NCBI GenBank assembly: GCA_016342355.1
Contig: JAEINP010000015.1
Location: 1-64,000 of the forward strand
Direction: 5' to 3'
From: Desulfatibacillum sp.
Lineage (GTDB): Bacteria > Desulfobacterota > Desulfobacteria > Desulfobacterales > Desulfatibacillaceae
DNA: 64,000 nucleotides
A program made the position numbers and the translations under genes. Shown here piece after piece: positions 1 through 64,000 of the stretch. Below the pieces are notes generated by a model. The model saw only the letters and a list, made by a program, of their open reading frames with translations, did not search any database and had not been told where the DNA came from. Position 1 is the stretch's first letter. The number at the start of each line of letters is the position of its first letter.

Positions 1-1463
1 CCCCCTTTGCCCGCCACCTTGCCATCCGTCATCGCCAGCACCTTGCGGATATGGGCGGCTATCACAGAGTCAAGATTCAGCAATTCAGGACCGTTGGGCT
101 CCAAGGCGTTTGGATGCCTTTTGTAGCACCCCATGAGAGGAAAATCGGTCAGCTCTATGAAACCAAGGGGCTCGCCCTGGGAGGTGATTAGCGCCCTTTC
201 CACCGCATTTTCCAAATCGCGGACATTTCCCGGCCAGTCGTATTCGGTCAGCCGTTCCATAGCCCCAGGGGCAAGGGCGGGGATTCGTGAAAGGTCCATT
301 TCCCGTGCCTTTTTTCGCAAAACATAATTGACCAGAGCAGGAATGTCCTCTTTTCTGTTGCGGAGTGGAGGGATGGATATGGGGAAAACCATGAGCCGGA
401 AATACAGGTCCTCGCGAAAAAGGCCCTGCCGGATCATATCTTCCAGGTTACGATGTGTGGCTGCGATAACCCGGATATCCAGGCCCACGGCCTTTGTCCC
501 GCCTACGCGAGTGATTTCCTTGTCTTCTATCACTTTCAGAAGCCTCACCTGGGCCTCCGGGGGCAGTTCGCCGATTTCATCCAAGAAAATGGTTCCGTGT
601 TGTGCGCGTTCAAAGCGCCCCCTTTTTCTTTCCAAAGCTCCGGTGAACGCCCCCTTTTCGTGCCCAAAAAGCTCGCTGTCTATGAGGGTTTCGGGAATGG
701 CTCCGCAATTAATGCTAACAAACGGCCCATTCCTTCGTGCGGAAAAGGAGTGGAGGACGCCCGCGATCAAACCTTTCCCCACGCCAGTCTCTCCCAATAA
801 CATCACGGGGCTGTTCAAAGGCGAAACGCGCCTCGCTTGATCCATTACATTTTTCAGGCCAAAATCCGCTCCAATGATTTTCTCATCTCTTGAAGGATTC
901 AGTTCCCTTTGCAGGTATCGGTTATCCTCCGCCAGGATGTCTTTCAGATTTTTTAGTTCCCTGTGCCGCATGCTGTTGGAAAAGGCTATGGCCATGGGCT
1001 GTTGCAAAAGCATTAGCAAATCCAGGTGGGTCTGGCTAAACCGATCGTGTCCTTTGGCCCACAGAGAAAGCCCGCCCAGTCTGCGTCCATCCATGTTGAG
1101 GCCAATCAGCAAGGCGGAATAACGGTCTCCATCCATGTAATCCACAGCTTGTCCAACCAGGGCATGGGTTTCGGCCTTGTTGGCCAAAATAGCCTCTGGC
1201 AATGTGTCCGGGACTGCCGCTGCGGCTTGGGATTGGGGCGAAAACGGTATTTGCAGATCCATTACCCGCCCCCCCTCTTCCCTCGCACCGGCAATGACCG
1301 TCACGATTGCTGTTTCCTGATTGTAAAAGGTCAGAAAGGCCGAATCAGCCGGGATTTCGCACCGGACAAAATCAAAACACCGGAACAGGGCTTTTTCAAT
1401 TTCAAGAGTGCTGGTTATTCGCAGGGTGGCTTCTTTAAAAAAGTTCGCTTCATCGGCTTTCAT
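1..1463 (-). CDS. sigma-54-dependent activator with GAF-like sensor (C-terminus cut by window edge)
   Basis: Enhancer-binding activator of RNA polymerase-sigma54. The start is the ATG complementary to 1461-1463 (MKADEANFF). Residues about 1-170 form a GAF-like sensor. From about residue 190 there is an AAA+ domain with Walker A GETGVGKG, the sigma54-contact loop GAFTGA (HEKGAFTGAL), a Walker B-type FLDEIGELPP and the WPGNVRDLENAVERA segment. The frame is still open at base 1, so the Fis-like helix-turn-helix lies outside the window. It is divergent from the alkylsulfatase-like gene at 1694, whose upstream region has a sigma54 promoter. By position it is the likely activator of that gene. The inducer is unknown. 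Walker A ends in GKG rather than the usual GKE, which is a small variation. Family assignment is secure; the target is inference. Confidence 0.93.
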   Translation of the reverse strand, partial: MKADEANFFKEATLRITSTLEIEKALFRCFDFVRCEIPADSAFLTFYNQETAIVTVIAGAREEGGRVMDLQIPFSPQSQAAAAVPDTLPEAILANKAETHALVGQAVDYMDGDRYSALLIGLNMDGRRLGGLSLWAKGHDRFSQTHLDLLMLLQQPMAIAFSNSMRHRELKNLKDILAEDNRYLQRELNPSRDEKIIGADFGLKNVMDQARRVSPLNSPVMLLGETGVGKGLIAGVLHSFSARRNGPFVSINCGAIPETLIDSELFGHEKGAFTGALERKRGRFERAQHGTIFLDEIGELPPEAQVRLLKVIEDKEITRVGGTKAVGLDIRVIAATHRNLEDMIRQGLFREDLYFRLMVFPISIPPLRNRKEDIPALVNYVLRKKAREMDLSRIPALAPGAMERLTEYDWPGNVRDLENAVERALITSQGEPLGFIELTDFPLMGCYKRHPNALEPNGPELLNLDSVIAAHIRKVLAMTDGKVAGKG

Positions 1464-1517
1464 AGGATCTCTCCAGACCTGTAAAAATCATATGCGATAT
1501 CAAATCACTGCAAAAAT

Positions 1518-1532
1518 AATATATGACATATT
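1518..1532. promoter_or_regulatory. candidate upstream activator site (inverted repeat)
   Basis: AATAT-ATGAC-ATATT is a 5-bp inverted repeat with a 5-base centre, about 65-80 bases upstream of the -24 element at 1598. That distance suits an enhancer for the adjacent sigma54 activator. The surrounding DNA is very AT-rich, so a chance palindrome is quite possible. Confidence 0.3.
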
Positions 1533-1597
1533 TTCTGCCGTATATCACGCGAATAAATATTCCCGTCTATTACCATCTGATTTAATTGGAATTTTTA

Positions 1598-1614
1598 TTG
1601 GCATAGAAAGTGCT
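1598..1614 (+). promoter_or_regulatory. sigma-54 (-24/-12) promoter of the alkylsulfatase-like gene
   Basis: TTGGCATAGAAAGTGCT matches the 17-base sigma54 consensus (YTGGCACG-N4-TTGCW) with the invariant GG (-24) and GC (-12) at the correct spacing. Transcription would start near 1625, about 70 bases before the ATG at 1694. A sigma54 activator is encoded divergently next to it. Confidence 0.75.
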
Positions 1615-1693
1615 CATTAGGGAAGAACCAAGGCCTTGCGCACTCGCCATACCATTGCGCACAATCCAGACACGAAAACAGAGGAGATGCTTA

Positions 1694-3466
1694 ATGAACA
1701 CCAGACATCGCATGAGAAGTTGTTTTTTTTCCATTACATTAGCTTTATTCATAATGGTTGCCTGGATCCCGGTCCCGGAATGCAAAGCAGGAAGTCCGGA
1801 CGTGGAAACGTTGGAGCAATCTGCGGTTAAAAAAATCGCCCCTGCGGTTAATCCGAAACTACAAGAGTTTCAGGAAATATTTAATCCTCCCCGCTTTGTG
1901 AAAATGGGGGACCGGGTGCAAATGGCCTTTGGATACGACTATGCCAATTTCTCTTTCGTCGAAGGGGATGATGGCGTGATTGTCATCGATACGGGCTTCT
2001 ACAGCAATCCCGTGGCCCGGGCTTTGAAGGATTACAGGGCGCTTGTCAAAAAGCCCATAAAGGCTATCGTTTACACCCATGTGCATTACGACCACCGGGG
2101 AGGCTCTCCGGTTTTTGTAAAAGAATCCGGCGGCGACATCCCGATATACGCCCCTGCCGGTTGGCGGGAACATGCCCTGTACGACCGCTCCGGGCTCAGG
2201 CCCACCATTGTCAGGCGTGGCCTGTCTCAATTCGGCATTCTGCTGCCGGTTGGTGACGACGGCACCGTGGGTGCAGGGATTGGACCGGTCACCCGGGCCG
2301 ATGGAGAGGCAGGTTTTGTTCCGCCCACAGTGACAGTTAAGGAGCGCATGGAACTGACTATCTGTGGAGTGCGCATGGAATTTATACCCACGCCCGCCGA
2401 TATAGAAAGCAACATGATGGTTTGGCTTCCTGATGACAAGGTTCTTGTCACCGGCGATCTGCTGGGCGGCACTCTTCCCTATGTGGCCACGGCGCGATTT
2501 GAGAAAGACAGGTCCGCGCTGAAATTTGTCGCCGGTCTGGATAAGGCCCTGCAATTCGATCCGTCCTACGTTGTGCCCGGACATGGCAGGGCTTTGTTGG
2601 GTGAAAAAGATGTTATGGACGTCCTGTCCGTTAACCGGGACGCCTGCCAGTTTCTGGCCGATCAGGTAACCCGTTTTGTCAACAAAGGCTATTCGCCGGA
2701 CCAGATCATTGATTGCCTGACCTTGCCTCCCCACATGGCGTCCCATCCGGATTTGCAGCCCTATTACCATCGCCTGGACTGGCTTGTTCGGGGACTATAT
2801 CTGAAAAGGGCGGGCTGGGTTTCCGACGGCGTCTCCCTCACCAGACTGACCGACAAACAAGGCGCCATTCGGCTCACGGATCTCCTGGGAGGACCTGATA
2901 AAACCACCGAACACGCGCAGAAAGCCTATAATGACGGAGATTACCGGTGGGCCGCGCAACTGGCCAATTACGTTTTGGTGGTTGATCCCAGCCATAAGCT
3001 GGCAGGCGACGTGCAGCGGGAGTCTTTTAGGGGAATAGCCTATGCAACAGAAAGCGCTAACGAAAGAAATTATCTTTTGACGATACTTAAAGAGGATATC
3101 CCCTGGAAAAAGATCTACGCAGGCACGGGAATCCAGGTCCGCCAAAGGCAATCCAGTTCCGAATTACTCGAATTGATGAGGGTGCGTTTTAAGGCTGAAA
3201 AGGCTTTGACCGAAAAGATGGTTATTGGAATCTCCATTGAGGGAGAACCCGACACCCATACGTTGGAAGCGAAGCAGGGAATATTGGTTTATCGGCAAGG
3301 CCTTTCGGAAAATTCTGATGGAAAGCTCTCCCTGTCGCGGGACATGTTGGTGAAATTGAGCGTTGGCGCTCTTTCATGGTCTGACGCCCTGGCCATGGGC
3401 GCCATCAAGGCGGAGGAAGGCCAGGAGGCTGTCAAAAAGTTCGCGTCATGGATAGACACCATATAA
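1694..3466 (+). CDS. alkyl/aryl-sulfatase, metallo-beta-lactamase superfamily (SdsA/BDS1-like), exported
   Basis: 590 residues from the ATG at 1694, preceded by GAGGAG. An upstream in-frame ATG at 1610 overlaps the sigma54 promoter and is unlikely. The N-terminus is a signal peptide (basic MNTRHRMR, then a hydrophobic core ending near CKA). The catalytic part resembles type III alkylsulfatases: a zinc-ligand motif THVHYDHRGG (family form THxHxDH), FIPTPADIESNMMVWLP, VTGDLLGG, and VVPGHGRALLG leading into the alkylsulfatase dimerisation domain (YYHRLDWLVRGLYLKRAGWV). The last ~130 residues resemble the SCP-2-like tail of these enzymes. The likely role is hydrolysis of sulfate esters in the periplasm, releasing sulfate and alcohol. 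It is a single-gene unit: sigma54 promoter upstream, strong terminator downstream. The exact substrate is not visible. Confidence 0.88.
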   Translation: MNTRHRMRSCFFSITLALFIMVAWIPVPECKAGSPDVETLEQSAVKKIAPAVNPKLQEFQEIFNPPRFVKMGDRVQMAFGYDYANFSFVEGDDGVIVIDTGFYSNPVARALKDYRALVKKPIKAIVYTHVHYDHRGGSPVFVKESGGDIPIYAPAGWREHALYDRSGLRPTIVRRGLSQFGILLPVGDDGTVGAGIGPVTRADGEAGFVPPTVTVKERMELTICGVRMEFIPTPADIESNMMVWLPDDKVLVTGDLLGGTLPYVATARFEKDRSALKFVAGLDKALQFDPSYVVPGHGRALLGEKDVMDVLSVNRDACQFLADQVTRFVNKGYSPDQIIDCLTLPPHMASHPDLQPYYHRLDWLVRGLYLKRAGWVSDGVSLTRLTDKQGAIRLTDLLGGPDKTTEHAQKAYNDGDYRWAAQLANYVLVVDPSHKLAGDVQRESFRGIAYATESANERNYLLTILKEDIPWKKIYAGTGIQVRQRQSSSELLELMRVRFKAEKALTEKMVIGISIEGEPDTHTLEAKQGILVYRQGLSENSDGKLSLSRDMLVKLSVGALSWSDALAMGAIKAEEGQEAVKKFASWIDTI

Positions 3467-3542
3467 ATCCATTCGGCAAGGGGCCTGATTGATGTGGGCA
3501 ACCTGTTTGCAGTGAAGGCCCCCTTGCCGCCTGGAATCTTGC

Positions 3543-3587
3543 AGCCGTGTCGGCTTGCGGTTATCCGCAAGCCGACACGGCTTTTTT
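3543..3587 (+). terminator. rho-independent terminator after the sulfatase gene
   Basis: An 18-bp perfect stem (AGCCGTGTCGGCTTGCGG at 3543-3560, complement at 3565-3582) with loop TTAT is followed by a run of six T. It lies 77 bases after the stop codon at 3466. Confidence 0.93.
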
Positions 3588-3648
3588 GTTTTCAAGGTAT
3601 CCTGTCCACAGATCTTCGCCGCGTTTCCACGTCGGCATGCTCTTCCTG

Positions 3649-3678
3649 TTGACATGGGGATTCCCGCATCCTCATAAA
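3649..3678 (+). promoter_or_regulatory. candidate sigma-70 promoter 1 of nhaA
   Basis: TTGACA at 3649-3654 lies about 18 bases before CATAAA at 3673-3678. The TGTTGACATG context is repeated at the second candidate 71 bases downstream. The -10 is imperfect. Confidence 0.35.
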
Positions 3679-3719
3679 AAATTTTTCGTTAAATGCTTTT
3701 TTACCAAACCAGTCTCTTG

Positions 3720-3748
3720 TTGACATGTGGGAAGATAATCTACAAAAT
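3720..3748 (+). promoter_or_regulatory. candidate sigma-70 promoter 2 of nhaA
   Basis: TTGACA at 3720-3725 is followed by weak -10-like sequences (TACAAA at 3741, CAAAAT at 3743). It lies in an AT-rich stretch. A transcript from here would carry a leader of about 240 bases before the NhaA ATG. Confidence 0.35.
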
Positions 3749-3914
3749 TAACAGCAAATATAAACCATTATTGTATGTTGCTTGCCTTTTTTATTGAACC
3801 GTACAGCATAGGGCACCATGGCGAACATCCCAATCAGGCAGGAATACGGAACCGGAAACAATAAAGTTTCGGGGAAATTCCTGGAAAAACTGGAGGGGAA
3901 GCAGTAAGAAATTA

Positions 3915-3995
3915 TTGAAGGCCGATGCAACCGCCTCTGGCAACCTGAAAATCAAAGAACTTGCCGGACAATGCAGTGAGCTCAGGAGCCGGACC
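3915..3995 (+). promoter_or_regulatory. structured 5' leader of nhaA, possible riboswitch
   Basis: The bases just before the NhaA start contain CTGGCAA (3937-3943), which can pair with TTGCCGG (3961-3967) to give a 7-bp hairpin. They also contain the riboswitch-like string GCAACCGCC...GGCAACC and GCCGGAC twice (3963 and 3989). The frame is open from a TTG at 3915, but a coding extension would lack a ribosome binding site and would add a non-family N-terminus. Several nhaA genes in other bacteria carry leader RNAs (nhaA-I and nhaA-II, lithium/sodium sensing). Membership here is only a guess from location and appearance. Confidence 0.35.
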
Positions 3996-5354
3996 ATGAT
4001 GCAAGGAGATGTGACCGCCAATAATACCAAGCAGAACCTGCCAGGGCCACCCATCAGCCTGGAAGTCTTCCAACGTTTTATCCATAAAGCAGCCTCGGGC
4101 AGCATGCCCCTTTTTTCAGCGGCTGTCCTGGCCCTTGTCTGGGCCAATATATCCCCTCAATCTTACCATGATTTCTGGAGCACCAACACCACTCTGGAGA
4201 TCGGCAACTGGCAGATTTCCAAATCAGCGGCCCACTGGACCAATGAAGCCCTCATGACCCTGTTTTTCCTCACGGTGGGTATGGAAATCAAACGCGAGAT
4301 TCTGGTGGGTGAACTGGCCAGCTTTAAAATGGCGATGCTTCCAGTAGCCGCCGCTTTAGGGGGCATGCTGTTGCCTGCCTGTATCTATGCATTGTTCAAC
4401 CACAACGAACCGTCCATTAAGGGATGGGGAATTCCCATGGCTACGGATATCGCTTTTTCCCTTGCTGTTTTGGCGATTCTGGGCAAGAGGGCGCCCGTGG
4501 GGTTACGGATTTTTCTTTCGGCCCTGGCTATTGCCGACGACCTGGGCGCGGTGCTGGTCATTGCCATTTTCTACACTGCGAGCCTCTCCATCTCCCATTT
4601 AATAGTCGGCCTGGGCTTTATAGTTTGCCTGTATGTTGCAAACCGGCTTTGGGTGCGAAATGCCTTGGTTTACATTGTCCTGGGCGTGGGGGTTTGGCTT
4701 GCGATCATGGGCTCAGGGGTGCATGCCACAGTGGCGGGAGCGATCGTGGCCATGTTTATCCCGGCCCAGGGCAGATACGATACCGATACTTTTATCCGCA
4801 CGGCAAAGGAGAAACTGAACCGGTTCGAATGCATAAAAACCACTTGCAAGCGCACCATGTTGTTGGACCAGAACCACCTGGAATCGGTCTTGGATATTGA
4901 AATGGCCTGCCACAATGTGGAGACCCCACTTCAACGCATGGAATACTCTCTCCACTCGTGGGTAGCCTATTTGATTCTGCCCTTATTCGCCCTGGCCAAT
5001 ACAGGCCTTGTGTTTAAGGATATAGACCTTGCCGCGGCCCTGACCCAGCCCGTGACACTGGGCGTCACTCTGGGCCTTGTCCTGGGCAAACCTATCGGGA
5101 TTTTCCTGTTCACATTACTTGCAGTAAAGGTATTGAAAGCACATCTTCCCTCCGGGGTGGAGTGGAAGCACATTGTGGGGGTAAGCATGCTGGGGGGCAT
5201 CGGGTTTACCATGTCCCTGTTTATAACAGGGCTATCCTTTAGCAGGCCGGAGTTGACTTCTTACTCCAAACTGGGGATCGTGACGGGATCATTGGTCTCC
5301 GCTGCAGGCGGCCTTGCGGTGCTTATGCTTACCTCCAAAAAGACCGAAGCCTGA
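3996..5354 (+). CDS. nhaA: Na+/H+ antiporter NhaA
   Basis: Inner-membrane antiporter that expels Na+ in exchange for protons, for pH and sodium homeostasis. The 452-residue start at ATG 3996 has AGGAG at 3984 with 7-base spacing. About a dozen hydrophobic segments are visible. The paired aspartates of the ion site are in ALAIADDLGAVLVIAIFY. Family landmarks include FFLTVGMEIKREILVGEL, ATDIAFSLAVLAILGKR and the C-terminal GGIGFTMSLFI. A hydrophilic stretch of about 60 residues between TM8 and TM9-like segments (RTAKEKLNRFEC... onward) is typical of longer bacterial NhaA proteins. It is monocistronic, between the sulfatase terminator and convergent minus-strand genes. The leader may be regulatory. 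Confidence 0.96.
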   Translation: MMQGDVTANNTKQNLPGPPISLEVFQRFIHKAASGSMPLFSAAVLALVWANISPQSYHDFWSTNTTLEIGNWQISKSAAHWTNEALMTLFFLTVGMEIKREILVGELASFKMAMLPVAAALGGMLLPACIYALFNHNEPSIKGWGIPMATDIAFSLAVLAILGKRAPVGLRIFLSALAIADDLGAVLVIAIFYTASLSISHLIVGLGFIVCLYVANRLWVRNALVYIVLGVGVWLAIMGSGVHATVAGAIVAMFIPAQGRYDTDTFIRTAKEKLNRFECIKTTCKRTMLLDQNHLESVLDIEMACHNVETPLQRMEYSLHSWVAYLILPLFALANTGLVFKDIDLAAALTQPVTLGVTLGLVLGKPIGIFLFTLLAVKVLKAHLPSGVEWKHIVGVSMLGGIGFTMSLFITGLSFSRPELTSYSKLGIVTGSLVSAAGGLAVLMLTSKKTEA

Positions 5355-5396
5355 TTGGGGGTAAGCATTCGGTAGAAAACAGCGGGAGGCTTGGTC

Positions 5397-5714
5397 CTAT
5401 TGCCCCCGGCGCTCGGGAACATAATCGTCTTTGATCTTTCCTTCGTTCCACTCCCGGGAAACATAGAGGTTGCAGTAGCAACTCCCGAATTCTTTCACGT
5501 CCGGTTCCCTGTATACGCAGGGACAAAAAATATCCTTGTCCGCATCCCTGTCATTGGCGCTTAGCCTGCATGGGCAGCACATGTACCCATAGCGCTCTTT
5601 GTTGGCTAAAAGCCCGTCCAACAGTTCCAGGACCAACTCTTTATCCTTATTAAAGAAATAGCCCTTGGGTTCCTGGAGTTTTTTCAGCTTTTCGTACAAT
5701 TCTTCTGCGGTCAT
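5397..5714 (-). CDS. ferredoxin-thioredoxin reductase catalytic-subunit-like protein
   Basis: 105-residue cytoplasmic protein with the full cysteine signature of the FTR catalytic (beta) subunit: CCPCRLS, then FCPCVYREPDV, then GSCYCNLYVS. In the family these cysteines hold a [4Fe-4S] cluster and the redox-active disulfide that passes electrons to thioredoxin-like proteins. The start ATG overlaps the stop of the glutaredoxin gene (ATGA), so the two are co-translated. No FTR variable subunit is adjacent, as expected for stand-alone FtrB-like proteins of anaerobes. The nearest partner is the glutaredoxin, which may be its substrate (inference). Confidence 0.92.
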   Translation of the reverse strand: MTAEELYEKLKKLQEPKGYFFNKDKELVLELLDGLLANKERYGYMCCPCRLSANDRDADKDIFCPCVYREPDVKEFGSCYCNLYVSREWNEGKIKDDYVPERRGQ

Positions 5715-5959
5715 TTTTCCAGGGCCTTTCTGATCTCGTCTTCCTTAAATCCAACAATCACGGTATCGCCAATGATGATGGTGGGGAAAGAGAGTTTGGG
5801 ATTGCATTTCTTGACCTCTGCGACAGCGTCTTCCCGCTCTTTTCCTTCCAGAAGGTCCACATCCGTGCAAGCGTATTCCACATTGCATTCCTGCAGAAAT
5901 TGTTTGGCTCTTTTACAGTGGCCGCATGTACTCAATGTAAATAGTCTGACTTCTGCCAT
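5711..5959 (-). CDS. glutaredoxin family protein
   Basis: 82 residues with a thioredoxin fold of glutaredoxin/NrdH type. It has the active site STCGHCKRAKQFL, the cis-proline region FPTIIIGD, and the end GFKEDEIRKAL. CGHC differs from the classical CPYC and is seen in small glutaredoxins of anaerobes. A strong GAGGAGG site precedes the ATG. It is the first gene of a two-gene operon with the FTR-like protein, which suggests a ferredoxin-fed dithiol relay independent of glutathione. The physiological target is unknown. Confidence 0.92.
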   Translation of the reverse strand: MAEVRLFTLSTCGHCKRAKQFLQECNVEYACTDVDLLEGKEREDAVAEVKKCNPKLSFPTIIIGDTVIVGFKEDEIRKALEK

Positions 5960-6046
5960 AATGGCCTCCTCAGCAAGGGTTCTCTACAATATAGGGATTT
6001 CAGACGCTCCTGTCAAAAATCAGTTTGTTTTCCATGGGAATGGACA

Positions 6047-7465
6047 TTATTCAACCTGAGAAAGCATATTTTTTGCCAAGGCAATGGCCTGGTCCTTGGT
6101 TTTGACCTGGCCTGTATCCTGGGCGCTGGTCACAATCTTTAAGATCCTGCCCACTTCCGGACCCTTTGCTACTCCAAGGCCCAGAAGATCGTTCCCGTTT
6201 ACCAAAAGGGGACGGGCCAGGATTTCAACTGCAGTGTCGAAATACTCCCTGACCAACTCCTTGAGGTATTGCTCCCGCGTGGCGCGTTCGTCTTCACTAC
6301 ACATCCGCCCCTGCTTGGAAAGGTTATCAGCCATGGCCAGGATGGAGCAAGGAACGGACAAATCCCGCAATTTACGGTACCAAGCCATGCGCGCCCTTTT
6401 TTTCACATCAGGCTTGGCAAGCTGCTCCACATGGCGATGCTCCGAGACCAACAGGCACACAAAATCCTGGTCCTTTAAACGCAGGCGAAGCCGGTTTACC
6501 ACTTCCCCGGCAAGGAGAGCTCCCTTTTTTGCGTGGCCAAAAAAAGTGGTGCGGCCTTTGGCTTCATCATATCTCCCGGTTTGCGGTTTTCCGATGTCGT
6601 GGAAAAGGGCTGAAAGTTTGAGCAAGGGTATGGCGCGATCCTGGTTCAAACATTCCCGCACCTGGCTTGCATGCTTCCCGAAAATCTCATCAAGGCGCCC
6701 CAGAAGGCCCTCCATGGCCTCGTAAACATCCAGGCTATGTTCCCACACATTGGTATGATGAAAACCGTCCTGCTCACATGCCTCCATGGTGAAGATTTCA
6801 GGGAATATGCAGGACAGCACCCCGGATTTCCACATAAGCCGGATAATGCTCCCGCTTTGGGAGGTGTCCAGGATCGCCATCAACTCGCTGGAAATCCTCT
6901 CCGCTGCAACCCGATTAAGGCCCGAAGCCAGGGACGTGCAATCCTGCAGCGTGGCTTCTTCAATTTTAAAGCCCAATTGGGCGGAAAATCGGAAGGCCCG
7001 GAGAATACGAAGGGGGTCGTCATCCAGGTTTTTGTAACCCAGAGAGCGAATATTCCTGTTTTTTATGTCCCTAAGGCCATTAAAGGGGTCTAAAAGGGCT
7101 TGCATGGGTTGGGATGGGAAACCCTGATTCAGGGAAAGGGCCATGGCGTTGATGGTGAAATCCCTGTCCGCCAGGTCTGTCTGAATGTCGCTTCCCCGAA
7201 ACTGGGTGATATCCAGGAAGTCCGATGGATCGCGGCGGTTCACAAGACGGTAGCAGGGGGCGTGGGGATCCTTTTCCATGGCCACCAGGGCGGCATGATG
7301 TGTTTTCGCCAGGTCCCGGGCCAATTCTTTGGCGTTTGGGCACACCAAATCTATATCTTTCACGGGACGCTTCAGAACATAGTCCCTGACCGAGCCCCCC
7401 ACTAGATAAAGGGGGGCATGACTCCCCCCTTCACCCAGCCATTTTGTCAGCATTTTTTCAAGCAT
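6047..7465 (-). CDS. CCA-adding / poly(A) polymerase-type tRNA nucleotidyltransferase with HD domain
   Basis: 472 residues. The class II nucleotidyltransferase head is clear: YLVGGSVRDYVLKRPVKDID carries the GGSVRD motif and the metal-binding DxD (DIDLV), followed by DFTINAMAL and the RNA-binding segment DDPLRILRAFRFSAQLGF. The second half contains an HD phosphohydrolase motif (LFHDIGKPQTGRY). Such proteins repair or build the CCA end of tRNA, although some relatives only add A, or add CC in organisms with split enzymes. The tRNA-Arg at 51256 encodes its own CCA, so this enzyme would act mainly in repair. It is 4 bases downstream of the RsbW-like gene, in one operon. Exact specificity (CCA, A or CC) is uncertain. 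Confidence 0.88.
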   Translation of the reverse strand: MLEKMLTKWLGEGGSHAPLYLVGGSVRDYVLKRPVKDIDLVCPNAKELARDLAKTHHAALVAMEKDPHAPCYRLVNRRDPSDFLDITQFRGSDIQTDLADRDFTINAMALSLNQGFPSQPMQALLDPFNGLRDIKNRNIRSLGYKNLDDDPLRILRAFRFSAQLGFKIEEATLQDCTSLASGLNRVAAERISSELMAILDTSQSGSIIRLMWKSGVLSCIFPEIFTMEACEQDGFHHTNVWEHSLDVYEAMEGLLGRLDEIFGKHASQVRECLNQDRAIPLLKLSALFHDIGKPQTGRYDEAKGRTTFFGHAKKGALLAGEVVNRLRLRLKDQDFVCLLVSEHRHVEQLAKPDVKKRARMAWYRKLRDLSVPCSILAMADNLSKQGRMCSEDERATREQYLKELVREYFDTAVEILARPLLVNGNDLLGLGVAKGPEVGRILKIVTSAQDTGQVKTKDQAIALAKNMLSQVE

Positions 7466-7469
7466 GCCT

Positions 7470-7883
7470 TTATAGGTCGATACAAACTTCCAGGATGTTT
7501 TTTTCGTTTTCCCTTCTGTATTGCATGGCGTTCATCATGTTTCGCACAAAATGAATACCCAGACCTTCCTCGATAAGCTCATCGGCATCCGCCGAATGGC
7601 TGGCCCATGGCAGGGAAAGAGGGTTGAAAGGAGCCCCATCGTCCTCAAGGACAACACTGATTTCATCTTCGTCCAGGCTGATGACTATGTCAATTTCGTG
7701 GTTGCCGTGGTCTTTGTACCCGTAGGTGATAACGTTGGTCAGCATCTCCTCCAGAATAAGGTCCACCGCATACACAATCTTGGGGTCCAGGTTGAGTGGT
7801 TCCAAGAAAACGTTGGCGGCCTGGGAGACCTTTGTCAACTCATTCAGATCATTTTTAATTCTATAGGTGAACTTATCGGTCAC
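7470..7883 (-). CDS. RsbW-like anti-sigma / serine kinase-type ATPase
   Basis: Small HATPase_c_2 protein of the RsbW/SpoIIAB type. The N box is in LILEEMLTNVITYGY. The G1 region is EDDGAPFNP, and a degenerate G2 is in EEGLGIHFVRNMM. The GTG at 7881-7883 is preferred because AGGAGG lies 5 bases before it; an in-frame ATG at 7913 has no ribosome binding site. This gives 137 residues. Family members phosphorylate anti-anti-sigma (STAS) proteins or hold sigma factors. No partner STAS or sigma gene is adjacent, and the neighbour is the tRNA nucleotidyltransferase, so the partner is unknown. Confidence 0.8.
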   Translation of the reverse strand: MTDKFTYRIKNDLNELTKVSQAANVFLEPLNLDPKIVYAVDLILEEMLTNVITYGYKDHGNHEIDIVISLDEDEISVVLEDDGAPFNPLSLPWASHSADADELIEEGLGIHFVRNMMNAMQYRRENEKNILEVCIDL

Positions 7884-8040
7884 TTGAACCTCCTCGTGGT
7901 CCTGGGAATTCATGAACAGGAGTAAATATATACACTTTTTCCTGGTTGATTTCTACCCCAAAGTAACTTCCATTGAACCAGGAAGCCTGTTTTAACGCTG
8001 GTCGAGGATTGCCACAACACGGCATATCCTGTTTGGCCAA

Positions 8041-8730
8041 TCAGGCCTTTTGAAGCCGGGCCATGGCGGGCGATTCCTCACACATTGCAGCAAGTTGATC
8101 CAGGAGATCCAGGCGCTTGGCGTCATCCGCATCAAAAAATCTGGCCACACTCAAAAATTTCCAGACCGTTCTCCCAAAAGAAAGGACCTTTTTGACATGG
8201 GGGGGGATATTGTTATCCCTATAGGGATTCGGCCCCATGGATTCCAGGATTCGGGCAACCCTTTCAAGTTCTGTCGGAATTTTCTCCATACTGGTTACCG
8301 TTGAGAATGTGTATGAAAGGCCTGTGATCATGGAATTATCGCTGCCATTAAACTTGGTCCGATAGTCCTTTTTATAAATCACCAGGGGCTTTTGGGCGGC
8401 AAAGGCTATGCCTGTTTCCACCACGCCCCCTTCATCGGGCACACGGCCGTTCATATTGAAGACCAAATAGTCGCAACCCTCCAGGATCTGGTAAACATCC
8501 ACGGAAAAAATGGCCCGGTTTACGAATTTATTGATTCGCCGGAACATCCTGTTGGTGACCTTGGGATCGTTCGCAAGTCCCATGACGTATTTTTCCAGGC
8601 CGTCCCGTTGGGGCAGAAATGTGTCGTACCCCGCTTTTTCCAAGGTGGCGGCAATCGCTTCCATGCCCCATTGTTCCTCGGGGTTGAACAAGGGGCCTGA
8701 ACAATAGACCCTCCTTTTAGTTTGTACCAT
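8041..8730 (-). CDS. nucleoside 2-deoxyribosyltransferase-like protein
   Basis: 229 residues from the ATG at 8728-8730, with AGGAAAGG 5 bases upstream. A longer form from 8802 would overlap the EcsC gene. The N-terminus RRVYCSGPLFNPEEQWGMEA and the later CDYLVFNMNGRVPDEGGVVE match the substrate and catalytic regions of the nucleoside 2-deoxyribosyltransferase fold, with the catalytic-type Glu in VVETGIAFA. The enzyme family swaps bases on deoxyribonucleosides or hydrolyses deoxynucleoside monophosphates. The C-terminal ~80 residues (from RVARILESMG) are not recognised. It probably shares an operon with the upstream EcsC gene. True substrate unknown. Confidence 0.75.
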   Translation of the reverse strand: MVQTKRRVYCSGPLFNPEEQWGMEAIAATLEKAGYDTFLPQRDGLEKYVMGLANDPKVTNRMFRRINKFVNRAIFSVDVYQILEGCDYLVFNMNGRVPDEGGVVETGIAFAAQKPLVIYKKDYRTKFNGSDNSMITGLSYTFSTVTSMEKIPTELERVARILESMGPNPYRDNNIPPHVKKVLSFGRTVWKFLSVARFFDADDAKRLDLLDQLAAMCEESPAMARLQKA

Positions 8731-8761
8731 GCTTGCCTTTCCTGATTCCTGAATCAAGGGT

Positions 8762-9541
8762 TCATAATTTATCATAAGAACGCCGGACAGTTTCCTTGCC
8801 ATGGATTCGTTCCAGGCGTCTTACCGTAAAATGCCCTTTGGCCATGTTTTGAAAATGGTTTATGAAGATGGTGTTTACGGTCGCGCCTCCTGCCGCCCCC
8901 ACGATGGGTATGGCCGAGGCCGCAGCCTTTTCGGACACCACAATTCCGAACCGCGCAGCAATGGTGGAAATCAGGCGTACCAGTGCCGGAGCGCCTTTGT
9001 CCAAGACGTTCTTTCTTGCAAGATATTCCGCAGCCTCGGAAACGGAGCGGGACAAAGCGGCCCGGACCGCATAATAACCGGTTTCCGAAGCATCGTCGTC
9101 CCCGCTGCTGCCTCCCAGGGCGAAAACCTCCAGGCTCGCCACAAGGGTACCCGGGTCCTGAATGGTCTCTCCCTGCTCCCTTGCAATATCCAGGATGGAC
9201 CGGAACATGATAACCGTGGAAACAGGCAACTCCACGGCAAGGGCAGGCAGGCCAAAAGCCCCGCCAGCAGCGCCGGAAGCGGCAGCAGCCACCTTGTGAA
9301 AAATATTGGAAGCCTTTTGTTGTTTTTTAGTGTTCATGGTCAAGACAGCGGCAGCGACTGCTTTTTCCAGGGCCACCCTGGTGGCTATCTTAACAGTTCC
9401 AGCTACTTTTTCAGGGAGAAAACCAAAACCTTTTTCAATGGGCGCCCCCAAAGCATTGGAGAGCCTGACTGCCATGCCCGGGCTTTCCAATAGTTTTTTG
9501 GCCTCTTTTAATTCGGCCAGTTCCTTTTCCGTAAGCCCCAT
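8762..9541 (-). CDS. EcsC family protein
   Basis: 259 residues with the alanine/glycine-rich, amphipathic character of EcsC proteins (AAAASGAAGGAFGLPALAVE, then FALGGSSGDDDASETGYYAVR and AIPIVGAAGGATVNTIFINH). The family is named from the Bacillus ecs ABC-transporter operon but its function is unknown, and it may associate with the membrane. No ABC transporter is adjacent here. It lies 14 bases downstream of the TPR gene and 31 upstream of the deoxyribosyltransferase-like start, so probably one transcript. Confidence 0.85.
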   Translation of the reverse strand: MGLTEKELAELKEAKKLLESPGMAVRLSNALGAPIEKGFGFLPEKVAGTVKIATRVALEKAVAAAVLTMNTKKQQKASNIFHKVAAAASGAAGGAFGLPALAVELPVSTVIMFRSILDIAREQGETIQDPGTLVASLEVFALGGSSGDDDASETGYYAVRAALSRSVSEAAEYLARKNVLDKGAPALVRLISTIAARFGIVVSEKAAASAIPIVGAAGGATVNTIFINHFQNMAKGHFTVRRLERIHGKETVRRSYDKL

Positions 9542-9555
9542 GGCGCCCTGTTCCT

Positions 9556-11427
9556 TTATGGCGTGTTGCTGGCAGGCTTTTCAATCTGCCTGGCAAACCG
9601 CTCCACTTGTTGTTGATAATGGGCATTGCCCAGGTCATAATAACGGGCTTTTTGGGCGAATTTCAACGCGCCTGCCGTGTCTCCCGCAGCATAAAGGCAT
9701 TCAGCCACCGTGTCCAGGATATTAGGATTCTCGGGCGCCAGGGCGTAAGCCACCTCCACATATTTGATGGCCATGGCCGGGCTGACAAATTTGGGGTCTT
9801 TGGAGGTGGCCAATATCCGGGCGAAAAGATTCAGGGCGTTAACATACTGGGGCATTTCAGCCAATACGCCCTGGAGGGTTTTGACAGCCTCCACATATTT
9901 TTCCTGCTCATGGTATTTTTGGGCGTCCGCCATTTGGGCTTGGAGCTTGCGGTACAGGGCTGTTTTTTCCACATAGGACTTTGGGGGGTTGCTGTATTTG
10001 CCATAGGCGCTTTCCTGGCACTCCATAGCCTTGTCCAGGTCTCCGTTCACATAGTAGGCTGCGCTGGCTGCATCCCATACATAAGCGTAGCAGGGCTTGA
10101 ATTGAAGGGCCTTGGCGGCCAGGCTAAGGGCTTCCTTGGGGTTTTTGATGGCAGGATCCTCGGCATTGGCATATACCCAGGCCAGGGCCGCCAAAGCCTT
10201 GGGATAGTCAGGCAGCTTTTCCAGGGCTATCTTGAATTCCTCTTCCGCCTTGGCGAACGCGTTATTTCGGAAGGCCTCCCAGCCCGCCTCCACATGGTCT
10301 TCATATTCCACATCATAGGCAAACATAGGGCTATACGAAACCGCCACCTTGGACCCGCTTTTCATGCCCATGAGCCGCACTTCGGTTCCTGCCTCGGTTT
10401 TTTCATACAATAGGGAAAATCCCCTGTTTTCCACCCGGTGGGCTTTCATGTTCAGATCCCTGACCCGCACATAGTCCCTGGCAAAGGTGAATCCCTTGGG
10501 CCAATAGGCTTTTTCTCCCCACTCGTCAGCGGCGGTTACAATACGGAAATCATCCTGGGAGCCAAAAAAGACCTTGCAACTTTTATCAATAAAAATCCCG
10601 GTATGAAGCACTTCGTCAGGCACAAGTTCAAAAACCTTGCGGGTGACCAGATATAGTTTGCTGCGTGCGTCATTAGCGCGCCGGATAGCGTCCTGGCGGG
10701 CTTGGAAATCGGGAGTTTGCATGATGTGGGGAAAGTTAGCCAAATACCCGCTTTGAGGCAATTGTTCCTGGATTTGCCGCCCTTGGGAGGTTTCTGGAAA
10801 CGTGTAATCCTGGGCGGTGAATATATACATGGAAACAGGCAGGGTTTCATCCGGGGTGATTTGAGCCACTATGAGATCCGGCTCCTTATACAGGATTTCC
10901 TCATCCTTGATGTTTTTGCCCTCAAAATGGTAATTATCCGCTGTCGATTCCCCAAGCAAGGAGGACACCTCCTCCGGGGCGCCCATGGTAATGAATCCTG
11001 CATACCATCCCTCGGGCCTGCGGTTGATCCGGTAGGATGCCTTGCCTCTGAAGCTGTACTCGGAAAAATAAAAAACAGAGGCGTAGAACCAACGATGGTC
11101 GGCGGCTCCGGGAAAGTAAATGGCCAGCAAGTCGTCCTTGCCCATTTGGGCTGCAATATTAGGTTCTTTATCCAATTCCGATAAGTGGCAGACCGCCATG
11201 TGGGAGTTGGTATAGGTGATGGGATACCAAGTCCGGGAGTACTGGATTCGGGTTTGGTCCAGGGGAAGATATACCCCGTCACGCAGTATGTAAATACCGA
11301 AGTTTTCAGGCTTTTTTTCAATCTCCAGGGACAGGGCTTCCCTGGCAGGGACCAATAGCGCCAGTAGTAATGCCACCCATACAGGAAATCCTGTTTTGGC
11401 TATCTTTGAAAAAAAACCATGGTACAT
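9556..11427 (-). CDS. exported TPR-repeat protein
   Basis: 623 residues from the ATG at 11425-11427, with GGGGGG about 9 bases upstream. A 34-codon extension to 11529 is unlikely because it would place the signal peptide (MYHGFFSKIAKTGFPVWVAL, cleavage near ALS) internally. Residues about 30-370 are an unrecognised, probably beta-rich domain. The rest holds tetratricopeptide repeats (AEEEFKIALEKLPDYPKALA, ALSLAAKALQFKPCYAYVWD, AVKTLQGVLAEMPQYVNALN, VEVAYALAPENPNILDTVAE). It is probably a periplasmic scaffold. It is the first gene of a possible operon with ecsC-like and deoxyribosyltransferase-like genes. No specific function can be assigned. Confidence 0.8.
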   Translation of the reverse strand: MYHGFFSKIAKTGFPVWVALLLALLVPAREALSLEIEKKPENFGIYILRDGVYLPLDQTRIQYSRTWYPITYTNSHMAVCHLSELDKEPNIAAQMGKDDLLAIYFPGAADHRWFYASVFYFSEYSFRGKASYRINRRPEGWYAGFITMGAPEEVSSLLGESTADNYHFEGKNIKDEEILYKEPDLIVAQITPDETLPVSMYIFTAQDYTFPETSQGRQIQEQLPQSGYLANFPHIMQTPDFQARQDAIRRANDARSKLYLVTRKVFELVPDEVLHTGIFIDKSCKVFFGSQDDFRIVTAADEWGEKAYWPKGFTFARDYVRVRDLNMKAHRVENRGFSLLYEKTEAGTEVRLMGMKSGSKVAVSYSPMFAYDVEYEDHVEAGWEAFRNNAFAKAEEEFKIALEKLPDYPKALAALAWVYANAEDPAIKNPKEALSLAAKALQFKPCYAYVWDAASAAYYVNGDLDKAMECQESAYGKYSNPPKSYVEKTALYRKLQAQMADAQKYHEQEKYVEAVKTLQGVLAEMPQYVNALNLFARILATSKDPKFVSPAMAIKYVEVAYALAPENPNILDTVAECLYAAGDTAGALKFAQKARYYDLGNAHYQQQVERFARQIEKPASNTP

Positions 11428-11538
11428 ACCGTTACCCCCCCTTAGGCCGGTAAGCAAGGGCAGCGTCCTGTGGGACTCCGCTCCTTTAGGCGCATGTGTG
11501 CGTGTGTAATGGAACCTGGATTGGTGCATGGTGCTCTT

Positions 11539-12180
11539 TCATGCGCCCACTATGCCCACCGCCCTCACTGGTGAGCCGTCTCCGTGTTCCAGGTAAAGAG
11601 GCAAACAACAAAAAGTACAACCTTCGCCGGGCAACCTGTCCAGGTTCGTCAGGTTTTCAATAATCAGGATTTCATTTTCCAGCAGGGCGTGATGGGCCGC
11701 CAGGTCCAAGGAATCCACCGGGTCAATGGATGGGGTATCCACCCCCACCCCTTTCAGTGGAAACCCGGCCAGCCAGTTCGCCGCCTCAAAAGTCAATATG
11801 GGAAATCCAGAATAATAGCCTTTTTGACCCCAAAACCCGTCCCAACCCGTGTACATTAATACAAAATCCACAGGATTGGCAAGGCAATCTAAATCTTCAA
11901 GGAATTCCAGCGTTATACATCCGTCCCGGGCCTGTCTGCAATCCAGGACGCAGGCGCTGCCGCAAAAAGCCTCGCAGGGCAGGACATCAATGCTCTTCCC
12001 TTGGGGCAAAACATGGGCCGGGGCATCCACATGGGTCCCCGTGTGGGTGGAAAGGGACAGGCAGTGTTCCAAAAAGCCATCCTTGTTTAGGCTGGCGATG
12101 GGGATAACAATCGGATTGGGGGTTCCGGGAAACACGGGCATTCCCGAAGCGATTGGATGAGACAGATCGTATATTTGCAT
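11539..12180 (-). CDS. cyclase family protein (kynurenine formamidase-like metal hydrolase)
   Basis: 213 residues. It contains the signature of the cyclase/KynB superfamily: STHTGTHVDAPAHVLP, with HxGTHxDxPxH metal ligands, after DLSHPIASGMPVFPGTP. Later segments YTGWD and GVGVDTPSIDP are also typical. Family members hydrolyse N-formylkynurenine, isatin and related amides, or act in other pathways. No tryptophan-degradation gene is nearby, so a KynB role is unsupported. The stop codon is 9 bases after the PDZ lipoprotein gene begins its own end region, which suggests a shared transcript with the genes at 12190-13259. Confidence 0.85.
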   Translation of the reverse strand: MQIYDLSHPIASGMPVFPGTPNPIVIPIASLNKDGFLEHCLSLSTHTGTHVDAPAHVLPQGKSIDVLPCEAFCGSACVLDCRQARDGCITLEFLEDLDCLANPVDFVLMYTGWDGFWGQKGYYSGFPILTFEAANWLAGFPLKGVGVDTPSIDPVDSLDLAAHHALLENEILIIENLTNLDRLPGEGCTFCCLPLYLEHGDGSPVRAVGIVGA

Positions 12181-12189
12181 GAGTTATTG

Positions 12190-12591
12190 CTATTTGGCGC
12201 CGACTACCTGGACCCGGTTCATGGTGAAAATCAGTTTTTGATCCATGGAAGCCCTTTTGATGGTCAAGGTCACCGTCTCCCCCACGGGACCGCGCAATTT
12301 TTCCCGGATGAGCTTGTCAAAATCCACGCCTTCCGTTGCTTCGTTATTGATGTGGGTAATGATGTCGCCCTTTTCAACTCCCACGCGTTGGGCAGGCATA
12401 TTGTTCAGCACATCCAGCACAACCAGGGGGCCCTTATTGTTGTAAACGTTGGGGTCGTATAACTGCCCGACATTAAGCCCCATTCCTCCAAACTTGTTGC
12501 TGTCGGAGCACCCTGTGATTGTGGGAAAACCCAACAATAAAGCCAGTACAAGCGCCGCAAAACAATATACCGGGGAAGCCTTTGCTTTCAT
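12190..12591 (-). CDS. small PDZ-domain lipoprotein
   Basis: 133 residues from the ATG at 12589-12591, preceded by AAGGAAGG. A hydrophobic leader ends in the lipobox-like ITGC (Cys28), so the mature protein is probably a lipid-anchored periplasmic protein. The remainder is a single PDZ domain: carboxylate-loop-like PLVVLDV, then AQRVGVEKGDIITHINNEAT and GPVGETVTLTIKR. PDZ domains bind extended peptides, often in HtrA/DegP proteases, but no protease domain is present. It may be an adaptor. It lies between the uncharacterised gene at 12612 and the cyclase gene. Confidence 0.78.
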   Translation of the reverse strand: MKAKASPVYCFAALVLALLLGFPTITGCSDSNKFGGMGLNVGQLYDPNVYNNKGPLVVLDVLNNMPAQRVGVEKGDIITHINNEATEGVDFDKLIREKLRGPVGETVTLTIKRASMDQKLIFTMNRVQVVGAK

Positions 12592-12611
12592 GCGCCTTCC
12601 TTTCCACAGGC

Positions 12612-13259
12612 TTAGGAGGTTCCTTCCTCTTGCCAGGCCCATTGCTTGGAAATAAACAGTATGTAACGGTATTCTTCCATGGTTCCCTTTTCCCGTTCCC
12701 GATCCATCAATGCTTTGACATCATCGTTAATGCGGTCCCGTTCCGGCTCAATATCCAGGACATCTTCCACCTGGACCTGAGCCGAGTATATGTTAGCCGA
12801 GGTGCCGAATCCGGGAAACCGCAGTCTTTTCTGATGCCCTTCCTCTTTGGAGGAGAATTTTTCAAAGCCAATCCCCCTCAGGGCCTTTTCCAGCTTTGCC
12901 AGAGCCCAGGGCCTTGCGCCAGTCAGATCTACTGTGAGGATCAGAAAAAAAGAAGGTTGGTTTTCTTCCTCACCACTGGAAACCTGGCCTCGCCTAAATT
13001 CCTTTTCAGTTTTGGCATGATTGTTCTGTTGAGCCTTGAGCCACTTTGTGAAATAATCCTGTTTTCTGGCTTCATAGGCATGAATGCGCTTTAAAGTCTC
13101 ATGATTTTCAATGGAATATTCGATATCTGCAACGCTTTGTTTCTGAAAGGTCTCTGCGATAATGCCGCTTTGACGCGGAGGGACCTTGCTGAGTTCCTGT
13201 TTGATCCTTTCAAAATCTTCCAGGGCCAGTCTGCTTTGCTCTTTTTCCATGGAATCCAT
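12612..13259 (-). CDS. uncharacterised hydrophilic protein
   Basis: 215 residues if started at the ATG at 13257-13259 (MDSMEKEQSRLALEDFERIK, with AGGA about 9 bases upstream). The frame stays open to 13358, but the extra N-terminus is not convincing. The first ~110 residues are charged and helical, with coiled-coil tendency. The rest mixes strands and helices (FFLILTVDLTGARPWALAKL, YRYILFISKQWAWQEEG). There is no signal peptide or membrane segment. It ends 20 bases before the PDZ lipoprotein start and is probably co-transcribed. No family is recognised. Confidence 0.6.
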   Translation of the reverse strand: MDSMEKEQSRLALEDFERIKQELSKVPPRQSGIIAETFQKQSVADIEYSIENHETLKRIHAYEARKQDYFTKWLKAQQNNHAKTEKEFRRGQVSSGEEENQPSFFLILTVDLTGARPWALAKLEKALRGIGFEKFSSKEEGHQKRLRFPGFGTSANIYSAQVQVEDVLDIEPERDRINDDVKALMDREREKGTMEEYRYILFISKQWAWQEEGTS

Positions 13260-13473
13260 AGCAAATATTCCTGTTGCATGAAACAGTCGATGGAAGCAAA
13301 AGAGGGCATTGGGCAGGCCTCTGTTCCATCGTGGCCGCAGAGAAAACAGCATCCGCAATCGGGCAAGTCTTCATTTTGCCTCACGGTGTCCCATAAACCT
13401 GCCTAAACCTGTTATTTGTCAGACTGTAATCATACCGCCACTTCACTGGGAGGGCAAGAAAAACAAGCCTTGC

Positions 13474-13920
13474 CTACTGGCCAGCCATTTTTTCCGCCCG
13501 TATTTTTAGTGCCTTATTCATCATTTCAAATCCCAAGGCCGTACTCCTTTTGGTTTTTTGGGGAATAAAGGGGATCAAAAGCCCTTTAAATTCCTGGCGG
13601 TGCACATGAAGGATCCCGTCTCCTTCCAATGGATGAATCTCAAAAATATGCTCGCCATCCGCCAAACCCGGAAACAGAACATGGCCTTTCCAGGCAAATT
13701 CCCTACATGGCATCACCCTGGTTACTGTGGGATGAAAATTTAAAATCCGCTTGCTGCCAGGCAACCGGGGCCGACAGGTCAGCTTATCACCTACAACGGG
13801 TTGCCCCACAGATTCCAGGATAAAGGGATTCCAGTCCTTGTAACTCGACAGGTCTGTTAGTATGGACCACACGATTTCCGGCGTGGCGTTGATTATGATT
13901 TCCGTGTAAATTTCATGCAT
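13474..13920 (-). CDS. SRPBCC/START-fold protein
   Basis: 148 residues with a typical SRPBCC N-terminus: EIIINATPEIVWSILTDLSS followed by YKDWNPFI, then strands ending in a long C-terminal helix (GFEMMNKALKIRAEKMAG). The fold forms a deep hydrophobic pocket used for lipid or polyketide ligands. Ligand and reaction are unknown. AGGGACG precedes the ATG. The protein is cytosolic. It stands alone between the 12.2-13.3 kb group and the signalling trio. Confidence 0.85.
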   Translation of the reverse strand: MHEIYTEIIINATPEIVWSILTDLSSYKDWNPFILESVGQPVVGDKLTCRPRLPGSKRILNFHPTVTRVMPCREFAWKGHVLFPGLADGEHIFEIHPLEGDGILHVHRQEFKGLLIPFIPQKTKRSTALGFEMMNKALKIRAEKMAGQ

Positions 13921-14106
13921 GGATTTACGTCCCTAAAGCAAGGGGAGAAAACACCGTATTACAGACGTACTACTAATAGGCATAGCGTGCAGCCAGTCAC
14001 ACTGCAATGACTACACGCTCCAAAGCATTTGTCCATGGCTGGAAAGGCTGCCGGAAGTGCGTATTTTTAAACTTTGGTATGCAAGGCCTGAAGGGGAGAT
14101 TCTACT

Positions 14107-14496
14107 CTACAACTGGAGGTCGCTTCTGGCAGTCAGATACACGCATACCTTGTCCAAAAGTTTGCGAACGTCAAACGGTTTGGGCAAAATCCCGTCAAAT
14201 CCGGCTTCAATCATTCGTTGTTCGTCCTCATTGGAAACATAACCGGTTAAGGCAATGATGGGAATGGCGCCTGTCCTGACATCCGCCTTGAGCACCCTGG
14301 TTGCCTCCAGGCCGTTCATGACGGGAAGGCCGACATCCATAAGAATCAAATCCGGCAGCCCCGCCTGAGCCATTTCAAGCCCTTGCTTGCCATTGGCTGC
14401 GACCGACACGCAGCAGTGGCACACTTTCTCCAACAGGTCATGAAGAAGCACTCGATTGGTTTCCGAGTCTTCCACAACCAACACTTGCTTTTGCAT
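14107..14496 (-). CDS. single-domain response regulator (CheY-like)
   Basis: 129 residues comprising only a receiver domain: acidic pair VVEDSETN, phosphoacceptor in LILMDVGLPVMNG, Thr in IIALTGYVS, and Lys in ILPKPFDVRKLL. It lies 53 bases downstream of the GAF histidine kinase, which is its most likely phosphodonor. It has no output domain, so it would act by protein-protein contact or as a phosphate sink. Confidence 0.92.
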   Translation of the reverse strand: MQKQVLVVEDSETNRVLLHDLLEKVCHCCVSVAANGKQGLEMAQAGLPDLILMDVGLPVMNGLEATRVLKADVRTGAIPIIALTGYVSNEDEQRMIEAGFDGILPKPFDVRKLLDKVCVYLTARSDLQL

Positions 14497-14549
14497 AAAT
14501 CAAAATCCCCCGAGCATCGTAAAGGCGACTGATCACCTGTAGGGCGGCT

Positions 14550-16010
14550 CTATCCAGCGGCAAACTGCGTCAATTCCGAGCTTTTTTCCCAAGGACAAAT
14601 ACCTATGGGCAAGGTAAACACGAAACAACTTCCCTGGTGCCTGCCTTCGCTCTCCACCCAAATCCTTCCCCCATGCAGTTCCACAAGCCTTTTGGCCAGG
14701 GGAAGTCCCAGGCCTGTGCCCGGTGTCTTGCCGGACAAGCCTGCACTGACTTGATAAAAATCGTCAAACACCCGTTTTTTATCCTCCCCTTCAATGCCGA
14801 TTCCCGTGTCCCGCACAAAAACTTCTATCCATCCTGGACTTTCGTCCCGGGCCCGGGAGTCGTCCCTAATCACAGGGTCGGCAATAATCCGGGCTCCCAC
14901 GCAGATGGCGCCATTATCCGGGGTGAATTTAGCGGCATTGGACAAAAGGTTGAAAAGGACCTGCTTGAGTTTGGTATGGTCGGCCATGATAGCCAGTTTC
15001 CGAATTTCTTCAGAGACATCCACTTCAATTTCTATGGAATGCTTGAAAGCCTTTTCCTTGATAAGGTGCAGGCTGCTTTCCAGGATAAAGGAAATCAGAA
15101 GCGGCTCGACCTCCAATTTCATTTCTCCGGACTCCACCCTGGAAAGGTCCAGAATATCGTTAATAAGATCCAGGAGATGCTTTCCCGATTCCAGTATATC
15201 GTTCACATACTGCTTTTGTTTGGTGTTAAGCCCGCCAAAATACTCTTCCTGAAGCACCTGGGAAAAACCGATTATGGCATTGAGAGGGGTGCGTAACTCG
15301 TGGCTTACGCTGGACAGAAAATCGCTCTTGGCCCGTTTGGCGTGTTCCAAGGCAAGGCGAAGGCGGTGTACCCGTTGGCTCTGATCCTCCTCCCTTTCCT
15401 GTAATTTTTTATACTGGGTTACCAGAGTGTCCACTGCTTGGGCCCTGAACAGGGCGTCGGCCAATTTTTCGCAGTCTTTACCCAGAATATCCAAAGTCTT
15501 TCGGGAGGGGGAAACGCCCGTATCTGTCCTTAGATGCAAAACTCCCAATATGCCAAATTCCTTGGCATAGAGGGGGATGCAAATGTCCCCATGGGGAGTG
15601 GCTTGTCCAATCGGGCGCTCGTGGTCTGATTCATCCAAACCTGAAGGATATAATCCCATCCGACCGGTCTGGGCAGTCAGGCCGCACAAACATTTTCCCA
15701 TTTTCACCTGATTGCCGCATGGCGGTTCCTCAGTGTCCGGGCCTTTTTGGATGACCAGCTTCAATATCTGTTCCTTGGCATCCAATATAAAAACACCACC
15801 CCCGCGGGTAGCTATTTCCTTATATTTTTCAAGAATTTCATATAGGGCCTCTCGCAATAGGCTCTCCGTATCGGTAATACGCAGAACTTCACAGGTATAC
15901 TGAAGGCCCAAGCTTCGGGCCAATTGGCCGGCAGTCCTCCCTTTACTTGCCCTGTCAAGCTCTCCGGAAGGATTTTTGTGGGACGATTTTTTTTCAGAAT
16001 CTTGTATCAT
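14550..16010 (-). CDS. GAF-domain sensor histidine kinase
   Basis: 486 residues from the ATG at 16008-16010 (MIQDSEKKSSHKN). Longer starts exist to 16088, so the N-terminus is uncertain. No membrane segment is seen, so it is cytoplasmic. A GAF-like sensor spans about 45-195, with three or four cysteines (PPCGNQVKMGKCLCG) that could bind metal or respond to redox. A coiled-coil linker leads to the HisKA motif FLSSVSHELRTPLNAIIGFS and an HATPase with LFNLLSNAAKFTP, DTGIGIEGEDKKRVFDDFYQ and GTGLGLPLAKRLVE. It sits between an HD-GYP regulator and a single receiver, which form its probable output pair. A perfect CRP/FNR-type palindrome lies upstream. Confidence 0.9.
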   Translation of the reverse strand: MIQDSEKKSSHKNPSGELDRASKGRTAGQLARSLGLQYTCEVLRITDTESLLREALYEILEKYKEIATRGGGVFILDAKEQILKLVIQKGPDTEEPPCGNQVKMGKCLCGLTAQTGRMGLYPSGLDESDHERPIGQATPHGDICIPLYAKEFGILGVLHLRTDTGVSPSRKTLDILGKDCEKLADALFRAQAVDTLVTQYKKLQEREEDQSQRVHRLRLALEHAKRAKSDFLSSVSHELRTPLNAIIGFSQVLQEEYFGGLNTKQKQYVNDILESGKHLLDLINDILDLSRVESGEMKLEVEPLLISFILESSLHLIKEKAFKHSIEIEVDVSEEIRKLAIMADHTKLKQVLFNLLSNAAKFTPDNGAICVGARIIADPVIRDDSRARDESPGWIEVFVRDTGIGIEGEDKKRVFDDFYQVSAGLSGKTPGTGLGLPLAKRLVELHGGRIWVESEGRHQGSCFVFTLPIGICPWEKSSELTQFAAG

Positions 16011-16170
16011 TGCCACCGCTATGCAGGATGGTTGACAAGCGCTTTCCTTCAAACAGGATAGGCGCAAGCGGAATAGTGCCTCATGCAAAGCCCGAAAAGA
16101 CAGGGCTTTTCCTTATGCAAATTTTCACAAAATAATTTGTCACATAGTATCAGAGTAAAAAAAAATTATC

Positions 16171-16186
16171 TGTGATGCAAATCACA
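16171..16186. promoter_or_regulatory. CRP/FNR-family operator (possible HcpR-type site)
   Basis: TGTGATGCAAATCACA is a perfect TGTGA-N6-TCACA palindrome in the AT-rich gap upstream of the GAF kinase. In Desulfobacterota this consensus is used by HcpR and CRP-like regulators linked to nitrosative or redox stress. An additional half site, ATGTGA, lies at 16193. It is about 160 bases from the chosen kinase start, or about 85 from the longest possible start. Confidence 0.65.
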
Positions 16187-16228
16187 CATTACATGTGAAC
16201 CATTTCATATCATCATTAATCAAAAAAT

Positions 16229-17377
16229 TTAGCAATTGGGAAGCCCTACCATCTCCACAAACAGACTAGGGCTGGAATCGGGAAATTTTTCCTTGATCGA
16301 CAAAATCTCTGTTTTAGCTGCAAAAAAAGCATCCACCACATAAGGATCAAAACGCAAGCCCCTGCCTTCCGCAATGATGGCGAAGGAGTCCTGCACTGAA
16401 ATGGGTTCCTTATATGGTCTCCGGGAGGTAAGGGCGTCAAATACGTCCGCCACGGCGCTGATGCGTCCCACCAGAGGTATTTGCTTTTCACATAAGCCGG
16501 TGGGATATCCATTGCCGTCCCATCTTTCATGGTGCGTCATGGCAATGACTTCGGCCAACTTAATATAGCCAACATCCGAACCCTGGAGAATTTGCGCACC
16601 GATGACTGTATGGCGCTTCATGATCTCCCATTCTTCAGGTTCCAGTCGACGGGGCTTTAAAAGTATCCGGTCCGGAATACCAATTTTACCGATATCGTGC
16701 ATGGGCGCTGCGTAAAGGATGGAATCCAGAATTTTCTGACCCAGGCCGATCTCCCGGGCAATGGCTACGCTGTATCGGCTCATACGCTGGATGTGATCGC
16801 CTGTATGCTCGTCCTTATACTCTGCTGCCCGGCTAAGGCGATGAATGGTATCCAGGGAGGCATCCTTTACCCTCTCGTAGGCTTTTTTCAACTCCTTGGT
16901 CCGGCAGGCAATTTCCTCTTCCAGATCCTTTTGATGGGCTTCCAGATTACGCTGATTGACTTCCAGGTCTCTCTGATGGGAGCGCATGTGGTCATTGTAA
17001 GCCTTGATTTTCAGGGAAGACGCAACCCGGGCCTTGAGTTCCACCTTTTCCACCGGTTTGGTGAGAAAATCGTCCGCCCCTGCATCCAGGGCCTTAACTC
17101 TGTCGTCCAACTCTTTGAGAGCCGTGACCATGATGATTGGTATAATCCGGGTTTCTTCATTGGCCTTAAGGCGGCGCGCCACCTCAAATCCGTTGACGCC
17201 AGGCATCATAATATCCAGCAAAACCACGTCTGGCGGAGTTTCCCGGACAATGTCCAGGGCCTCTTCCCCGCTTTGCGCACGAAAAAATTCATAGCCCAGA
17301 GGCAACAGCATGGCTTCCATAAGACGCAGATTGCGTTCCTCATCGTCAACGGCCAATACTCTGGGTTTGATCGGCAT
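16229..17377 (-). CDS. response regulator with HD-GYP domain (c-di-GMP phosphodiesterase, RpfG-like)
   Basis: 382 residues from the ATG at 17375-17377 (MPIKPRVLAVDDEERN), with AAGGGAG at 8-base spacing. A TTG eight codons upstream is less likely. The receiver domain spans 1-125 (VVLLDIMMPGVNG, IIMVTALKE, FLTKPVEKVEL). A repetitive coiled coil follows (LEVNQRNLEAHQKDLEEEI), then an HD-GYP domain with MHDIGKIGIPD and HHERWDGNGYPTG. HD-GYP enzymes hydrolyse cyclic di-GMP. The kinase and single receiver downstream form its likely operon. Confidence 0.93.
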   Translation of the reverse strand: MPIKPRVLAVDDEERNLRLMEAMLLPLGYEFFRAQSGEEALDIVRETPPDVVLLDIMMPGVNGFEVARRLKANEETRIIPIIMVTALKELDDRVKALDAGADDFLTKPVEKVELKARVASSLKIKAYNDHMRSHQRDLEVNQRNLEAHQKDLEEEIACRTKELKKAYERVKDASLDTIHRLSRAAEYKDEHTGDHIQRMSRYSVAIAREIGLGQKILDSILYAAPMHDIGKIGIPDRILLKPRRLEPEEWEIMKRHTVIGAQILQGSDVGYIKLAEVIAMTHHERWDGNGYPTGLCEKQIPLVGRISAVADVFDALTSRRPYKEPISVQDSFAIIAEGRGLRFDPYVVDAFFAAKTEILSIKEKFPDSSPSLFVEMVGLPNC

Positions 17378-17475
17378 GCAACAGTCTCCCTTGGTTTCCA
17401 ACTTTCATCGGGTATTTTTCGGGCCGCAAAACATGAGTTCCCAGGGGCTGCAAAACCCTCCTGCTGTATGCTTTC

Positions 17476-18018
17476 CTAAAAAGTATCCTGATGAGTGAAA
17501 TCCTTGATTTCCTTACGCTTGGGCGCCGAGGAATCCTTGGCGATATAGCCCATGGGCACCATGGCAACCAGTTCCATGCCCTCGGGCATGTTCACCACTT
17601 GAGCCGCCTGTTCATGATCAAAAAGACCTACCACCACCGTTCCCAACCCCAAGCTCCGGGCCGTGAGGCACAGGCTCTGGGTGGCTATACCCAGGTCAAA
17701 AAGCAGCCAGTCGCCATGCTTGGTGGAAACCACATTTTTATAAAAGCCTGAAGAATTGGTCTTGCCGCACATCACCAGGACGATTGGAGCTTCAATCATG
17801 GCCTTGGATGCAGGATTGCCTTTGGCCAATGTAGCTGCAAGTTTTTCCTTGGCCTCAGGATTTTTGACCACCACCACTTCCCACACCTGGGTATTGGCCC
17901 AAGACGGGGACCATTGCACGGATTCCAAAACCTGATTCAGCAGAGCGTCTTCCACGGCCTTATCCTGATACCGGCGGACACTTCTTCTTTCCTTAATGAG
18001 ATTCAGCATTTCAGACAT
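17476..18018 (-). CDS. nitroreductase family protein
   Basis: 180 residues from the ATG at 18016-18018 (MSEMLNLIKERRSVRRYQDK). AAAGGGG lies upstream. The FMN-binding start of the family, RRSVRRYQ, is present, as are QWSPSWANTQVWEVVVVKNP and the later LGLGTVVVGLFD. Members are FMN flavoproteins that reduce nitroaromatics, quinones or flavins with NAD(P)H. The physiological substrate is not evident. It follows prmA by about 130 bases and is probably a separate unit. Confidence 0.9.
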   Translation of the reverse strand: MSEMLNLIKERRSVRRYQDKAVEDALLNQVLESVQWSPSWANTQVWEVVVVKNPEAKEKLAATLAKGNPASKAMIEAPIVLVMCGKTNSSGFYKNVVSTKHGDWLLFDLGIATQSLCLTARSLGLGTVVVGLFDHEQAAQVVNMPEGMELVAMVPMGYIAKDSSAPKRKEIKDFTHQDTF

Positions 18019-18146
18019 AATATACCCCTTTTCCATAAGTCCCGAATGGATCGTTTCCTGATTGCATGGCGCGGTTAGCAGGACAGACCCGACAGAATGC
18101 CCGATTCCTGCACCTGTTGTCCATAAACAATGCAGCAGCCGTTTTG

Positions 18147-19079
18147 TCAAGGCATACGGGCTGCTATGCCCACCCAGCCGCCTCTCTCTTGTACCTTGTC
18201 AAGAGAAAAACGGCAAGTGTCCAATGCCTCTAAAACCATATCTTTTTTTTCCGCCATGATGCCGGAGGCCACAAAAATCCCTCCGGATGCCATGATCCCC
18301 GACAAGCCGGGAATGAGCATTACATTGGCTTCGGCCGTTATGTTGGCCGCCACCATGTCAAATGCGCCCTGCCTTATCCCTTTTAAAAGATCCCCTAACC
18401 ACAGGCCATACGCTTTTTCAGGCACTTGGTTGTGGTCCAGGTTCTTTTGTGCAGCCGCCAGGGCGTCCATATCGTTGTCACATCCGCACACGGTCAAGGC
18501 GCCCAACATATAAGCCCCGATCATAAGGATGCCCGATCCTGTACCCACGTCCAGAAAACGCTCCGGAATCTGGTTGCCACAGGCTTCTTCGATCATTTCG
18601 AGACAAATGGCCGTGGTGGGATGGGTCCCTGTACCAAAGGCCATGCCCGGGTCCAATTCGATCACCATACGGCTGTCCGGATTCTCATACCCTTCCCAAC
18701 TGGGTTTGATGACCAGGCTTCGACCAATCTCCACCGGATGAAAATGGGCTTTCCAGGCTGTTTCCCAAGGCTGGTCATCCTGTTCCGAATGGCTTAGGGA
18801 AAAATGCTCCAGGACCGAGCCCTGCATTTCAGCCAGGCTTTGTTCCAGGGCCTGCCTGCGTCCTTCGAACAAATCGTCCAAGGGTAAAAAGGCCGTAACG
18901 CAGTGATCCTGACTGTCAGGCACCGTGGACCCTGACCCGTCACGGACCATACCGGTTTCTCCCGGGGTGGCCACCTCAACCCCTTCCGCCCCGTGGTCCA
19001 TGACCAGGTAAGAAATCAGTTCCTGGGCCAATTGGGGTTCGTGAGCCTCAAAAATAATTTGTATTTCCATCCATTTCAT
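18147..19079 (-). CDS. prmA: ribosomal protein L11 methyltransferase PrmA
   Basis: 310 residues from the ATG at 19077-19079 (MKWMEIQIIFEAHEP). An N-terminal substrate-recognition domain is followed by the linker DDQPWETAWKAHFHPVEIG and the SAM-binding domain (MAFGTGTHPTTAICLEMIEE, FLDVGTGSGILMIGA, CDNDMDALAAAQKN, MVAANITAEANVMLIP). MAFGTGTHPTT is diagnostic for PrmA, which trimethylates ribosomal protein L11. The start lies 4 bases after the dinB stop, so the two are probably co-transcribed. Confidence 0.92.
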   Translation of the reverse strand: MKWMEIQIIFEAHEPQLAQELISYLVMDHGAEGVEVATPGETGMVRDGSGSTVPDSQDHCVTAFLPLDDLFEGRRQALEQSLAEMQGSVLEHFSLSHSEQDDQPWETAWKAHFHPVEIGRSLVIKPSWEGYENPDSRMVIELDPGMAFGTGTHPTTAICLEMIEEACGNQIPERFLDVGTGSGILMIGAYMLGALTVCGCDNDMDALAAAQKNLDHNQVPEKAYGLWLGDLLKGIRQGAFDMVAANITAEANVMLIPGLSGIMASGGIFVASGIMAEKKDMVLEALDTCRFSLDKVQERGGWVGIAARMP

Positions 19080-19083
19080 ATAG

Positions 19084-20274
19084 TTACCTATGGTCACATT
19101 TTTTGGTTTCTGATACAAGAATAGCAGGCTCCACTGCCCCGGAGCCAAATCGGTCCCATATGCCGTCCAAGGCCTGATTCAATTTTTTTCGTCTTATGGC
19201 AGTATCCGGGTTCTCAAAAAGGCCGGGTTGCCATGCCTGTCCCGGCAAAACCAATTGGGACAAGGTTACACCAATAAGGCGCACGGGCTTGCTTCCCACC
19301 AGGGTCTTTTTAAGCAATTCTCTGGCTTGGCTGTAGATCAAACCAGGGTCATCCGTTGGGGTTTCCAAAGTTGCGGACCGGGTAACCTGAACAAAATCTG
19401 CATATTTTACTTTAATATTCACGGTCCGGCCCGTAAGGCCCTCCTGGCGCATGCGCCGCGCCACCCTTTCGGAAAGATACAAAAGCCTCTTGTAGGCTTC
19501 TTCCAATTGTACCACGTTGTGTTCAAAAGTGATTTCCCTTCCAATGGACTTTGCAGCTCCCGGAGGGTCCACAGTGCGTTTGTCTATGCCCCGGGAAAAA
19601 GCGTGGATTACGTCCCCGTTTTTTCCGAAATTGGCGGACAGGAGTTCCCTGGACAACTTTCTGGCATCCCGGATCGTCTTGACCCCCAGAGCGCGGAGCT
19701 TGTCCCTGGCCGCAGGCCCCACTCCCCAGAGCCGGGAAATGGGCAGGGGATCCAGAAAAGCCTGGGTTTCCTCCGGGTGAACCACCTGGAGTCCGTCGGG
19801 CTTGCAAATGTCTGATGCTATCTTGGCGACCAGCTTGTTTTTGGCCACTCCGGCAGAGGCGGTTATGCCCAGAGCTTCCTCGATCCTACGGCGAATAGCG
19901 GCGGCCATTTCCTCTCCCGAACCAAAAAGCCGGGTGGAATTCGTCACATCCAAAAAAGCCTCATCCAGGGAAATGGGTTCCACCAGGGGGGTGAAGCGCT
20001 TGAAAATCCCGAAAACCGTTTGCGATACTTCCAGGTAACGGGGCCTGCGCACGTCCAGGAATATCCCGTGGGGGCACAGCTTTCTGGCAGTGACTATGGG
20101 TTGGGCCGACCGGACTCCCAGTTTTCTGGCTTCATAGGAAGCCGAGCAGACCACCCCCCGATTACCCGCTCCCCCCACGACCACACACTGGCCTTTCAGT
20201 TTCGGGTTATCCATCACTTCCACGGAAGCGTAAAAGGCGTCCATGTCCACATGGATGATCAGGTTTTCCGTCAT
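19084..20274 (-). CDS. dinB: DNA polymerase IV (Y-family translesion polymerase)
   Basis: 396 residues from the ATG at 20272-20274, with GGAG at 8-base spacing. Y-family polymerase motifs are intact: IIHVDMDAFYASVEVMD (first metal-binding Asp), SYEARKLGVRSAQPI, and PISLDEAFLDVT (catalytic Asp-Glu). The thumb, with ISRLWGVGPAARDKLRALG, and little finger follow. The C-terminus QPGLFENPDTAIRRKKLNQA resembles a beta-clamp-binding peptide (QPGLF). It copies past DNA lesions at low fidelity. prmA follows directly. No standard LexA box was found upstream. Confidence 0.95.
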   Translation of the reverse strand: MTENLIIHVDMDAFYASVEVMDNPKLKGQCVVVGGAGNRGVVCSASYEARKLGVRSAQPIVTARKLCPHGIFLDVRRPRYLEVSQTVFGIFKRFTPLVEPISLDEAFLDVTNSTRLFGSGEEMAAAIRRRIEEALGITASAGVAKNKLVAKIASDICKPDGLQVVHPEETQAFLDPLPISRLWGVGPAARDKLRALGVKTIRDARKLSRELLSANFGKNGDVIHAFSRGIDKRTVDPPGAAKSIGREITFEHNVVQLEEAYKRLLYLSERVARRMRQEGLTGRTVNIKVKYADFVQVTRSATLETPTDDPGLIYSQARELLKKTLVGSKPVRLIGVTLSQLVLPGQAWQPGLFENPDTAIRRKKLNQALDGIWDRFGSGAVEPAILVSETKKCDHR

Positions 20275-20339
20275 GTTCGCCACTCCGACTACACTGCTCC
20301 CAGACAATATTGACCTTTTGGAGCGGCAGGTCAATTGCT

Positions 20340-20368
20340 TTGACAAAAACAAGGAATTAAAATAATTT
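20340..20368 (+). promoter_or_regulatory. candidate sigma-70 promoter of the PK_C-domain gene
   Basis: TTGACA at 20340-20345 lies 17 bases before TAATTT at 20363-20368. The leader to the ATG at 20414 is about 40 bases and contains GGGAGG. Confidence 0.45.
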
Positions 20369-20413
20369 CTTGATTAGACAATTCTCACAAGCAGACACAG
20401 GGAGGTATATATC

Positions 20414-20962
20414 ATGTATTTTGATTCACCAGGAAAAGAAAATACCCGGGCGACCCTTCAAGCCGCATATTCCCGGGCAGAAGAATTGGGCATAAATGAA
20501 CTTGTTCTGGCCTCCAGCAAAGGGGATACGGCCTATGCCGCCCTGGAAATCTTCAAAGATTTTTCCATTACGGCCGTGACTTATCATTGCGGGTTCACCA
20601 CCCCTTTTGTCTCCGTGATGAAGCCCGAAATAAAAAGGGACCTGGAAGACAAGGGCGTGCGTGTCATATCTGCAACCCATGCACTCTCCGGTGTGGAACG
20701 TTCCCTCATGAACAAATACTCCGGCTTCTGCCCGGTGTTGGTGATGGCCGACACCCTTAAATTATTTGGACAGGGCGCCAAGGTGGCGGTGGAAGTGGCT
20801 ATCATGGCCGCGGACGGCGGGGCGCTTACCGGAAAGGATATTATTGCCGTGGGGGGATCCGGAAGAGGCGCGGACTCCGCGCTGGTCATCAAGCCCGCAG
20901 GTCAGTCCCATGTATTTGACATGAAAATTCGTGAGATCATTTGCAAACCCAGAGAGTTTTAA
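20414..20962 (+). CDS. stand-alone pyruvate kinase C-terminal (PK_C) domain protein
   Basis: 182 residues, with GGGAGG before the ATG. The whole protein corresponds to the pyruvate kinase alpha/beta (PK_C) domain: RAEELGINELVLASSKGDTA, VTYHCGFTTPF, IKRDLEDKGVRVISATHALS and GKDIIAVGGSGRGADSALVI. The catalytic barrel is absent, so it is not a pyruvate kinase. In the full enzyme this domain binds allosteric effectors. Stand-alone copies are common in anaerobes and archaea and have no assigned role. It is expressed alone between divergent dinB and a convergent HD-GYP gene. Confidence 0.85.
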   Translation: MYFDSPGKENTRATLQAAYSRAEELGINELVLASSKGDTAYAALEIFKDFSITAVTYHCGFTTPFVSVMKPEIKRDLEDKGVRVISATHALSGVERSLMNKYSGFCPVLVMADTLKLFGQGAKVAVEVAIMAADGGALTGKDIIAVGGSGRGADSALVIKPAGQSHVFDMKIREIICKPREF

Positions 20963-21059
20963 AACAAAAGCGTGTAATGCGGGCCAAGGGGGGCAGGCGC
21001 CAAAGACCTTCCCCATGGCAGCCCTTGGCAAAAGGCATGCCGTCACAGAATGCCCTTGG

Positions 21060-22661
21060 CTACAATTCCTTGCCAACCATAGCGCTTTGAACTGTGAACG
21101 GTGTCTGAGTCCGTTTTTCATCCGGCCTGGATTCCAACTCCAGGATCTTCTGCTGGATGATTCCCTGGTCATAGAGGGAGAAAAACGCCTTCACAACCTG
21201 GGGGTCAAAGTGGGTTCCAGAGCCCTCCCGGATGATGTTAAGACACACTTCCTCGGGGAGCCTTTTTCTATAGGCGCGATTTGTGGTAACTGCGTCAAAG
21301 ACGTCTGCAACAGCCAAAATCCGGGCAAGAAAGGGGATCTCCTGCCCTGCAAGGCCTTTGGGATAGCCGCTCCCGTCAAATTTTTCGTGATGATACCGGA
21401 TTATCTCCTTTTCCGTATCCCACAACCCCATGTACCCCACAATATTGGCGCCGATGTCAGGGTGTTTTTTGATGGCCTCAAATTCATCCTTGCCCAGTTT
21501 GCCTGGTTTTAGAAGAATACTGTCGGAAATACCGATCTTTCCGATGTCATGGAGGTTTCCTGCCACATGGAGGACCTCCCGTTCCTCGCCGGAAACATCC
21601 AACTCCAGGGCCAGCAGCTCGGCAATGGCTGTCACTCGTAAAGAGTGCATGCGAGTATAGGAGTCCCTGGCTTCGAGGGTTTCCACAAAGGCAAAAAGAG
21701 TTGAAAACAGATTCTCGTATATGTTTTCGTATAGCCCGAAATTTTCCACAGCCAGCCCGGCCTTTTCCGCCGCAAAAGCCAAGTGGTTGAGAGATTGGCC
21801 CGAGACCCCCATGCTTTCCAGCAGTTTTGCGGTAACCAGGACTCCAAACGGACGGTTACTCATGGATATGGGAACGGCCGCCAGGGTCCTGACGGTTTTG
21901 GGAAAAGTCTCGTCCATTTCCTCCCGGGAAAGGGCCAGGGGAAGGCTGCCAAAAGGCAAGGCGTCCAACCAGGATTTCAAAAAATCCTGAGTGGTTCCTA
22001 CCTTATCGAGTCCGTCCTCCAGAGTCCTGATTGAAGGATGCATCCTTTTCAATGCGCAGGTCGGCTTTTGTACATTGCTTACCACAAGGAACAGGAACGC
22101 CACATCGGCGTTGGTGATATCCAGCGCCAAAGAGGTGGTTTTTTCAAAAATTTCTTTTACTGAACCGGCGGACTCCAGTGTTTCTATGATATTATTTAAC
22201 ACTTTAAGATCGTTTGCTTTTTCCTTTAACTCCCCATGGATTCTCTCCAGTTTGGCCTTACCCTGGAGTTCCTTTTTCAGCATAATGTTTTCCTGGACTA
22301 AGGCGCTACGGGTGACCACCGTCTGCATGACGATTTCCATCTGCCGCAACTGGATGGGTTTGATTAAAAAGTCCACCACGCCGCTTTTCAAAGTGCTTAT
22401 GGCGGCGTCCAGGCTGGGGTACCCCGTCATGACAATCACTGGAATGGTATTGTCTAACTGCTGGACTTCCCTGGCCAGCTCCATGCCCCCCATTCCTGGC
22501 ATGTTCAGGTCGGTAAAACAGCAGTCAACTTTCTGTGTTTTAAAAATATCCATGGCCTCTTTGCCATTGTGGGCAAGAAAAACTTTATGGTCCTTGCTGG
22601 AAAAATATTCCCGAACCATATCAAGAATGGGCTGCTCGTCATCGACAAAAAGAATATTCAT
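21060..22661 (-). CDS. response regulator with GAF-like and HD-GYP domains
   Basis: 533 residues from the ATG at 22659-22661 (MNILFVDDEQPILDM), with GGGGAAG just upstream. The receiver spans 1-120 (CCFTDLNMPGMGG, VIVMTGYPS, FLIKPIQLRQ). A coiled coil runs about 125-165. A GAF-like region at about 170-320 is less certain. The HD-GYP domain covers about 330-500 with NLHDIGKIGIS and HHEKFDGSGYPKG. It probably degrades c-di-GMP under receiver control. No kinase is adjacent on this strand, but the SulP phosphorelay cluster starts divergently 284 bases away and may supply phosphate. Confidence 0.92.
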   Translation of the reverse strand: MNILFVDDEQPILDMVREYFSSKDHKVFLAHNGKEAMDIFKTQKVDCCFTDLNMPGMGGMELAREVQQLDNTIPVIVMTGYPSLDAAISTLKSGVVDFLIKPIQLRQMEIVMQTVVTRSALVQENIMLKKELQGKAKLERIHGELKEKANDLKVLNNIIETLESAGSVKEIFEKTTSLALDITNADVAFLFLVVSNVQKPTCALKRMHPSIRTLEDGLDKVGTTQDFLKSWLDALPFGSLPLALSREEMDETFPKTVRTLAAVPISMSNRPFGVLVTAKLLESMGVSGQSLNHLAFAAEKAGLAVENFGLYENIYENLFSTLFAFVETLEARDSYTRMHSLRVTAIAELLALELDVSGEEREVLHVAGNLHDIGKIGISDSILLKPGKLGKDEFEAIKKHPDIGANIVGYMGLWDTEKEIIRYHHEKFDGSGYPKGLAGQEIPFLARILAVADVFDAVTTNRAYRKRLPEEVCLNIIREGSGTHFDPQVVKAFFSLYDQGIIQQKILELESRPDEKRTQTPFTVQSAMVGKEL

Positions 22662-22780
22662 AACTTCCCCGAGGTTAGAAATGTCTGGCCTTGTATTTCT
22701 ACAGATAAAACTATTATGCAAAAAGGGTTCCATGTTCACAGGCCGCTATTACGGGCCACGTTGGCGTTGTGGATTGCTGC

Positions 22781-22810
22781 TTGACATTCCAGGAATTTCC
22801 AACCTATATA
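22781..22810 (+). promoter_or_regulatory. candidate sigma-70 promoter of the SulP phosphorelay cluster
   Basis: TTGACA at 22781-22786 and TATATA at 22805-22810 are separated by 18 bases. The predicted leader is about 130 bases and includes the imperfect palindrome AATAATGTTATT near 22877. Confidence 0.5.
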
Positions 22811-22945
22811 TACGCTTGTGAAAAGAATCCCAAGCAGCAAAATGGTGTTCTTCTACGCCCCTTAATGAAAATAAAATAATGTTATTTCAATGATTTAGGT
22901 CAAGAACGACCGGTACAAACCTGAATTAGGCAGGAGCGCAGTTTC

Positions 22946-25483
22946 ATGATCACGAATTTCCTACCCTTCTTGAGTTGGTTCAAGGACTATAACAAGTCCA
23001 AATTCCGGGCAGACGCATTATCCGGCATAACTGTGGCGCTGGTGTTGATCCCCCAGTCCATGGCTTATGCCCAGCTGGCCGGGCTCCCCCCTTATTACGG
23101 ATTGTATGCGGCCTTCCTGCCTCCCATGGTGGCTGCTCTGTTTGGGTCCAGTTTACAATTGGCCACCGGTCCGGTGGCCGTGGTTTCACTCATGACGGCG
23201 GCCACCTTGGAGACCTTTGCCACTGCGGGCAGCCAGCAGTTTATTGAATATGCCATTGTGCTGGCCCTGATCGTGGGTATATTCCAGTTTCTGCTGGGAG
23301 TCCTTCGCCTGGGTCTGGTAGTCAATTTTCTGTCACACCCAGTGGTCAATGGCTTCACCAATGCCGCGGCCATTATCATCGCCACATCCCAGCTTTCCAA
23401 GCTGTTCGGCGTATATGTTGACAAGGCGGAACACCACTACGAGACCATCATCCGGGTTTTTGTGGCCGCCGGATCCTACATCCACTGGTACACGCTATTT
23501 ATGGGAGCGCTGGCCTTTGGCATCATGTACGGTCTCAGAAAGTGGAACCCGAAAATCCCCAATGTTCTGGTGGCTGTTGCCCTGACCACGGTGCTTTCAT
23601 ATGCCACGGGATTCTCCCACAATCACAGTGCGGCCCTGAATGCCCTGCCTCCTGCTATGCAGGAAAGTATTGAGGCATTTAACAAGGGTCTGGAAGACAA
23701 TATGGCTCTGGGAGAGCAACGGACAACCCTGGGCGACAAGATTGCCGCGGTAAAGGAGGAGAATGGCCCGCATTCGAGGGAAGTCCTGCATCTCCAGCAC
23801 GAAAATGCGCTCCTTGCCATGGAAATTGAAGAGAGTAAACTAAGCATTACCGAGGCCCGCAAAGCCATCCGGGACATGCATTTGAGCTATATCACCAAGG
23901 AAGATGGTTCCGTTGCCTTCCTGCCTAAAACCGGGGAACAAAGCGGCGGCGACGGCAGGATCTGGAGGGTGAAGGTGGGCAACAAGGCCCTCGACCTCCA
24001 ATCCATTACCGTGGCAGGCGGAGGGGACATTGTGGGAACCATCCCCAAGGGGCTTCCCAGGATTGGTGTTCCTAATCTGACCCTGTCCACATTCCTGAAG
24101 TTCCTGCCTTATGCCATAATCATATCCTTGTTGGGTTTTATGGAAGCCATTTCCATCGCCAAGGCCATGGCAGCTAAAACTGGTCAGCGGCTGGACCCCA
24201 ACCAGGAACTCATCGGCCAGGGGCTGAGCAACATCCTGGGTTCTTTTGGAAGCAGTTACCCGGTTTCAGGCTCGTTTTCCCGATCGGCGGTCAACTTGCA
24301 GGCAGGGGCCTGCACGGGCCTTTCATCGGTCATCACCTCCCTGGCCGTGGTCATAACATTACTCTTTTTCACCCCATTGTTGTATTTTTTACCCCAGGCA
24401 GTGCTGGCAGCCGTCATTATGATGGCGGTTATCGGACTGGTCAATGTATCGGGCTTTGTCCATGCCTGGAAGGCCCAGCCCTATGACGGGGTCATTTCCG
24501 TGATTTCCTTTCTGGCGACCCTGGCCTTTGCCCCCCATTTGGATAAGGGCATCATGGTGGGGGTGGTGCTTTCCGTGGGAGTCTTTCTGTATAAGAGCAT
24601 GCGGCCCAAAGTGGCGACCCTGGCTCTTCATCCGGACAAGAGCCTTCAGGATGCAGCCCATTTTGGGCTCAAGGAATGCAAACATATTGCGGTCATCCGT
24701 TTTGACGGTCCCCTGTTCTTTGCCAATGCAAGCTATCTGGAAGACCAGGTGACAGAGCGCAGGAACAGCATGCCCGAGTTAAGGGAAATCCTCATTGTCG
24801 CCAATGGTATCAACGAAATTGACGCCTCGGGGGAAGAAGCCCTGTCTCTCCTGGTAGGGCGCATGCGCAGCAGCGGCGTCGAGATGTCGTTTTCCGGCAT
24901 GAAGGAAAACGTGAGGGCGTCCCTGATCAGGACCCATCTTTACGAGCATATTGGGAAAAATAATTTCTACCCTCTTCAGGTCCAGGCTTTGGAAGCCATT
25001 CATGCCCGCGCTCACCGGGGATCCGACGAAAAGGACTGCCCCCTGACAACCGTGGTCAAACTGGGCAGAGGGGGTTCCCTGAATGAAGAAGAACTGAAAA
25101 GCCTTTCCAGGGTCCTGCTGGTGGACGACGAACGGGAGTTTGTGGAAAACCTGCGGGATCGCCTTAAAATGCGTGACTTCGGGGCTAATGTGGCCTATGA
25201 CGGACGACAGGCCTTGGACCAAATGAGCAGGGAAATCCCGGATGTCATGGTGCTGGATCTCAATATGCCGGAAGTGGACGGATACCAGGTGCTAAAGGAA
25301 GTCAAGGAAAGCCATCCCAACGTGGAAGTGATTATCCTCACGGGACAAGGCTCTGCCGAAGACCAGGATCATTGCATGAAACTGGGCGCCTATGCGTATC
25401 TGGAAAAACCCATTGATATTGACGAGCTCACCAAAGCCATGAATTCGGCCTATGAAAAGGTGAACCGGAATAAAACCGCCTAA
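22946..25483 (+). CDS. SulP family anion permease with STAS and C-terminal receiver domain
   Basis: 845 residues, much longer than usual SulP proteins (about 550-600). The membrane domain carries family landmarks: GITVALVLIPQSMAYAQLAG, PPYYGLYAAFLPP, TGPVAVVSL, HPVVNGFTNAAAIII and SYPVSGSFSRSAVNLQAG. About 130 extra residues (225-355), partly coiled coil, are inserted before IPKGLPRIGVPNL. A STAS domain follows at about 575-690 (IRFDGPLFFANASYLED, INEIDASGEEALSLL). Residues about 720-840 are a receiver with LLVDDERE, phosphoacceptor Asp771 in VLDLNMPEVDG, ILTGQG and LEKPID. SulP proteins move sulfate, bicarbonate or dicarboxylates. It starts a six-gene signalling operon, so transport may be gated by phosphorylation (inference). 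Confidence 0.9.
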   Translation: MITNFLPFLSWFKDYNKSKFRADALSGITVALVLIPQSMAYAQLAGLPPYYGLYAAFLPPMVAALFGSSLQLATGPVAVVSLMTAATLETFATAGSQQFIEYAIVLALIVGIFQFLLGVLRLGLVVNFLSHPVVNGFTNAAAIIIATSQLSKLFGVYVDKAEHHYETIIRVFVAAGSYIHWYTLFMGALAFGIMYGLRKWNPKIPNVLVAVALTTVLSYATGFSHNHSAALNALPPAMQESIEAFNKGLEDNMALGEQRTTLGDKIAAVKEENGPHSREVLHLQHENALLAMEIEESKLSITEARKAIRDMHLSYITKEDGSVAFLPKTGEQSGGDGRIWRVKVGNKALDLQSITVAGGGDIVGTIPKGLPRIGVPNLTLSTFLKFLPYAIIISLLGFMEAISIAKAMAAKTGQRLDPNQELIGQGLSNILGSFGSSYPVSGSFSRSAVNLQAGACTGLSSVITSLAVVITLLFFTPLLYFLPQAVLAAVIMMAVIGLVNVSGFVHAWKAQPYDGVISVISFLATLAFAPHLDKGIMVGVVLSVGVFLYKSMRPKVATLALHPDKSLQDAAHFGLKECKHIAVIRFDGPLFFANASYLEDQVTERRNSMPELREILIVANGINEIDASGEEALSLLVGRMRSSGVEMSFSGMKENVRASLIRTHLYEHIGKNNFYPLQVQALEAIHARAHRGSDEKDCPLTTVVKLGRGGSLNEEELKSLSRVLLVDDEREFVENLRDRLKMRDFGANVAYDGRQALDQMSREIPDVMVLDLNMPEVDGYQVLKEVKESHPNVEVIILTGQGSAEDQDHCMKLGAYAYLEKPIDIDELTKAMNSAYEKVNRNKTA

Positions 25484-25505
25484 CACGCATGATGGAGAAA
25501 TAACC

Positions 25506-26717
25506 ATGTCCACCATCAGTATCTTTGCCGGCAACTATTGTCTGGCTGAGGACGTGGCCCGAAAGACGGCCCAGGACCTGAAATACACCTTTGTAAGCGA
25601 CCAGGAAATTTTTGAGAAAGCCGCTTCTCAGTTTAATACTCCGGCTTCCCGCTTTGCCCGGACAGTTCAAGGCAAGATTTCCGTGTTCAACGCTTTCACC
25701 CACGAGCAGGAAAGGACCCTGGCCTACTTAAAGGTTGTGGTCGCGGATTTTATCCGGGAGCAAGGGGTGGTTATTTTCGGAAAAACGCCAAAGCTCATTC
25801 CCTCCCACATTTCCCATGTCCTGACTGTGGGCCTCATGGGAGAATTGCCTTTCCGGACGCAAATTGCGACCAAATTGGAAAATGTCTCCCCGGCCCAAGC
25901 TGAAAAGCTGGTCCTGAAAGAGGAAGAAAGCCTGGTTAAATGGACAGAAAAGGTTGTGGGCGCAGCCCCCTGGATTCCAGACCAGTATGATATCTTTTTG
26001 CCCATGGATAAGAACTCTGTGGCTGCTGCTGCGGATCTCATTGTGAAAAACGCCAAAAAGCCTGTTTTGCTTCCGACCAGGGAGTCTTTGGCAGCCCTCA
26101 ATGATTTTATCCTGGCGGCCCATGTGGAAATTGCGCTGGTCAAGGAAGGGCATAATGCTGCCGTGGAGGTCCATGACAGCCACGCTGTTTTGACCATCAA
26201 CAAGCACTCCCTCATGCTTTCCAAGTTGGAAGAGGAACTCAAAGCCATTGCTTCCAGCCTTTCAGGAGTCAATTCTGTGGAAACCAAGGTCGGACCGGAT
26301 TTTTACAAGGCGGACATTTACAGAAAATACGATTTCGAAACCCCCTCCAAAGTCCTTTTGGTTGACGATGAACAGGAGTTTGTTCAAACCCTTTCTGACC
26401 GCCTGCTTATGCGGGACGTAGGATCGGCCGTGGTGTATGATGGACAACAGGCCCTGGATTTCATCAATGAGGATGAGCCCGAAGTTATGGTGCTGGACCT
26501 GAATATGCCCGGCATGGATGGCATGGAAGTCCTGCGCAAGGTCAAACTAAGCCATCCCGAGATCGAAGTCATCATTCTCACGGGCCATGGCAGCGAAAAG
26601 GACAAAACCCTGTGCATGGACCTGGGGGCGTTCGCTTATCTGGAAAAACCTGTGGACATCGAAGTTCTTTCCGAGAAAATGCGCGAGGCTTACCAGAAAG
26701 CCCGCACCGGGAAATAA
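25506..26717 (+). CDS. degenerate cytidylate-kinase-like / BON-like / receiver protein
   Basis: 403 residues. Residues 1-190 resemble the cytidylate-kinase-like family (ISIFAGNYCLAEDVARKTAQ, FVSDQEIFEKAASQF, REQGVVIFGK) but lack the P-loop GxxGxGK, so nucleotide kinase activity is doubtful. Residues about 215-270 look like a BON-type alpha/beta module (HNAAVEVHDSHAVLTINKHS, SLSGVNSVETKVGP). From about 280 a receiver domain follows (LLVDDEQEF, Asp331 in VLDLNMPGMDG, ILTGHG, LEKPVD). The receiver closely resembles that of the upstream SulP protein. It is 22 bases after sulP. It may be a sensory or adaptor protein of the relay. Confidence 0.78.
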   Translation: MSTISIFAGNYCLAEDVARKTAQDLKYTFVSDQEIFEKAASQFNTPASRFARTVQGKISVFNAFTHEQERTLAYLKVVVADFIREQGVVIFGKTPKLIPSHISHVLTVGLMGELPFRTQIATKLENVSPAQAEKLVLKEEESLVKWTEKVVGAAPWIPDQYDIFLPMDKNSVAAAADLIVKNAKKPVLLPTRESLAALNDFILAAHVEIALVKEGHNAAVEVHDSHAVLTINKHSLMLSKLEEELKAIASSLSGVNSVETKVGPDFYKADIYRKYDFETPSKVLLVDDEQEFVQTLSDRLLMRDVGSAVVYDGQQALDFINEDEPEVMVLDLNMPGMDGMEVLRKVKLSHPEIEVIILTGHGSEKDKTLCMDLGAFAYLEKPVDIEVLSEKMREAYQKARTGK

Positions 26718-26786
26718 TGCCGGTCTATCTGTCGGCTCAGACCTGAACCGGCGGATAGTCAACCTTGTGCGACTGGGATTTATTTC

Positions 26787-28502
26787 ATGCCTTTCAATCT
26801 GAGGATAACGCCCAAATTCTGGAGGCAGTTTGAAGTAGACTCCCCCCACCGCGGTTTTATCAATTACCGGCGTATGTGGTGGCAGTGCGTTATAGTCATG
26901 GCCAGCGTATGCCTCCTCCCCCTTATGATCACCACAGTCATCAATGCCTATCAATATCAAGAGGTTCTAAAGAGCGAAAATATTGCTCCTGCGGACAGAC
27001 TGGTTTCCAATACAGCCCGGTCCATTTCCTTTTTCCTGGAGGAACGGCGCAGCGCCCTGGATTTTGTGGTGCAGGAACGATCTTTGGAGGATCTGGCGGA
27101 CGGCAAGAACCTGGCGCGGCTTTTGTATCGCCTTAAACAGGTATTTGGCGGTTTTATAGATATCGGGGTCATTGATTCCTTGGGGGTCCAATTGTCTTAC
27201 GCTGGCCCTCTGGATCTGCAAGGAAAAAACTATTCCAGGCAATCCTGGTTTCATGAGGTCATGATCCGGGGCGTCTACATTTCTGACGTGTTTATGGGCT
27301 TCCGGGGATATCCCCATTTTGTCATAGCCCTGAAGCACGACCTGGAAGACGGAGACTATTATATCGTTAGAGCCACCATTGATACACAGGTATTCAACGA
27401 CCTTGCAAGGCCCTTAAACATCGGCCCCGCTTCGGATACTTTTGTGGTCAATGTCGAGGGGGTGCTTCAAACTCCGTCCAAGTTCTATGGCCCTGTGCTT
27501 CAAAAGGCCCAGTGGACCACAGATTCCGAATCCTTCCATACAACCGTGAAGGAACTGGTGGACCCGGCAGGTCGCAGCCTGATTATGGGCAGCCGCAAAA
27601 TTGACAACTCGCCCTTTATGTTTGTTTACGTTCATGAAACCAGGGGGATCCTGGCTGGCTGGTTTGCTTTGCGCAGCAAGCTCATAGGCTTTTTTGTCAT
27701 CAGTACGATCATAGTCATGCTGGTGATCCTGGGCGTCTGTACGTACCTGGTTTCTGCTGTGTTTGAAGCGGACAAAATCCGGGAGGCCGTACTCCATAAG
27801 GTGGAGTACACCAATAAGCTGGCTTCCCTGGGGCGCCTGGCTGCCGGAGTGGCCCATGAAATTAACAACCCCCTGGCCATCATCAATGAAAAGGCCGGGC
27901 TGCTGGAGGATTTGATACACCTGACCGAGGATTTCCCCCAAAAGACCAAGGCCCATGAAATCACCCAGTCCATATTGGGTTCCGTGGACCGTTGCAGCAC
28001 TATCACGCATCGTCTTTTGGGTTTTGCCCGGCATATAGACGTTAATTTCGAAACCATTTACCTGGACGCTTTGGTCAAAAATGTCTTGGGTTTCCTGGAT
28101 AAGGAATCCCATTACCGTGAAATCAAGGTGCATGTGGAGGTGGAAGAAAACCTTCCCGCCATTGAAAGCGACCGTGGCCAGCTCCAACAGGTTTTTCTCA
28201 ATATCCTGAACAATGCCTTTGCTGCTGTTGAAGACGGAGGGGAAATCAAGATAGGCATATACTCCATTAACGGGAATAAGGTAGCTGTCCGGATAGATGA
28301 TAACGGATGCGGCATGCCTCCAGAACACATGAAACTAATTTTCGAACCCTTTTTCTCCACAAAGGGCAGAAAGGGAACCGGACTTGGATTGTCCATTACC
28401 TATGGCATCATTAAAAAACTGAATGGATCCATAGAGGTAAACAGTCAGGAAGGAATTGGCACTACGTTCATCGTGACCCTGCCTGTAAAAAGACCTGCCT
28501 GA
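26787..28502 (+). CDS. membrane sensor histidine kinase with double-Cache-like periplasmic domain
   Basis: 571 residues. TM1 is at about 33-53 and TM2 at about 300-325. The periplasmic region between them resembles dCache (FFLEERRSALDFVVQER, GKNYSRQSWFHEVMIRGVYI, IALKHD), which usually binds small organic ligands. The kinase core has phosphoacceptor His357 in GVAHEINNPLAIINEKAGLL, N box FLNILNNAFAAVEDGG, DDNGCGMPPEHMKLIFEPFF and GTGLGLSITYGIIKK. It is the only complete kinase in the cluster and the probable phosphate source for its receivers. No receiver is fused. The spacing to sulP-linked genes suggests one operon. Confidence 0.93.
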   Translation: MPFNLRITPKFWRQFEVDSPHRGFINYRRMWWQCVIVMASVCLLPLMITTVINAYQYQEVLKSENIAPADRLVSNTARSISFFLEERRSALDFVVQERSLEDLADGKNLARLLYRLKQVFGGFIDIGVIDSLGVQLSYAGPLDLQGKNYSRQSWFHEVMIRGVYISDVFMGFRGYPHFVIALKHDLEDGDYYIVRATIDTQVFNDLARPLNIGPASDTFVVNVEGVLQTPSKFYGPVLQKAQWTTDSESFHTTVKELVDPAGRSLIMGSRKIDNSPFMFVYVHETRGILAGWFALRSKLIGFFVISTIIVMLVILGVCTYLVSAVFEADKIREAVLHKVEYTNKLASLGRLAAGVAHEINNPLAIINEKAGLLEDLIHLTEDFPQKTKAHEITQSILGSVDRCSTITHRLLGFARHIDVNFETIYLDALVKNVLGFLDKESHYREIKVHVEVEENLPAIESDRGQLQQVFLNILNNAFAAVEDGGEIKIGIYSINGNKVAVRIDDNGCGMPPEHMKLIFEPFFSTKGRKGTGLGLSITYGIIKKLNGSIEVNSQEGIGTTFIVTLPVKRPA

Positions 28503-28544
28503 TCTGCTAAAAAAACGGACGCGCCAGTCTGACAGGAGAAAATC

Positions 28545-28937
28545 ATGCGTATATTGCTGGTGGATGACGAATTTGAATTGGTTTCCGCCATGGCGGAACG
28601 GTTAAACATGCGTGGGCTGGAAGCGGACTATGCTACCTCCGGAAAGGCTGCCGTGGAAAAAGCCCGGCAATGCCAATATGATGTGCTTGTGGTGGACTTG
28701 AAAATGCCCGGCATGGACGGTATGGAAGTCATGAGACAGGTAAAGGAAAAATGCCCTGACACCGGCTTTGTCTTTTTGACTGGTTACGGTTCTGAAGATC
28801 AAAAATCCGCCAGTGAAGCGGCTGGAGCCACTTGCTACCTCATGAAACCGGTTAAAATCAGTGTGCTAATGGAAAAGATTGATGCAGCGGCCCAATCCGC
28901 CTGTACTATTCCAGGAAAGGATAACTCGGATGCCTGA
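28545..28937 (+). CDS. single-domain response regulator
   Basis: 130 residues with receiver landmarks LLVDDEFELV, Asp51 in VVDLKMPGMDG, FLTGYGSE and LMKPVKISVL. It resembles the receivers fused to the SulP and kinase-like proteins (shared RLNMRGL/RLKMRDF-type segment), which points to duplication within the cluster. The DHp-like gene starts inside its last codons (8-base overlap), so the two products are probably made together and interact. Confidence 0.93.
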   Translation: MRILLVDDEFELVSAMAERLNMRGLEADYATSGKAAVEKARQCQYDVLVVDLKMPGMDGMEVMRQVKEKCPDTGFVFLTGYGSEDQKSASEAAGATCYLMKPVKISVLMEKIDAAAQSACTIPGKDNSDA

Positions 28938-29580
28938 TTACTCTGACCGAGAAAGCGCCGTCCTGTTTGGTAAAGTCACGGCTAATGTCTCCCACGAAAT
29001 CAAGAATTCCCTTGCGATCATCAAGGAAATCGCCGGACTCCAGTCCGATCTCCTGGCCGCAGCCGAACGAGGCAGGCCCCTGGACCCCGCCCGGCTTGGA
29101 AGCCTGGCGGATCGTATAGGCAAACAGGTGGAAAAGGCCGATATCGTGGTCAAACGCATGAACCGCTTTGCCCATACTGTGGACTGCCTGAAAAAAACAG
29201 TGGACATGGGCGAAGAGATCGGCTTTATAATTGAACTGGTGGACCGCTTGTTCCAGATGCGGGGCATCCTTATCCATGCCCAGTTCCCATCGGAACCTGT
29301 TCTGGCGGAAACAGACCCCTTTCGACTGGTTGCGGCTGTGATCGCCTCTATGCAAGTGTTCCTGGACTGCCTGACCAAGGGAGACGAACTGAATATCCAG
29401 GTTTTATCAAGCAATAAAGGGGCCATGGTGGGATTCAAGACCCATGAGGACAACCTGGTTCTTCCCCCGGATTGCCAGGGCGACATTCGTTGCGCCCTGC
29501 AAGGATTGGGGGCCACTGTCCTCATTCCCGGGAAAGACCACTCCCTGGAATTGATCTTCCCGGGCCGGATGGCTATATAG
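28930..29580 (+). CDS. DHp-like phosphotransfer protein (histidine kinase without ATP-binding domain)
   Basis: 216 residues from the ATG at 28930, with AGGA 8 bases upstream, overlapping the preceding gene. It keeps a dimerisation/phosphoacceptor region, VTANVSHEIKNSLAIIKEIA with His22, and a long second helix (IGKQVEKADIVVKRMNRF). The C-terminal half keeps some HATPase-like topology but has no N, G1 or G2 box, so ATP binding is unlikely. This is the layout of Spo0B- and ChpT-type phosphotransferases that pass phosphate between receivers. A role linking the cluster's receivers is inferred. Confidence 0.78.
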   Translation: MPDYSDRESAVLFGKVTANVSHEIKNSLAIIKEIAGLQSDLLAAAERGRPLDPARLGSLADRIGKQVEKADIVVKRMNRFAHTVDCLKKTVDMGEEIGFIIELVDRLFQMRGILIHAQFPSEPVLAETDPFRLVAAVIASMQVFLDCLTKGDELNIQVLSSNKGAMVGFKTHEDNLVLPPDCQGDIRCALQGLGATVLIPGKDHSLELIFPGRMAI

Positions 29581-29610
29581 ATACAGATTTCATGATAAGG
29601 AGCGATTTCA

Positions 29611-30042
29611 ATGAATACAGGAAAAGTGCTGTTGGTGGATGACAATGAGGATTTTTTGGAAATTCTCTCCGAAAGAATCACTTCCAAAGGCTTGGCCGTG
29701 GAAACCGCCGAAAGCGGAACCGCCGCCCTGGCCAATCCTGAACTGGGTAAATACGATGCTGTTATTCTGGATCTTGTCATGCCTGAAATGGACGGCATAG
29801 AGACCCTCAAAAAGATGCTGGCAGCCAACCCGGAGCTTCAGATCATTCTCATGACTGGCCACGCATCCCTGGAAAAGGGCATTGAGGCCGTTAAATTGGG
29901 CGCCATGGATTTCCTGGAAAAACCAGCTGAAATTCAGTCGCTTATGAAAAAGATCCAGGAAGCCCAGGCAAAAAAAATGCTGCTTGTGGAAAAGAAAAAC
30001 GAGTCGAAAATCCGCGAGATAGTATTCACAAAAGGCTGGTAA
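29611..30042 (+). CDS. single-domain response regulator
   Basis: 143 residues, with AAGGAG before the ATG. The receiver has LLVDDNEDFLEIL, Asp54 in VILDLVMPEMDG, ILMTGHAS and FLEKPAEI. A basic, helical tail of about 20 residues (KKIQEAQAKKMLLVEKKNES) has no recognisable DNA-binding fold. It is the last gene of the SulP cluster, followed by a strong hairpin, so it may be the terminal receiver of the relay. Confidence 0.92.
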   Translation: MNTGKVLLVDDNEDFLEILSERITSKGLAVETAESGTAALANPELGKYDAVILDLVMPEMDGIETLKKMLAANPELQIILMTGHASLEKGIEAVKLGAMDFLEKPAEIQSLMKKIQEAQAKKMLLVEKKNESKIREIVFTKGW

Positions 30043-30058
30043 TCCTATTGCCATTTTA

Positions 30059-30098
30059 GGCATCCTGCCCTGCCATTCCGCAGGCAGGGCAGGATGCC
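30059..30098 (+). terminator. strong hairpin ending the SulP cluster
   Basis: A 16-bp perfect inverted repeat (GGCATCCTGCCCTGCC at 30059-30074 and its complement at 30083-30098) with an 8-base loop lies 17 bases after the last stop. Only a weak T-rich tail follows, so termination may be partial or rho-assisted. Confidence 0.6.
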
Positions 30099-30215
30099 TG
30101 CTTGATTACCCTCTCTGCTTTTTTGGGTTCCGGTTGAGTGCAGCTTTGCCTGCCCTCCAGACTTTTCGTCTCAGACTCCCCACAATATGCCCGCTTCCCT
30201 CCCAACCGAATAACC

Positions 30216-30245
30216 TTGACACATTAAATGGCCTTACCCTATAAA
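30216..30245 (+). promoter_or_regulatory. sigma-70 promoter of the cobalamin-riboswitch transcript
   Basis: TTGACA at 30216-30221 and TATAAA at 30240-30245 are separated by 18 bases. The start would be near 30252, about 10 bases before the riboswitch aptamer. Confidence 0.75.
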
Positions 30246-30261
30246 GACTCCATATAGGGCG

Positions 30262-30415
30262 ACAGGCGCCTGTTTGGGTGTAAAAGGGAAGCCGGTGCAA
30301 ATCCGGTACGGTCCCGCCGCTGTGATCGGGGACGAAAGCCGCAAAATCCACTGTTCCTCCGGGAATGGGAAGGGGCGGTCAGTAGGAAGATCCGAAAGTC
30401 AGAAAACCTGCCTGT
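30262..30415 (+). promoter_or_regulatory. cobalamin (B12) riboswitch aptamer
   Basis: The closing helix P1 is ACAGGC (30262-30267) with GCCTGT (30410-30415). Conserved blocks are present: AAGGGAAGCCGGTGCAAATC, GGTCCCGCCGCTGTGATCGG, CCACTG near 30349, and the B12 box AGTCAGAAAACCTGCC (30397-30412). A terminator at 30507 forms the expression platform. The aptamer binds adenosyl- or other cobalamin and is expected to shut off the downstream receptor gene when cobalamin is plentiful. Confidence 0.96.
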
Positions 30416-30506
30416 AGCCCGGGGAGTCTTTTGCTCGACGCGAGATCGACGGCAGCGCATCAAACGCCATGACAGCCCCAGGGAGATGAAGAAGACGGGT
30501 GCAATC

Positions 30507-30538
30507 CCCCAGCCATTTGATATGGTTGGGGTTTTTTT
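30507..30538 (+). terminator. riboswitch-controlled intrinsic terminator
   Basis: CCCCAGCCAT (30507-30516), loop TTGAT and ATGGTTGGGG (30522-30531) form a 10-bp stem with one G-T pair, followed by seven T. It lies between the aptamer and the receptor start at 30559, so cobalamin would favour termination. Confidence 0.88.
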
Positions 30539-30558
30539 ATTTTAGGAGCCTATTTTTT

Positions 30559-32658
30559 ATGACAAACACAAAACAATCGCCTTTCCGACAAGGAGTATTT
30601 CAATCCTTTTCTCCTTGCCTCTTGACGATCATATTCCTTTTGATGTTAGCCTCCTTAGCTCTCGCTCAGACTGCGGTTTCTGAAGAAAGCCAAGCCCCTG
30701 AGCCTCCCCTGGATTCCCAGTACGTTCTGGACGACATGGTGGTTACTGCTCAACAATTGCCGGACGCCTATCGCACAGGAGACGTGGACCATGCCACCAC
30801 CCCGGCTTTTTTCACGGTCATTCCCAGGGATGCCTTTGTCGGAAAAATGGAAAACCTGGCTCAGGTTTTACAAAATGAGGCCGGGGTTCAGGTGCGCCAA
30901 TCCGGGGGACTTGGCAGTTTTTCCACGGTGTCCCTCCGAGGCTCTTCCAGCGACCAGGTCATGATTTATATGGATGGCATCCTGCTGAATGACGCCTCAG
31001 GCGGCGGCGTGGATCTTTCCAACATCAGCCTGGCCGACGTCTCCTCTGTCAACATATACAGAGGCGTCACTCCGGCCAGTTTTGGCAAAGCGGGTATAGG
31101 CGGGGTGGTAAACATCAAAACCCTCCGTGCTCAAAAAGGAACCAAATACAGTGTGGGCGCTGGCTACGGCTCTTTTGACACTAAAAAGGCTTTTGGGTTT
31201 GTCAACCATAAACCCGGGAAAACCGACTTCCTGCTGTCCGCCGACTATTTAGGCAGCAAAAATGATTTCGAATTTAAAAACGATCAGGGCACAAGCTGGA
31301 ACAAGCAGGACGACCAAGTGGAAAAACGGCGCAATGCGGATTTTTACCAAAGCAACGTGCTGGCCAAGGCGGGTTGGGATGCCAACCCCGACCTCCGGTT
31401 TGACTTGGTCAATCAGTATTTTTTCAAAGATCAAAACCTGCCCAACTGGATCAACCTGGACACCGCCTCTACCAACCTGACCACATCCCGCAATATTACC
31501 ACCCTGCGCATGGGCCTGGACAACCTCACATCCCTGGGCCTGAATACAGTGGCCAGCATCAGCCACAGCCTCAAGGAAGAAAAATACAATGACATGGAAG
31601 GTTCCGTGGGCCTGGGCAAACAACTGAACAAATACACAACCCGGCGGTGGACCGGCGATATCTACACCGAATGGGTTACAGATTACAACATTCTTGCCGC
31701 CAAGGTGGAGTATCAACAGGAAAACTACGAACCCAAGGATCTTCTCCAGTCTGATAATCCCCATGACAGCAATCGCCACTACGTGGTGTCCACACTCCAG
31801 GACAATGTGGTCCTCTTGTCGCAACGTTTGGTCATTTCTCCGGCAGTCCGGTATGTCTGGCTTTCCGACGAGTTGGAATCAGGCGCCTCGGTTTGGGGGG
31901 CGGACCTGGAAAAAAGCGAACGCAAGGATGAATACTGGATGCCCCAATGCGGCGTCAAAATCAAGCCATGGTCCTGGTTTACACTCAAGAGCAATATCGC
32001 CCAATATGTGCGTGAACCTTCCTTTTTCGAACTTTTCGGGGACCGGGGCTTTTTTGTAGGCAACGAAGAACTTAAAGCGGAAAACGGCACGAATTTTGAC
32101 GTGGGTTTTGAAATCAATCACTACACCCAGTGGCTGTTGATCAACCGGATATCCTTTTCCGGAGCCTATTTTAAAAATGATGTGGAAGATTTGATTACCA
32201 GAGTTTATGACTCCCGGGGGGTGGGAAAATCGGTCAATATTTCCGAATCCGAAATCACGGGGATGGAAAGCCAGGCCGCCGTGGATCTCCTCCGCCTGTT
32301 CACCCTGTCGGGCAATATCACATGGCAGGACCCGGTTAATAAAAGCGAAATTTCCGCCTTTAATGGCAAGCGCCTGCCCGGGCGTTACGAATGGGCCACA
32401 ACCGGCAAGTGCGAATTCCATTACCGAGGCTTTAAGATCTATGGGGAATACCTCTACGAAGCAGGCACTTTTTACGACACAGCCAACCTGGTTGAGGCCA
32501 GGGAGAAAAGAGAGTTGAACGCCGGTGCAGCTTACATGTTCAAAGGCTTTTCTGTGGAGTTGGAGGGCAAAAACCTCCGGGACAAGAAATATGAAGATTT
32601 CAATGGCTACCCATTGCCAGGCACGGCCTACTATTTGACCGTTAAATTTGAAAGCTGA
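30559..32658 (+). CDS. btuB: TonB-dependent outer-membrane receptor, BtuB-like
   Basis: 699 residues from the ATG at 30559, with TTAGGAG upstream. A longer frame from 30499 would run through the terminator hairpin. The signal peptide is PCLLTIIFLLMLASLALAQ. A TonB-box-like DDMVVTA precedes the plug domain (LAQVLQNEAGVQVRQSGGLG, SLRGSSSDQVMIYMDGILLN, YRGVTPASFGKAGIGGVVNI). The remaining ~500 residues form a 22-strand-type barrel ending in an aromatic-rich strand (YYLTVKFES). Control by a cobalamin riboswitch indicates uptake of cobalamin or a corrinoid. ABC-transporter genes (btuCDF) are not in the window. The next gene encodes a secreted beta-propeller. Confidence 0.92.
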   Translation: MTNTKQSPFRQGVFQSFSPCLLTIIFLLMLASLALAQTAVSEESQAPEPPLDSQYVLDDMVVTAQQLPDAYRTGDVDHATTPAFFTVIPRDAFVGKMENLAQVLQNEAGVQVRQSGGLGSFSTVSLRGSSSDQVMIYMDGILLNDASGGGVDLSNISLADVSSVNIYRGVTPASFGKAGIGGVVNIKTLRAQKGTKYSVGAGYGSFDTKKAFGFVNHKPGKTDFLLSADYLGSKNDFEFKNDQGTSWNKQDDQVEKRRNADFYQSNVLAKAGWDANPDLRFDLVNQYFFKDQNLPNWINLDTASTNLTTSRNITTLRMGLDNLTSLGLNTVASISHSLKEEKYNDMEGSVGLGKQLNKYTTRRWTGDIYTEWVTDYNILAAKVEYQQENYEPKDLLQSDNPHDSNRHYVVSTLQDNVVLLSQRLVISPAVRYVWLSDELESGASVWGADLEKSERKDEYWMPQCGVKIKPWSWFTLKSNIAQYVREPSFFELFGDRGFFVGNEELKAENGTNFDVGFEINHYTQWLLINRISFSGAYFKNDVEDLITRVYDSRGVGKSVNISESEITGMESQAAVDLLRLFTLSGNITWQDPVNKSEISAFNGKRLPGRYEWATTGKCEFHYRGFKIYGEYLYEAGTFYDTANLVEAREKRELNAGAAYMFKGFSVELEGKNLRDKKYEDFNGYPLPGTAYYLTVKFES

Positions 32659-32736
32659 TTTTGAATAGATACCAAGGAGCGGCGTCCCAGTCGAAACTCC
32701 TCAAAAGAGTTTTATATAGAGGGACGGGAGGAAACA

Positions 32737-34401
32737 ATGACCCAAAGACCTTTTAGAATCCTTAACTCGCTATTCCTGGCCTGCCTCCTATTGCTATGGA
32801 CCGGCCAAGCATATGCCGCCGGTCAAAAGGCGGCCGTCCAGACCACGGCTTCGGATTGGTCCAGCGCAGCCCACGCCGTGATTGACGTCAATCCCACCCT
32901 GGGAGGCCGGCAAGCGGAACTGGATCTTTTTCCCTCCAATACATCCGACTGGATTGTCCGTTCCTACGGGCAATATTTTTATCTCATAGGCAGGTATTAC
33001 GCTGACAGCCTGACCAAATTCTCCGTAGATGCCCCGGAAACGCCTATCTACCAGGTTTCCATACTGCCTGATGGTTTGGCCAGCGGCAACCCCCATGACA
33101 TGATTTTCGCCAACGCGGGTAAAGCATACATTCCCATGTATGAAACCGATAAATGCTGGATCGTCAACCCTCAGAACGGGCAAAAAATCGGGGAGATTGA
33201 CCTCTCGGTCTATAATGACGGGGATGGTATTCCCGAAATGCATACAGGTGTCATCGCGGACGGCAAGCTGTTCCTGCTCCTTCAGCGCCTGGACAGGGAT
33301 AACGGCTGGAACCCCGTTGGCACATCCTATGTGGCAGTCATTGACACAACCACGGACCTGGAAGTGGACACCAACGGTGATCCCGGCACTCCCGACGGTA
33401 TTGTTCTTAATGTCACCAACCCAAATTGTATCCAGTATCTGCCCGAAAACCATACCCTTTACATTACCGCCACAGGCAAGTATCCCGGCTCTGATGCAGC
33501 CAATCCCTATCTTTATACAGGTGGCATCTTAACCTTGGACCCGGATACTTACATAGTGACCAAGCTCATTGATGACGGGCCGGATGGACCAAGCGGGAAT
33601 CACCCTTATGGAGCTTTTTCAGGCATGACGGTGATAAGCCCTGATAAGGGCTACTTAATCGGGTACATGGGGTGGGAAAATAATAAAGTCTTTCCTTTCC
33701 ACCCCACCACAGGTGCAGTGGGAGACGTGATTTCCAGCCTGGAAGGCAAGTCTCTGGTGAGCAACGAATCGGGCGCCAGTGTAGATGAAAACGGCTTGGT
33801 GTGGCTGGCTGTCGGTGGCTCGGATCATGCGGTGTTTATCATTGATCCTGCCACCGATTCGGTTCAGGATAAAGTAGACACAAACCTGAACCCCGGCAGT
33901 ATTGCCTTATGCCCTCCAACCATCTGGGCAGGCAGTAACCAGGTCAATGCAGCCACAGGCACAGGCGCCTTGGCGGTTTCCAACGATATAGGGACAATTG
34001 CGGCCATTAACTCCTTTAAAAGCAGCGCCTACCCCAACGCTGGCAACAAACCCGATTTGCCTTTTGTGGATGGCCTGATTGGCGTGAAGGTGGACGGCAT
34101 TGTTGCGGGTTCCGATGTGGAGTTGACCATTACCTTTCCCACTCCCCGGCAGTCTGACGCCGTGTATTACAAAATGGATGCAGCGGGCGATTATTACGTT
34201 TTTCCCTTGTCCAGGATTACTGAGGTAGACAACAACACCATTGTCCTGACGCTAACCGATGGAGGCGCAGGTGATAGGGACGGCGTTGCGAACGGTTCTA
34301 TTGACGATCCGGGAGGATATGCCATGACTGCCCCGGAGGATCCCGGATCCACTTCAGGCGATGACGGGGATAGCGGTTGTTTCATCAAGTCTTTGTTATA
34401 G
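32737..34401 (+). CDS. secreted YncE/BtuG-like beta-propeller protein with choice-of-anchor U domain
   Basis: 554 residues. The signal peptide (LFLACLLLLWTGQAYA) is followed by repeating beta-propeller blades, e.g. FANAGKAYIPMYETDKCWIV, GTSYVAVIDTTTDLEVD, YLPENHTLYITATG and DENGLVWLAVGGSDHAVFII. Residues about 445-535 match the choice-of-anchor U type domain (LIGVKVDGIVAGSDVELTIT, VYYKMDAAGDYYVFP, LTDGGAGDRDGVANGSIDDP). The end is a Gly/Asp/Ser linker and GCFIKSLL, resembling C-terminal sorting tails with an invariant Cys. It follows btuB by 78 bases under the same riboswitch. By analogy with Bacteroides BtuG it may capture cobalamin at the surface (inference). Confidence 0.78.
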   Translation: MTQRPFRILNSLFLACLLLLWTGQAYAAGQKAAVQTTASDWSSAAHAVIDVNPTLGGRQAELDLFPSNTSDWIVRSYGQYFYLIGRYYADSLTKFSVDAPETPIYQVSILPDGLASGNPHDMIFANAGKAYIPMYETDKCWIVNPQNGQKIGEIDLSVYNDGDGIPEMHTGVIADGKLFLLLQRLDRDNGWNPVGTSYVAVIDTTTDLEVDTNGDPGTPDGIVLNVTNPNCIQYLPENHTLYITATGKYPGSDAANPYLYTGGILTLDPDTYIVTKLIDDGPDGPSGNHPYGAFSGMTVISPDKGYLIGYMGWENNKVFPFHPTTGAVGDVISSLEGKSLVSNESGASVDENGLVWLAVGGSDHAVFIIDPATDSVQDKVDTNLNPGSIALCPPTIWAGSNQVNAATGTGALAVSNDIGTIAAINSFKSSAYPNAGNKPDLPFVDGLIGVKVDGIVAGSDVELTITFPTPRQSDAVYYKMDAAGDYYVFPLSRITEVDNNTIVLTLTDGGAGDRDGVANGSIDDPGGYAMTAPEDPGSTSGDDGDSGCFIKSLL

Positions 34402-34414
34402 TTCATTATTAAGT

Positions 34415-34437
34415 GGGCTGGCTTGCATGGCCAGCCC
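34415..34437 (+). terminator. hairpin after the beta-propeller gene
   Basis: GGGCTGGC (34415-34422) pairs with GCCAGCCC (34430-34437) across a 7-base loop. It is followed by CCTTTGAGATTATTT, a poor T-tract. It lies between convergent genes. Confidence 0.5.
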
Positions 34438-34465
34438 CCTTTGAGATTATTTGGACGGCCTTGAT

Positions 34466-35038
34466 TCAAGCAATGCGGGAAAGACGGGTATTGGCAGCGT
34501 CAATATCAAATAGTCCCGGATCAAAGTCCTGGCCTACCCACTGGACCATGACCGCATGAGCCGGATGCCTTTCATCCCTCAGTGCTTCCAAAAAATCAAT
34601 ATAGCGAAAAATTCCGCCAATGTTTTCGGGGGGGCAGGCCCTTTCTCCGTCAACACAAACAGGATTGCGTAAATTTTTTTCCAAGGGAGAGATTTCCTCC
34701 ACCAGAATTTCATGGCGCCAATTGTCTCCCGGATCATACTCGTAAATAAAGCGCTTTCCCAAGTTTGGCGCCACATGGGAAAGGCGGACTTCTTGTTCGC
34801 TGAGCAATCCAAAATCGTGGTCGGGGGTTGGAATGCCGTAACTCCTGCCTCCTATGGAAAAGCGGTGCTGGTGGGTTCCTGACCACCCCATGACGGCCAG
34901 GATGATCTGGTGCATCTTGCCGAGGGTTGTGTCGCTGGTCACCACAATGCGCCGCCATATGGCAGGGTCCGACCCCATGAGGGTAATGCGCAAACAATAA
35001 AGGCGACGAAGGTCGGTAACTTTTTTTCCAGAGAACAT
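34466..35038 (-). CDS. plasmid pRiA4b ORF-3 family protein
   Basis: 190 residues with the hallmarks of the pRiA4b ORF-3-like family: LRITLMGSDPAIWRRIVV, TLGKMHQIILAVMGWSGTHQ, HRFSIGGRSYGIP, FIYEYDPGDNWRHEILVEEI and CVDGERACPPENIGG. The family occurs on plasmids, in IS1096-type elements and on chromosomes. No enzymatic role has been shown. No transposase is adjacent here. It stands alone on the minus strand between the B12 operon and a PAS kinase gene. Confidence 0.9.
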   Translation of the reverse strand: MFSGKKVTDLRRLYCLRITLMGSDPAIWRRIVVTSDTTLGKMHQIILAVMGWSGTHQHRFSIGGRSYGIPTPDHDFGLLSEQEVRLSHVAPNLGKRFIYEYDPGDNWRHEILVEEISPLEKNLRNPVCVDGERACPPENIGGIFRYIDFLEALRDERHPAHAVMVQWVGQDFDPGLFDIDAANTRLSRIA

Positions 35039-35248
35039 CGTAAAATATCCCCATTACGTTCAAAAATTTACAGTCCGGCATCCCCTTCCGCTCCTGTCCG
35101 GGGCAGGGGATTTTGTACTCATCGTATTATCTTGCAAGAATTCGGCCAGATAGGAATTGGGAAAAGATTCATTTGACTACATAACGCAAGTGGAGTACTT
35201 TTTTATCTATGTGTAAAACCTTACCCTGCTTCTGGCAGGGAAAACCCC

Positions 35249-36937
35249 TTGCAAGATAAAATTATGACGGTCCCCCCGGAAATCGATATAATATTAGAGA
35301 CCGGCTATATTGGCCGCATTCTAAAGGAAACCCATTCCCTGGCCCTGCAGGAACGTATAGTCCGGTGCATTCGCGTGTTTCAGTCCTTGGAAGCAATAGG
35401 CGCTATGGCCATCCCATATGTGGCGGCATGGAAGGAATCCGACGGTAAAATCTGGTACGAATATGCTTCCCAACGTTTTTGTGAACTTATGGGATGCAGC
35501 CCGGGGGAATTGGCCGGAGTGTTTTCCGATAGCATTATTGATCGAAGGCTTTATGGGGCCAATTTTCAAAGCCAGACAATAAGCCGCCTGGAGCTTGTGG
35601 GCTCCAGAAACCGCATACGGGAAGAAGGAAAACAAACCGGGGCCACGGAATCGGTCTTTAAAGTCTCCCCTCCGAACAGGGATATTATTTGGCTTAAAGA
35701 TCAGGCCGTTATAGAGTTTTTTTCGGAAGACTCCGTCTGTATCTCCATTGGATCCCTGGTGGAAGTAACCAAGGAAATGGAGGCGGAAGAAAAACGCAAG
35801 CAAGCCGAGGCCGCCCTGGCGGACAGCGAAAAAAAGTATCGCCAAACTTTTGAAAACACCCCTATTCTGATTGTTTTAACAGACCCGTCAGGCGTTATTA
35901 TCGACTGCAACCCCAAAATTGCGCCTTACTTCGGGTACACCCCCGAAGATGTGCGCGGGCGCCTCCTTGGGGATATGATTCATGAGAGCTGCAAGGCCAG
36001 AATCCAAAATGCCATCAGACAAACCCAAGAGCAGGGACAAATGTCCGGGGTTGAACTCCTTTTTCTAAAGCGGGATGGCAGATTCCTTGACGCTAATGTC
36101 AATTTCTCGGCCCTTACCGATGAATTCGGGCAAACATCCGGACTGGTCTGCGGCATTGAAGATGTAACCCATAAAAAGCAGATGGAAGAAGAACTTGTTA
36201 GAACTCGCAAACTGGACGCCACAGGCATACTTGCAGGGGGAATAGCCCATGATTTTAACAATCTGCTAACGGTGATCATCGGAAACATGGAGCTGGCCCA
36301 GCTTAGCGGCGTCATAGACGGAGCCTCCAGACAGGCCCTGATCGCAGCCAAAGAGGCTGCAGTCAGAGCATTTCGTCTAACCAACAAATTCATCACCTTT
36401 TCCCAGGGTGGGTCCCCGGTAAGAAGGGAAGCCTCCCTTAAAAGCCTTCTTGAGGACGCCATTATGGAATCCACCCAGGATGCCATGAGTTTCGCCTTGC
36501 TGGGTTCCCGTCTGGAATGCCAGCGCAATTACCCTCAAGACCTTTGGTGTGCCAGAGTGGATGAAGCACAGGTGAGGCAGGTCTTTGTCAATATTCTTAC
36601 CAACGCAAAGGAATCCATGCCTAATGGTGGTGTGATTTCGGTAAAGGCGGAAAATGTGCATATTACCGGGCAGGGCGCAGAATATGAGATTTCCCTGCCC
36701 CAAGGGCGGTATGTAAAAATTGAAATTTCAGACCAGGGCTCCGGTATTCATCCCGAGGATTTTGAAAAAATCTTCGACCCGTATTTTTCCACCAAAGACC
36801 GGGGAGCCCAAAAAGGCATGGGGTTAGGGCTATCCATTGCCTATTCCGTAATCAAAAAACACGGCGGCTTTATCGCAGCCAAACCTCGATCTGTTGGCGG
36901 CGCCAGCGTGATTGTTTACCTGCCAGCCTCTGATTAA
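35249..36937 (+). CDS. soluble PAS-domain sensor histidine kinase
   Basis: 562 residues if started at the TTG at 35249 (GCAGGG 8 bases upstream); an ATG at 35264 is an alternative. No membrane segments. A first PAS-like region spans about 55-185 (CSPGELAGVF...). A second, clearer PAS is at about 200-310 (FENTPILIVLTDPSGVIIDC, GLVCGIEDVTHKKQMEEE). The kinase has phosphoacceptor ILAGGIAHDFNNLLTVIIGN, N box FVNILTNAKESMPNGG, DQGSGIHPEDFEKIFDPYFS and GMGLGLSIAYSVIKKHGG. A receiver often fused in this kinase group is absent. A CCCTGC-TTCTG-GCAGGG hairpin overlaps the putative ribosome binding site. It converges with another PAS kinase gene 13 bases away. Confidence 0.9.
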   Translation: MQDKIMTVPPEIDIILETGYIGRILKETHSLALQERIVRCIRVFQSLEAIGAMAIPYVAAWKESDGKIWYEYASQRFCELMGCSPGELAGVFSDSIIDRRLYGANFQSQTISRLELVGSRNRIREEGKQTGATESVFKVSPPNRDIIWLKDQAVIEFFSEDSVCISIGSLVEVTKEMEAEEKRKQAEAALADSEKKYRQTFENTPILIVLTDPSGVIIDCNPKIAPYFGYTPEDVRGRLLGDMIHESCKARIQNAIRQTQEQGQMSGVELLFLKRDGRFLDANVNFSALTDEFGQTSGLVCGIEDVTHKKQMEEELVRTRKLDATGILAGGIAHDFNNLLTVIIGNMELAQLSGVIDGASRQALIAAKEAAVRAFRLTNKFITFSQGGSPVRREASLKSLLEDAIMESTQDAMSFALLGSRLECQRNYPQDLWCARVDEAQVRQVFVNILTNAKESMPNGGVISVKAENVHITGQGAEYEISLPQGRYVKIEISDQGSGIHPEDFEKIFDPYFSTKDRGAQKGMGLGLSIAYSVIKKHGGFIAAKPRSVGGASVIVYLPASD

Positions 36938-36950
36938 GTGGTTGCGGCAG

Positions 36951-39395
36951 CTATCCGCCTTTTCTGTTTCCGGGTATGAGTATACGATGACGATTCACCG
37001 AGCCTCCCTTAATTGGCAGGGTTATGGTAAATACCGCCCCACCGTCCGGATCATTTTCCGCCGTAATGGAACCCTTATGCTCCTCCACAATACCCAGGCA
37101 AATGGATAGGCCCACTCCCATACCCATTTTCTTTTTTCTGGTGTAAAAGGGATCAAACACGTTGTTAAGATCTTCGTTTGAAATCCCCGGCCCCGTGTCC
37201 CGTACCTGCATGGCCAAATGCTCCCCGGCTTTATAGGTCTTTACTATGATGCTTCCTTTGGGGCCGGTTTCTTCCTCTCCATGGACTGAGGAGATGGCTT
37301 CCACCGCGTTGTTTACAAGATTCAGCACCACTTGGCTCATTTGTTGGGGGGAAGCCATGATTTCAGGCAGTTCCCGGTCCAGGTTCAGGGTTACAATGAC
37401 CCGGTTCTTCTTGAAAAAACTGTTTCCCAAGCCAACGGTCATTTCAATAATATGATTGATATTTGTTTTCTGGCGTACTTCCTTTCCTGGCCTGTTAAGG
37501 TCCAAAAGGTTTTTGACCGTATCCCTGATATTCAGAAAAGCTCCCCTTAGCAGGTCAATTTGGCTGCAAAGGTCGGGGTCTTCCCCGTAAGTGCGTTTTA
37601 GCGTACCCAGCATCATTGTGATGGCCTGCAAAGGCGAGTTTATCTCGTGAGCCACGGAGGCCGCAAGCTGGCCTGTTGCCGCAAGCCTTTCCGAACGGAT
37701 CAACTGGCTTTCCAGTTCCTTGGTGGCCGTAATATCCCTGAAACTCCAAACCCGGCTTATGTTGCTTTCATCCTTTGAAAGAGGACTGGAATACTCTTCA
37801 ATAAGACGGCCATCCTTCAATTCCAAGGTGGCGAAATTGACTTGCAAGATCTGGCGTGTATTGAATGTAGCGTCATTAAAGGCTATGGGATCTTCCATCT
37901 GAACCGCCATGTAACCTAAAATTCTTTCATAGTCCCGGGTGGCCATGAGGGATAAGGGAACGCCAAAAAGATCCCTGAAAAGCCCATTATAGTGTGTCAC
38001 CCTGCCATTTTCATCCACAACCAAAATCCCGTCGGCGGTGGCCTCCACAGTAGCGCGGAGCAGTTTTTCGTGCTCCACCAGGGCTTCTTCCCCCCGTTTG
38101 CGTTCCTCAATTTCATCTCGCAGGTGGATGTTGGCGGCCAGTAACTCACTAGTGCGGTTGGCCACTTCTCGTTCCAAAGCGTCATGGGCTTGCCTTAAAG
38201 CCTCTTCAGCGCTTTTTCGTTCGGTGATATCACTCAGAAAGAATAGATGGGCAGGACCGGATTCCCAATTGATTTTCACACCACTTTGCTCAACCCACTT
38301 TTCATTTCCATCGCGTGTGAAAAGCCGGAAAGACTGCACCGAGGATTTTTTGCCTCCCTCCAGCAGCAGTTGTTGTTTTTCCATGACTGCTTTTCGATCA
38401 TCAGGATGGATATGCGAATCAAACGCCCAGGTTCCAAATTCCTCCCTGGAATACCCAAACAACTCCGAGACCTTGTTGTTCCAAAACAAAGGATAACCGC
38501 CTTGCACCACGACCATGGCCTCGTTGGCGTTTTCCACCACCTCGCGATATCGCAATTCGCTTTCACGCAGGGCCTGCTCCGTAAGTTTTAACGAGGTAAT
38601 GTCTTCCACAGTTCCCACATAGCCAATGAACTGTCCATCATGGTCCAGCATGCGGGCCGCACTGATGCTGATCCAACGCAAAGCACGCCGGTGTGTCCAG
38701 ATTTGGGTTTCGTGGGAGAATTCCTCTCCACCCAAAATAGCCTGAAGCCATCCCTCCAGCGTGGAAGTGGCTTCGTCTGGGGGGGGCAGTGACTTATCCC
38801 CGGGCTTCCAGTCCCATTCGCTTTTTAATTCAAAAATATTCTTTAGTGCAGGATTCATGTAAGTGGTCCGGCCATGTTCGTTGACCAGGAAGATGCCAAT
38901 AGGTGCGGACTGGGACAGGCGCCGGAACCGCTCTTCGCTAACCCGCAGTTCCCGGGCTACACTTTTATGATGGGAAATTTCTTTTCTGAGCAGCCGGAGG
39001 GTCTTTTCCAGTTGTGCTGTTTTTCCTAACAACTCCGTGGACCTGAGTTGCATTTTGGATTCCAGTTCCGCAAGGTGCCTGGCTTCCAAATCCCTGGCAA
39101 CTATCAGGGCATCCAAGAGTTGATTAAAGGAGCCCGCTATCACCTGCCACGATTTGGGGCCATCGCCCGGTATCAAGCGGAGGGTTAGATCCCCTTTGAC
39201 CAGGTGTTGGAGCCCTTTGTTTAACTTTCCCGAGAGTAATTGGTGTTTATAACGCAGGTATAGAGAGGAAAGAACAATAATGGAGATAAGGACTAAACTT
39301 AAGACAAGGGAAGACCCCTCCAGGGTCATGACGGTAATGATAGCCAGACAAATGGACTGGATCACCAGGACAGTTGTAAGAAGCCTGACATCCAC
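36951..39395 (-). CDS. membrane-anchored multi-PAS sensor histidine kinase
   Basis: 814 residues. Two hydrophobic segments at the N-terminus (about 5-25 and 28-48) are followed by a HAMP-like linker (LLSGKLNKGLQHLVKGDLTL) and a coiled coil. Three PAS domains follow: RLSQSAPIGIFLVNEHGRTT, EVVENANEAMVVVQGGYPLF and LRATVEATADGILVVDENGR. The kinase domain has SVAHEINSPLQAITMMLGTL (phosphoacceptor His), VVLNLVNNAVEAISSV, RDTGPGISNEDLNNVFDPFY and GMGVGLSICLGIVEEHKG. With almost no periplasmic loop, sensing is probably cytoplasmic through the PAS pockets. No dedicated response regulator is adjacent. Confidence 0.92.
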   Translation of the reverse strand: MDVRLLTTVLVIQSICLAIITVMTLEGSSLVLSLVLISIIVLSSLYLRYKHQLLSGKLNKGLQHLVKGDLTLRLIPGDGPKSWQVIAGSFNQLLDALIVARDLEARHLAELESKMQLRSTELLGKTAQLEKTLRLLRKEISHHKSVARELRVSEERFRRLSQSAPIGIFLVNEHGRTTYMNPALKNIFELKSEWDWKPGDKSLPPPDEATSTLEGWLQAILGGEEFSHETQIWTHRRALRWISISAARMLDHDGQFIGYVGTVEDITSLKLTEQALRESELRYREVVENANEAMVVVQGGYPLFWNNKVSELFGYSREEFGTWAFDSHIHPDDRKAVMEKQQLLLEGGKKSSVQSFRLFTRDGNEKWVEQSGVKINWESGPAHLFFLSDITERKSAEEALRQAHDALEREVANRTSELLAANIHLRDEIEERKRGEEALVEHEKLLRATVEATADGILVVDENGRVTHYNGLFRDLFGVPLSLMATRDYERILGYMAVQMEDPIAFNDATFNTRQILQVNFATLELKDGRLIEEYSSPLSKDESNISRVWSFRDITATKELESQLIRSERLAATGQLAASVAHEINSPLQAITMMLGTLKRTYGEDPDLCSQIDLLRGAFLNIRDTVKNLLDLNRPGKEVRQKTNINHIIEMTVGLGNSFFKKNRVIVTLNLDRELPEIMASPQQMSQVVLNLVNNAVEAISSVHGEEETGPKGSIIVKTYKAGEHLAMQVRDTGPGISNEDLNNVFDPFYTRKKKMGMGVGLSICLGIVEEHKGSITAENDPDGGAVFTITLPIKGGSVNRHRILIPGNRKGG

Positions 39396-39454
39396 AAATC
39401 ACCTGTATTGTGTTCCACCCATCCGGCCCAAGCCGGGTAATTTCATATGGCGCC

Positions 39455-40600
39455 CTATATTCGTAAAACCCGTAACTTGAGATATGCCGCTACATCCAAC
39501 AGACTGGCAATATCGTGCACGTCATGGAGCAAATAGGGTACGCGAACACTTCCAACCCCTCTTTGAAGACCGGACAAAAACAGATCAATGGCACGTTTGT
39601 CAGCCTCTGCCAGCAATATGAATAAACGCAGGTTATCTACCAAGGCTGTGATGGCAGGCGAATAATCCTTCAACGATTCCAATGCCTTTTCGCCAATGGC
39701 TTCCACCTCTTTGGAGGCCAAATCCGTGGGCGACACATGCACCCGGTTAAATACAACCCCTCCCAAGGCCATGCCGTCCTTTTCCAGCCTTTCCACAAAG
39801 AATCCGGCTTCACTCAGGGAGCCGGATTGGGGCGATGTGACCAGTAAAAACGCCGTGCCCTCTTCCTCCATGAGTTCCCGCACCCTGCCGGCCCTGGCCT
39901 TGAAGCCTTCATACAGACCTTCGAAAACCAGGAAAAAATCCGCGATATCCGCGATGGTTTCACGACCTGTGGCCTTCTCCAAAATGGAAAACATAGCCTT
40001 GGCTGTCCGGTTGACAAACTTGAACCCCACCCTGCCAGCCGTAAGATAGGGCTTGAGGACCCATTGGATAACCTTGGCGTCCAAAAACGCCGTCATTTTA
40101 CTGGGCGCATCCAAAAAATCCAGGGCATGGCGGGAAGGAGGCGTATCCAGGACGATCAGATCGTACTTCCCGCTGGAAGCCAGTTCGTACAGCTTTTCCA
40201 TGGCCGAAAACTCCTGGCTACCGGCCAGGGCTGTGGTGATATTCTGGTAAAAGCCGTTTTCCAGGATTTTTCTACTGGTCTCCGGGTTGGGGGAAATGCG
40301 CTCAATCAGATCGTCAAAGGTGCGCTTGGAATCCAGCATCATTCCCCATAACTCGCCCTTGGGTTTGACCCCGGCCTTGTGAAAGGCCTCGTCAGGAATT
40401 TTTGCTTCTTCATTGCCCAATTCCTTTAGCCCCAGAGAGTCGGCCAGCCTTTTGGCAGGGTCAATAGTGCAAACCAGGACCTTGCGCCCTGCCATGGCGG
40501 CGGAAAGGGCCAGGGAGGCGCTGATGGTGGTTTTGCCCACTCCACCGGAGCCGCAGCATACGAGTATATGTTTTTCGGCAACCAGGTCAGAAAGCTGCAT
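39455..40600 (-). CDS. ArsA/GET3-like ATPase (first of a pair by position)
   Basis: 381 residues. A deviant Walker A typical of ArsA/MinD ATPases is present (CCGSGGVGKTTISASLALSA), as are CTIDPAKRLADSLGL (P-loop-switch Asp) and LIVLDTPPSRHALDFLDAP. The family dimerises on ATP; ArsA energises arsenite export and GET3 delivers tail-anchored proteins. No ars genes are present, so arsenite export is not supported. Its ATG overlaps the stop of the upstream homologue (TGATG), so both are made together and may form a heterodimer. Confidence 0.88.
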   Translation of the reverse strand: MQLSDLVAEKHILVCCGSGGVGKTTISASLALSAAMAGRKVLVCTIDPAKRLADSLGLKELGNEEAKIPDEAFHKAGVKPKGELWGMMLDSKRTFDDLIERISPNPETSRKILENGFYQNITTALAGSQEFSAMEKLYELASSGKYDLIVLDTPPSRHALDFLDAPSKMTAFLDAKVIQWVLKPYLTAGRVGFKFVNRTAKAMFSILEKATGRETIADIADFFLVFEGLYEGFKARAGRVRELMEEEGTAFLLVTSPQSGSLSEAGFFVERLEKDGMALGGVVFNRVHVSPTDLASKEVEAIGEKALESLKDYSPAITALVDNLRLFILLAEADKRAIDLFLSGLQRGVGSVRVPYLLHDVHDIASLLDVAAYLKLRVLRI

Positions 40601-41574
40601 CAGGCATCCTTGTTAAGATTTTGGCTGATGATCTCGGCCACTTTTTTCACACCATCCTTGTCCACCCGCCCGGGGTACAAATGGGGAATGCGCACAATGG
40701 GCGGACCGATTTTTTCTCGTACCAGATTTTCGTAATATTGGCTTTGAGCCACCCGGGCCTGCCTGTTTTCCAGGGCCGAAAAAAGGCCTCTGGCGTTATC
40801 CGGGAACACTTCCTTCAGGCGCTCCATGGCTTCCGGGTCTTCCTTGAGTTTCTCAAAGGATTCCCTGGACGCTTCATCAAATAGGGGCGAATACGCACTG
40901 TTCACAAAGGTGAATCCAGTCGGCATGTGCAATTCGTCCCTGGCGGTATTCAATAGGGAAATAGATTCATTGACCGGCATCTCTTCCGGCAGGGTGACTA
41001 CATTAAGCAGGGAGATGGCAGGATCGGTAAGCATGGCCTGCACATCTGCGGTCTGGCCCTGCATGCGGCCCATCTTGATGATATTCATGAACACCGACGG
41101 CACTTTTAAAAAACTCAGGCCGTGGCCTGTGGCCGGAGAATCCACCACAATAAGGTCAAATCGTGGTTTTTTGGACCACTTGGCCTTCATGTCTTGAAGA
41201 TGCCAGATTTTGCCAACTGTAATGAGTTCTCGCCAGCCAGGCGCAGTATTGAGAAAGTAGTTCAACAGGCGGTTGTTCATGATGAGGCGGGCCGCCCCTC
41301 CGATCTTGAGTTGGAGGCCCACATATTCATGAAGCGCCCGGAAAGGCTCAATGGTGAGGACCGTAATGTTGCGGTCCACCTCGGTTTCCTTATACAGTGG
41401 GATATCCTGTTCAAAAATCATACGCATATTGGGCGAGGGAGTAACTTCCACCAGACAGACATTCAGCCCCCGGTCCCGGGCCGCATAAGCCATGGCTGCG
41501 GCAACAGTGGTTTTGCCTACTCCCCCCTTGCCTGTGATAAACAATATGCGTTTTTCAAACGGGTCAATTCCCAA
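40600..41574 (-). CDS. ArsA/GET3-like ATPase (second of a pair by position)
   Basis: 324 residues. Walker A FITGKGGVGKTTVAAAMAYA and VEVTPSPNMRMIFEQ replace the usual DPA switch with TPS. LIVVDSPATGHGLSFLKVPS is the Walker B-type segment. It is a paralogue of the ATPase encoded immediately downstream and is translationally coupled to it. Paired ArsA-like ATPases occur in Desulfobacterota and Myxococcota without a settled function. Tail-anchored protein handling or another anion/cofactor function is possible. It lies 26 bases after alaS and may be co-transcribed with it. Confidence 0.86.
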   Translation of the reverse strand: MGIDPFEKRILFITGKGGVGKTTVAAAMAYAARDRGLNVCLVEVTPSPNMRMIFEQDIPLYKETEVDRNITVLTIEPFRALHEYVGLQLKIGGAARLIMNNRLLNYFLNTAPGWRELITVGKIWHLQDMKAKWSKKPRFDLIVVDSPATGHGLSFLKVPSVFMNIIKMGRMQGQTADVQAMLTDPAISLLNVVTLPEEMPVNESISLLNTARDELHMPTGFTFVNSAYSPLFDEASRESFEKLKEDPEAMERLKEVFPDNARGLFSALENRQARVAQSQYYENLVREKIGPPIVRIPHLYPGRVDKDGVKKVAEIISQNLNKDA

Positions 41575-41600
41575 ATGCTTCTCTCCGGCCCCGGAATAGA

Positions 41601-44228
41601 TCAGAGGTCTTCGACGATTTTGTAGGCCTTTTCCATGGCCTGGGAAAGAAGCTCGGGCTTGCTGCCTCCGGCCTGGGCCATGTCTGCCCGGCCTCCGCCG
41701 CCGCCTCCCACTTCCTGGGCTACCTGCTTGATGATTGCCCCTGCCTGGAATTGTTTGGTTAAATCCGGGGTGACCATGACAATGAGCAAGGCCTTGCCAT
41801 TCACCTCACTGCCAAGCACCACAATGCCTGACCCCAGTTTGTCCTTGAATTTGTCAGCCAGGTCGCGCATGGCTGCCGGGGAGTCCACTTCCACCTTTTT
41901 GGCGATCATCTTAACGCCCCGGACTTCCCGGATTTCATCGTCCACGCTTTCCGAGGCTTTGGCCGCAATTTTAGCCTTGAGGGCGTTGATTTCCTTTTCC
42001 TGCTGGCGCGTCTGAGCCAGGAGTTTTTCTATTTTGTCAGACAAGGTGTCTGGTTTTTCCTTCAGCAAGGCAGAAATGCGGCCTATATTGCCGGTCAAAC
42101 CATGGACATGGGCCACAGCGCCCGCGCCCGTCAGGGCTTCAATACGCCGGACGCCGGCAGCCACGCTGGATTCTCCCACGATGATGAAAAATCCCACGTC
42201 CCCGGAACGCTCTGTATGGGTTCCCCCGCAAAGCTCCTTGCTGAAACCTTCCATGGACACCACACGGACCGTATCCCCGTACTTTTCCTCGAACAGGGCC
42301 ATGGCGCCCGATTCCCGGGCTTTGTCCGCGTCCATTTCCACCGTGCTGACTGCCATGTTATCCCGAATGCGTTCGTTGACCAGTTCTTCTATCCTGATGG
42401 TTTCCTCGGGCGTAAGCGGCGAAAAATGGGTGAAGTCAAAACGCAGGCGATCCGGCCCCACCAAAGACCCTGCCTGCTTGACATGATCCCCCACAACCTC
42501 CCTAAGAGCCGCATGGAGCAAATGGGTGGCCGTGTGATTCCTGGCAATGGCCTGGCGCGTTTTTATGTCCACCTGCAAGTCCACTGCTTGGCCCTTGGCG
42601 ATTTTTCCCTTGAGCACCTTGCCTTCGTGGATAATCAGGCCCGTGGGGTCCTTGAGAGTCCGGGTGACTTCCATTTCCATGGCAGGTCCCAGAATACGGC
42701 CTACATCGCCCATCTGTCCGCCGGATTCGCCATAAAAAGGCGTGGCTTCCGTCACCACGGAAACTGCTTCCCCGGCCTGGGCCTCGACAACTTCCTTGCC
42801 GCCCTTAACCACGATAAGTACATTGGACGCGCCGACGGTGCCGTGGTAGCCTTGGAATTCGGATTTGATCCCCTGGCCGGAAAGGCTGGCAAAGGCCTCG
42901 CCAGCTCCTTCAAAGGCCACCGTAGAACGAGATTGGGCCTTCTGCTTTTTCATGCATTCCTGGAATCCGTCCCGGTCCAGGGTGAGGCCCTTGTCCCTGA
43001 CCACGTCTTCCACAATATCCACGGGAAACCCGAAGGTGTCGTACAATTTGAATATAACGTCCCCGCTGATTTCCTTTTGTCCTTTGGCTTCCAGTTCTCC
43101 CAGGGCTTCGTTAAGAACCCGCAGGCCGTTATCCAGGGTTTCGGAAAAACGGTTTTCTTCGTTCACAATCACATTGGTGATAAAATTCTGCCCTTCCACC
43201 AGAGCCGGGTAAGCCCCGCCCATGGACTGACAAACCGCTGAAACTGTCTCGTGGAGAAAGGTCTTGTTCAAGCCAAGCTGACGGCCGTAGCGGATGGCCC
43301 GGCGCATGATGCGCCTAAGCACATATCCCCGTCCTTCGTTGGAGGGCATAATTCCGTCACCCACTAAAAAGGCGGCGGCCCGGCTATGGTCGGCGATGAC
43401 CTTCATGCACACGTCGTCCGAGGGGGAATCCCCCATTTTTTTATCGGAAAGATCGCTAATTCGATTGAAAATAGGGGCGAACAGGTCGGTCCCGTAGTTG
43501 GTTTCGGTATTCTGCATGACCGAGCAAATACGCTCCAGGCCCATGCCCGTGTCAATGCTGGGCCGGGGCAGGGGAGTCATTTTGCCGGATTCATCCCGGT
43601 TAAACTGCATGAAAACCAGGTTCCAGATTTCCAGGTACCGGTCGCAATCGCAACCCACTTGGCAGTCCGGGCTGTCGCAACCATGGGCTTCGCCCCGGTC
43701 AATGTGGATTTCGCTGCAAGGGCCGCAAGGGCCGGTATCGCCCATGGACCAGAAATTATCCTTTTCACCCAAGCGAACGATGCGGTCTTCGGGCACTCCG
43801 ATTTTATCGCGCCAAAGAAGCCCTGCCTCGTCGTCTTCATGGAATATGGACACCCACAGCTTATCCGAAGGCAGGCCGAACTTGTTTACCAGCAGATCCC
43901 AGGAAAGCTCTATGGCCAGTTCCTTAAAATAATCCCCAAAGGAAAAATTGCCCAGCATTTCAAAAAAGGTATGATGCCGCGCCGTGTATCCTACGTTTTC
44001 CAGGTCGTTATGTTTTCCGCCCGCCCGGACGCATTTTTGGGAGGTTGCAGCCCGGGTGTAATCGCGCTTTTCTTCTCCCAGGAAGGTGCGTTTGAACTGC
44101 ACCATGCCTGCATTGGTAAAAAGAAGAGTGGGATCATCCTGGGGAACCAGGGACGAACTCTTGACCACCCTGTGATCATTTTTCTTAAAATACTCCAAAA
44201 ACGCGGAGCGGATTTCATTACCGGTCAT
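41601..44228 (-). CDS. alaS: alanyl-tRNA synthetase
   Basis: 875 residues from the ATG at 44226-44228, with GCAGGAG upstream. A longer frame to 44303 adds no family sequence. Class II synthetase features are clear: FLEYFKKNDHRVVKSSSLVP, MVQFKRTFLGEEKRDYTRAA, GPCGPCSEIHIDRG. The editing domain zinc ligands are in HTATHLLHAALREV and CGGTHTERSGDVG. A C-Ala domain with coiled coil ends in GGGGGGRADMAQAGG. It charges tRNA-Ala. It follows recA as in many Desulfobacterota, without an intervening recX. Confidence 0.98.
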   Translation of the reverse strand: MTGNEIRSAFLEYFKKNDHRVVKSSSLVPQDDPTLLFTNAGMVQFKRTFLGEEKRDYTRAATSQKCVRAGGKHNDLENVGYTARHHTFFEMLGNFSFGDYFKELAIELSWDLLVNKFGLPSDKLWVSIFHEDDEAGLLWRDKIGVPEDRIVRLGEKDNFWSMGDTGPCGPCSEIHIDRGEAHGCDSPDCQVGCDCDRYLEIWNLVFMQFNRDESGKMTPLPRPSIDTGMGLERICSVMQNTETNYGTDLFAPIFNRISDLSDKKMGDSPSDDVCMKVIADHSRAAAFLVGDGIMPSNEGRGYVLRRIMRRAIRYGRQLGLNKTFLHETVSAVCQSMGGAYPALVEGQNFITNVIVNEENRFSETLDNGLRVLNEALGELEAKGQKEISGDVIFKLYDTFGFPVDIVEDVVRDKGLTLDRDGFQECMKKQKAQSRSTVAFEGAGEAFASLSGQGIKSEFQGYHGTVGASNVLIVVKGGKEVVEAQAGEAVSVVTEATPFYGESGGQMGDVGRILGPAMEMEVTRTLKDPTGLIIHEGKVLKGKIAKGQAVDLQVDIKTRQAIARNHTATHLLHAALREVVGDHVKQAGSLVGPDRLRFDFTHFSPLTPEETIRIEELVNERIRDNMAVSTVEMDADKARESGAMALFEEKYGDTVRVVSMEGFSKELCGGTHTERSGDVGFFIIVGESSVAAGVRRIEALTGAGAVAHVHGLTGNIGRISALLKEKPDTLSDKIEKLLAQTRQQEKEINALKAKIAAKASESVDDEIREVRGVKMIAKKVEVDSPAAMRDLADKFKDKLGSGIVVLGSEVNGKALLIVMVTPDLTKQFQAGAIIKQVAQEVGGGGGGRADMAQAGGSKPELLSQAMEKAYKIVEDL

Positions 44229-44324
44229 GATTTCTCCTGCCTCCGGCAGGCCCATTGGCCCTGTCCCTTTTGAAAAAGGCTTTTGCCGAAGCTGTTGATA
44301 CACTGGCGAACAGTTAGTGGTGAA

Positions 44325-45389
44325 TTATTTTTTACCCTTGCCCGAACCCTCTTTGGGGGCCGGGGCCATTGCCTGAGTTTCATCCGAGGAATCCTCCCCG
44401 ATGCCCAGTTTCTCCCGGGTCATTTTCAAGGCCTTTTGGTACACTTCGGGGTTTTCCTTGAAAAACCGTTTAACGTTTTCCCTGCCCTGGCCAATTCTTT
44501 CACCGTCAAAAGAATACCAGGCCCCGCTTTTTTCAATGATTTCCAGGTTTACCCCGGCGTCCAGAAGATCTCCGGTTTTGGAAATCCCCTCGCCGTACAT
44601 GAGATCAAACTCAGCCTCCTTAAAAGGAGGAGCCATTTTATTTTTAACCACGCGGACCTTGGCCCGGTTGCCCACCGAATCGGTCCCTTCCTTGATGGCG
44701 CCTATCCTACGGATATCCAGGCGCACGGAGGCGTAGAATTTAAGGGCGTTGCCTCCTGTGGTGGTCTCGGGGTTGCCGAACATGACCCCGATTTTCATAC
44801 GGATCTGGTTGATGAAAATCAGACAGGTATGGGTCTTATTAATGGTGGCAGTGAGCTTGCGCAGGGCCTGGCTCATGAGGCGGGCCTGGAGTCCCATATG
44901 GGAATCGCCCATGTCTCCCTCGATTTCCGCCTTGGGCACGAGCGCAGCCACCGAGTCAATGACCAAAATGTCCACCGCCCCGCTACGAACCAGCATGTCC
45001 GCGATTTCCAGGGCCTGCTCTCCGGTATCGGGTTGGGAAACCAGCAATTCGTCGCAATTGACCCCCAATTTTTTGGCGTAGCCAACGTCCAGGGCATGCT
45101 CGGCGTCCACAAAGGCGGCTATGCCGCCCCGGGCCTGGGCTTCCGCCACAGCATGGAGGGCCAGGGTGGTCTTGCCGGAAGATTCCGGACCGTAGATCTC
45201 AACTATCCGGCCTCTGGGCAGGCCGCCGATTCCAAGGGCCAGGTCCAGGCCAATGGAGCCGCTTGGTATGACAGGCACTTTCATGGCGACCCGGTCGCCC
45301 AATTTCATGACCGAGCCTTTGCCGAACTGACGCTCAATCTGGCTTATGGCTGTATCCAGGGCTTTAGTCTTGTCCTCAGTGATTGTCAT
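44325..45389 (-). CDS. recA: recombinase RecA
   Basis: 354 residues, with GGAGG before the ATG. Walker [19 protein letters not shown], Walker [22 protein letters not shown]2/allosteric [20 protein letters not shown] and the DNA-binding loops are intact. The tail is Glu/Gly/Lys-rich (KEGSGKGKK). RecA forms filaments on single-stranded DNA for homologous recombination and triggers LexA cleavage. No canonical SOS box was visible in the 90 bases upstream. alaS follows 96 bases downstream. Confidence 0.98.
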
Positions 45390-45478
45390 GCGTATCCTCC
45401 ATCCCCTTAAACGATGTGATTGCTGTTTCCCAAAAAAAATGGCCCATCCCTGTCCGCTTACGCTAATTCTCCGGCTGC

Positions 45479-46057
45479 TTAGCCGGTGTGTCCAAAAGAA
45501 GCCCGGGCAAGGGCGGTATAGACCGCACCTGCGGGCCTTAAATCACTCTTGAACAGGGTGATGCAATCCACTGTAAATGTTTGTGTTTCAAATATTCCAA
45601 CCTGATCCACGGCCTGCAACAATGCCTGGGGATTGATTGTCCCTTTGGCTCTGCCCAGAGTGATGTGGGCGCTAAACCGTTTTTTCTCATCCTCAAAGCC
45701 TAAAGGCTCCAAACCGGAAGCCAGGCAGGATGCCATTTTCCCCAGGTTGGCCGTATCTCCGGCCAATCCGGTCCAAAAAACCCGGGCTTTGGAAAAGCTA
45801 GGAAAAGCTCCAAATCCCTTGGCGGAAAAGGTCATGGGCGTAAATCCAGCCGCGCATTGTTCCATGACCCGCACAATCCCGTCAATATCGGATTGTAACA
45901 CATCTCCCAAAAACCGGAGGGTCAAATGCATTGCTTTGGGATTGACCCATCGGAAAGGAAAGCCTGTTCCCTTAAATCGCGCCTGGACCTCGCACACAGC
46001 CTGCTTTACTTCTCCAGGAATTTCCAGGGCAATGAATGTGCGGAACTTTTGGGGCAT
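45479..46057 (-). CDS. thpR: RNA 2',3'-cyclic phosphodiesterase (LigT/ThpR)
   Basis: 192 residues with both HxTx motifs of the 2H phosphoesterase fold: [11 protein letters not shown] (about residue 46) and [10 protein letters not shown] (about 130). The N-terminus [17 protein letters not shown] is typical. The enzyme opens 2',3'-cyclic phosphates on RNA ends, giving 2'-phosphates. It was first described as a 2'-5' RNA ligase. It lies between pgpA (24 bases upstream) and recA (about 90 bases downstream), probably in one transcript. Confidence 0.94.
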
Positions 46058-46081
46058 GAACGCGTCATCCCTATCAATCCA

Positions 46082-46549
46082 CTAAAAATAATGGAGAAAT
46101 ATCCTGAGGACCACCTGGGCGTAAATCCCGGCGGCCAAGTCATCGGCTACGATGCCCAATCCGCCTGAAAGCCCTTTATCCAGAGTGCTTACAGGAGGCG
46201 GCTTTAGAATGTCGAATAACCGGAACAGAACAAACCCGGCAATGGCCGCTTTGATTGAAAACGGCACTGCCAGCATGGTAACCAAATATCCCGCTACCTC
46301 GTCAATAACGATGGAACCAGGGTCTTTGGCGTTCATGGCCTTGGCAGCCTTGTCCGCAATGGGCACGGAAACTACGGCAAAACCGGCGACAAGGATTAAC
46401 GCCAATGGCCAGGAAAATACCCAGGCCTGCCAGACAACCCAGGCCAGGGGAATCCCCCACAGGGTTCCAAAGGTTCCTGGAGCAACGGGAATCCTGCCCA
46501 CATAGAAGCCCGTAGCCAGAAACACCGGCCATTTTTTTCCTGTATCCAT
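46082..46549 (-). CDS. pgpA: phosphatidylglycerophosphatase A
   Basis: 155 residues with PgpA landmarks: ATGFYVGRIPVAPGTFGTLW, PIADKAAKAMNAKDPGSIVI (metal-site DPGSIVIDE), and GFVLFRLFDILKPPPVSTLD followed by GGLGIVADD. It is an integral inner-membrane enzyme that removes phosphate from phosphatidylglycerophosphate to make phosphatidylglycerol. thpR follows 24 bases downstream. Confidence 0.95.
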   Translation of the reverse strand: MDTGKKWPVFLATGFYVGRIPVAPGTFGTLWGIPLAWVVWQAWVFSWPLALILVAGFAVVSVPIADKAAKAMNAKDPGSIVIDEVAGYLVTMLAVPFSIKAAIAGFVLFRLFDILKPPPVSTLDKGLSGGLGIVADDLAAGIYAQVVLRIFLHYF

Positions 46550-46559
46550 CCGGGTTTAT

Positions 46560-46829
46560 CTATATTTTACCCCCTGATTTGTCAAGGGCTTTGGCGACAG
46601 GCAAGCTCTGTTCGAAATGGGGCCAATCCCCTGCTTTCATGAAGGATGGATCTCCCTTGATGGATAAACAAGGCCCGCAAACGCCCAGTGCGGCATCCTT
46701 TTGCCGGAGCCTCTGTAGCATGGCCGACAATATTTCTTGACTGTCATCTGAAATTGTTCTTAATATTGCCCATTCATCATATCCATTTTGCCACAAAGCA
46801 ACCACAGGAGGTTCACTTGAAGAAATCAT
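46560..46829 (-). CDS. possible small protein upstream of pgpA
   Basis: 89 residues with a CGPC motif (AALGVCGPCLSIKGDP) and otherwise unrecognised sequence. The frame ends 10 bases before pgpA, which suits an operon. However, its start lies on the complement of the AGGAGG and TTG start of the OmpW-like gene, and no ribosome binding site precedes it. It may be a chance frame. Confidence 0.35.
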   Translation of the reverse strand: MISSSEPPVVALWQNGYDEWAILRTISDDSQEILSAMLQRLRQKDAALGVCGPCLSIKGDPSFMKAGDWPHFEQSLPVAKALDKSGGKI

Positions 46830-47470
46830 TTTTCGCCATTTTAATAGTCATTTGCCTTTTGACATTACCGCAGGGAGCATTCGCCCAGGACTCCACCAGT
46901 AAGTTCGGGATTGGAGCTGAAATTTCCTTTAACAAAATCTTCGACTACAATGTGGACAATGAAATTGATCAGGAACGCTCTTTTGACGGGACTGCCATGC
47001 CCGGTGTGAACCTGACCTATTTTTTCAACCAGTATTTTTCAACCGAACTCACTGTGGCTTACGCAAAAACAGACATGGAACTGGAATCCAAGGGCGTTTC
47101 CATGAAAGAGGGGGAACTTGAGCAGACGCCATTGATGCTCACCTTCCGGGCCCATATGCCCACGGAGACCATCCTCAGCCCTTACATCGGAGCTGGCTTA
47201 ACCTATTATTTCAACGAATTTGACATGTCAGACACCCTTATCCGGAAAAGTCCGGCAAGAACCTCCATCACCCCGGATGACGGGCTGGGTTATCACGTTA
47301 ACCTGGGAATGGAAATTTTCGCCACCGACAACCTGGCCTTTGACCTGGACGCAAAATACACTTGGTACGAAGAGGAGTTCGAAGTTTCCTCCCCGGGCAG
47401 GGTAGGTTACGATGAAAAAATTGAATTGGATTCCTTCTCCGTGGGTGTTGGGATGAAGTATTATTTCTAA
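46817..47470 (+). CDS. OmpW-like outer-membrane beta-barrel protein
   Basis: 217 residues from a TTG at 46817, chosen because AGGAGG lies 6 bases upstream and the frame then begins with a proper signal peptide (KKSFFAILIVICLLTLPQGAFAQ). An upstream ATG at 46688 would bury it. The mature protein has alternating beta-strand pattern and OmpW-type segments (PGVNLTYFFNQYFSTELTVA, PYIGAGLTYYFNEFD, GYHVNLGMEIFATDNLAFDL) and ends in an outer-membrane Phe (VGVGMKYYF). OmpW forms an eight-strand barrel for hydrophobic small molecules. It is monocistronic with its own terminator. Confidence 0.85.
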   Translation: MKKSFFAILIVICLLTLPQGAFAQDSTSKFGIGAEISFNKIFDYNVDNEIDQERSFDGTAMPGVNLTYFFNQYFSTELTVAYAKTDMELESKGVSMKEGELEQTPLMLTFRAHMPTETILSPYIGAGLTYYFNEFDMSDTLIRKSPARTSITPDDGLGYHVNLGMEIFATDNLAFDLDAKYTWYEEEFEVSSPGRVGYDEKIELDSFSVGVGMKYYF

Positions 47471-47495
47471 AAGGCGATCTTTCTCTGGAAAAGAT

Positions 47496-47540
47496 GGCCG
47501 GTTCCGGAGCTGTTTTGACGGAACCGGCCTTATTTTTTTT
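47496..47540 (+). terminator. rho-independent terminator after the OmpW-like gene
   Basis: GGCCGGTTCCG (47496-47506) pairs with CGGAACCGGCC (47519-47529) and is followed by TTATTTTTTTT. It lies 25 bases after the stop. The remaining gap to 47710 shows nothing recognisable. Confidence 0.92.
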
Positions 47541-47709
47541 CTGCATATTACCGGGAGCAGGGTTTATTTCTATCGCTGTTAGCAAATTCGGCCTTAGTCC
47601 CTTGATATTTGTGCTTTGAAAATCACCACACGTGAAAAAATGGAATTAAATATCGCTCCCCGTAATAGAAGGGCAAAAGCCTTTTGCCCTCCGATTCATG
47701 CCTGCTGGT

Positions 47710-49560
47710 CTAATGGCTACTGCTTTGATGGCTAAAGCCATGACCATAAACTATATCATCCCGCACAACCTTTGCAGCCGAAAATTCTTCCAGAAGCCTT
47801 TCCACACATTCCTGGCTTGCAGCGTTTTCCTCGATAATGCCTTTCACGCAGTTTCCCCATGGCAAAAGCCATACCTGGCAATCCTGGTCATGGAGAACTC
47901 GTCCATTAATGGCCGTGGTCCCTGAAAACAGGTTTTGTCCAATAAAACAATCAGGGATTTGCAGATCAAGCATCCACAGCAATGTCGGGGCGACATCCGA
48001 AAGATCCCCTTGTGTCTGGGCGGGAATATCTATTGGAAAGGGAGTGTAAATAACCAACGGAACCTGATAGCCAAATATGTCCTTATTCGGATCCTCCGCA
48101 ATCTTGAAGCCTAAAAACGGCAGGTTGGCGGAGTCCATTCTCACGGAGTGATCTCCAAAGAAAATAATAATTGATCTGTTCCGCAATTCCCCCAACTGAT
48201 TCCAAAAATCTTCCAGGGCGGAGTCGCAATCCTGCATGCAGCTAAGATAACGGGCGGCGTCGGAATCGATCCCGGGGAAGCGCTGTTTCATACACTCAAT
48301 GCCTTCTTTAGTGGCAGGGAAGGGAGCGTGGCCGGAAAGAGTGACAATAAAACTGAAAAATGGCTCTTGGATTTGTTTGATTTTTTTAACGGTCTGGGCC
48401 AGGAAACTCCTGTCTGAAATTCCCAAGCCGATAATTGAAGTCGAGTCGAAGGATTCTTTGGCGCAGTAGCGGTCAAATCCTAGCTGCCTATAGGCTTCTT
48501 CACGATTCCAAAACCCCGCGCTGTTGCCATGAAAAGCCAGGGTTTCATAATCCGCCTGACCCAACACACTGGCAAGGCTCTGGTAGCTCCTATCCATATG
48601 TCCGCTGTATATCTTTTGCATTCCATTTGTCGCAGGGAGACTTGAGCACAAGGTCATAAACTCACTGGAACAGGTGTTGCCTCCGCGGGTTGGAGAAAGA
48701 ATCCTGGTGCTGTAGAAACTCCCTTGTTTTAATGAGGAAATAAAAGGGGCCACAGTCCTGCCATCTCCAGCCTCAATAGCTAATCGGCCCATTGATTCCA
48801 TAAGCACAAGGATGATGTTGGGGCGCATTTTTTCAGAAGGGGCAGAGATTTTTTTACGGCGTGACTTAAGAATGTCCACCGCTTCGCGGAGTTGGCGGGA
48901 ATCCGGCGTATTGTGCCTTTTCTCCAGATCGTTGAGGAAAGAGAACGCAAAGGAATAAATCGGGCCATGCCTGGTTATTTCAGTTTTCGGGTCCGCATAT
49001 TCCGGAGTCCAGGGCCTGGAAGCGCCTTGTATGTGCAACTCCAACGAGAAAAACAGTATCGCCGCCAATGCCCCAAGACAAATCAGACGGAACCGTATTT
49101 TTTCAGTAGGGACGGGCAAGAAAAATGGCGCCGCCAAATCGGCGAGCAGCAATAGTCTTAGGGGCGAGGCTCCTTTTATCAGCCATGCCCCCACCTGCAA
49201 GGATTCATTCCAATTCACCAAATCAGACGGAACCAGTGGAGAACCAGTCAATTCCGATTTGTTGAGGGCAGCAAACCAAAAAACATTAAACACCAATAGG
49301 ACTGTAAAAAATGCCCAACGAAAAGGAAGAACCAAACACCCGAGACAAAAAATGGAAGTAATACAAAAAAAATTGAGGAACAGGCCTTTATAGTCAAAAA
49401 CCTCCATAGCGCCAAAACCTGAAGCCATTGGGACAATCTGCATTTTGAAGGCAAGGAATGCCATGCACAGGGTTGCCATGATCAGGGGATAACCCCGGGC
49501 TTTCCAGGCATGGATAAGACCTATTGCATCCTTATGCTGCTTTATTTCGGGGACTGTCAT
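47710..49560 (-). CDS. LtaS/OpgB-like phosphoglycerol transferase (membrane sulfatase-fold enzyme)
   Basis: 616 residues. Four to five N-terminal membrane segments (about 27-180) precede an alkaline phosphatase-fold domain. The metal-site start is NIILVLMESMGRL. The catalytic threonine is in SPTRGGNTCSSEFMTLCSSL, equivalent to the QGKTSDAEF-type motif of lipoteichoic acid synthase. Further metal-site segments are SGHAPFP and FFGDHSV. Relatives transfer glycerol-phosphate from phosphatidylglycerol to glycans or polymers in the periplasm. Its start overlaps the stop of the GDPD-like gene (ATGA), so the two act together. The acceptor is unknown. Confidence 0.87.
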   Translation of the reverse strand: MTVPEIKQHKDAIGLIHAWKARGYPLIMATLCMAFLAFKMQIVPMASGFGAMEVFDYKGLFLNFFCITSIFCLGCLVLPFRWAFFTVLLVFNVFWFAALNKSELTGSPLVPSDLVNWNESLQVGAWLIKGASPLRLLLLADLAAPFFLPVPTEKIRFRLICLGALAAILFFSLELHIQGASRPWTPEYADPKTEITRHGPIYSFAFSFLNDLEKRHNTPDSRQLREAVDILKSRRKKISAPSEKMRPNIILVLMESMGRLAIEAGDGRTVAPFISSLKQGSFYSTRILSPTRGGNTCSSEFMTLCSSLPATNGMQKIYSGHMDRSYQSLASVLGQADYETLAFHGNSAGFWNREEAYRQLGFDRYCAKESFDSTSIIGLGISDRSFLAQTVKKIKQIQEPFFSFIVTLSGHAPFPATKEGIECMKQRFPGIDSDAARYLSCMQDCDSALEDFWNQLGELRNRSIIIFFGDHSVRMDSANLPFLGFKIAEDPNKDIFGYQVPLVIYTPFPIDIPAQTQGDLSDVAPTLLWMLDLQIPDCFIGQNLFSGTTAINGRVLHDQDCQVWLLPWGNCVKGIIEENAASQECVERLLEEFSAAKVVRDDIVYGHGFSHQSSSH

Positions 49561-50342
49561 GGTTGGCTTGCCGGAGCTACATGGTCTGTATAAAAGCCAA
49601 ACACCCCCTTTTTTTCAAGCGACCGCATTTTCTCGGCGCTATTGACAGTATGGACAAAAACCCGTTGGCCTTGATGGGAAAGGACTTGCGCGAAATCCTG
49701 CTTCAGAGCCCTTGGGACGGGCATTGTCAGTCCATAAAGAGGTGCTTTTTCGGCAAACGCCAGGATATCTCTATTGGGCAATGAGCATCTGTACAAGGTA
49801 AAAATAATATGCTCAAATCCCAAGGTACGCACTGCTTCATATTCCTCCGGGGAATAAATCTGAGGCAAAAAGCGATTAGTTAAGCCGGGAAGCCTTTCAC
49901 TAATCATGGTCAACCCCTTGATGTTGTCGTCCTTGATATCTGTGACTATCAAAGCATCCGGATATTGCTCCATCCAATGTTCCAGGCCATCCAGATCTAA
50001 CTGCCGCCAACCTGAGCGGGTTCTGGCGGCCATGAACTCAGCCCTGGTCATTCGGCCTGTCAATACACTGGAATCAAAATACAATTTCAAAGACTTGCCC
50101 CAATCATGAAGCAGAACCAAATCATTGTCGGAAGTCATGGACATATCTAATTCAAACAGCCTATACCCCTTTGAGTAATTGAGGTTCAAGGCCTCCAGGG
50201 AATTGGTGTACTTCTGTCCATTGTAGGCTCCACCCGCATGAGCCACAAGGCATTCCACAGGCAAGTCTATGGATTTGGAACAGCTCAGGACCAATAAGAG
50301 AGCTGACATTCCAAAAATAAATTGTAATTTATTAAAAGCCAT
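49557..50342 (-). CDS. glycerophosphodiester phosphodiesterase-like lipoprotein
   Basis: 261 residues. The N-terminus carries lipobox LLVLSC (Cys21). The TIM-barrel GDPD fold shows LVAHAGGAYNGQKYTNSLEA (usual HRG...PENT replaced by HAGG...YTNS), FELDMSMTSDNDLVLLHD (metal-binding ExD and catalytic-type His) and VFVHTVNS near the end. It is predicted to sit in a membrane facing the periplasm and cleave glycerophosphodiesters. It is coupled to the LtaS/OpgB-like enzyme, a possible make-and-recycle pair for glycerophosphate polymers (inference). The altered HRG motif leaves activity open. Confidence 0.8.
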   Translation of the reverse strand: MAFNKLQFIFGMSALLLVLSCSKSIDLPVECLVAHAGGAYNGQKYTNSLEALNLNYSKGYRLFELDMSMTSDNDLVLLHDWGKSLKLYFDSSVLTGRMTRAEFMAARTRSGWRQLDLDGLEHWMEQYPDALIVTDIKDDNIKGLTMISERLPGLTNRFLPQIYSPEEYEAVRTLGFEHIIFTLYRCSLPNRDILAFAEKAPLYGLTMPVPRALKQDFAQVLSHQGQRVFVHTVNSAEKMRSLEKKGVFGFYTDHVAPASQP

Positions 50343-50716
50343 ACAAGCCCTTCCAGAGCGGGAGCGCTTGTTTTTCAGACCAAGGCCTTTCTTGGGGGAG
50401 GTGGGAAGGAAAATTCAATGGTTCCGAAAAAGGAATCCTGCGGACCTGGAGAATGCCTGGACATTTATGCGCCCAACTATGCATGTCTACCCCCCTCCCC
50501 TGAAAAACGTCTTTGCACAGGCCAGTGTCACTCCGGCCACCACCCACTATTCAATAGTTTCTCTATAAAGAGCCAATTGCAAAACCCTTTTGGAAAAAGA
50601 TATTTCGGCCGGGACAAAATGACTATTTTTGATTTAATAATCTGAAATAATTTGATAAATTTGAAAAAGCATACTATTTTGTCAATTAAATTAACAGTCT
50701 AAGAAACGAGGTGAAC
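50343..50716. other. intergenic region upstream of the GDPD-like gene and mobile-element remnant
   Basis: No gene or RNA family was recognised. It should hold the promoter for the minus-strand GDPD/LtaS-like pair. The part from 50620 to 50710 is very AT-rich and marks the edge of the decayed mobile DNA. Confidence 0.5.
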
Positions 50717-50880
50717 ATGCATACTCTCTCCAAGATGTGGCATAGCATACAAGGCAGCCTTTTTCCATGGCTGGAAGAAGAATTGGATCCGTTGACGGAA
50801 AAACAGCAGGACCACGCCAGTTACTGGGTAGGCTATAAACTCCACGCAGATGTCATAGATGGGGATATTCCGGAAGGTAT
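50717..50880 (+). pseudogene. remnant of a DDE transposase with internal deletion
   Basis: The ATG at 50717 (GAGG upstream) begins with a transposase N-terminus (LSKMWHSIQGSLFPWLEEEL, PLTEKQQ). After about 35 residues it jumps to ASYWVGYKLHADVIDGDIPE, which in intact IS5/IS4-like DDE transposases lies some 150-200 residues later. The central catalytic part is missing and the frame then enters integrase-derived DNA, so the gene is dead. Confidence 0.7.
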
Positions 50881-51228
50881 AATGATCGGGTCATGGACAA
50901 GCTCTGGGTATTCTGGCATACCTATTGGAGCCGGAAACATGGGCAGTGGACCAGCGGACCCTATATCTGGATAGAAAAAAGTTCATGGCTGGTTTGTGCG
51001 CTAAGGCAGGCGTCAGGTACTTTCGGTTTCATGCTATCCGGCATGTCGGGTCGTCTCTGATGGATGCCAGCAATCTGCCCATAGGTTCCATCCAAAGGAT
51101 TTTGGGGCATGAAAACCGGTCAACTACCGAGATATATTTACATAGCGTTGGAGACTCAGAAAGGGTCGCTATGGCTATTTATGAGGATGCTCGTGTGAGA
51201 AGTTCACACAAAAAAAAGGGATTAACCG
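50881..51228 (+). pseudogene. remnant of a tyrosine recombinase (integrase) C-terminal domain with frameshift
   Basis: In one frame from about 50886 the DNA reads VMDKLWVFWHTYWSRKHGQW. Near 50960 the integrase sequence shifts to another frame: DRKKFMAGLCAKAGVRYFRF, then HAIRH (HxxR box) and ILGHENRSTTEIYLHSVG with the nucleophile Tyr. The N-terminal half is missing. The end runs into the terminator of the tRNA-Arg gene, as expected for an integrase of an element inserted at that tRNA. Confidence 0.8.
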
Positions 51229-51247
51229 GCGATCCGGCTAACCCCTT
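51210..51247 (-). terminator. rho-independent terminator of tRNA-Arg
   Basis: On the minus strand AAGGGGTTAGCCGG (51247-51234), loop ATCG and CCGGTTAATCCCTT (51229-51216) make a 14-bp stem with two G-T pairs, followed by eight T. It starts 9 bases after the tRNA 3' end. Confidence 0.88.
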
Positions 51248-51255
51248 GGTATTTT

Positions 51256-51332
51256 TGGTACGCCCGGCACGATTCGAACGTGCGACCTACGGATTCGTAG
51301 TCCGGCACTCTATCCAGCTGAGCTACGGGCGC
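51256..51332 (-). tRNA. tRNA-Arg (anticodon ACG)
   Basis: 77 bases on the minus strand, beginning GCGCCCGTAGCTCAGCTGGA and ending CGGGCGTACCA with an encoded CCA. The anticodon loop is CTACGAA, the T arm contains GTTCGAATC, and the D arm AGCTCAGCTGGATAGAG is standard. A34 of this tRNA is the classical substrate of TadA, which is encoded about 100 bases away on the other strand. An integrase remnant abuts the 3' side, marking it as an attachment site. Confidence 0.96.
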
Positions 51333-51436
51333 GAAAGATGGCCCTGGATTATTCTTTTTCAGGGCATTTGTCAAGACCCTATTGAGCACTTAAGGCCCTT
51401 TGCCCTAAAAAAAACGATCCGAAGGCCGGAGATTTT

Positions 51437-53192
<1,756 letters not shown>

Positions 53193-53272
53193 TTTCAGGG
53201 ATGTAAGGTGCAGTTGGTTCAGGCTTGTTTTTCGGTTCGGGGTTACCAATCCCGAAACCAAAGAGAGGCGCC

Positions 53273-54211
53273 ATGACAGATTTCAGGCATGCTGATATAT
53301 TGATTGTGGACGACGACCTTAACGTGGGCGGCACCCTCCTGAAACTGGTCCTGGCTGCGGGTTATAAGGGAATCAGTGCGGAAAATGGCAAGCAGGCCCT
53401 GGAAATCCTCAAGGACAGGCAGGTGGACCTTGTGGTGACCGATATTGAATTGCCGGATATCCAGGGCCTGGAGCTTACCAATCTCATCAAAAAGGAACAC
53501 GGAGCCGACGTCATTGTCATGACCGGTTTCGGGGAGCAGTATACCTACGAGGACGCCATTGAACAAGGCGCCAGCGATTTCATTGTCAAACCCATCCGCT
53601 TTTCCGAGTTGAGCCTCCGCATCAAACGGGTTTTGCGGGAGCGGGCCTCGGACAAGGATCGCGCAAAGCTCCTGGACAAACTCCAGGAGTTGGCGGTTAC
53701 CGACGGCCTGACCAAGCTGTTCAATTCGCGCTATTTTTATGAAATGCTGGAAGTGGAAGTCCGCCGCTCCCGCCGCTATGGTAGGCCCTTGTCCCTTCTT
53801 TTGTTTGACATCGATAAATTCAAGAATTTCAACGACACATACGGCCACATTGAAGGGGACCGGGCTCTCGCCCGCATTGGCCGTTCTGTCAGGGAGTCCA
53901 TTCGCGGGACGGATACGGCGTTTCGTTACGGCGGTGAGGAGTTCACCGTGCTCATGCCCGAAACCGGGGAGGACGAAGCCATTGGCGTAGGACAGAGGGT
54001 CTGTGACGAGGTGCGGGATCTTGTCCACATGGCGAATGGTGAGGAAGTGCATCTGACCATCAGTGTGGGTGTGACCCAGGCCCTGCCGGGCGAAGACCTG
54101 TCTGATCTGGTTAAAAGGGTGGATCAGGCCATGTACACGGCCAAAAGGGCCGGGGGCGACAAGGTGGCCACCATCTCCGGTGCTGGAAAACCGCCCGGGC
54201 AGGATTCCTGA
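53273..54211 (+). CDS. receiver-GGDEF diguanylate cyclase
   Basis: 312 residues from the ATG at 53273 with GAGAGG upstream; an earlier ATG at 53225 lies in the purA-proximal leader. The receiver spans 1-130 (LIVDDDLNVGG, phosphoacceptor in LVVTDIELPDIQG, IVMTGFGEQ, FIVKPIRFSEL). The GGDEF domain spans about 150-305, with the active site RYGGEEFTVLMPE and the inhibitory I-site RGTD five residues before it. Thus c-di-GMP synthesis with feedback control is expected. It opposes the two HD-GYP proteins encoded elsewhere in the window. Confidence 0.94.
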   Translation: MTDFRHADILIVDDDLNVGGTLLKLVLAAGYKGISAENGKQALEILKDRQVDLVVTDIELPDIQGLELTNLIKKEHGADVIVMTGFGEQYTYEDAIEQGASDFIVKPIRFSELSLRIKRVLRERASDKDRAKLLDKLQELAVTDGLTKLFNSRYFYEMLEVEVRRSRRYGRPLSLLLFDIDKFKNFNDTYGHIEGDRALARIGRSVRESIRGTDTAFRYGGEEFTVLMPETGEDEAIGVGQRVCDEVRDLVHMANGEEVHLTISVGVTQALPGEDLSDLVKRVDQAMYTAKRAGGDKVATISGAGKPPGQDS

Positions 54212-54227
54212 AACCCGCAGTTCCTCC

Positions 54228-54277
54228 CCAAAAAAATACCCGGGCCATGGAAACCTGTCAGGAATCCATGGCCCGGG
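54228..54277 (-). terminator. rho-independent terminator of the FAD/Fe-S oxidoreductase operon
   Basis: CCCGGGCCATGGA (54239-54251) and TCCATGGCCCGGG (54265-54277) form a 13-bp perfect stem. On the minus strand the stem is followed by TATTTTTTT (54238-54230). It lies about 90 bases after the last gene of the minus-strand operon. Confidence 0.85.
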
Positions 54278-54366
54278 ACTAAAATTCCCTTTGGCCGCAC
54301 CCCGTGGCCGTTTTTGAAAAGGTTACCGTCAGGGGCGCTATTTTAGGTTTTCCATTGCGGCCGGAT

Positions 54367-55533
54367 TCATCCGCATAGGATTTCCGAGATATCCCTTACC
54401 TTTATTTTTTCCTCCAGGCCTTCCACTTTCACAGCGTCTTCCAGCATGGTCAGGCAATTGGGGCAGGCCACAGCCAGGATAGTGGCTTTGGCGGCGTCCG
54501 CCTCCCGCGCTCTTATGCGGGCCGGGCTATCTTCGCTTCCGCCCAAAAAGTCTGTATAGAAATTGCCGGAACCGCCTCCGCAGCACAGGGCGCCTTTTTT
54601 GTTTCTCTCCATTTCAACCAGGGTGGCCCCGGGTACGGCTTTCAATACTTTTCGGGGGGCGTTGTACTCCTGGTTCCAACGGCCAAGAAAGCACGGATCA
54701 TGAAAGGTGATGCGTGTGTCCGGGGTTTCCGGTATGGTCAATTTGCCTTGTTTGACAAGGTCCGCCAGAATTTGGCTGTGATGAAACACCTTGAAATGGC
54801 CGCCAAAGTCCGGATATCTGTTTTTAAACACATTGTACGAGTGGGGAGACAGGGTGATGATGTTTTGAACACCCAAGTCGAAAAACATTTGGATGTTCCG
54901 TTGGGCCAGATCTTCCAATAAGGCGTCCTCGCCCATCATCTCCACTTCATTGCCGTCGGAAATCTCCTTGTCGCCCAAGACCCCGAAGGATATACCTGCT
55001 TGCTGGAGGAGCCTGGCGGTCGCTCTGGCCGCACTTTGGGCCCGGCTGTCAAAGGATCCTTCGCATCCCACATAAAAAAGGTAATCCTGACCTTGGTAGG
55101 GTTCCAGGTCCAGGCCTTCCATCCAGTCCCCCCTTTTTTTTGCGGATATACCGTAGGGGTTTCCGTGCAACTGCACATTGGTCAAAAACTCCGTGACGGA
55201 TTTGGGCAGCAGGCCCTGATTGACCATGGCCGTTTTTGCGGCGATAATCATGTTCACCACGTCATCCGCAAAGCTGTGGGGGCATTTTTCCACGCAGTTT
55301 TTGCAGGAGACGCACGAATAGACGATTTCCGCCAAATGCCCGGACCATTCAATCTCCCCGTTCAGCCACGCCCGGATCAGCCACAGCCTGCCTCCGGCGG
55401 AATAGCTTTCCAAACGGAATCTGGCGTAGGGGGGGCAATTGGTGACATCGCTCCAATCCGTGGGGAACTTGCAGTATCCGCATCGAAAGCAACGGTGAAT
55501 CATATCTTTATATTTGTATTCCATGAGATGCAT
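54367..55533 (-). CDS. (Fe-S)-binding CCG-domain oxidoreductase subunit (HdrD/GlpC-like)
   Basis: 388 residues. The start ATG is fused to the stop of the FAD gene (TGATG) with GGGAGG upstream. The N-terminus has a CFRCGYCKF cluster of unusual type and a classic CVSCKNCVEKCPH 4Fe-4S site. Two Cys-rich CCG-like domains follow. The first (YVGCEGSFDSRAQSAARATA) is degenerate; the second is complete (FHDPCFLGRWNQEY, GALCCGGGSGNF, ACPNCLTML). Such subunits take electrons from a flavoprotein and pass them to quinones or other carriers. It is the last gene of a three-gene operon. Confidence 0.88.
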   Translation of the reverse strand: MHLMEYKYKDMIHRCFRCGYCKFPTDWSDVTNCPPYARFRLESYSAGGRLWLIRAWLNGEIEWSGHLAEIVYSCVSCKNCVEKCPHSFADDVVNMIIAAKTAMVNQGLLPKSVTEFLTNVQLHGNPYGISAKKRGDWMEGLDLEPYQGQDYLFYVGCEGSFDSRAQSAARATARLLQQAGISFGVLGDKEISDGNEVEMMGEDALLEDLAQRNIQMFFDLGVQNIITLSPHSYNVFKNRYPDFGGHFKVFHHSQILADLVKQGKLTIPETPDTRITFHDPCFLGRWNQEYNAPRKVLKAVPGATLVEMERNKKGALCCGGGSGNFYTDFLGGSEDSPARIRAREADAAKATILAVACPNCLTMLEDAVKVEGLEEKIKVRDISEILCG

Positions 55534-56891
55534 CAGATTACCTCCCAGTTGCCGGGGTTCATGATCCCATTGGGGTCGAGGAGCTTTTTGACTTCTTTCA
55601 TCAAGCGCAGGGCGCCCGGATCCATGCGGTCCATCATGAGCTTTTGCCCGAAGATGGCAGGCTTCCAGATGGTTCCGTTGATCTCCATAACCAGCTCGTC
55701 GGTTTCGTGGAGAGCGTCCCGGGCGTGTTTGACGGTCAGATCATCAGCCCGGTTGAATGCGTAGGACCAGGAGAACATCATGCTATGGCAACTGCCAATG
55801 ACCCTTCCCAAGACAGTATAGGGAATGTCGTGCCGGCCTGAGATTTCAGCCCCTCTGCGGTAGCATTCGGGATAGGATGTGACCGGCACGATAGCGCCCA
55901 CATACTCAAAACCGCCGCCCTTTTTCCAGTCGGACGACTTACTGACCTGGGGCCGGGACCTTTCCTGGGAGACCGATGCGATGCCCCCAACCCCGCTGCG
56001 GATATACTTGGACAGTTGGACGTCAAAGGTCAGGTGTCGTTTGAATTCCATTTCCTCCTCGGAATCCCCGGAAATCATGATGCTGACATAATGCAGCCTG
56101 TTCATCATGGGCGGAATTTCCGAACTGGTGGCGATGAGGTCCTCGGCCATGCCCAGGTGGCTGATTTCGAAAAGGACATCCGGGACAAACTCCTCCTTTT
56201 CCACCACAAACAGGTTGTTTTCCCGGATTTTTTTGTTGGGATAGAGCTTCATGGAAACCTTGGTGATGATTCCCGTGGTGCCGTTCCAACCCAAAAACAG
56301 ACCTATATCCGGCAAAGGGTGCATGGTGAACCAACCGGAACCCACGGCGCAGGATCCGAACCGGGCGATTTCGCCCGTGGGCAACACCACTTCCAGGCCG
56401 TTCACCATGTCGGAATTGAACCCGTAGGGATGAGCCAAATCTCCCTGGCCGTGGATGGCCAGGTTCCCGCCCACGGTGGCTGCGGGCGGGGCGCCCGGTT
56501 CCGAGTGCATGAGGTTGGGATGGTGCTTGTGCAGGTAAGAGGTGATTTTTCCGTGGGAAATTCCCGCCTCCACAACCATGTATCTGGATTGCTCGTTGAC
56601 CTCGATAATCCGGTCCATCCTTTTCAGGTCAATAGTAATGCCGCCCTGTTGAGGTAAGGCCAGCCCTGCCAAAGTCATTCCCCCGCCCAGGGGGACAATG
56701 GCGACCTTTTTCTCGTTGGCCAGCCGGACGATTTCCTGCAATTCTTCGGTGGTTTTGGGGGCTACCACATATTCGGGCCATAAGGGCTCGGAGGTTCCCA
56801 GATCTTTGGAGTAGGTAAACAGCTCCTCCTTCCGATCAGAGGCATAATCCGCCCCCACAATTTTGACTAATGCTTGATAGATGGAACTCAT
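55533..56891 (-). CDS. FAD-binding oxidase/dehydrogenase (GlcD/D-lactate dehydrogenase-like)
   Basis: 452 residues from the ATG at 56889-56891, preceded by AGGAGGGGAG. The PCMH-type FAD-binding domain shows VAIVPLGGGMTLAGLALPQQ, ITIDLKRMDRI and GAPPAATVGGNLAIHGQGDL. The C-terminal substrate domain ends LLDPNGIMNPGNWEVI. Relatives oxidise 2-hydroxy acids such as lactate or glycolate, or alkyl-type substrates, and feed electrons to Fe-S partners. Two Fe-S proteins flank it in the same operon (14 bases to the upstream gene, overlap with the downstream one). The substrate cannot be read from sequence. Confidence 0.88.
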   Translation of the reverse strand: MSSIYQALVKIVGADYASDRKEELFTYSKDLGTSEPLWPEYVVAPKTTEELQEIVRLANEKKVAIVPLGGGMTLAGLALPQQGGITIDLKRMDRIIEVNEQSRYMVVEAGISHGKITSYLHKHHPNLMHSEPGAPPAATVGGNLAIHGQGDLAHPYGFNSDMVNGLEVVLPTGEIARFGSCAVGSGWFTMHPLPDIGLFLGWNGTTGIITKVSMKLYPNKKIRENNLFVVEKEEFVPDVLFEISHLGMAEDLIATSSEIPPMMNRLHYVSIMISGDSEEEMEFKRHLTFDVQLSKYIRSGVGGIASVSQERSRPQVSKSSDWKKGGGFEYVGAIVPVTSYPECYRRGAEISGRHDIPYTVLGRVIGSCHSMMFSWSYAFNRADDLTVKHARDALHETDELVMEINGTIWKPAIFGQKLMMDRMDPGALRLMKEVKKLLDPNGIMNPGNWEVI

Positions 56892-56905
56892 GGTTTTCTC
56901 CCCTC

Positions 56906-57946
56906 CTATGCGGCGTTTTCTCCAATGGCCAGCCTGCAAAGATCGCTTAAAAACAGGGGCATGATGCCCTGTTTGCTTACTGGCATTCCAAGGGTCTGCA
57001 TGCAGGCAGGGCAATTGAAAACACAGATTTGCGCCCCGGCTTTTTTCATATCGTCGATGTTTTTCTTTTGGATTTCAGCGCAATATTTTCGGCTTCCTTC
57101 CTTTTTTTGCCCCAAAATAGTGGCCCCGCAACACATGGCGTTTTCGTCCACGTACTCGCGGTCCGCAGCCTCAACCCCGATCAGGTCGAAGATTTTCGCC
57201 ACAAAAGGATGCTTGTCAGGAGAGAGACGAGAGGAGCAAGGACGTTGATAAGCCACCTTGTATCCAAGAGGTTTTATATCATCCCGTAATTCCAAGAGCT
57301 TGTTATATAGGTATTCGAAAAGATGAATGGATTTGAAAGGCACCTCAATCCCGAAAGCGGGGGCGTAGGATGTATAGGTTCCAAAACATTCGTCATGAAA
57401 GTGGACCACTTCCTTTACCTTGTGGGCGGCGATGGTCTGGATGATTTTGTCCAGCCGTTCGTTAATGACCGAGGTTTTACCATAATGGAGATACATCAAC
57501 TGGCAGAAATAATGGAACATCTTGCGGGAGTCGCCGGACATGATGGTAAGGTTTTCAAACAGCCTGCCTTCCACCCGGCTTGCCAGTTGGCTGAAAACCC
57601 CCATGTTGAGGGCGGTTCCTGTAATTTCCTGTATCTCGGGTTCCCCGCGAAAAGGAATGCCCACCTGGATGCCGCTCTTAACCAGTGGGTCCGGCAAAGG
57701 AAGCAGATTGAATTCCTCCTGCTTTTGAACAATCAGATAAAACGGATGGTTGCCGTTGGGGCAATATTCCTCGCAGGCGTAGCAGGTCACGCAATCCTGC
57801 AAGACAAAGGAGCTTTCGCCGTCGCACAATTTTAAAATCTCCGTGCGGGCGGTTTCCTGGTCAATGTCCATGTGCTGGCATTTTACGAGGCAGGCGTTTG
57901 AATCACAGGCCAGGCACAAGTCCGGGTCAAATTTCAATTCATACAT
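56906..57946 (-). CDS. ferredoxin/CCG-domain Fe-S protein (first gene of operon)
   Basis: 346 residues. Two N-terminal cluster motifs are present: CLACDSNACLVKCQHMD and CVTCYACEEYCPNGNHP. The C-terminal half holds CCG-like elements: FHDECFGTYTSYAP, QRPCSSRL, AMCCGATILG, FNCPACMQTLG. This is a heterodisulfide-reductase-like Cys-rich fold. It probably transfers electrons between the FAD dehydrogenase and a carrier. It is the first gene after a sigma54 promoter at 58048-58064 and is divergent from a large sigma54 activator. Confidence 0.86.
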   Translation of the reverse strand: MYELKFDPDLCLACDSNACLVKCQHMDIDQETARTEILKLCDGESSFVLQDCVTCYACEEYCPNGNHPFYLIVQKQEEFNLLPLPDPLVKSGIQVGIPFRGEPEIQEITGTALNMGVFSQLASRVEGRLFENLTIMSGDSRKMFHYFCQLMYLHYGKTSVINERLDKIIQTIAAHKVKEVVHFHDECFGTYTSYAPAFGIEVPFKSIHLFEYLYNKLLELRDDIKPLGYKVAYQRPCSSRLSPDKHPFVAKIFDLIGVEAADREYVDENAMCCGATILGQKKEGSRKYCAEIQKKNIDDMKKAGAQICVFNCPACMQTLGMPVSKQGIMPLFLSDLCRLAIGENAA

Positions 57947-58047
57947 GGGTACCCCCTATTAAAGGTTTGCGGGTTTTTTCTGTCCAAAAACGTGATTGGC
58001 GCTTATTGGGATGCTGGATGCTGGTTTTTCAGGCTCATTGTCGATTG

Positions 58048-58064
58048 TGCAATAGGGGCGCCAG
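58048..58064 (-). promoter_or_regulatory. sigma-54 (-24/-12) promoter of the FAD/Fe-S operon
   Basis: On the minus strand CTGGCGCCCCTATTGCA gives CTGGC at -24 and TTGCA at -12 with exact GG-to-GC spacing. The start would be near 58037, leaving a leader of about 90 bases before the ATG at 57946. Confidence 0.8.
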
Positions 58065-58123
58065 GATAATTTTTGATGATAAGGTAGTATTTACAGTCAG
58101 TTGAAAATATGAGAAGATGGATG

Positions 58124-58161
58124 AAAACCATATTTAACGCGTATGGGCCAAATATGGTTTT
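58124..58161. promoter_or_regulatory. candidate enhancer (upstream activator) inverted repeat
   Basis: AAAACCATATTT (58124-58135) and AAATATGGTTTT (58150-58161) are perfect 12-base arms around a 14-base centre, 60-100 bases upstream of the sigma54 promoter. A related direct repeat, ATTTAACGCG (58132) and ATTTGACGCG (58165), overlaps it. Binding by the adjacent activator is inferred. Confidence 0.6.
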
Positions 58162-58260
58162 GTATTTGACGCGGGCCACCCCTTGAAGTAGTCTTTCAAT
58201 CGGTACAGAGAAAGGCGCTCTGAAATCCGCCGCCGTTCAAAATTCATGCAAGGAAAAATT

Positions 58261-61200
58261 ATGCAAGCGTCAGATAGCCGGAAAAAATCCGCCAGTGAAC
58301 TTGTGCGGGAAACCATCTGCCTCTTCGAGGATGATTTCTCCATTGATTGGGTCATTGAACTCTCGGAACAAAAACCCTCCCTGGTTTTGGGTGAGCTTGA
58401 AAAGGCTATGCGCGAAGGTTGGATAGATCAAAGAGGCGCCGGGCGTTATGCTTTTTCCGATCTCAAACGCAAGGAGCAGGTGCAAGCCAGCATGGGTGTG
58501 GAGGAAAGGGAGAAACTATGCCGGAAGATCGCCATGCTTTTTCTGAGAGAGTGCCGTGCAGGCATTCTGGACGCCACCAGCCTTGCGCCCTTTCTTTTGC
58601 AGATTTCCAATGATGAGGCAGGCTGTTCCGGGCTGTTGATGGCCGGAGACGCCTTTGTGAGGAAATACCAGCCTGACAAGGCTCTGGAGTGCTATAAAAA
58701 ACTCAAAGCTGATCTGCTGCGCCTGGAAGGCGAGGCGGTGGACAACCTGTTTATTCAAATGGCGATCAAATGCTCCAAGGTATCCACGGCCAGGCAAAGC
58801 ACCACCGAGGTGGTGGAAACCCTGCGGGACGCCCTGGACAGGGCTCGAATAGGGCAAGACAAGGCTTCCCGGGCCCTCATCCAGATGCATATCGCCAAAA
58901 ACGAATGGCTTTTAAACCGCTACGACAGCGCTTACGAAATATTCAAGGATGGGTGGGCCCTCGCCAACAAATGCAATGATCCTAAATTGATGCGTTCCGC
59001 CCTGGCTTTTCGAATATTCTTTTCATTTTGGCAGGGCCGGTTTATGGAAGTCATCTCCCAATATGAAAACGCCCTGTCTGATGTGGAAAAACGCACCGAG
59101 GGAGGGTTTCCGTTATTAGTCACCATTACCGTGGGGCAATGCTACACCTATGTAGGTCAGACCACTCAGGGTTTAGGCATGCTGGACGCCATTCAAAAAT
59201 CCTGCCTGGAGGCGGGGGACACCCATACGGCCGCCTTCGCCATCGGGTCTATCTATAACGCCCTTATATCCATACGGTCCATTGATGAAACCCTGGACTA
59301 TACCGTGAAGAACTATGCGATCCTCCAGCAAAGCGGAAACCATTATATTGAAATGCTTGGCGACGGTTTTTTGGCCTATTTGTATTATCTAAAAGACGAC
59401 ATTCGCCGTTCGGTCTCGTGTTTAAAGCGGTTTGTTCAAAAATGCCGGGATGTAAACGTGGATACCCTGCATCATCGGCCCCACCTGCTGGAGCTTTGCT
59501 GGGCCATGGAACAGGGGCGGTATCCCCGCATGCTCAATCTTTCCCTGGAAAGGGAGATAAACGGCATTATCGCCGGAAGAAATGTTTTTTTAAAGGGCCT
59601 GGCCTATCGATACCAAGCCTTGCTCGATGCGCAAACCGGGCAGCCTGAAGAGGTGGTCGCCAGGTCTTTGGATATGTCGCTCAAGTGGTTGGAAGAGTCG
59701 GGCAATGAACTGGAAATCGTTCGAACCCGCATGGAGATATTGCGCAGGCGGCTGACAAGGGGGGAACAGGAGGGCGTCCAGGAATTGGCCGGGCGGATTG
59801 CCAGCACCTTATCCCAATACCACGAGGACATTATTCCTGCGGACCTGAAATCCTTGATCAAGGGTGCGCCGCCCACCCAAAACCTGTTGACTGGTGTTTT
59901 TAAATTGGGCAGGGAGATCACCACCGTCTCGAACAGCAAGGATCTTGTCCATCGGATCATATCTTCCGTCAACCAGCTGACCGGAGCCGAACGCGGCGCT
60001 GTTTTTGTTTTGGACAGGGATTCCTACGCACCCGGGTTAAAACTGCGGGCGTCCAAAAATCTCACCCATGAACAGGTTGGTTCATCGGCGTTTCAATCCG
60101 CCATGCAATGGATCGAACAGGCTGCGACTATGGGTGTGGACAAGAAATCATTCATCAAGAACGAACCCGGGCCGGGCGGCCCTGCACAGGGGATCTCTGA
60201 AGACGTCATCCGCTCAAGCATTTGCGCACCCATGATATTCAAGGGGAAAATATTGGGAGTGCTTTATCACGACAATCGTTTGCTAAAGTCGGCTTTTAAG
60301 GAGTCTGACTTTGAGTTGCTTTCATTTTTTGCGGCCCAGGCGGCTATCGCCCTGGACAATGCAAACGCCCACGAGGAAATACAGCGTCTGAAAAACAAGA
60401 TTACGGAGGACAGGCAGGTTGATATGGAAGAGCATTTTCCCCGAGACAATTTTAACAACATCATCGGCAAAAGCGACGCCATCCGCAAAATGCTGTTTTT
60501 GGTTGAGCAGGTGGCCAAAACAGACAGCAATGTTCTGATTCTGGGAGAAACCGGCGTAGGCAAGGAACTGGTGGCCAACGCCATTCACTTCCACAGCCTG
60601 AGGCGGAGCAAGCCTTTCATCAAGGCCAATTGCAGCGCCCTCACCGAAACCCTCATCAATAGCGAGTTATTCGGGCACGAGCGAGGCGCCTTTACCGGGG
60701 CGAACAGTCGGCGCATCGGTCGTTTTGAACTGGCGGACGAAGGCACAATTTTCCTGGATGAAATAGGCGATTTGCCCCTGGAGGTGCAGGTCAACCTGCT
60801 CCGGGTTTTGCAAAGCAATGAGTTTGAGCGCGTGGGCGGCAACGAAACCCTTTGCTCCAACTTTCGTCTCCTCGCCGCCACCAACCGGGACTTGGACACT
60901 CTTGTGGGAGAAAACAGGTTTCGCGCCGACCTCTATTACAGGCTGAACGTGTTCCCTATCCACGTGCCGCCTCTCAGGGATCGCAAGGAAGACATCCCTT
61001 TGCTGGCGCATCATTTCATTCGCCTGTTTTCACATAAAATGAAAAAAGCCGCTAAAAAGGTTCCAACCAATGAAATGAACCAATTGATTCGGTATTCGTG
61101 GCCCGGAAATGTTCGGGAGCTTGCCAATGTCATCGAGAGAGGGATGATTTTAAGTTCAGGTCCTGTTTTCAAAACACCCGAACTGGATAATGATGCAGAC

Positions 61201-61392
61201 GCTCCGAGGAACAAGCCCCACCACAGCCTGGAAGAAAATGAACGCAGCCATATTTTATGGGCGCTGGAACAAAAAGGCTGGAAGGTCCGGGGGCCGGGTG
61301 GCGCGGCGGAATTTTTGGATATACATCCTTCCACCCTGGCGGCCCGTATGAAAAAGTTGGGCATCAAGCGCCCGGTGAGAATCGGGGCTTAA
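58261..61392 (+). CDS. large sigma-54-dependent activator with helical TPR/MalT-like sensor and GAF domain
   Basis: 1043 residues from the ATG at 58261, with AAGGA 6 bases upstream; an ATG at 58246 is the alternative. Residues 1-540 are almost all helical and resemble TPR/MalT-like superhelices (KALECYKKLKADLLRLEGEA, RARIGQDKASRALIQMHIAK). A GAF domain lies at about 560-710 (VHRIISSVNQLTGAERGAVF). The AAA+ domain has GETGVGKELVANAIH, GHERGAFTGA and FLDEIGDLP. The Fis-type HTH is at the end (GGAAEFLDIHPSTLAARMKK). It is divergent from the FAD/Fe-S operon, which has a sigma54 promoter, so it is the probable activator. The inducer is unknown, perhaps a protein or peptide bound by the helical part. 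Confidence 0.92.
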   Translation: MQASDSRKKSASELVRETICLFEDDFSIDWVIELSEQKPSLVLGELEKAMREGWIDQRGAGRYAFSDLKRKEQVQASMGVEEREKLCRKIAMLFLRECRAGILDATSLAPFLLQISNDEAGCSGLLMAGDAFVRKYQPDKALECYKKLKADLLRLEGEAVDNLFIQMAIKCSKVSTARQSTTEVVETLRDALDRARIGQDKASRALIQMHIAKNEWLLNRYDSAYEIFKDGWALANKCNDPKLMRSALAFRIFFSFWQGRFMEVISQYENALSDVEKRTEGGFPLLVTITVGQCYTYVGQTTQGLGMLDAIQKSCLEAGDTHTAAFAIGSIYNALISIRSIDETLDYTVKNYAILQQSGNHYIEMLGDGFLAYLYYLKDDIRRSVSCLKRFVQKCRDVNVDTLHHRPHLLELCWAMEQGRYPRMLNLSLEREINGIIAGRNVFLKGLAYRYQALLDAQTGQPEEVVARSLDMSLKWLEESGNELEIVRTRMEILRRRLTRGEQEGVQELAGRIASTLSQYHEDIIPADLKSLIKGAPPTQNLLTGVFKLGREITTVSNSKDLVHRIISSVNQLTGAERGAVFVLDRDSYAPGLKLRASKNLTHEQVGSSAFQSAMQWIEQAATMGVDKKSFIKNEPGPGGPAQGISEDVIRSSICAPMIFKGKILGVLYHDNRLLKSAFKESDFELLSFFAAQAAIALDNANAHEEIQRLKNKITEDRQVDMEEHFPRDNFNNIIGKSDAIRKMLFLVEQVAKTDSNVLILGETGVGKELVANAIHFHSLRRSKPFIKANCSALTETLINSELFGHERGAFTGANSRRIGRFELADEGTIFLDEIGDLPLEVQVNLLRVLQSNEFERVGGNETLCSNFRLLAATNRDLDTLVGENRFRADLYYRLNVFPIHVPPLRDRKEDIPLLAHHFIRLFSHKMKKAAKKVPTNEMNQLIRYSWPGNVRELANVIERGMILSSGPVFKTPELDNDADAPRNKPHHSLEENERSHILWALEQKGWKVRGPGGAAEFLDIHPSTLAARMKKLGIKRPVRIGA

Positions 61393-61446
61393 TCAAAATG
61401 GCATGCTTGCGCCTGGAGAATTTTCCTTTACGGAGTTTGTATTAAA

Positions 61447-61488
61447 ACGACTTTCCCGCGAAACTTCAGGACGAATTACGCATTGCGT
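61447..61488. repeat. imperfect direct repeat, copy 1
   Basis: ACGACTTTCCCGCGAAACTT continues to GCATTGCGT. A related sequence lies at 61611-61648. Only about 70 percent of bases agree by eye. It may be a fragment of an older insertion-sequence end. Confidence 0.4.
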
Positions 61489-61610
61489 CCCTGGAATTTC
61501 TTTCAATTTGATATTGTAATGAATTCTTGATAATTTTACGTTATATCAAAAGGCAAGGTTTTTCAATTGCTATTAGCTATTATTTCAAATATTTATGAGT
61601 ATTTTTTCCA

Positions 61611-61648
61611 ACGACTTTTCCGGGAAGTTGAGGAATTATGTATTGTGT
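61611..61648. repeat. imperfect direct repeat, copy 2
   Basis: ACGACTTTTCCGGGAAGTTG continues to TATTGTGT, parallel to the copy at 61447-61488. The intervening bases are AT-rich and hold no gene. It lies about 30 bases before the structured leader of the IS110 transposase. Confidence 0.4.
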
Positions 61649-61676
61649 TTGAATGCATAAGTACTTGTCATTTAAA

Positions 61677-61776
61677 GGAGACCCCCTCGGTGGTATAGGA
61701 TAGGCTGCTAAGGCCTGCCGGGCCGGAAAAAAATTTCCGCCCGGAATCGTACACACCACGCAAAGGAGGTCTCCGG
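61677..61776 (+). ncRNA. structured left-end leader of the IS110 element, candidate bridge RNA / ribosome-site hairpin
   Basis: GGAGACCCCCT (61677-61687) pairs with AGGAGGTCTCC (61764-61774) at 10 of 11 positions. Inside it GTGGT (61690-61694) pairs with ACCAC (61755-61759). A third hairpin (CCGGGC-C-GGAAA, loop AAAA, TTTCC-GCCCGG) occupies 61718-61744. The outer stem covers the AGGAGG ribosome binding site of the transposase. IS110-family elements encode a bridge RNA in a non-coding end; whether this is it or only translational control is undecided. Confidence 0.5.
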
Positions 61777-62805
61777 ATGAAAGCATATTACATCGGGCTG
61801 GACATTCACAGGAAAACAATTGCCTATTGCATGAAAATCCAGAACGGCAAAATCATGGACCAGGGAACCATACAGGCCACGCGCCAGGGTCTTTCCGGGT
61901 GGCTCAAGACCTTGCCGGAACCACGCATCATCGCCATGGAGGCGACCATTTTCACGAGCTGGATCTACGATTTTCTCAAGCCTCACGCCCTGGAAATGCA
62001 GGTGGCTCATCCCCAGATGCTGAAAGCCATCACAGAGTCGAAAAAGAAAAACGACCAAAAGGACGCCCAAACCATCGCCGATCTGTTGCGCTGCAACCTT
62101 TTGCCCCAATGCCATATGATCGAAAGGGAGACCCGCGACCTCAGGCGAGTTCTCAGGTACCGCAATATGCTGGTCCGGGAGTGCGTCCGCATGAACAACA
62201 AAATGGCCGGAATTCTGATGGAGACGGGGACTCCGTATAATAAAACGAAATTGCGCACTAAAAAATATGTGCATGAAGTCCTTGGTTCCGTGGATTACAT
62301 TCCGGAGTCGGCCCGGGAGTTGCTATTGCTGTCCAAGGCAGGCTACGACTGGTTTCAGAAGGCGCAAAAGCGGCTTGTTTCGGCTCTGCGCAGCAACAGC
62401 CGGATCTCCCAAAGAGTGGAAAGGCTCATGACGATCCCGGGAGTCGGAGAGATCACGGCCTTGACCTGGGTGCTTGAAATGGACGATCCCCATCGGTTTT
62501 CGTCCGTCAAAAAAGCGGTCAGCTATTGCGGGTTGTGCAGCGCCCAGATTGAATCCGCCGGGAAGCAGCGCCGGAACCCGATTTCCAAAAAGAGGAACAA
62601 ACATCTCCAGACCATTCTCATCGAGGCGGCGAAAATCGCCCCCTTATGGAACCCTGAATTGGCGGAGGTGTATGCGAGGGAAGCTGCAAAGGGAAACCGG
62701 AACCAGGCGACCATCGCCGTGGCCAGAAAAATCGTGGCTTTTATGTTAGCCGTGGACAAACGCGAGGGAAACTTTGAAATTCCCGGTGAAAAACAGGCCG
62801 CTTAA
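61777..62805 (+). mobile_element. IS110-family transposase (insertion sequence)
   Basis: 342 residues with AAAGGAGG before the ATG. The N-terminal DEDD (RuvC-like) domain has YIGLDIHRKTIAYC, IIAMEATIFTSWIYDFL and KKNDQKDAQTIADLL. The C-terminal Tnp_20 domain has MTIPGVGEITALTWVLEMDD and CGLCSAQIESAGKQRRNPIS with the conserved serine. The frame is intact, so the element may be active. IS110 transposases act as RNA-guided recombinases and leave no classical terminal inverted repeats, so element ends cannot be fixed here. It lies after the sigma54 activator gene. Confidence 0.93.
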
Positions 62806-63243
62806 AAAAGAATTCCTGTAAAAGGAATGGGATAATACAACATATTGGCGAGAACAGGCTTTCCCGCCGGGCCTCCCAGTCTGGGGACTGCGCAAGAAAA
62901 GACAGGATCTTTTTGAGGCGCCATTACTTGTGTTTGGAGGCTGGCGGGTTTGGACCCAAACTCAATCTTCTGTAAGGGGCGCGCCGATTTTTCCGGCAAG
63001 ACCCGAGACAGCAAATGGATGTCTGGTCATGGGAGACCATGGACCCTGGGCAAGGATTAAAAAAAGCCGCCGTCCAATATGCACAGGTGAACAGGCAGCC
63101 GCCAGGGGGCGTTCCTCCAGGAAGGACGGGAAATCTCCATTTTTCCCTTGACATTACTTATCATGGATGTCCCCCGAATACCCCGAATATAGTCCCGAAT
63201 ACAATATGCAATTACCCATGCCTGTTAGTTGTTAAGGTGACTT
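62806..63243. other. non-coding region downstream of the IS110 transposase
   Basis: No gene supported. It begins with a small hairpin ATTCC-TGTAAA-AGGAAT (near 62815) and CAGTC-TGGG-GACTG near 62879, so part is probably the right end of the element. The right boundary, near or before about 63030, is not visible. The last 70 bases should contain the promoter of the membrane protein gene. Confidence 0.45.
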
Positions 63244-63618
63244 ATGATGACAAAAAGACCGCTACCAATTACCATCATCGTGTTTGTATTTTTTGCAGAA
63301 GGTCTATTGCGTTTTGGGGGGGCGATAGCGTTACTCCTGATCAGCTTCGGAGACATTGTTTTAGCACAATTTCAGATGTTTAGCTTTGTTATGGTCAGCT
63401 TTGCCAATCTTGTAGCTTGTTTTGGATTGTGGAAATTGCGACAATGGGGAGTTCTCCTGTTTATAGGGGTATGGCTATTCAATTTTTTTTATGCCTTGAT
63501 TTTGGAAGGTGGACCTATTGGCCTTACCAAATCACCTTGGGATTGTTTTATGTTCCTTATCTCTCCGGTGTTATTTGCAATAGTGATCTTGCCTTACTGG
63601 AAACGATTTAATAACTGA
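63244..63618 (+). CDS. small integral membrane protein, unknown function
   Basis: 124 residues. AAGGTG precedes the double ATG at 63244. About four hydrophobic segments cover most of the length (PITIIVFVFFAEGLLRF, AIALLLISFGDIVLA, FVMVSFANLVACFGLW, GVLLFIGVWLFNFFYALI, FMFLISPVLFAIVILPYW). The C-terminus is basic. No family is recognised. It is isolated between IS110-related DNA and an apparently empty stretch and may be cargo of mobile DNA. Confidence 0.65.
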   Translation: MMTKRPLPITIIVFVFFAEGLLRFGGAIALLLISFGDIVLAQFQMFSFVMVSFANLVACFGLWKLRQWGVLLFIGVWLFNFFYALILEGGPIGLTKSPWDCFMFLISPVLFAIVILPYWKRFNN

Positions 63619-64000
63619 CTTTGGGGGTCATTTTATAGACTTTGCGAGACATCCCTGATTAAGTAACCATCTTTACTTTTAAGATATTTTTGGGTCACAT
63701 TCTGCGGGTTGGCGGTTAAAACCAAAGCGATTGTTTTGCGAAGTGGCCCTGGAGGATGAATTACACCGGGCCGCGGGTGGCGCTGACAACCCGAAAGAGT
63801 AGCAGTAGGGTTGGCAGTGGCAGCGTAGTGTGATGCCAGGGTCTGAAAAGACAGTTTTTCCAGGCAGGGTTTTCCTTGGAAGCCGAGACACTGAATGTCC
63901 GGCAAAAGAGGGATAATACACAGGATTGATTCGGGTTCGATGCGGATCACCGGTTTGCACTGAGGGTCATGGTCGAACCTATTGTACTTCGGCCCCAGGC
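63619..64000. other. apparently non-coding or decayed right end
   Basis: Short frames of about 93-105 residues exist on the minus strand, but they are Pro/His/Ser-rich, have no ribosome binding site and match no family I know. The stretch may be a decayed gene or transposase relic cut by the window edge. Confidence 0.4.

Follow-up and report, generated by a model that had tools for sequence, protein, structure and literature searches.

The locus analysed here raises the question of whether a bacterium outside the Bacteroidetes captures corrinoids at its surface by means of a beta-propeller of the BtuG type. According to published work, BtuG occurs exclusively in Bacteroidetes (PMC6143338, 2018), and other organisms with BtuB lack it (PMC12751083, 2025); we found no report on BtuG homologues outside Bacteroidetes in the open-access literature. 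The locus lies in a 64,000-nt stretch of Desulfatibacillum sp. DNA (GenBank assembly GCA_016342355.1, contig JAEINP010000015.1, positions 1 to 64,000), which we refer to as the window. A preliminary description had proposed that positions 30262-34401 contain a riboswitch, a BtuB-like receptor and a secreted beta-propeller protein with a choice-of-anchor U domain and a Cys-containing tail; all of these elements were found, and the proposed coordinates were correct to ~15 nt (Table 1).

Table 1. Features of the riboswitch-controlled locus in the window and the basis for their assignment
Feature	Coordinates	Strand	Basis
Cobalamin riboswitch aptamer (RF00174)	30247..30429	+	Rfam cmscan, 113.2 bits, E 1.4e-27
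Intrinsic terminator: hairpin (30507-30531) and T run	30507..30541	+	CCCCAGCCATTTGATATGGTTGGGG then TTTTTTT, 10 pairs
BtuB-like TonB-dependent receptor, 699 aa	30559..32658	+	PF07715, PF00593, PDB matches
Putative TonB-box-like motif DDMVVTA in receptor	30730..30750	+	Sequence reading, by resemblance
BtuG-like propeller protein, predicted to be secreted, 554 aa	32737..34401	+	ORF, structure, synteny
Signal peptide, residues 1-28, without convincing lipobox	32737..32820	+	Sequence
Beta-propeller domain, residues 29-395	32821..33921	+	AlphaFold, Foldseek
Choice-of-anchor U domain, residues 438-529	34048..34323	+	NF041766, 94.9 bits, cut-off 32
CFI-box C-terminal cysteine tail, residues 542-553, ...DSGCFIKSLL-stop	34360..34395	+	NF041763, 17.7 bits, cut-off 15.9
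Convergent gene at downstream border of the unit	34466-35038	-	PF07929

The score of the aptamer clears the RF00174 gathering score of 31.5 bits. The best terminator-like site across the region 30040-34800 is the hairpin between the aptamer and the receptor gene, and this terminator likely forms the expression platform of the riboswitch. The receptor and propeller genes are separated by just 78 nt, and the same scan detected no terminator-like site in this gap; therefore, the two genes are likely co-transcribed. Because the convergent PF07929 gene closes the unit downstream, the unit appears to be an operon of two genes. Genes for histidine kinases and response regulators directly precede the riboswitch operon (25506-30042), and further kinases are encoded downstream of it (35249-39395).

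Translation of the receptor gene more likely starts at the ATG at 30559 than at the listed GTG at 30499, because AGGAG stands just upstream. The receptor comprises a TonB-dependent Plug domain (PF07715) and a barrel (PF00593), and its best matches in the PDB are Bacteroides thetaiotaomicron BtuB1 (E 2.3e-17) followed by E. coli BtuB (E 1.3e-16); BtuB3 and BtuB2 likewise outrank every heme receptor. It is the genome's sole strong match of its kind, the two other matches being weak. With 144 bits, the receptor misses the cut-off of the BtuB equivalog TIGR01779 (599.7), and we therefore refer to it as BtuB-like and not as a BtuB equivalog. Similarly, the NCBIfam models for hemin and B12 receptors score about equally, both far below their cut-offs, and the names that they offer are thus not decisive. 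A heme or siderophore receptor, as the NCBIfam ranking would have it, was rejected since the PDB matches, the riboswitch and the btu neighbours point to BtuB.

The signal peptide of the propeller protein was judged by eye to be of type I; its Cys16 is located within the hydrophobic core and is not present in a 75% identical orthologue. Pfam and NCBIfam did not provide a usable name for the propeller: DUF5074 is matched just at its cut-off and in only three of 52 family members, the matches to YVTN-like domains are weak, and neither library supplied a name for three homologues. The family has the signature YxDxDGxPEM, the Glu of which (E167) is kept in 51 of the 52 alignment rows.

An AlphaFold model based on 10 sequences already had BtuG as its top structural match; as this model was merely moderate (pLDDT 71), we built a second one of the propeller alone from 52 sequences (mean pLDDT 93.0, pTM 0.92). 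When this model was compared with the PDB using Foldseek, ranks 1-16 were all occupied by BtuG1/2/3 chains (E 4e-14 to 4e-11), and the first match that is not a BtuG was AztD (E 1.7e-10). In VIA-align, the BtuG entries had Z scores of 30.2-32.5 (2.6-3.0 Å, ~310 residues; the top score at 2.8 Å) and the generic YVTN propeller 1l0q had a Z score of 30.5; since rows that are at most one Z unit apart count as tied, 1l0q overlaps with the lower BtuG rows. The remaining non-BtuG entries reached at most 28.9, including the siderophore-binding XusB (26.9), YncE (26.1) and the B12-binding BtuK1 (25.0). In total, the predicted structure classifies the domain as a BtuG-type beta-propeller with BtuG as its closest fold.

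At the level of sequence, the propeller protein is about 15% identical to BtuG, and phmmer with this single protein found no chain in the PDB. Using hhalign with the 52-member propeller profile as query, we obtained a score of 49.8 against BtuG2 (sequence as given by the PDB letters; E 6.6e-6, 202 columns, probability 85%) and of 29.4 against the control E. coli YncE (E 0.0059, 55 columns, probability 6%). A profile of blades 2-3 searched against 177,635 PDB sequences returned nine BtuG2/3 chains first (the 9 best of 12), with E about 0.01-0.02. In the whole-domain hmmsearch 1l0q outscored BtuG, and with a 10-sequence profile designed Pizza propellers dominated and BtuG was not among the matches listed. 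The residues named around the ligand cavity of BtuG2 are Trp194, Tyr239, Trp272 and Tyr316 (PMC10404256). Trp194 aligns with W191, a position that is aromatic in 47 of the 52 rows (W 31, F 11, Y 5), and Tyr239 with Y249, which is aromatic in 36 (Y 27, F 9); no conserved aromatic residue of the 52-row family alignment matched Trp272 or Tyr316. Moreover, E167 aligns with BtuG2 Glu180. These comparisons lean to BtuG over YncE and are suggestive, not conclusive by themselves.

We then asked how the propeller gene is placed in other genomes. In a search of relatives covering 59 genomes including the window's own, the propeller proper was present in 11 besides the window's own. A gene for a BtuB-like receptor adjoins it in 10 of these 11; in the remaining genome (G044, locus L059), the contig ends inside the propeller gene. 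A cobalamin riboswitch is located upstream, in the same orientation, in nine of the 10, and in the tenth (L052) the contig begins within the receptor gene. In Desulfatibacillum alkenivorans, the closest named relative, the gene order is identical and the propeller protein is 75% identical.

A scan of GTDB contigs yielded 74 loci; because it used just two peptide patterns, both from the propeller, the neighbouring genes could not bias it. Riboswitches were detected with a sequence-only model made from 13 riboswitches of this analysis, part of which came from these very loci; the loci that this model missed were searched with Rfam. A TonB receptor gene is adjacent in 59 of 64 testable loci and absent in five with enough DNA, 10 of the 74 being untestable; a cobalamin riboswitch is present at most 6 kb upstream in 51 of 57 testable loci and absent in six with enough DNA, with 17 of the 74 untestable. 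Given that the window's genome has four cobalamin riboswitches in 5.26 Mb, linkage by chance is excluded. Some operons run on into btuF-btuC-btuD (L074, L070 and L117) and others, such as L110, into a gene that fuses BtuF to the adenosylcobinamide salvage enzyme CbiZ. In L064, there is an additional cobalamin riboswitch in the gap between btuB and the propeller gene. The hosts are mainly Desulfobacterota; more distant ones include Gammaproteobacteria, Bdellovibrionales, Spirochaetes, Latescibacterota, Gemmatimonadota, Nitrospirae and Leptospiraceae, among others. As most host genomes are MAGs, lone outliers, e.g. a Thermoplasmata contig, may be misbinned. Two Desulfobacterota genomes (L109 and L111) encode divergent CFI-tailed propeller paralogues without an adjoining BtuB-like receptor or cobalamin riboswitch, and these may bind something else.

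We estimate a probability of about three in four that the locus encodes a riboswitch-controlled, BtuB-BtuG-like lid for the capture of corrinoids at the cell surface in which the anchor is swapped. When cobalamin is scarce, the riboswitch would permit read-through of the terminator into the two-gene operon. The receptor would function as a BtuB-type TonB-dependent corrinoid transporter, and the propeller protein, exported by Sec, would act like BtuG, i.e. it would be exposed at the surface of the cell, above the receptor and in complex with it, bind corrinoids tightly on one face and pass them to the receptor. From there, the corrinoid would proceed to BtuF-BtuC-BtuD, the genes for which stand at another site of the genome behind a second cobalamin riboswitch. 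The C-terminal choice-of-anchor U domain together with the CFI-box cysteine tail, and not an N-terminal lipid, would hold the protein at the surface.

Several observations count against this capture lid. Identity to BtuG is low and the single-sequence search found no BtuG; 1l0q nearly ties with BtuG in Z score and beats it in the sequence profile; and two of the four cavity aromatics are unmatched. Propellers are promiscuous, as XusB illustrates by having a TonB receptor partner and a Z score close to 27. The surface location of the window protein, which has no lipobox, is a prediction and, finally, the genome, which encodes CbiC, appears capable of making B12, so that it need not scavenge the vitamin. 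Since an N-terminal lipoprotein signal was tested for and is absent, and sequence homology is suggestive, we do not class the window protein as BtuG proper. Of the analogous capture system that the preliminary description had envisaged in a Desulfobacterota organism, a BtuG-like locus is thus present; by contrast, the system occurs in several phyla rather than being peculiar to this organism, and it is not a strict BtuG system, the protein having neither lipobox nor LES and being about 15% identical to BtuG. The two comparisons which that description had proposed both came out in its favour: the structure search placed BtuG first, with a best Z score of 32.5 against 26.1 for YncE, and the synteny counts excluded that the homologues lie consistently away from B12 genes.

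The location of the protein bears on the alternative that fares best, namely that the propeller binds corrinoids but is freely secreted or periplasmic and serves as a scavenger or storage protein and not as a surface lid on the receptor. This would fit a window protein that has no lipobox and whose short CFI tail lacks a transmembrane helix, as well as homologues with neither lipobox nor CFI tail, which form a minority (e.g. L066 and L076). Against it, the homologues from Gammaproteobacteria, Bdellovibrionales and Spirochaetes begin with a lipobox signal peptide; the gammaproteobacterial ones are predicted lipoproteins, and where complete they stop just past the propeller and have no CFI tail. 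In most of the complete homologues from Desulfobacterota, a lipobox is missing and the C-terminus carries a CFI motif, either as a short stub as in the window protein or with a hydrophobic helix and basic residues behind it, and the latter form, found in many of them, resembles known sorting tags. Given also that the pairing of propeller and receptor is near-constant, we regard a free or periplasmic protein as unlikely, at perhaps a fifth of the total weight. A clade comprising L079, L085, L090, L093 and L108 (together with L083 and L092, which are cut by contig ends), some of them labelled Candidatus Tharpella, has an N-terminal extension starting with DYAYYFPYF and lacks both the lipobox and the CFI tail.

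Among the homologues compared, none had both a lipobox and a CFI tail, and in a maximum-likelihood tree the lipobox and CFI labels are explained by one change (support 84/83). The window's genome encodes nine proteins with a CFI-box tail above the NF041763 cut-off, several of which have a choice-of-anchor U domain; hence, the tail is probably a genome-wide sorting signal and not a quirk of one gene. We found no studies on the CFI box in the open-access literature. Proteins with the MYXO-CTERM tag are believed to be lipidated on the cysteine and delivered to the surface through myxosortase and type II secretion (PMC11980579). A C-terminal tag with an invariant cysteine is common to both cases, and some of the homologues also have the Cys motif, hydrophobic helix and basic end; by contrast, the motif here is CFI, and the window tail ends a few residues past the Cys without a helix. 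A broader proposal, which we hold tentatively and at somewhat less than even odds, is that BtuG-like lids are an old multi-phylum lineage and not an invention of Bacteroidetes, and that in Desulfobacterota the CFI cysteine, joined to the outer membrane by a lipid or in some other way, replaces the N-terminal lipid anchor and is functionally equal to the lipobox. The swap of lipobox and CFI tail on one protein would offer a direct way to study the CFI-box sorting signal.

Alternatively, the propeller might bind another ligand, such as, in the manner of XusB, a siderophore or metal complex, or might cap or assemble the receptor, and be merely co-regulated with B12 uptake. XusB, a propeller with a TonB-receptor partner, is indeed among the PDB matches, and in E. 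coli yncE adjoins pqqU, so that pairing of propeller and receptor is not specific to B12. XusB, however, ranks below BtuG in both structure comparisons, and the riboswitch counts, the btuFCD and CbiZ neighbours and the extra riboswitch in L064 also count against it; we therefore consider this alternative improbable. That the protein is a generic YVTN/YncE propeller without a role in B12 metabolism, its neighbourhood reflecting chance or hitch-hiking, would accord with the weak domain matches and the strong structural match to 1l0q, and is highly improbable given a linkage that holds over dozens of species in several phyla and the clearly weaker match to YncE in both structure and profile.

In the window's genome, the riboswitch-preceded btuF, btuD and btuC (G000:C7:61255-66800; L014:3256-8778) complete the corrinoid path of the proposed capture lid to the cytoplasm. 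Directly after btuC, and possibly in one operon with it, lies a gene for a 798-aa secreted choice-of-anchor U protein without Pfam match, whose only feature in common with the propeller protein is the anchor domain. CbiC, an enzyme of de novo corrin-ring synthesis, is encoded as well, and the genome appears able to make B12 itself; for this reason, corrinoid uptake probably spares synthesis and does not substitute for it. At G000:C61:1486-3097 (L015), a cobalamin riboswitch extends into the 5' end of a gene of the ThiC family. This gene matches, in addition, the B12 lower-ligand protein BzaB below the respective cut-off and, although it passes the ThiC cut-offs, possibly encodes an anaerobic benzimidazole synthase. 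A fourth cobalamin riboswitch (G000:C33:91534-91702; L004, L016) has no obvious B12 gene directly downstream.

Comparison with known systems places the locus closest to the Bacteroides pair. The receptor resembles E. coli BtuB and B. thetaiotaomicron BtuB1-3, its nearest solved relatives, in having Plug and barrel, and differs from E. coli BtuB in falling below the equivalog cut-off. E. coli BtuB functions without a BtuG lid. The E. coli K-12 YncE/PqqU system (L135) is similar in that the propeller gene yncE adjoins pqqU, the gene for the TonB-dependent PQQ receptor; by contrast, the match to YncE is weaker and the ligand context differs. The XusB-XusA xenosiderophore system (PMC13142918) likewise pairs a TonB receptor with a propeller, which is located on the surface; the ligand of XusB, however, is a ferric siderophore, and its structure scores below BtuG against the window model. 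With BtuG1, BtuG2 and BtuG3 of B. thetaiotaomicron (PMC6143338, PMC10404256), the window protein shares the propeller fold, for which they are the best structural match, the placement of its gene next to that of a BtuB-type receptor behind a cobalamin riboswitch, in many cases together with btuFCD, and, in part, the cavity aromatics. It differs in that the N-terminal lipobox and LES of BtuG are replaced by the C-terminal choice-of-anchor U domain and CFI tail, in the low identity, in a host outside Bacteroidota and in that corrinoid binding is predicted here. If the propellers bind corrinoids, lid-assisted capture of B12 would be widespread in anaerobic sediments and Gammaproteobacteria and not a gut adaptation. 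Altogether, the present data argue against BtuG-type lids being limited to Bacteroidetes.

What the first reader, a model, noticed from the sequence alone, without database searches (positions are those of the whole stretch)
61677..61776. Candidate bridge RNA and masked ribosome binding site of an IS110 element
The 100 bases before the transposase form nested stems. The outermost stem traps AGGAGG, which would keep transposase translation low. IS110 elements use a bridge RNA encoded in a non-coding end to choose donor and target; the internal unpaired stretches here (for example around 61695-61717) could be such guide loops.
Basis: partly seen in the sequence, partly recalled or inferred. Interest (0 to 1): 0.6.

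Follow-up and report, generated by a model that had tools for sequence, protein, structure and literature searches.

The report
Structured leader masking transposase start site
The 100 bases before this mobile element's gene form a real, evolutionarily conserved RNA fold that hides the ribosome binding site, but the RNA that guides the element to its target lies at the other end of the element, as is usual for its group.

Summary
Positions 61677-61774 fold into a three-way-junction leader (z = -5.2). The fold is conserved and covaries in 42 matches from 41 loci (91.8% of cells paired; 181 double-change cells against 51 in shuffles). Its outer helix pairs the Shine-Dalgarno sequence, so the masked-RBS idea is well supported comparatively; no experiment was possible.

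The leader is not the bridge RNA. Flank comparison and 15 unoccupied copies of a REP-like palindrome place the element at 61646-63167, with IS1111-type ends and its long non-coding region downstream of tnp. That region encodes a second covarying RNA (about 62863-63045). Its loops match the left flank (29 loci: 133 of 203 positions; shuffles 62.8 ± 6.6, maximum 91) and the right flank (32 loci: 7.19 of 9; permutations 5.94 ± 0.17). In the same tests the leader matched left flanks at chance and right flanks only marginally.

The window's own left guide fits its flank poorly (3 of 5). RBS-masking 5'UTRs are known in this superfamily (ISPpu9). So this is an IS1111-type element carrying an apparently undescribed leader RNA family of a known kind. 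What opens the leader is unknown.

The parts
61646..63167 (+). Whole IS1111-type insertion sequence (1522 bp): 7-bp left extension TGTTTGA, 3-bp right extension GGA; followed by TG of the target
   Evidence: Shared sequence with other copies starts/stops here; 15 unoccupied targets read ...GATCG-TG-TCCCCC or a close variant; 7/3-bp geometry as stated for IS1111 in PMC11187229
61653..61663 (+). Left subterminal inverted repeat ATG(C)ATAAGTA
   Evidence: 10 of 10 to reverse complement of 63155-63164 with one 1-nt gap (sequence)
61649..61654 (+). -10-like TTGAAT of the circle-junction promoter (formed when right end abuts left end)
   Evidence: Junction TTGACA-17 nt-TTGAAT in the window; similar layout visible in the 24 loci listed. 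Consensus match only, not shown active
61677..61774 (+). Leader RNA: three-way-junction fold P1-P4 that pairs the Shine-Dalgarno sequence
61677..61686 (+). P1 5' arm, pairs with 61765-61774 (contains the SD)
   Evidence: P1: 94.1% of cells paired, 5 of 10 pairs with changes on both sides
61702..61716 (+).
   Evidence: 5 of 5 pairs with double changes, 91.2% paired
61718..61744 (+). P4 hairpin with a single 5' bulged base
   Evidence: 8 of 9 pairs with double changes, 91.5% paired
61764..61769 (+). Shine-Dalgarno AGGAGG, masked in P1
61777..62805 (+). Transposase/recombinase, 342 aa; DEDD = D9, E55, D93, D96; serine S260
   Evidence: PF01548 E 1.6e-22, PF02371 E 2.2e-22; NF033542; alignment to IS621 and ISCro4 and residues named in PMC11208158; invariant in A1
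62863..63045 (+). Bridge RNA / seekRNA (3' non-coding region); outer limits inferred from covarying helices
   Evidence: 29-sequence alignment: 95.8% of cells paired, 22 of 34 pairs with double changes, 0 of 500 shuffles
62880..62887 (+). Right target guide TCTGGGGA (pairs right flank TCCCCCGAA)
   Evidence: 7 of 9 in the window; 32 loci own 7.19 of 9 vs permuted 5.94
62926..62932 (+). Left target guide ACTTG plus core TG
   Evidence: 29 loci, 133 of 203 positions vs 62.8 shuffled; window itself 3 of 5; differs from another copy in the same genome only here within the first 131 nt
63012..63023 (+). Left donor guide candidate CAAATGGATGTC (matches right end CATGGATG)
   Evidence: ATAGATG/CATAGATG covary in 5 Desulfocapsa-type loci; L032 and L068 do not follow
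63148..63153 (+). -35-like TTGACA of the circle-junction promoter
63155..63164 (+). Right subterminal inverted repeat TACTTATCAT

Best explanation
The window holds an IS1111-type (IS110-superfamily) insertion sequence, 61646-63167. Its target and donor are chosen by a guide RNA made from the non-coding region downstream of tnp. The 100-base leader before tnp is a separate RNA: the 5'UTR of the transposase mRNA, conserved as a three-way-junction fold whose basal helix buries the Shine-Dalgarno sequence and so keeps transposase translation low. Shown here by sequence comparison: element ends, guide-to-flank matching, covariation of both RNAs, SD inside the basal helix. Inferred: that the fold forms in the cell, that it lowers translation, and that transcription starts at the promoter formed when the circle joins right and left ends, so that every tnp transcript carries the leader. 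A simple reason for the layout would be that one transcript can supply guide RNA while yielding few transposase molecules.
For: Leader fold z -5.18; 59 clade leaders, median z -4.3, 56 of 59 below -2; P1 arms fit their own partner better than others' (9.12 vs 8.31 ± 0.09, 5000 permutations, max 8.72); leader model hits 42 places in 41 of 93 sources at E <= 1.6e-5, 28 of them not in the 14-sequence seed; covariation 181 double-change cells vs 51.1, 0 of 500. SD masking beyond shuffles in 33 of 48 clade members, 4 of 20 other IS110s, 2 of 23 other ORFs of the window. Guide RNA downstream. Ends and empty sites. Junction promoter layout. Precedent: ISPpu9 5'UTR mutations that weaken the RBS-burying fold raised a tnp fusion 26-fold (PMC8450116, sections read).
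Against: No expression data. In the window alone, SD masking is within shuffles (0.10). In the Acidobacteria-type leaders the SD is only partly paired: 44 of 59 leaders have at least 4 of 5 SD bases paired, and the model does not reach most of that branch. The window's left guide fits its own flank at only 3 of 5 bases, no better than the guide of the other copy would. The donor guide for the left end was not identified: the candidate CCAAAC does not covary with LE TGTTTG/TGTTAG. Leader and 3' RNA show a weak excess of mutual pairing (3% of permutations as low), which I cannot interpret.
Confidence: 0.82

Rival explanations
1. The leader is itself the bridge RNA; its junction loops are guides.
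For: IS110-type elements carry the bridge RNA upstream of the recombinase gene (PMC11208160, passages), and the leader is a strongly folded RNA inside the element.
Against: Leader bases match left flanks at chance and right flanks marginally; the supposed loop 61695-61717 is mostly a covarying hairpin; a different RNA at the other end matches both flanks; layout, 7/3-bp ends and guide order are IS1111-type.
Confidence: 0.03
2. The leader is a protein-sensing switch: the transposase, an RNA-binding protein, binds its own leader and stabilises the closed form; free guide RNA competes it off.
For: The fold is more elaborate than masking needs: P3 and P4, the latter with a constant one-base bulge, are conserved and covary, and some unpaired junction bases are rather constant.
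Against: No hit of the leader model in any 3' non-coding region, so no shared binding shape was found; longest shared words between leader and 3' RNA are at permutation level. No binding data.
Confidence: 0.12
3. An antisense RNA opens the leader, as Asr9 is proposed to do in ISPpu9.
For: Precedent in PMC8450116.
Against: The only sigma-70-like site found on the minus strand (61671-61642) lies at the left end and reads out of the element, not near the tnp start where the Asr9 promoter sits; 1 site found, 1.5 expected by chance. Other promoter types are not covered.
Confidence: 0.12
4. The fold is a DNA feature of the left end needed for transposition, not an RNA regulator.
For: It lies within about 30-130 bp of the left end in the clade leaders printed.
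Against: The model scores the plus strand far higher than the minus strand (for L026 82.9 vs 29.3 bits) and G-U pairs occur; for ISEc11, a mini-element with 50 bp of left end moves (PMC11187229, passage).
Confidence: 0.04

Closest known systems
IS1111 group of the IS110 superfamily (ISEc11, ISPa11, ISKpn4; seekRNA / right-end bridge RNA)
   Same: Long non-coding region downstream of tnp, subterminal inverted repeats, 7-bp left and 3-bp right extensions, guide complementary to the top strand placed 5' of the one complementary to the bottom strand, circle-junction promoter layout, target in a repeat
   Different: Conserved motif reads GLCSAQIESAG instead of GL-P----S(T)G; short 10-bp gapped sTIR; carries a conserved SD-masking leader RNA that I did not find described for the group
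ISPpu9 of Pseudomonas putida (tnp 5'UTR with buried RBS, Asr9, Ssr9)
   Same: IS110-superfamily element in REP-type repeats; tnp 5'UTR fold that buries the RBS; second RNA encoded downstream of tnp on the same strand
   Different: ISPpu9 has a 244-nt 5'UTR and an antisense RNA, with a downstream RNA complementary to that antisense; here the leader is about 98 nt, no antisense promoter was seen, and leader and 3' RNA share no sequence beyond permutation level
IS621 / IS110-type bridge RNA
   Same: DEDD plus serine recombinase, bispecific guide RNA with target and donor loops
   Different: IS621 bridge RNA is upstream of the gene; here it is downstream and the guide order differs

Membership tests
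IS110 superfamily (DEDD recombinase) | PF01548 RuvC-like DEDD domain and PF02371 domain with catalytic serine | tested here: met
   PF01548 1.6e-22, PF02371 2.2e-22; D9, E55, D93, D96, S260 align with IS621 D11, E60, D102, D105, S241
IS1111 group | Long non-coding region downstream of tnp, shorter upstream | tested here: met
   131 bp before tnp, 362 bp after it, within 61646-63167
IS1111 group | Subterminal inverted repeats with 7-bp left and 3-bp right extension | tested here: met
   TGTTTGA + ATG(C)ATAAGTA ... TACTTATCAT + GGA; sTIR 10 bp with a 1-nt gap, short against the usual 11-13 bp given in PMC11187229
IS1111 group | Guide RNA in the right-end region matching target on both strands, top-strand complement 5' of bottom-strand complement | tested here: met
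   RTG 62880-62887 precedes LTG 62926-62930
IS1111 group | GL-P----S(T)G motif of IS1111 transposases | tested here: inconclusive
   GLCSAQIESAG: serine kept, P and G replaced by S and A
IS1111 group | Circular intermediate with active junction promoter | not testable with these tools
   Consensus elements TTGACA-17-TTGAAT present when ends are joined on paper; activity unknown
IS110-type bridge RNA in the leader | Loops complementary to target and donor in the upstream region | tested here: not met
   Leader as guide at chance for left flanks, marginal (4.6% of permutations) for right flanks; donor matches of the leader not tested
RBS-masking transposase leader (ISPpu9-like control) | Conserved 5'UTR helix that pairs the SD | tested here: met
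   P1 in A8: 94.1% of cells paired, 5 of 10 pairs with double changes; 33 of 48 clade members beyond shuffles
RBS-masking transposase leader (ISPpu9-like control) | Disrupting the helix raises translation | not testable with these tools
   Needs reporter fusions
Known Rfam families | Match to any of 4227 Rfam models | tested here: not met
   No match at E <= 1 over 61400-63240, none at gathering score over 61640-63180

The most novel reading that the evidence does not exclude
The leader is an undescribed riboregulator family of IS1111-type elements in which the transposase binds its own leader and shuts translation until enough guide RNA, made from the same transcript, draws it away: a feedback loop that matches recombinase to guide-RNA supply.
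Probability: 0.1. Interest if true: 0.7.

Novelty: new member of a known kind. Interest (0 to 1): 0.35.

Why it matters
It corrects where the programmable RNA of this element sits and gives a set of natural elements, with guide and target read side by side, in which retargeting can be followed (two copies in one genome differ over the first 131 nt of the 3' RNA only in the left guide). It also adds a conserved leader RNA, absent from Rfam, that may set how much recombinase these elements make. That bears on how such elements stay quiet and on expressing their recombinases outside their hosts.

Tried and rejected
Leader as bridge RNA: tested with permutations as left guide, its reverse complement and right guide; rejected. 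Leader as mimic of the 3' RNA: no model hit in 3' regions, shared words at permutation level. Leader pairing with the 3' RNA: mean duplex energy own -62.8 vs -61.1 ± 0.85, 3% of permutations as low, 22 loci, by a method that ignores internal folding; left as inconclusive. Antisense promoter as in ISPpu9: not seen. Donor guide for the left end: the only candidate does not covary; unresolved. SD masking as a trait of all IS110s: 4 of 20 outside the clade, so not general; the leader model hit 0 of 35 non-clade loci. Rfam: nothing. Viral-contig scans with the protein and with A1: no relatives. First genome-contig scan with the single protein: none; the scan with A1 gave 80 loci. ISEc11 as a yardstick: record not held; ISEc21 was fetched (L106) but gave no tblastn hit and served only as a source. 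Rows dropped before counts: L018-L021 as duplicates of L026, L029, L027 and L040; loci lacking a recognisable left end, 3' motif or right end (listed; 9 loci without left end; near-identical leaders and rows without an SD match). Alignment A8 comes from a model fitted to this structure, so its pair counts lean towards it; the shuffle and slide controls and the separate arm test were used to weigh that. The 23 other ORFs were picked mechanically (open frames of at least 180 codons with an SD match of 5 of 6) and were not checked to be genes.

Full report
What is there. The ORF at 61777-62805 is an IS110-superfamily recombinase: PF01548 and PF02371 well above their cut-offs, NF033542. Profile alignment to IS621 and ISCro4 and the residues named in PMC11208158 (passages) put the DEDD residues at D9, E55, D93, D96 and the serine at S260, all invariant in six relatives. 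The 100 bases before it fold with z -5.18.

Element ends. The own genome holds one full copy and pieces of others that stop at contig ends. Left-end pieces (L005, L007, L008) share sequence with the window from TG-TTTGAATG on; right-end pieces (L002, L003, L004) share it up to GGA, followed by TG (CG in L002 and L004) and TCCCCC. The neighbours of the other copies belong to a REP-like palindrome. A search with one flank gave 20 places. Fifteen of them are unoccupied and read GATCGTG then TCCCCC or a close variant. The element is therefore 61646-63167. With 7 bp outside the left and 3 bp outside the right subterminal inverted repeat, this is the geometry given for IS1111 elements in PMC11187229 (passage). 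The leader lies inside the element.

Where the guide RNA is. Relatives about 59-63% identical over the protein were found in the phylum search (7 of 395 genomes, own included, at E <= 1e-40), and 80 loci of 45-70% identity in the second genome-contig scan. In 29 loci where both could be read, the bases before the invariant TGTTT of a 3' RNA match the bases before the left end at 133 of 203 positions (7 per locus); 5000 shuffles gave 62.8 ± 6.6 with maximum 91. In 32 loci, the reverse complement of the right flank finds 7.19 of 9 matching bases upstream in the same RNA, against 5.94 ± 0.17 (max 6.59) when loci are permuted. Single cases are striking: L055, L057, L060, L064 and L079 have their own right flanks, and the RNA follows them. 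A donor-loop stretch CAAATGGATG resembles the right end CATGGATG; in five Desulfocapsa-type loci both carry A at the same place. L032 and L068 break that pattern. The RNA has its own covarying helices: 95.8% of cells paired, 22 of 34 pairs with double changes, 0 of 500 shuffles as high. Order and position of the guides agree with IS1111 seekRNAs (PMC11187229, sections 6 and 9) and with right-end bridge RNAs of IS1111 (PMC11208160, passages).

Weak points for the window copy itself. Its left guide ACTTG agrees with its flank TATTG at 3 of 5 bases; the guide GATCG of the C117 copy would do equally well. Its right guide agrees at 7 of 9. Over the first 131 aligned nt of the 3' RNA the two copies differ at three bases, all in the left guide, so the guide has changed, but not clearly to fit the present flank. 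The left-end donor guide remains unidentified.

The leader. In 59 clade leaders the median folding z is -4.3, and 56 are below -2. P1 arms fit their own partner better than permuted ones (9.12 vs 8.31 ± 0.09, max 8.72 of 5000; 58 leaders). A model from 14 leaders without the window finds 42 places in 41 of 93 sources at E <= 1.6e-5, the window at 61677-61774 among them, and none in a 3' region. One of the 42, in L102, lies on the opposite strand to that locus's match and probably belongs to a second element. On the 42-sequence alignment, 91.8% of cells pair (78.1 in shuffles), 181 cells have changes on both sides (51.1), and sliding the partner by 1-3 columns destroys the signal. Records with hits include a Scalindua MAG (L035) and an Actinomycetes MAG (L078, L090) besides many Deltaproteobacteria-type MAGs (titles). 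The model hits none of 35 IS110 loci outside the clade.

Does it mask the SD? P1 contains GGAGG in full. Against shuffles that keep the SD, masking is unusual in 33 of 48 clade members, 4 of 20 other IS110s and 2 of 23 other ORFs of the window; for the window copy alone the fraction is 0.10. In the Acidobacteria-type branch the SD is only partly paired. So masking is a trait of the clade rather than something the window sequence proves alone.

Is the leader a guide? Searched in the same way, it matches left flanks at 5.74 of 9 (permuted 5.74), their reverse complement at 5.48 (5.53) and right flanks at 6.08 (5.86 ± 0.12; 4.6% of permutations as high). The bridge-RNA reading of the leader is therefore dropped.

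How it probably works. Joining right and left ends gives TTGACA-17 nt-TTGAAT in the window, and a similar layout recurs in the 24 loci listed. A transcript from there would, by the usual spacing, start about 15 nt before P1, so it would carry the whole leader, then tnp, then the guide RNA (inference). The likely role of the leader is to hold translation down. ISPpu9 is the tested precedent: mutations that weaken its RBS-burying fold raised a fusion 26-fold (PMC8450116, abstract and sections 16, 18 and 24 read). What opens the leader here is not known; an Asr9-like antisense promoter was not seen.

Novelty. Literature searches in the open-licence PMC library brought up ISPpu9 as the only described RBS-masking 5'UTR in this superfamily that I saw; subscription papers and preprints were not searched. 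Rfam has no match. I rate the element a new member of a known kind, carrying an apparently undescribed leader RNA family of a known kind of control.

Noticed in passing
L109, L112-L117, L119-L126 (own genome): A REP-like palindrome (GGGGGACACGACTCTTATCTC...GAGATAAAGATCGTGTCCCCC) has at least 15 unoccupied copies; the element sits in either arm of it (L007, L008 right arm; L005 the other arm).
   Followed up: partly
62926-62929 versus L002: Two copies in one genome differ over the first 131 nt of the 3' RNA only at three bases of the left guide: a natural change of guide.
   Followed up: partly
L006 1501-1661 (C78:45150-45310) and L009 (C16:22231-22321): Decayed right-end fragments of the element; the own-genome protein search found no transposase gene beside them.
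   Followed up: partly
61433-61462 and 61597-61626: A 77% identical 30-base direct repeat just left of the element; the first copy runs into GCATTGCGTCCCTGGAATTT, which resembles an empty version of the window's target.
   Followed up: no
L102 758-847 (+) and 1442-1524 (-): Two leaders in opposite orientation in one contig, suggesting two inverted element copies.
   Followed up: no
L027 and L037, 3' non-coding region: The linker between target and donor loops is very variable and in some elements holds a long extra hairpin.
   Followed up: no
clade transposases, window S260-A261: The IS1111 motif GL-P----S(T)G reads GLCSAQ-ESAG in all six aligned members (one varying residue): serine kept, P and G replaced.
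   Followed up: partly
63244-63618: Small ORF of 124 aa, apparently hydrophobic, right of the element; no Pfam match.
   Followed up: no
G000:C88:64010-64390: Fragment of a second, distant IS110-type transposase (34% identity over 128 aa) near a contig end.
   Followed up: no
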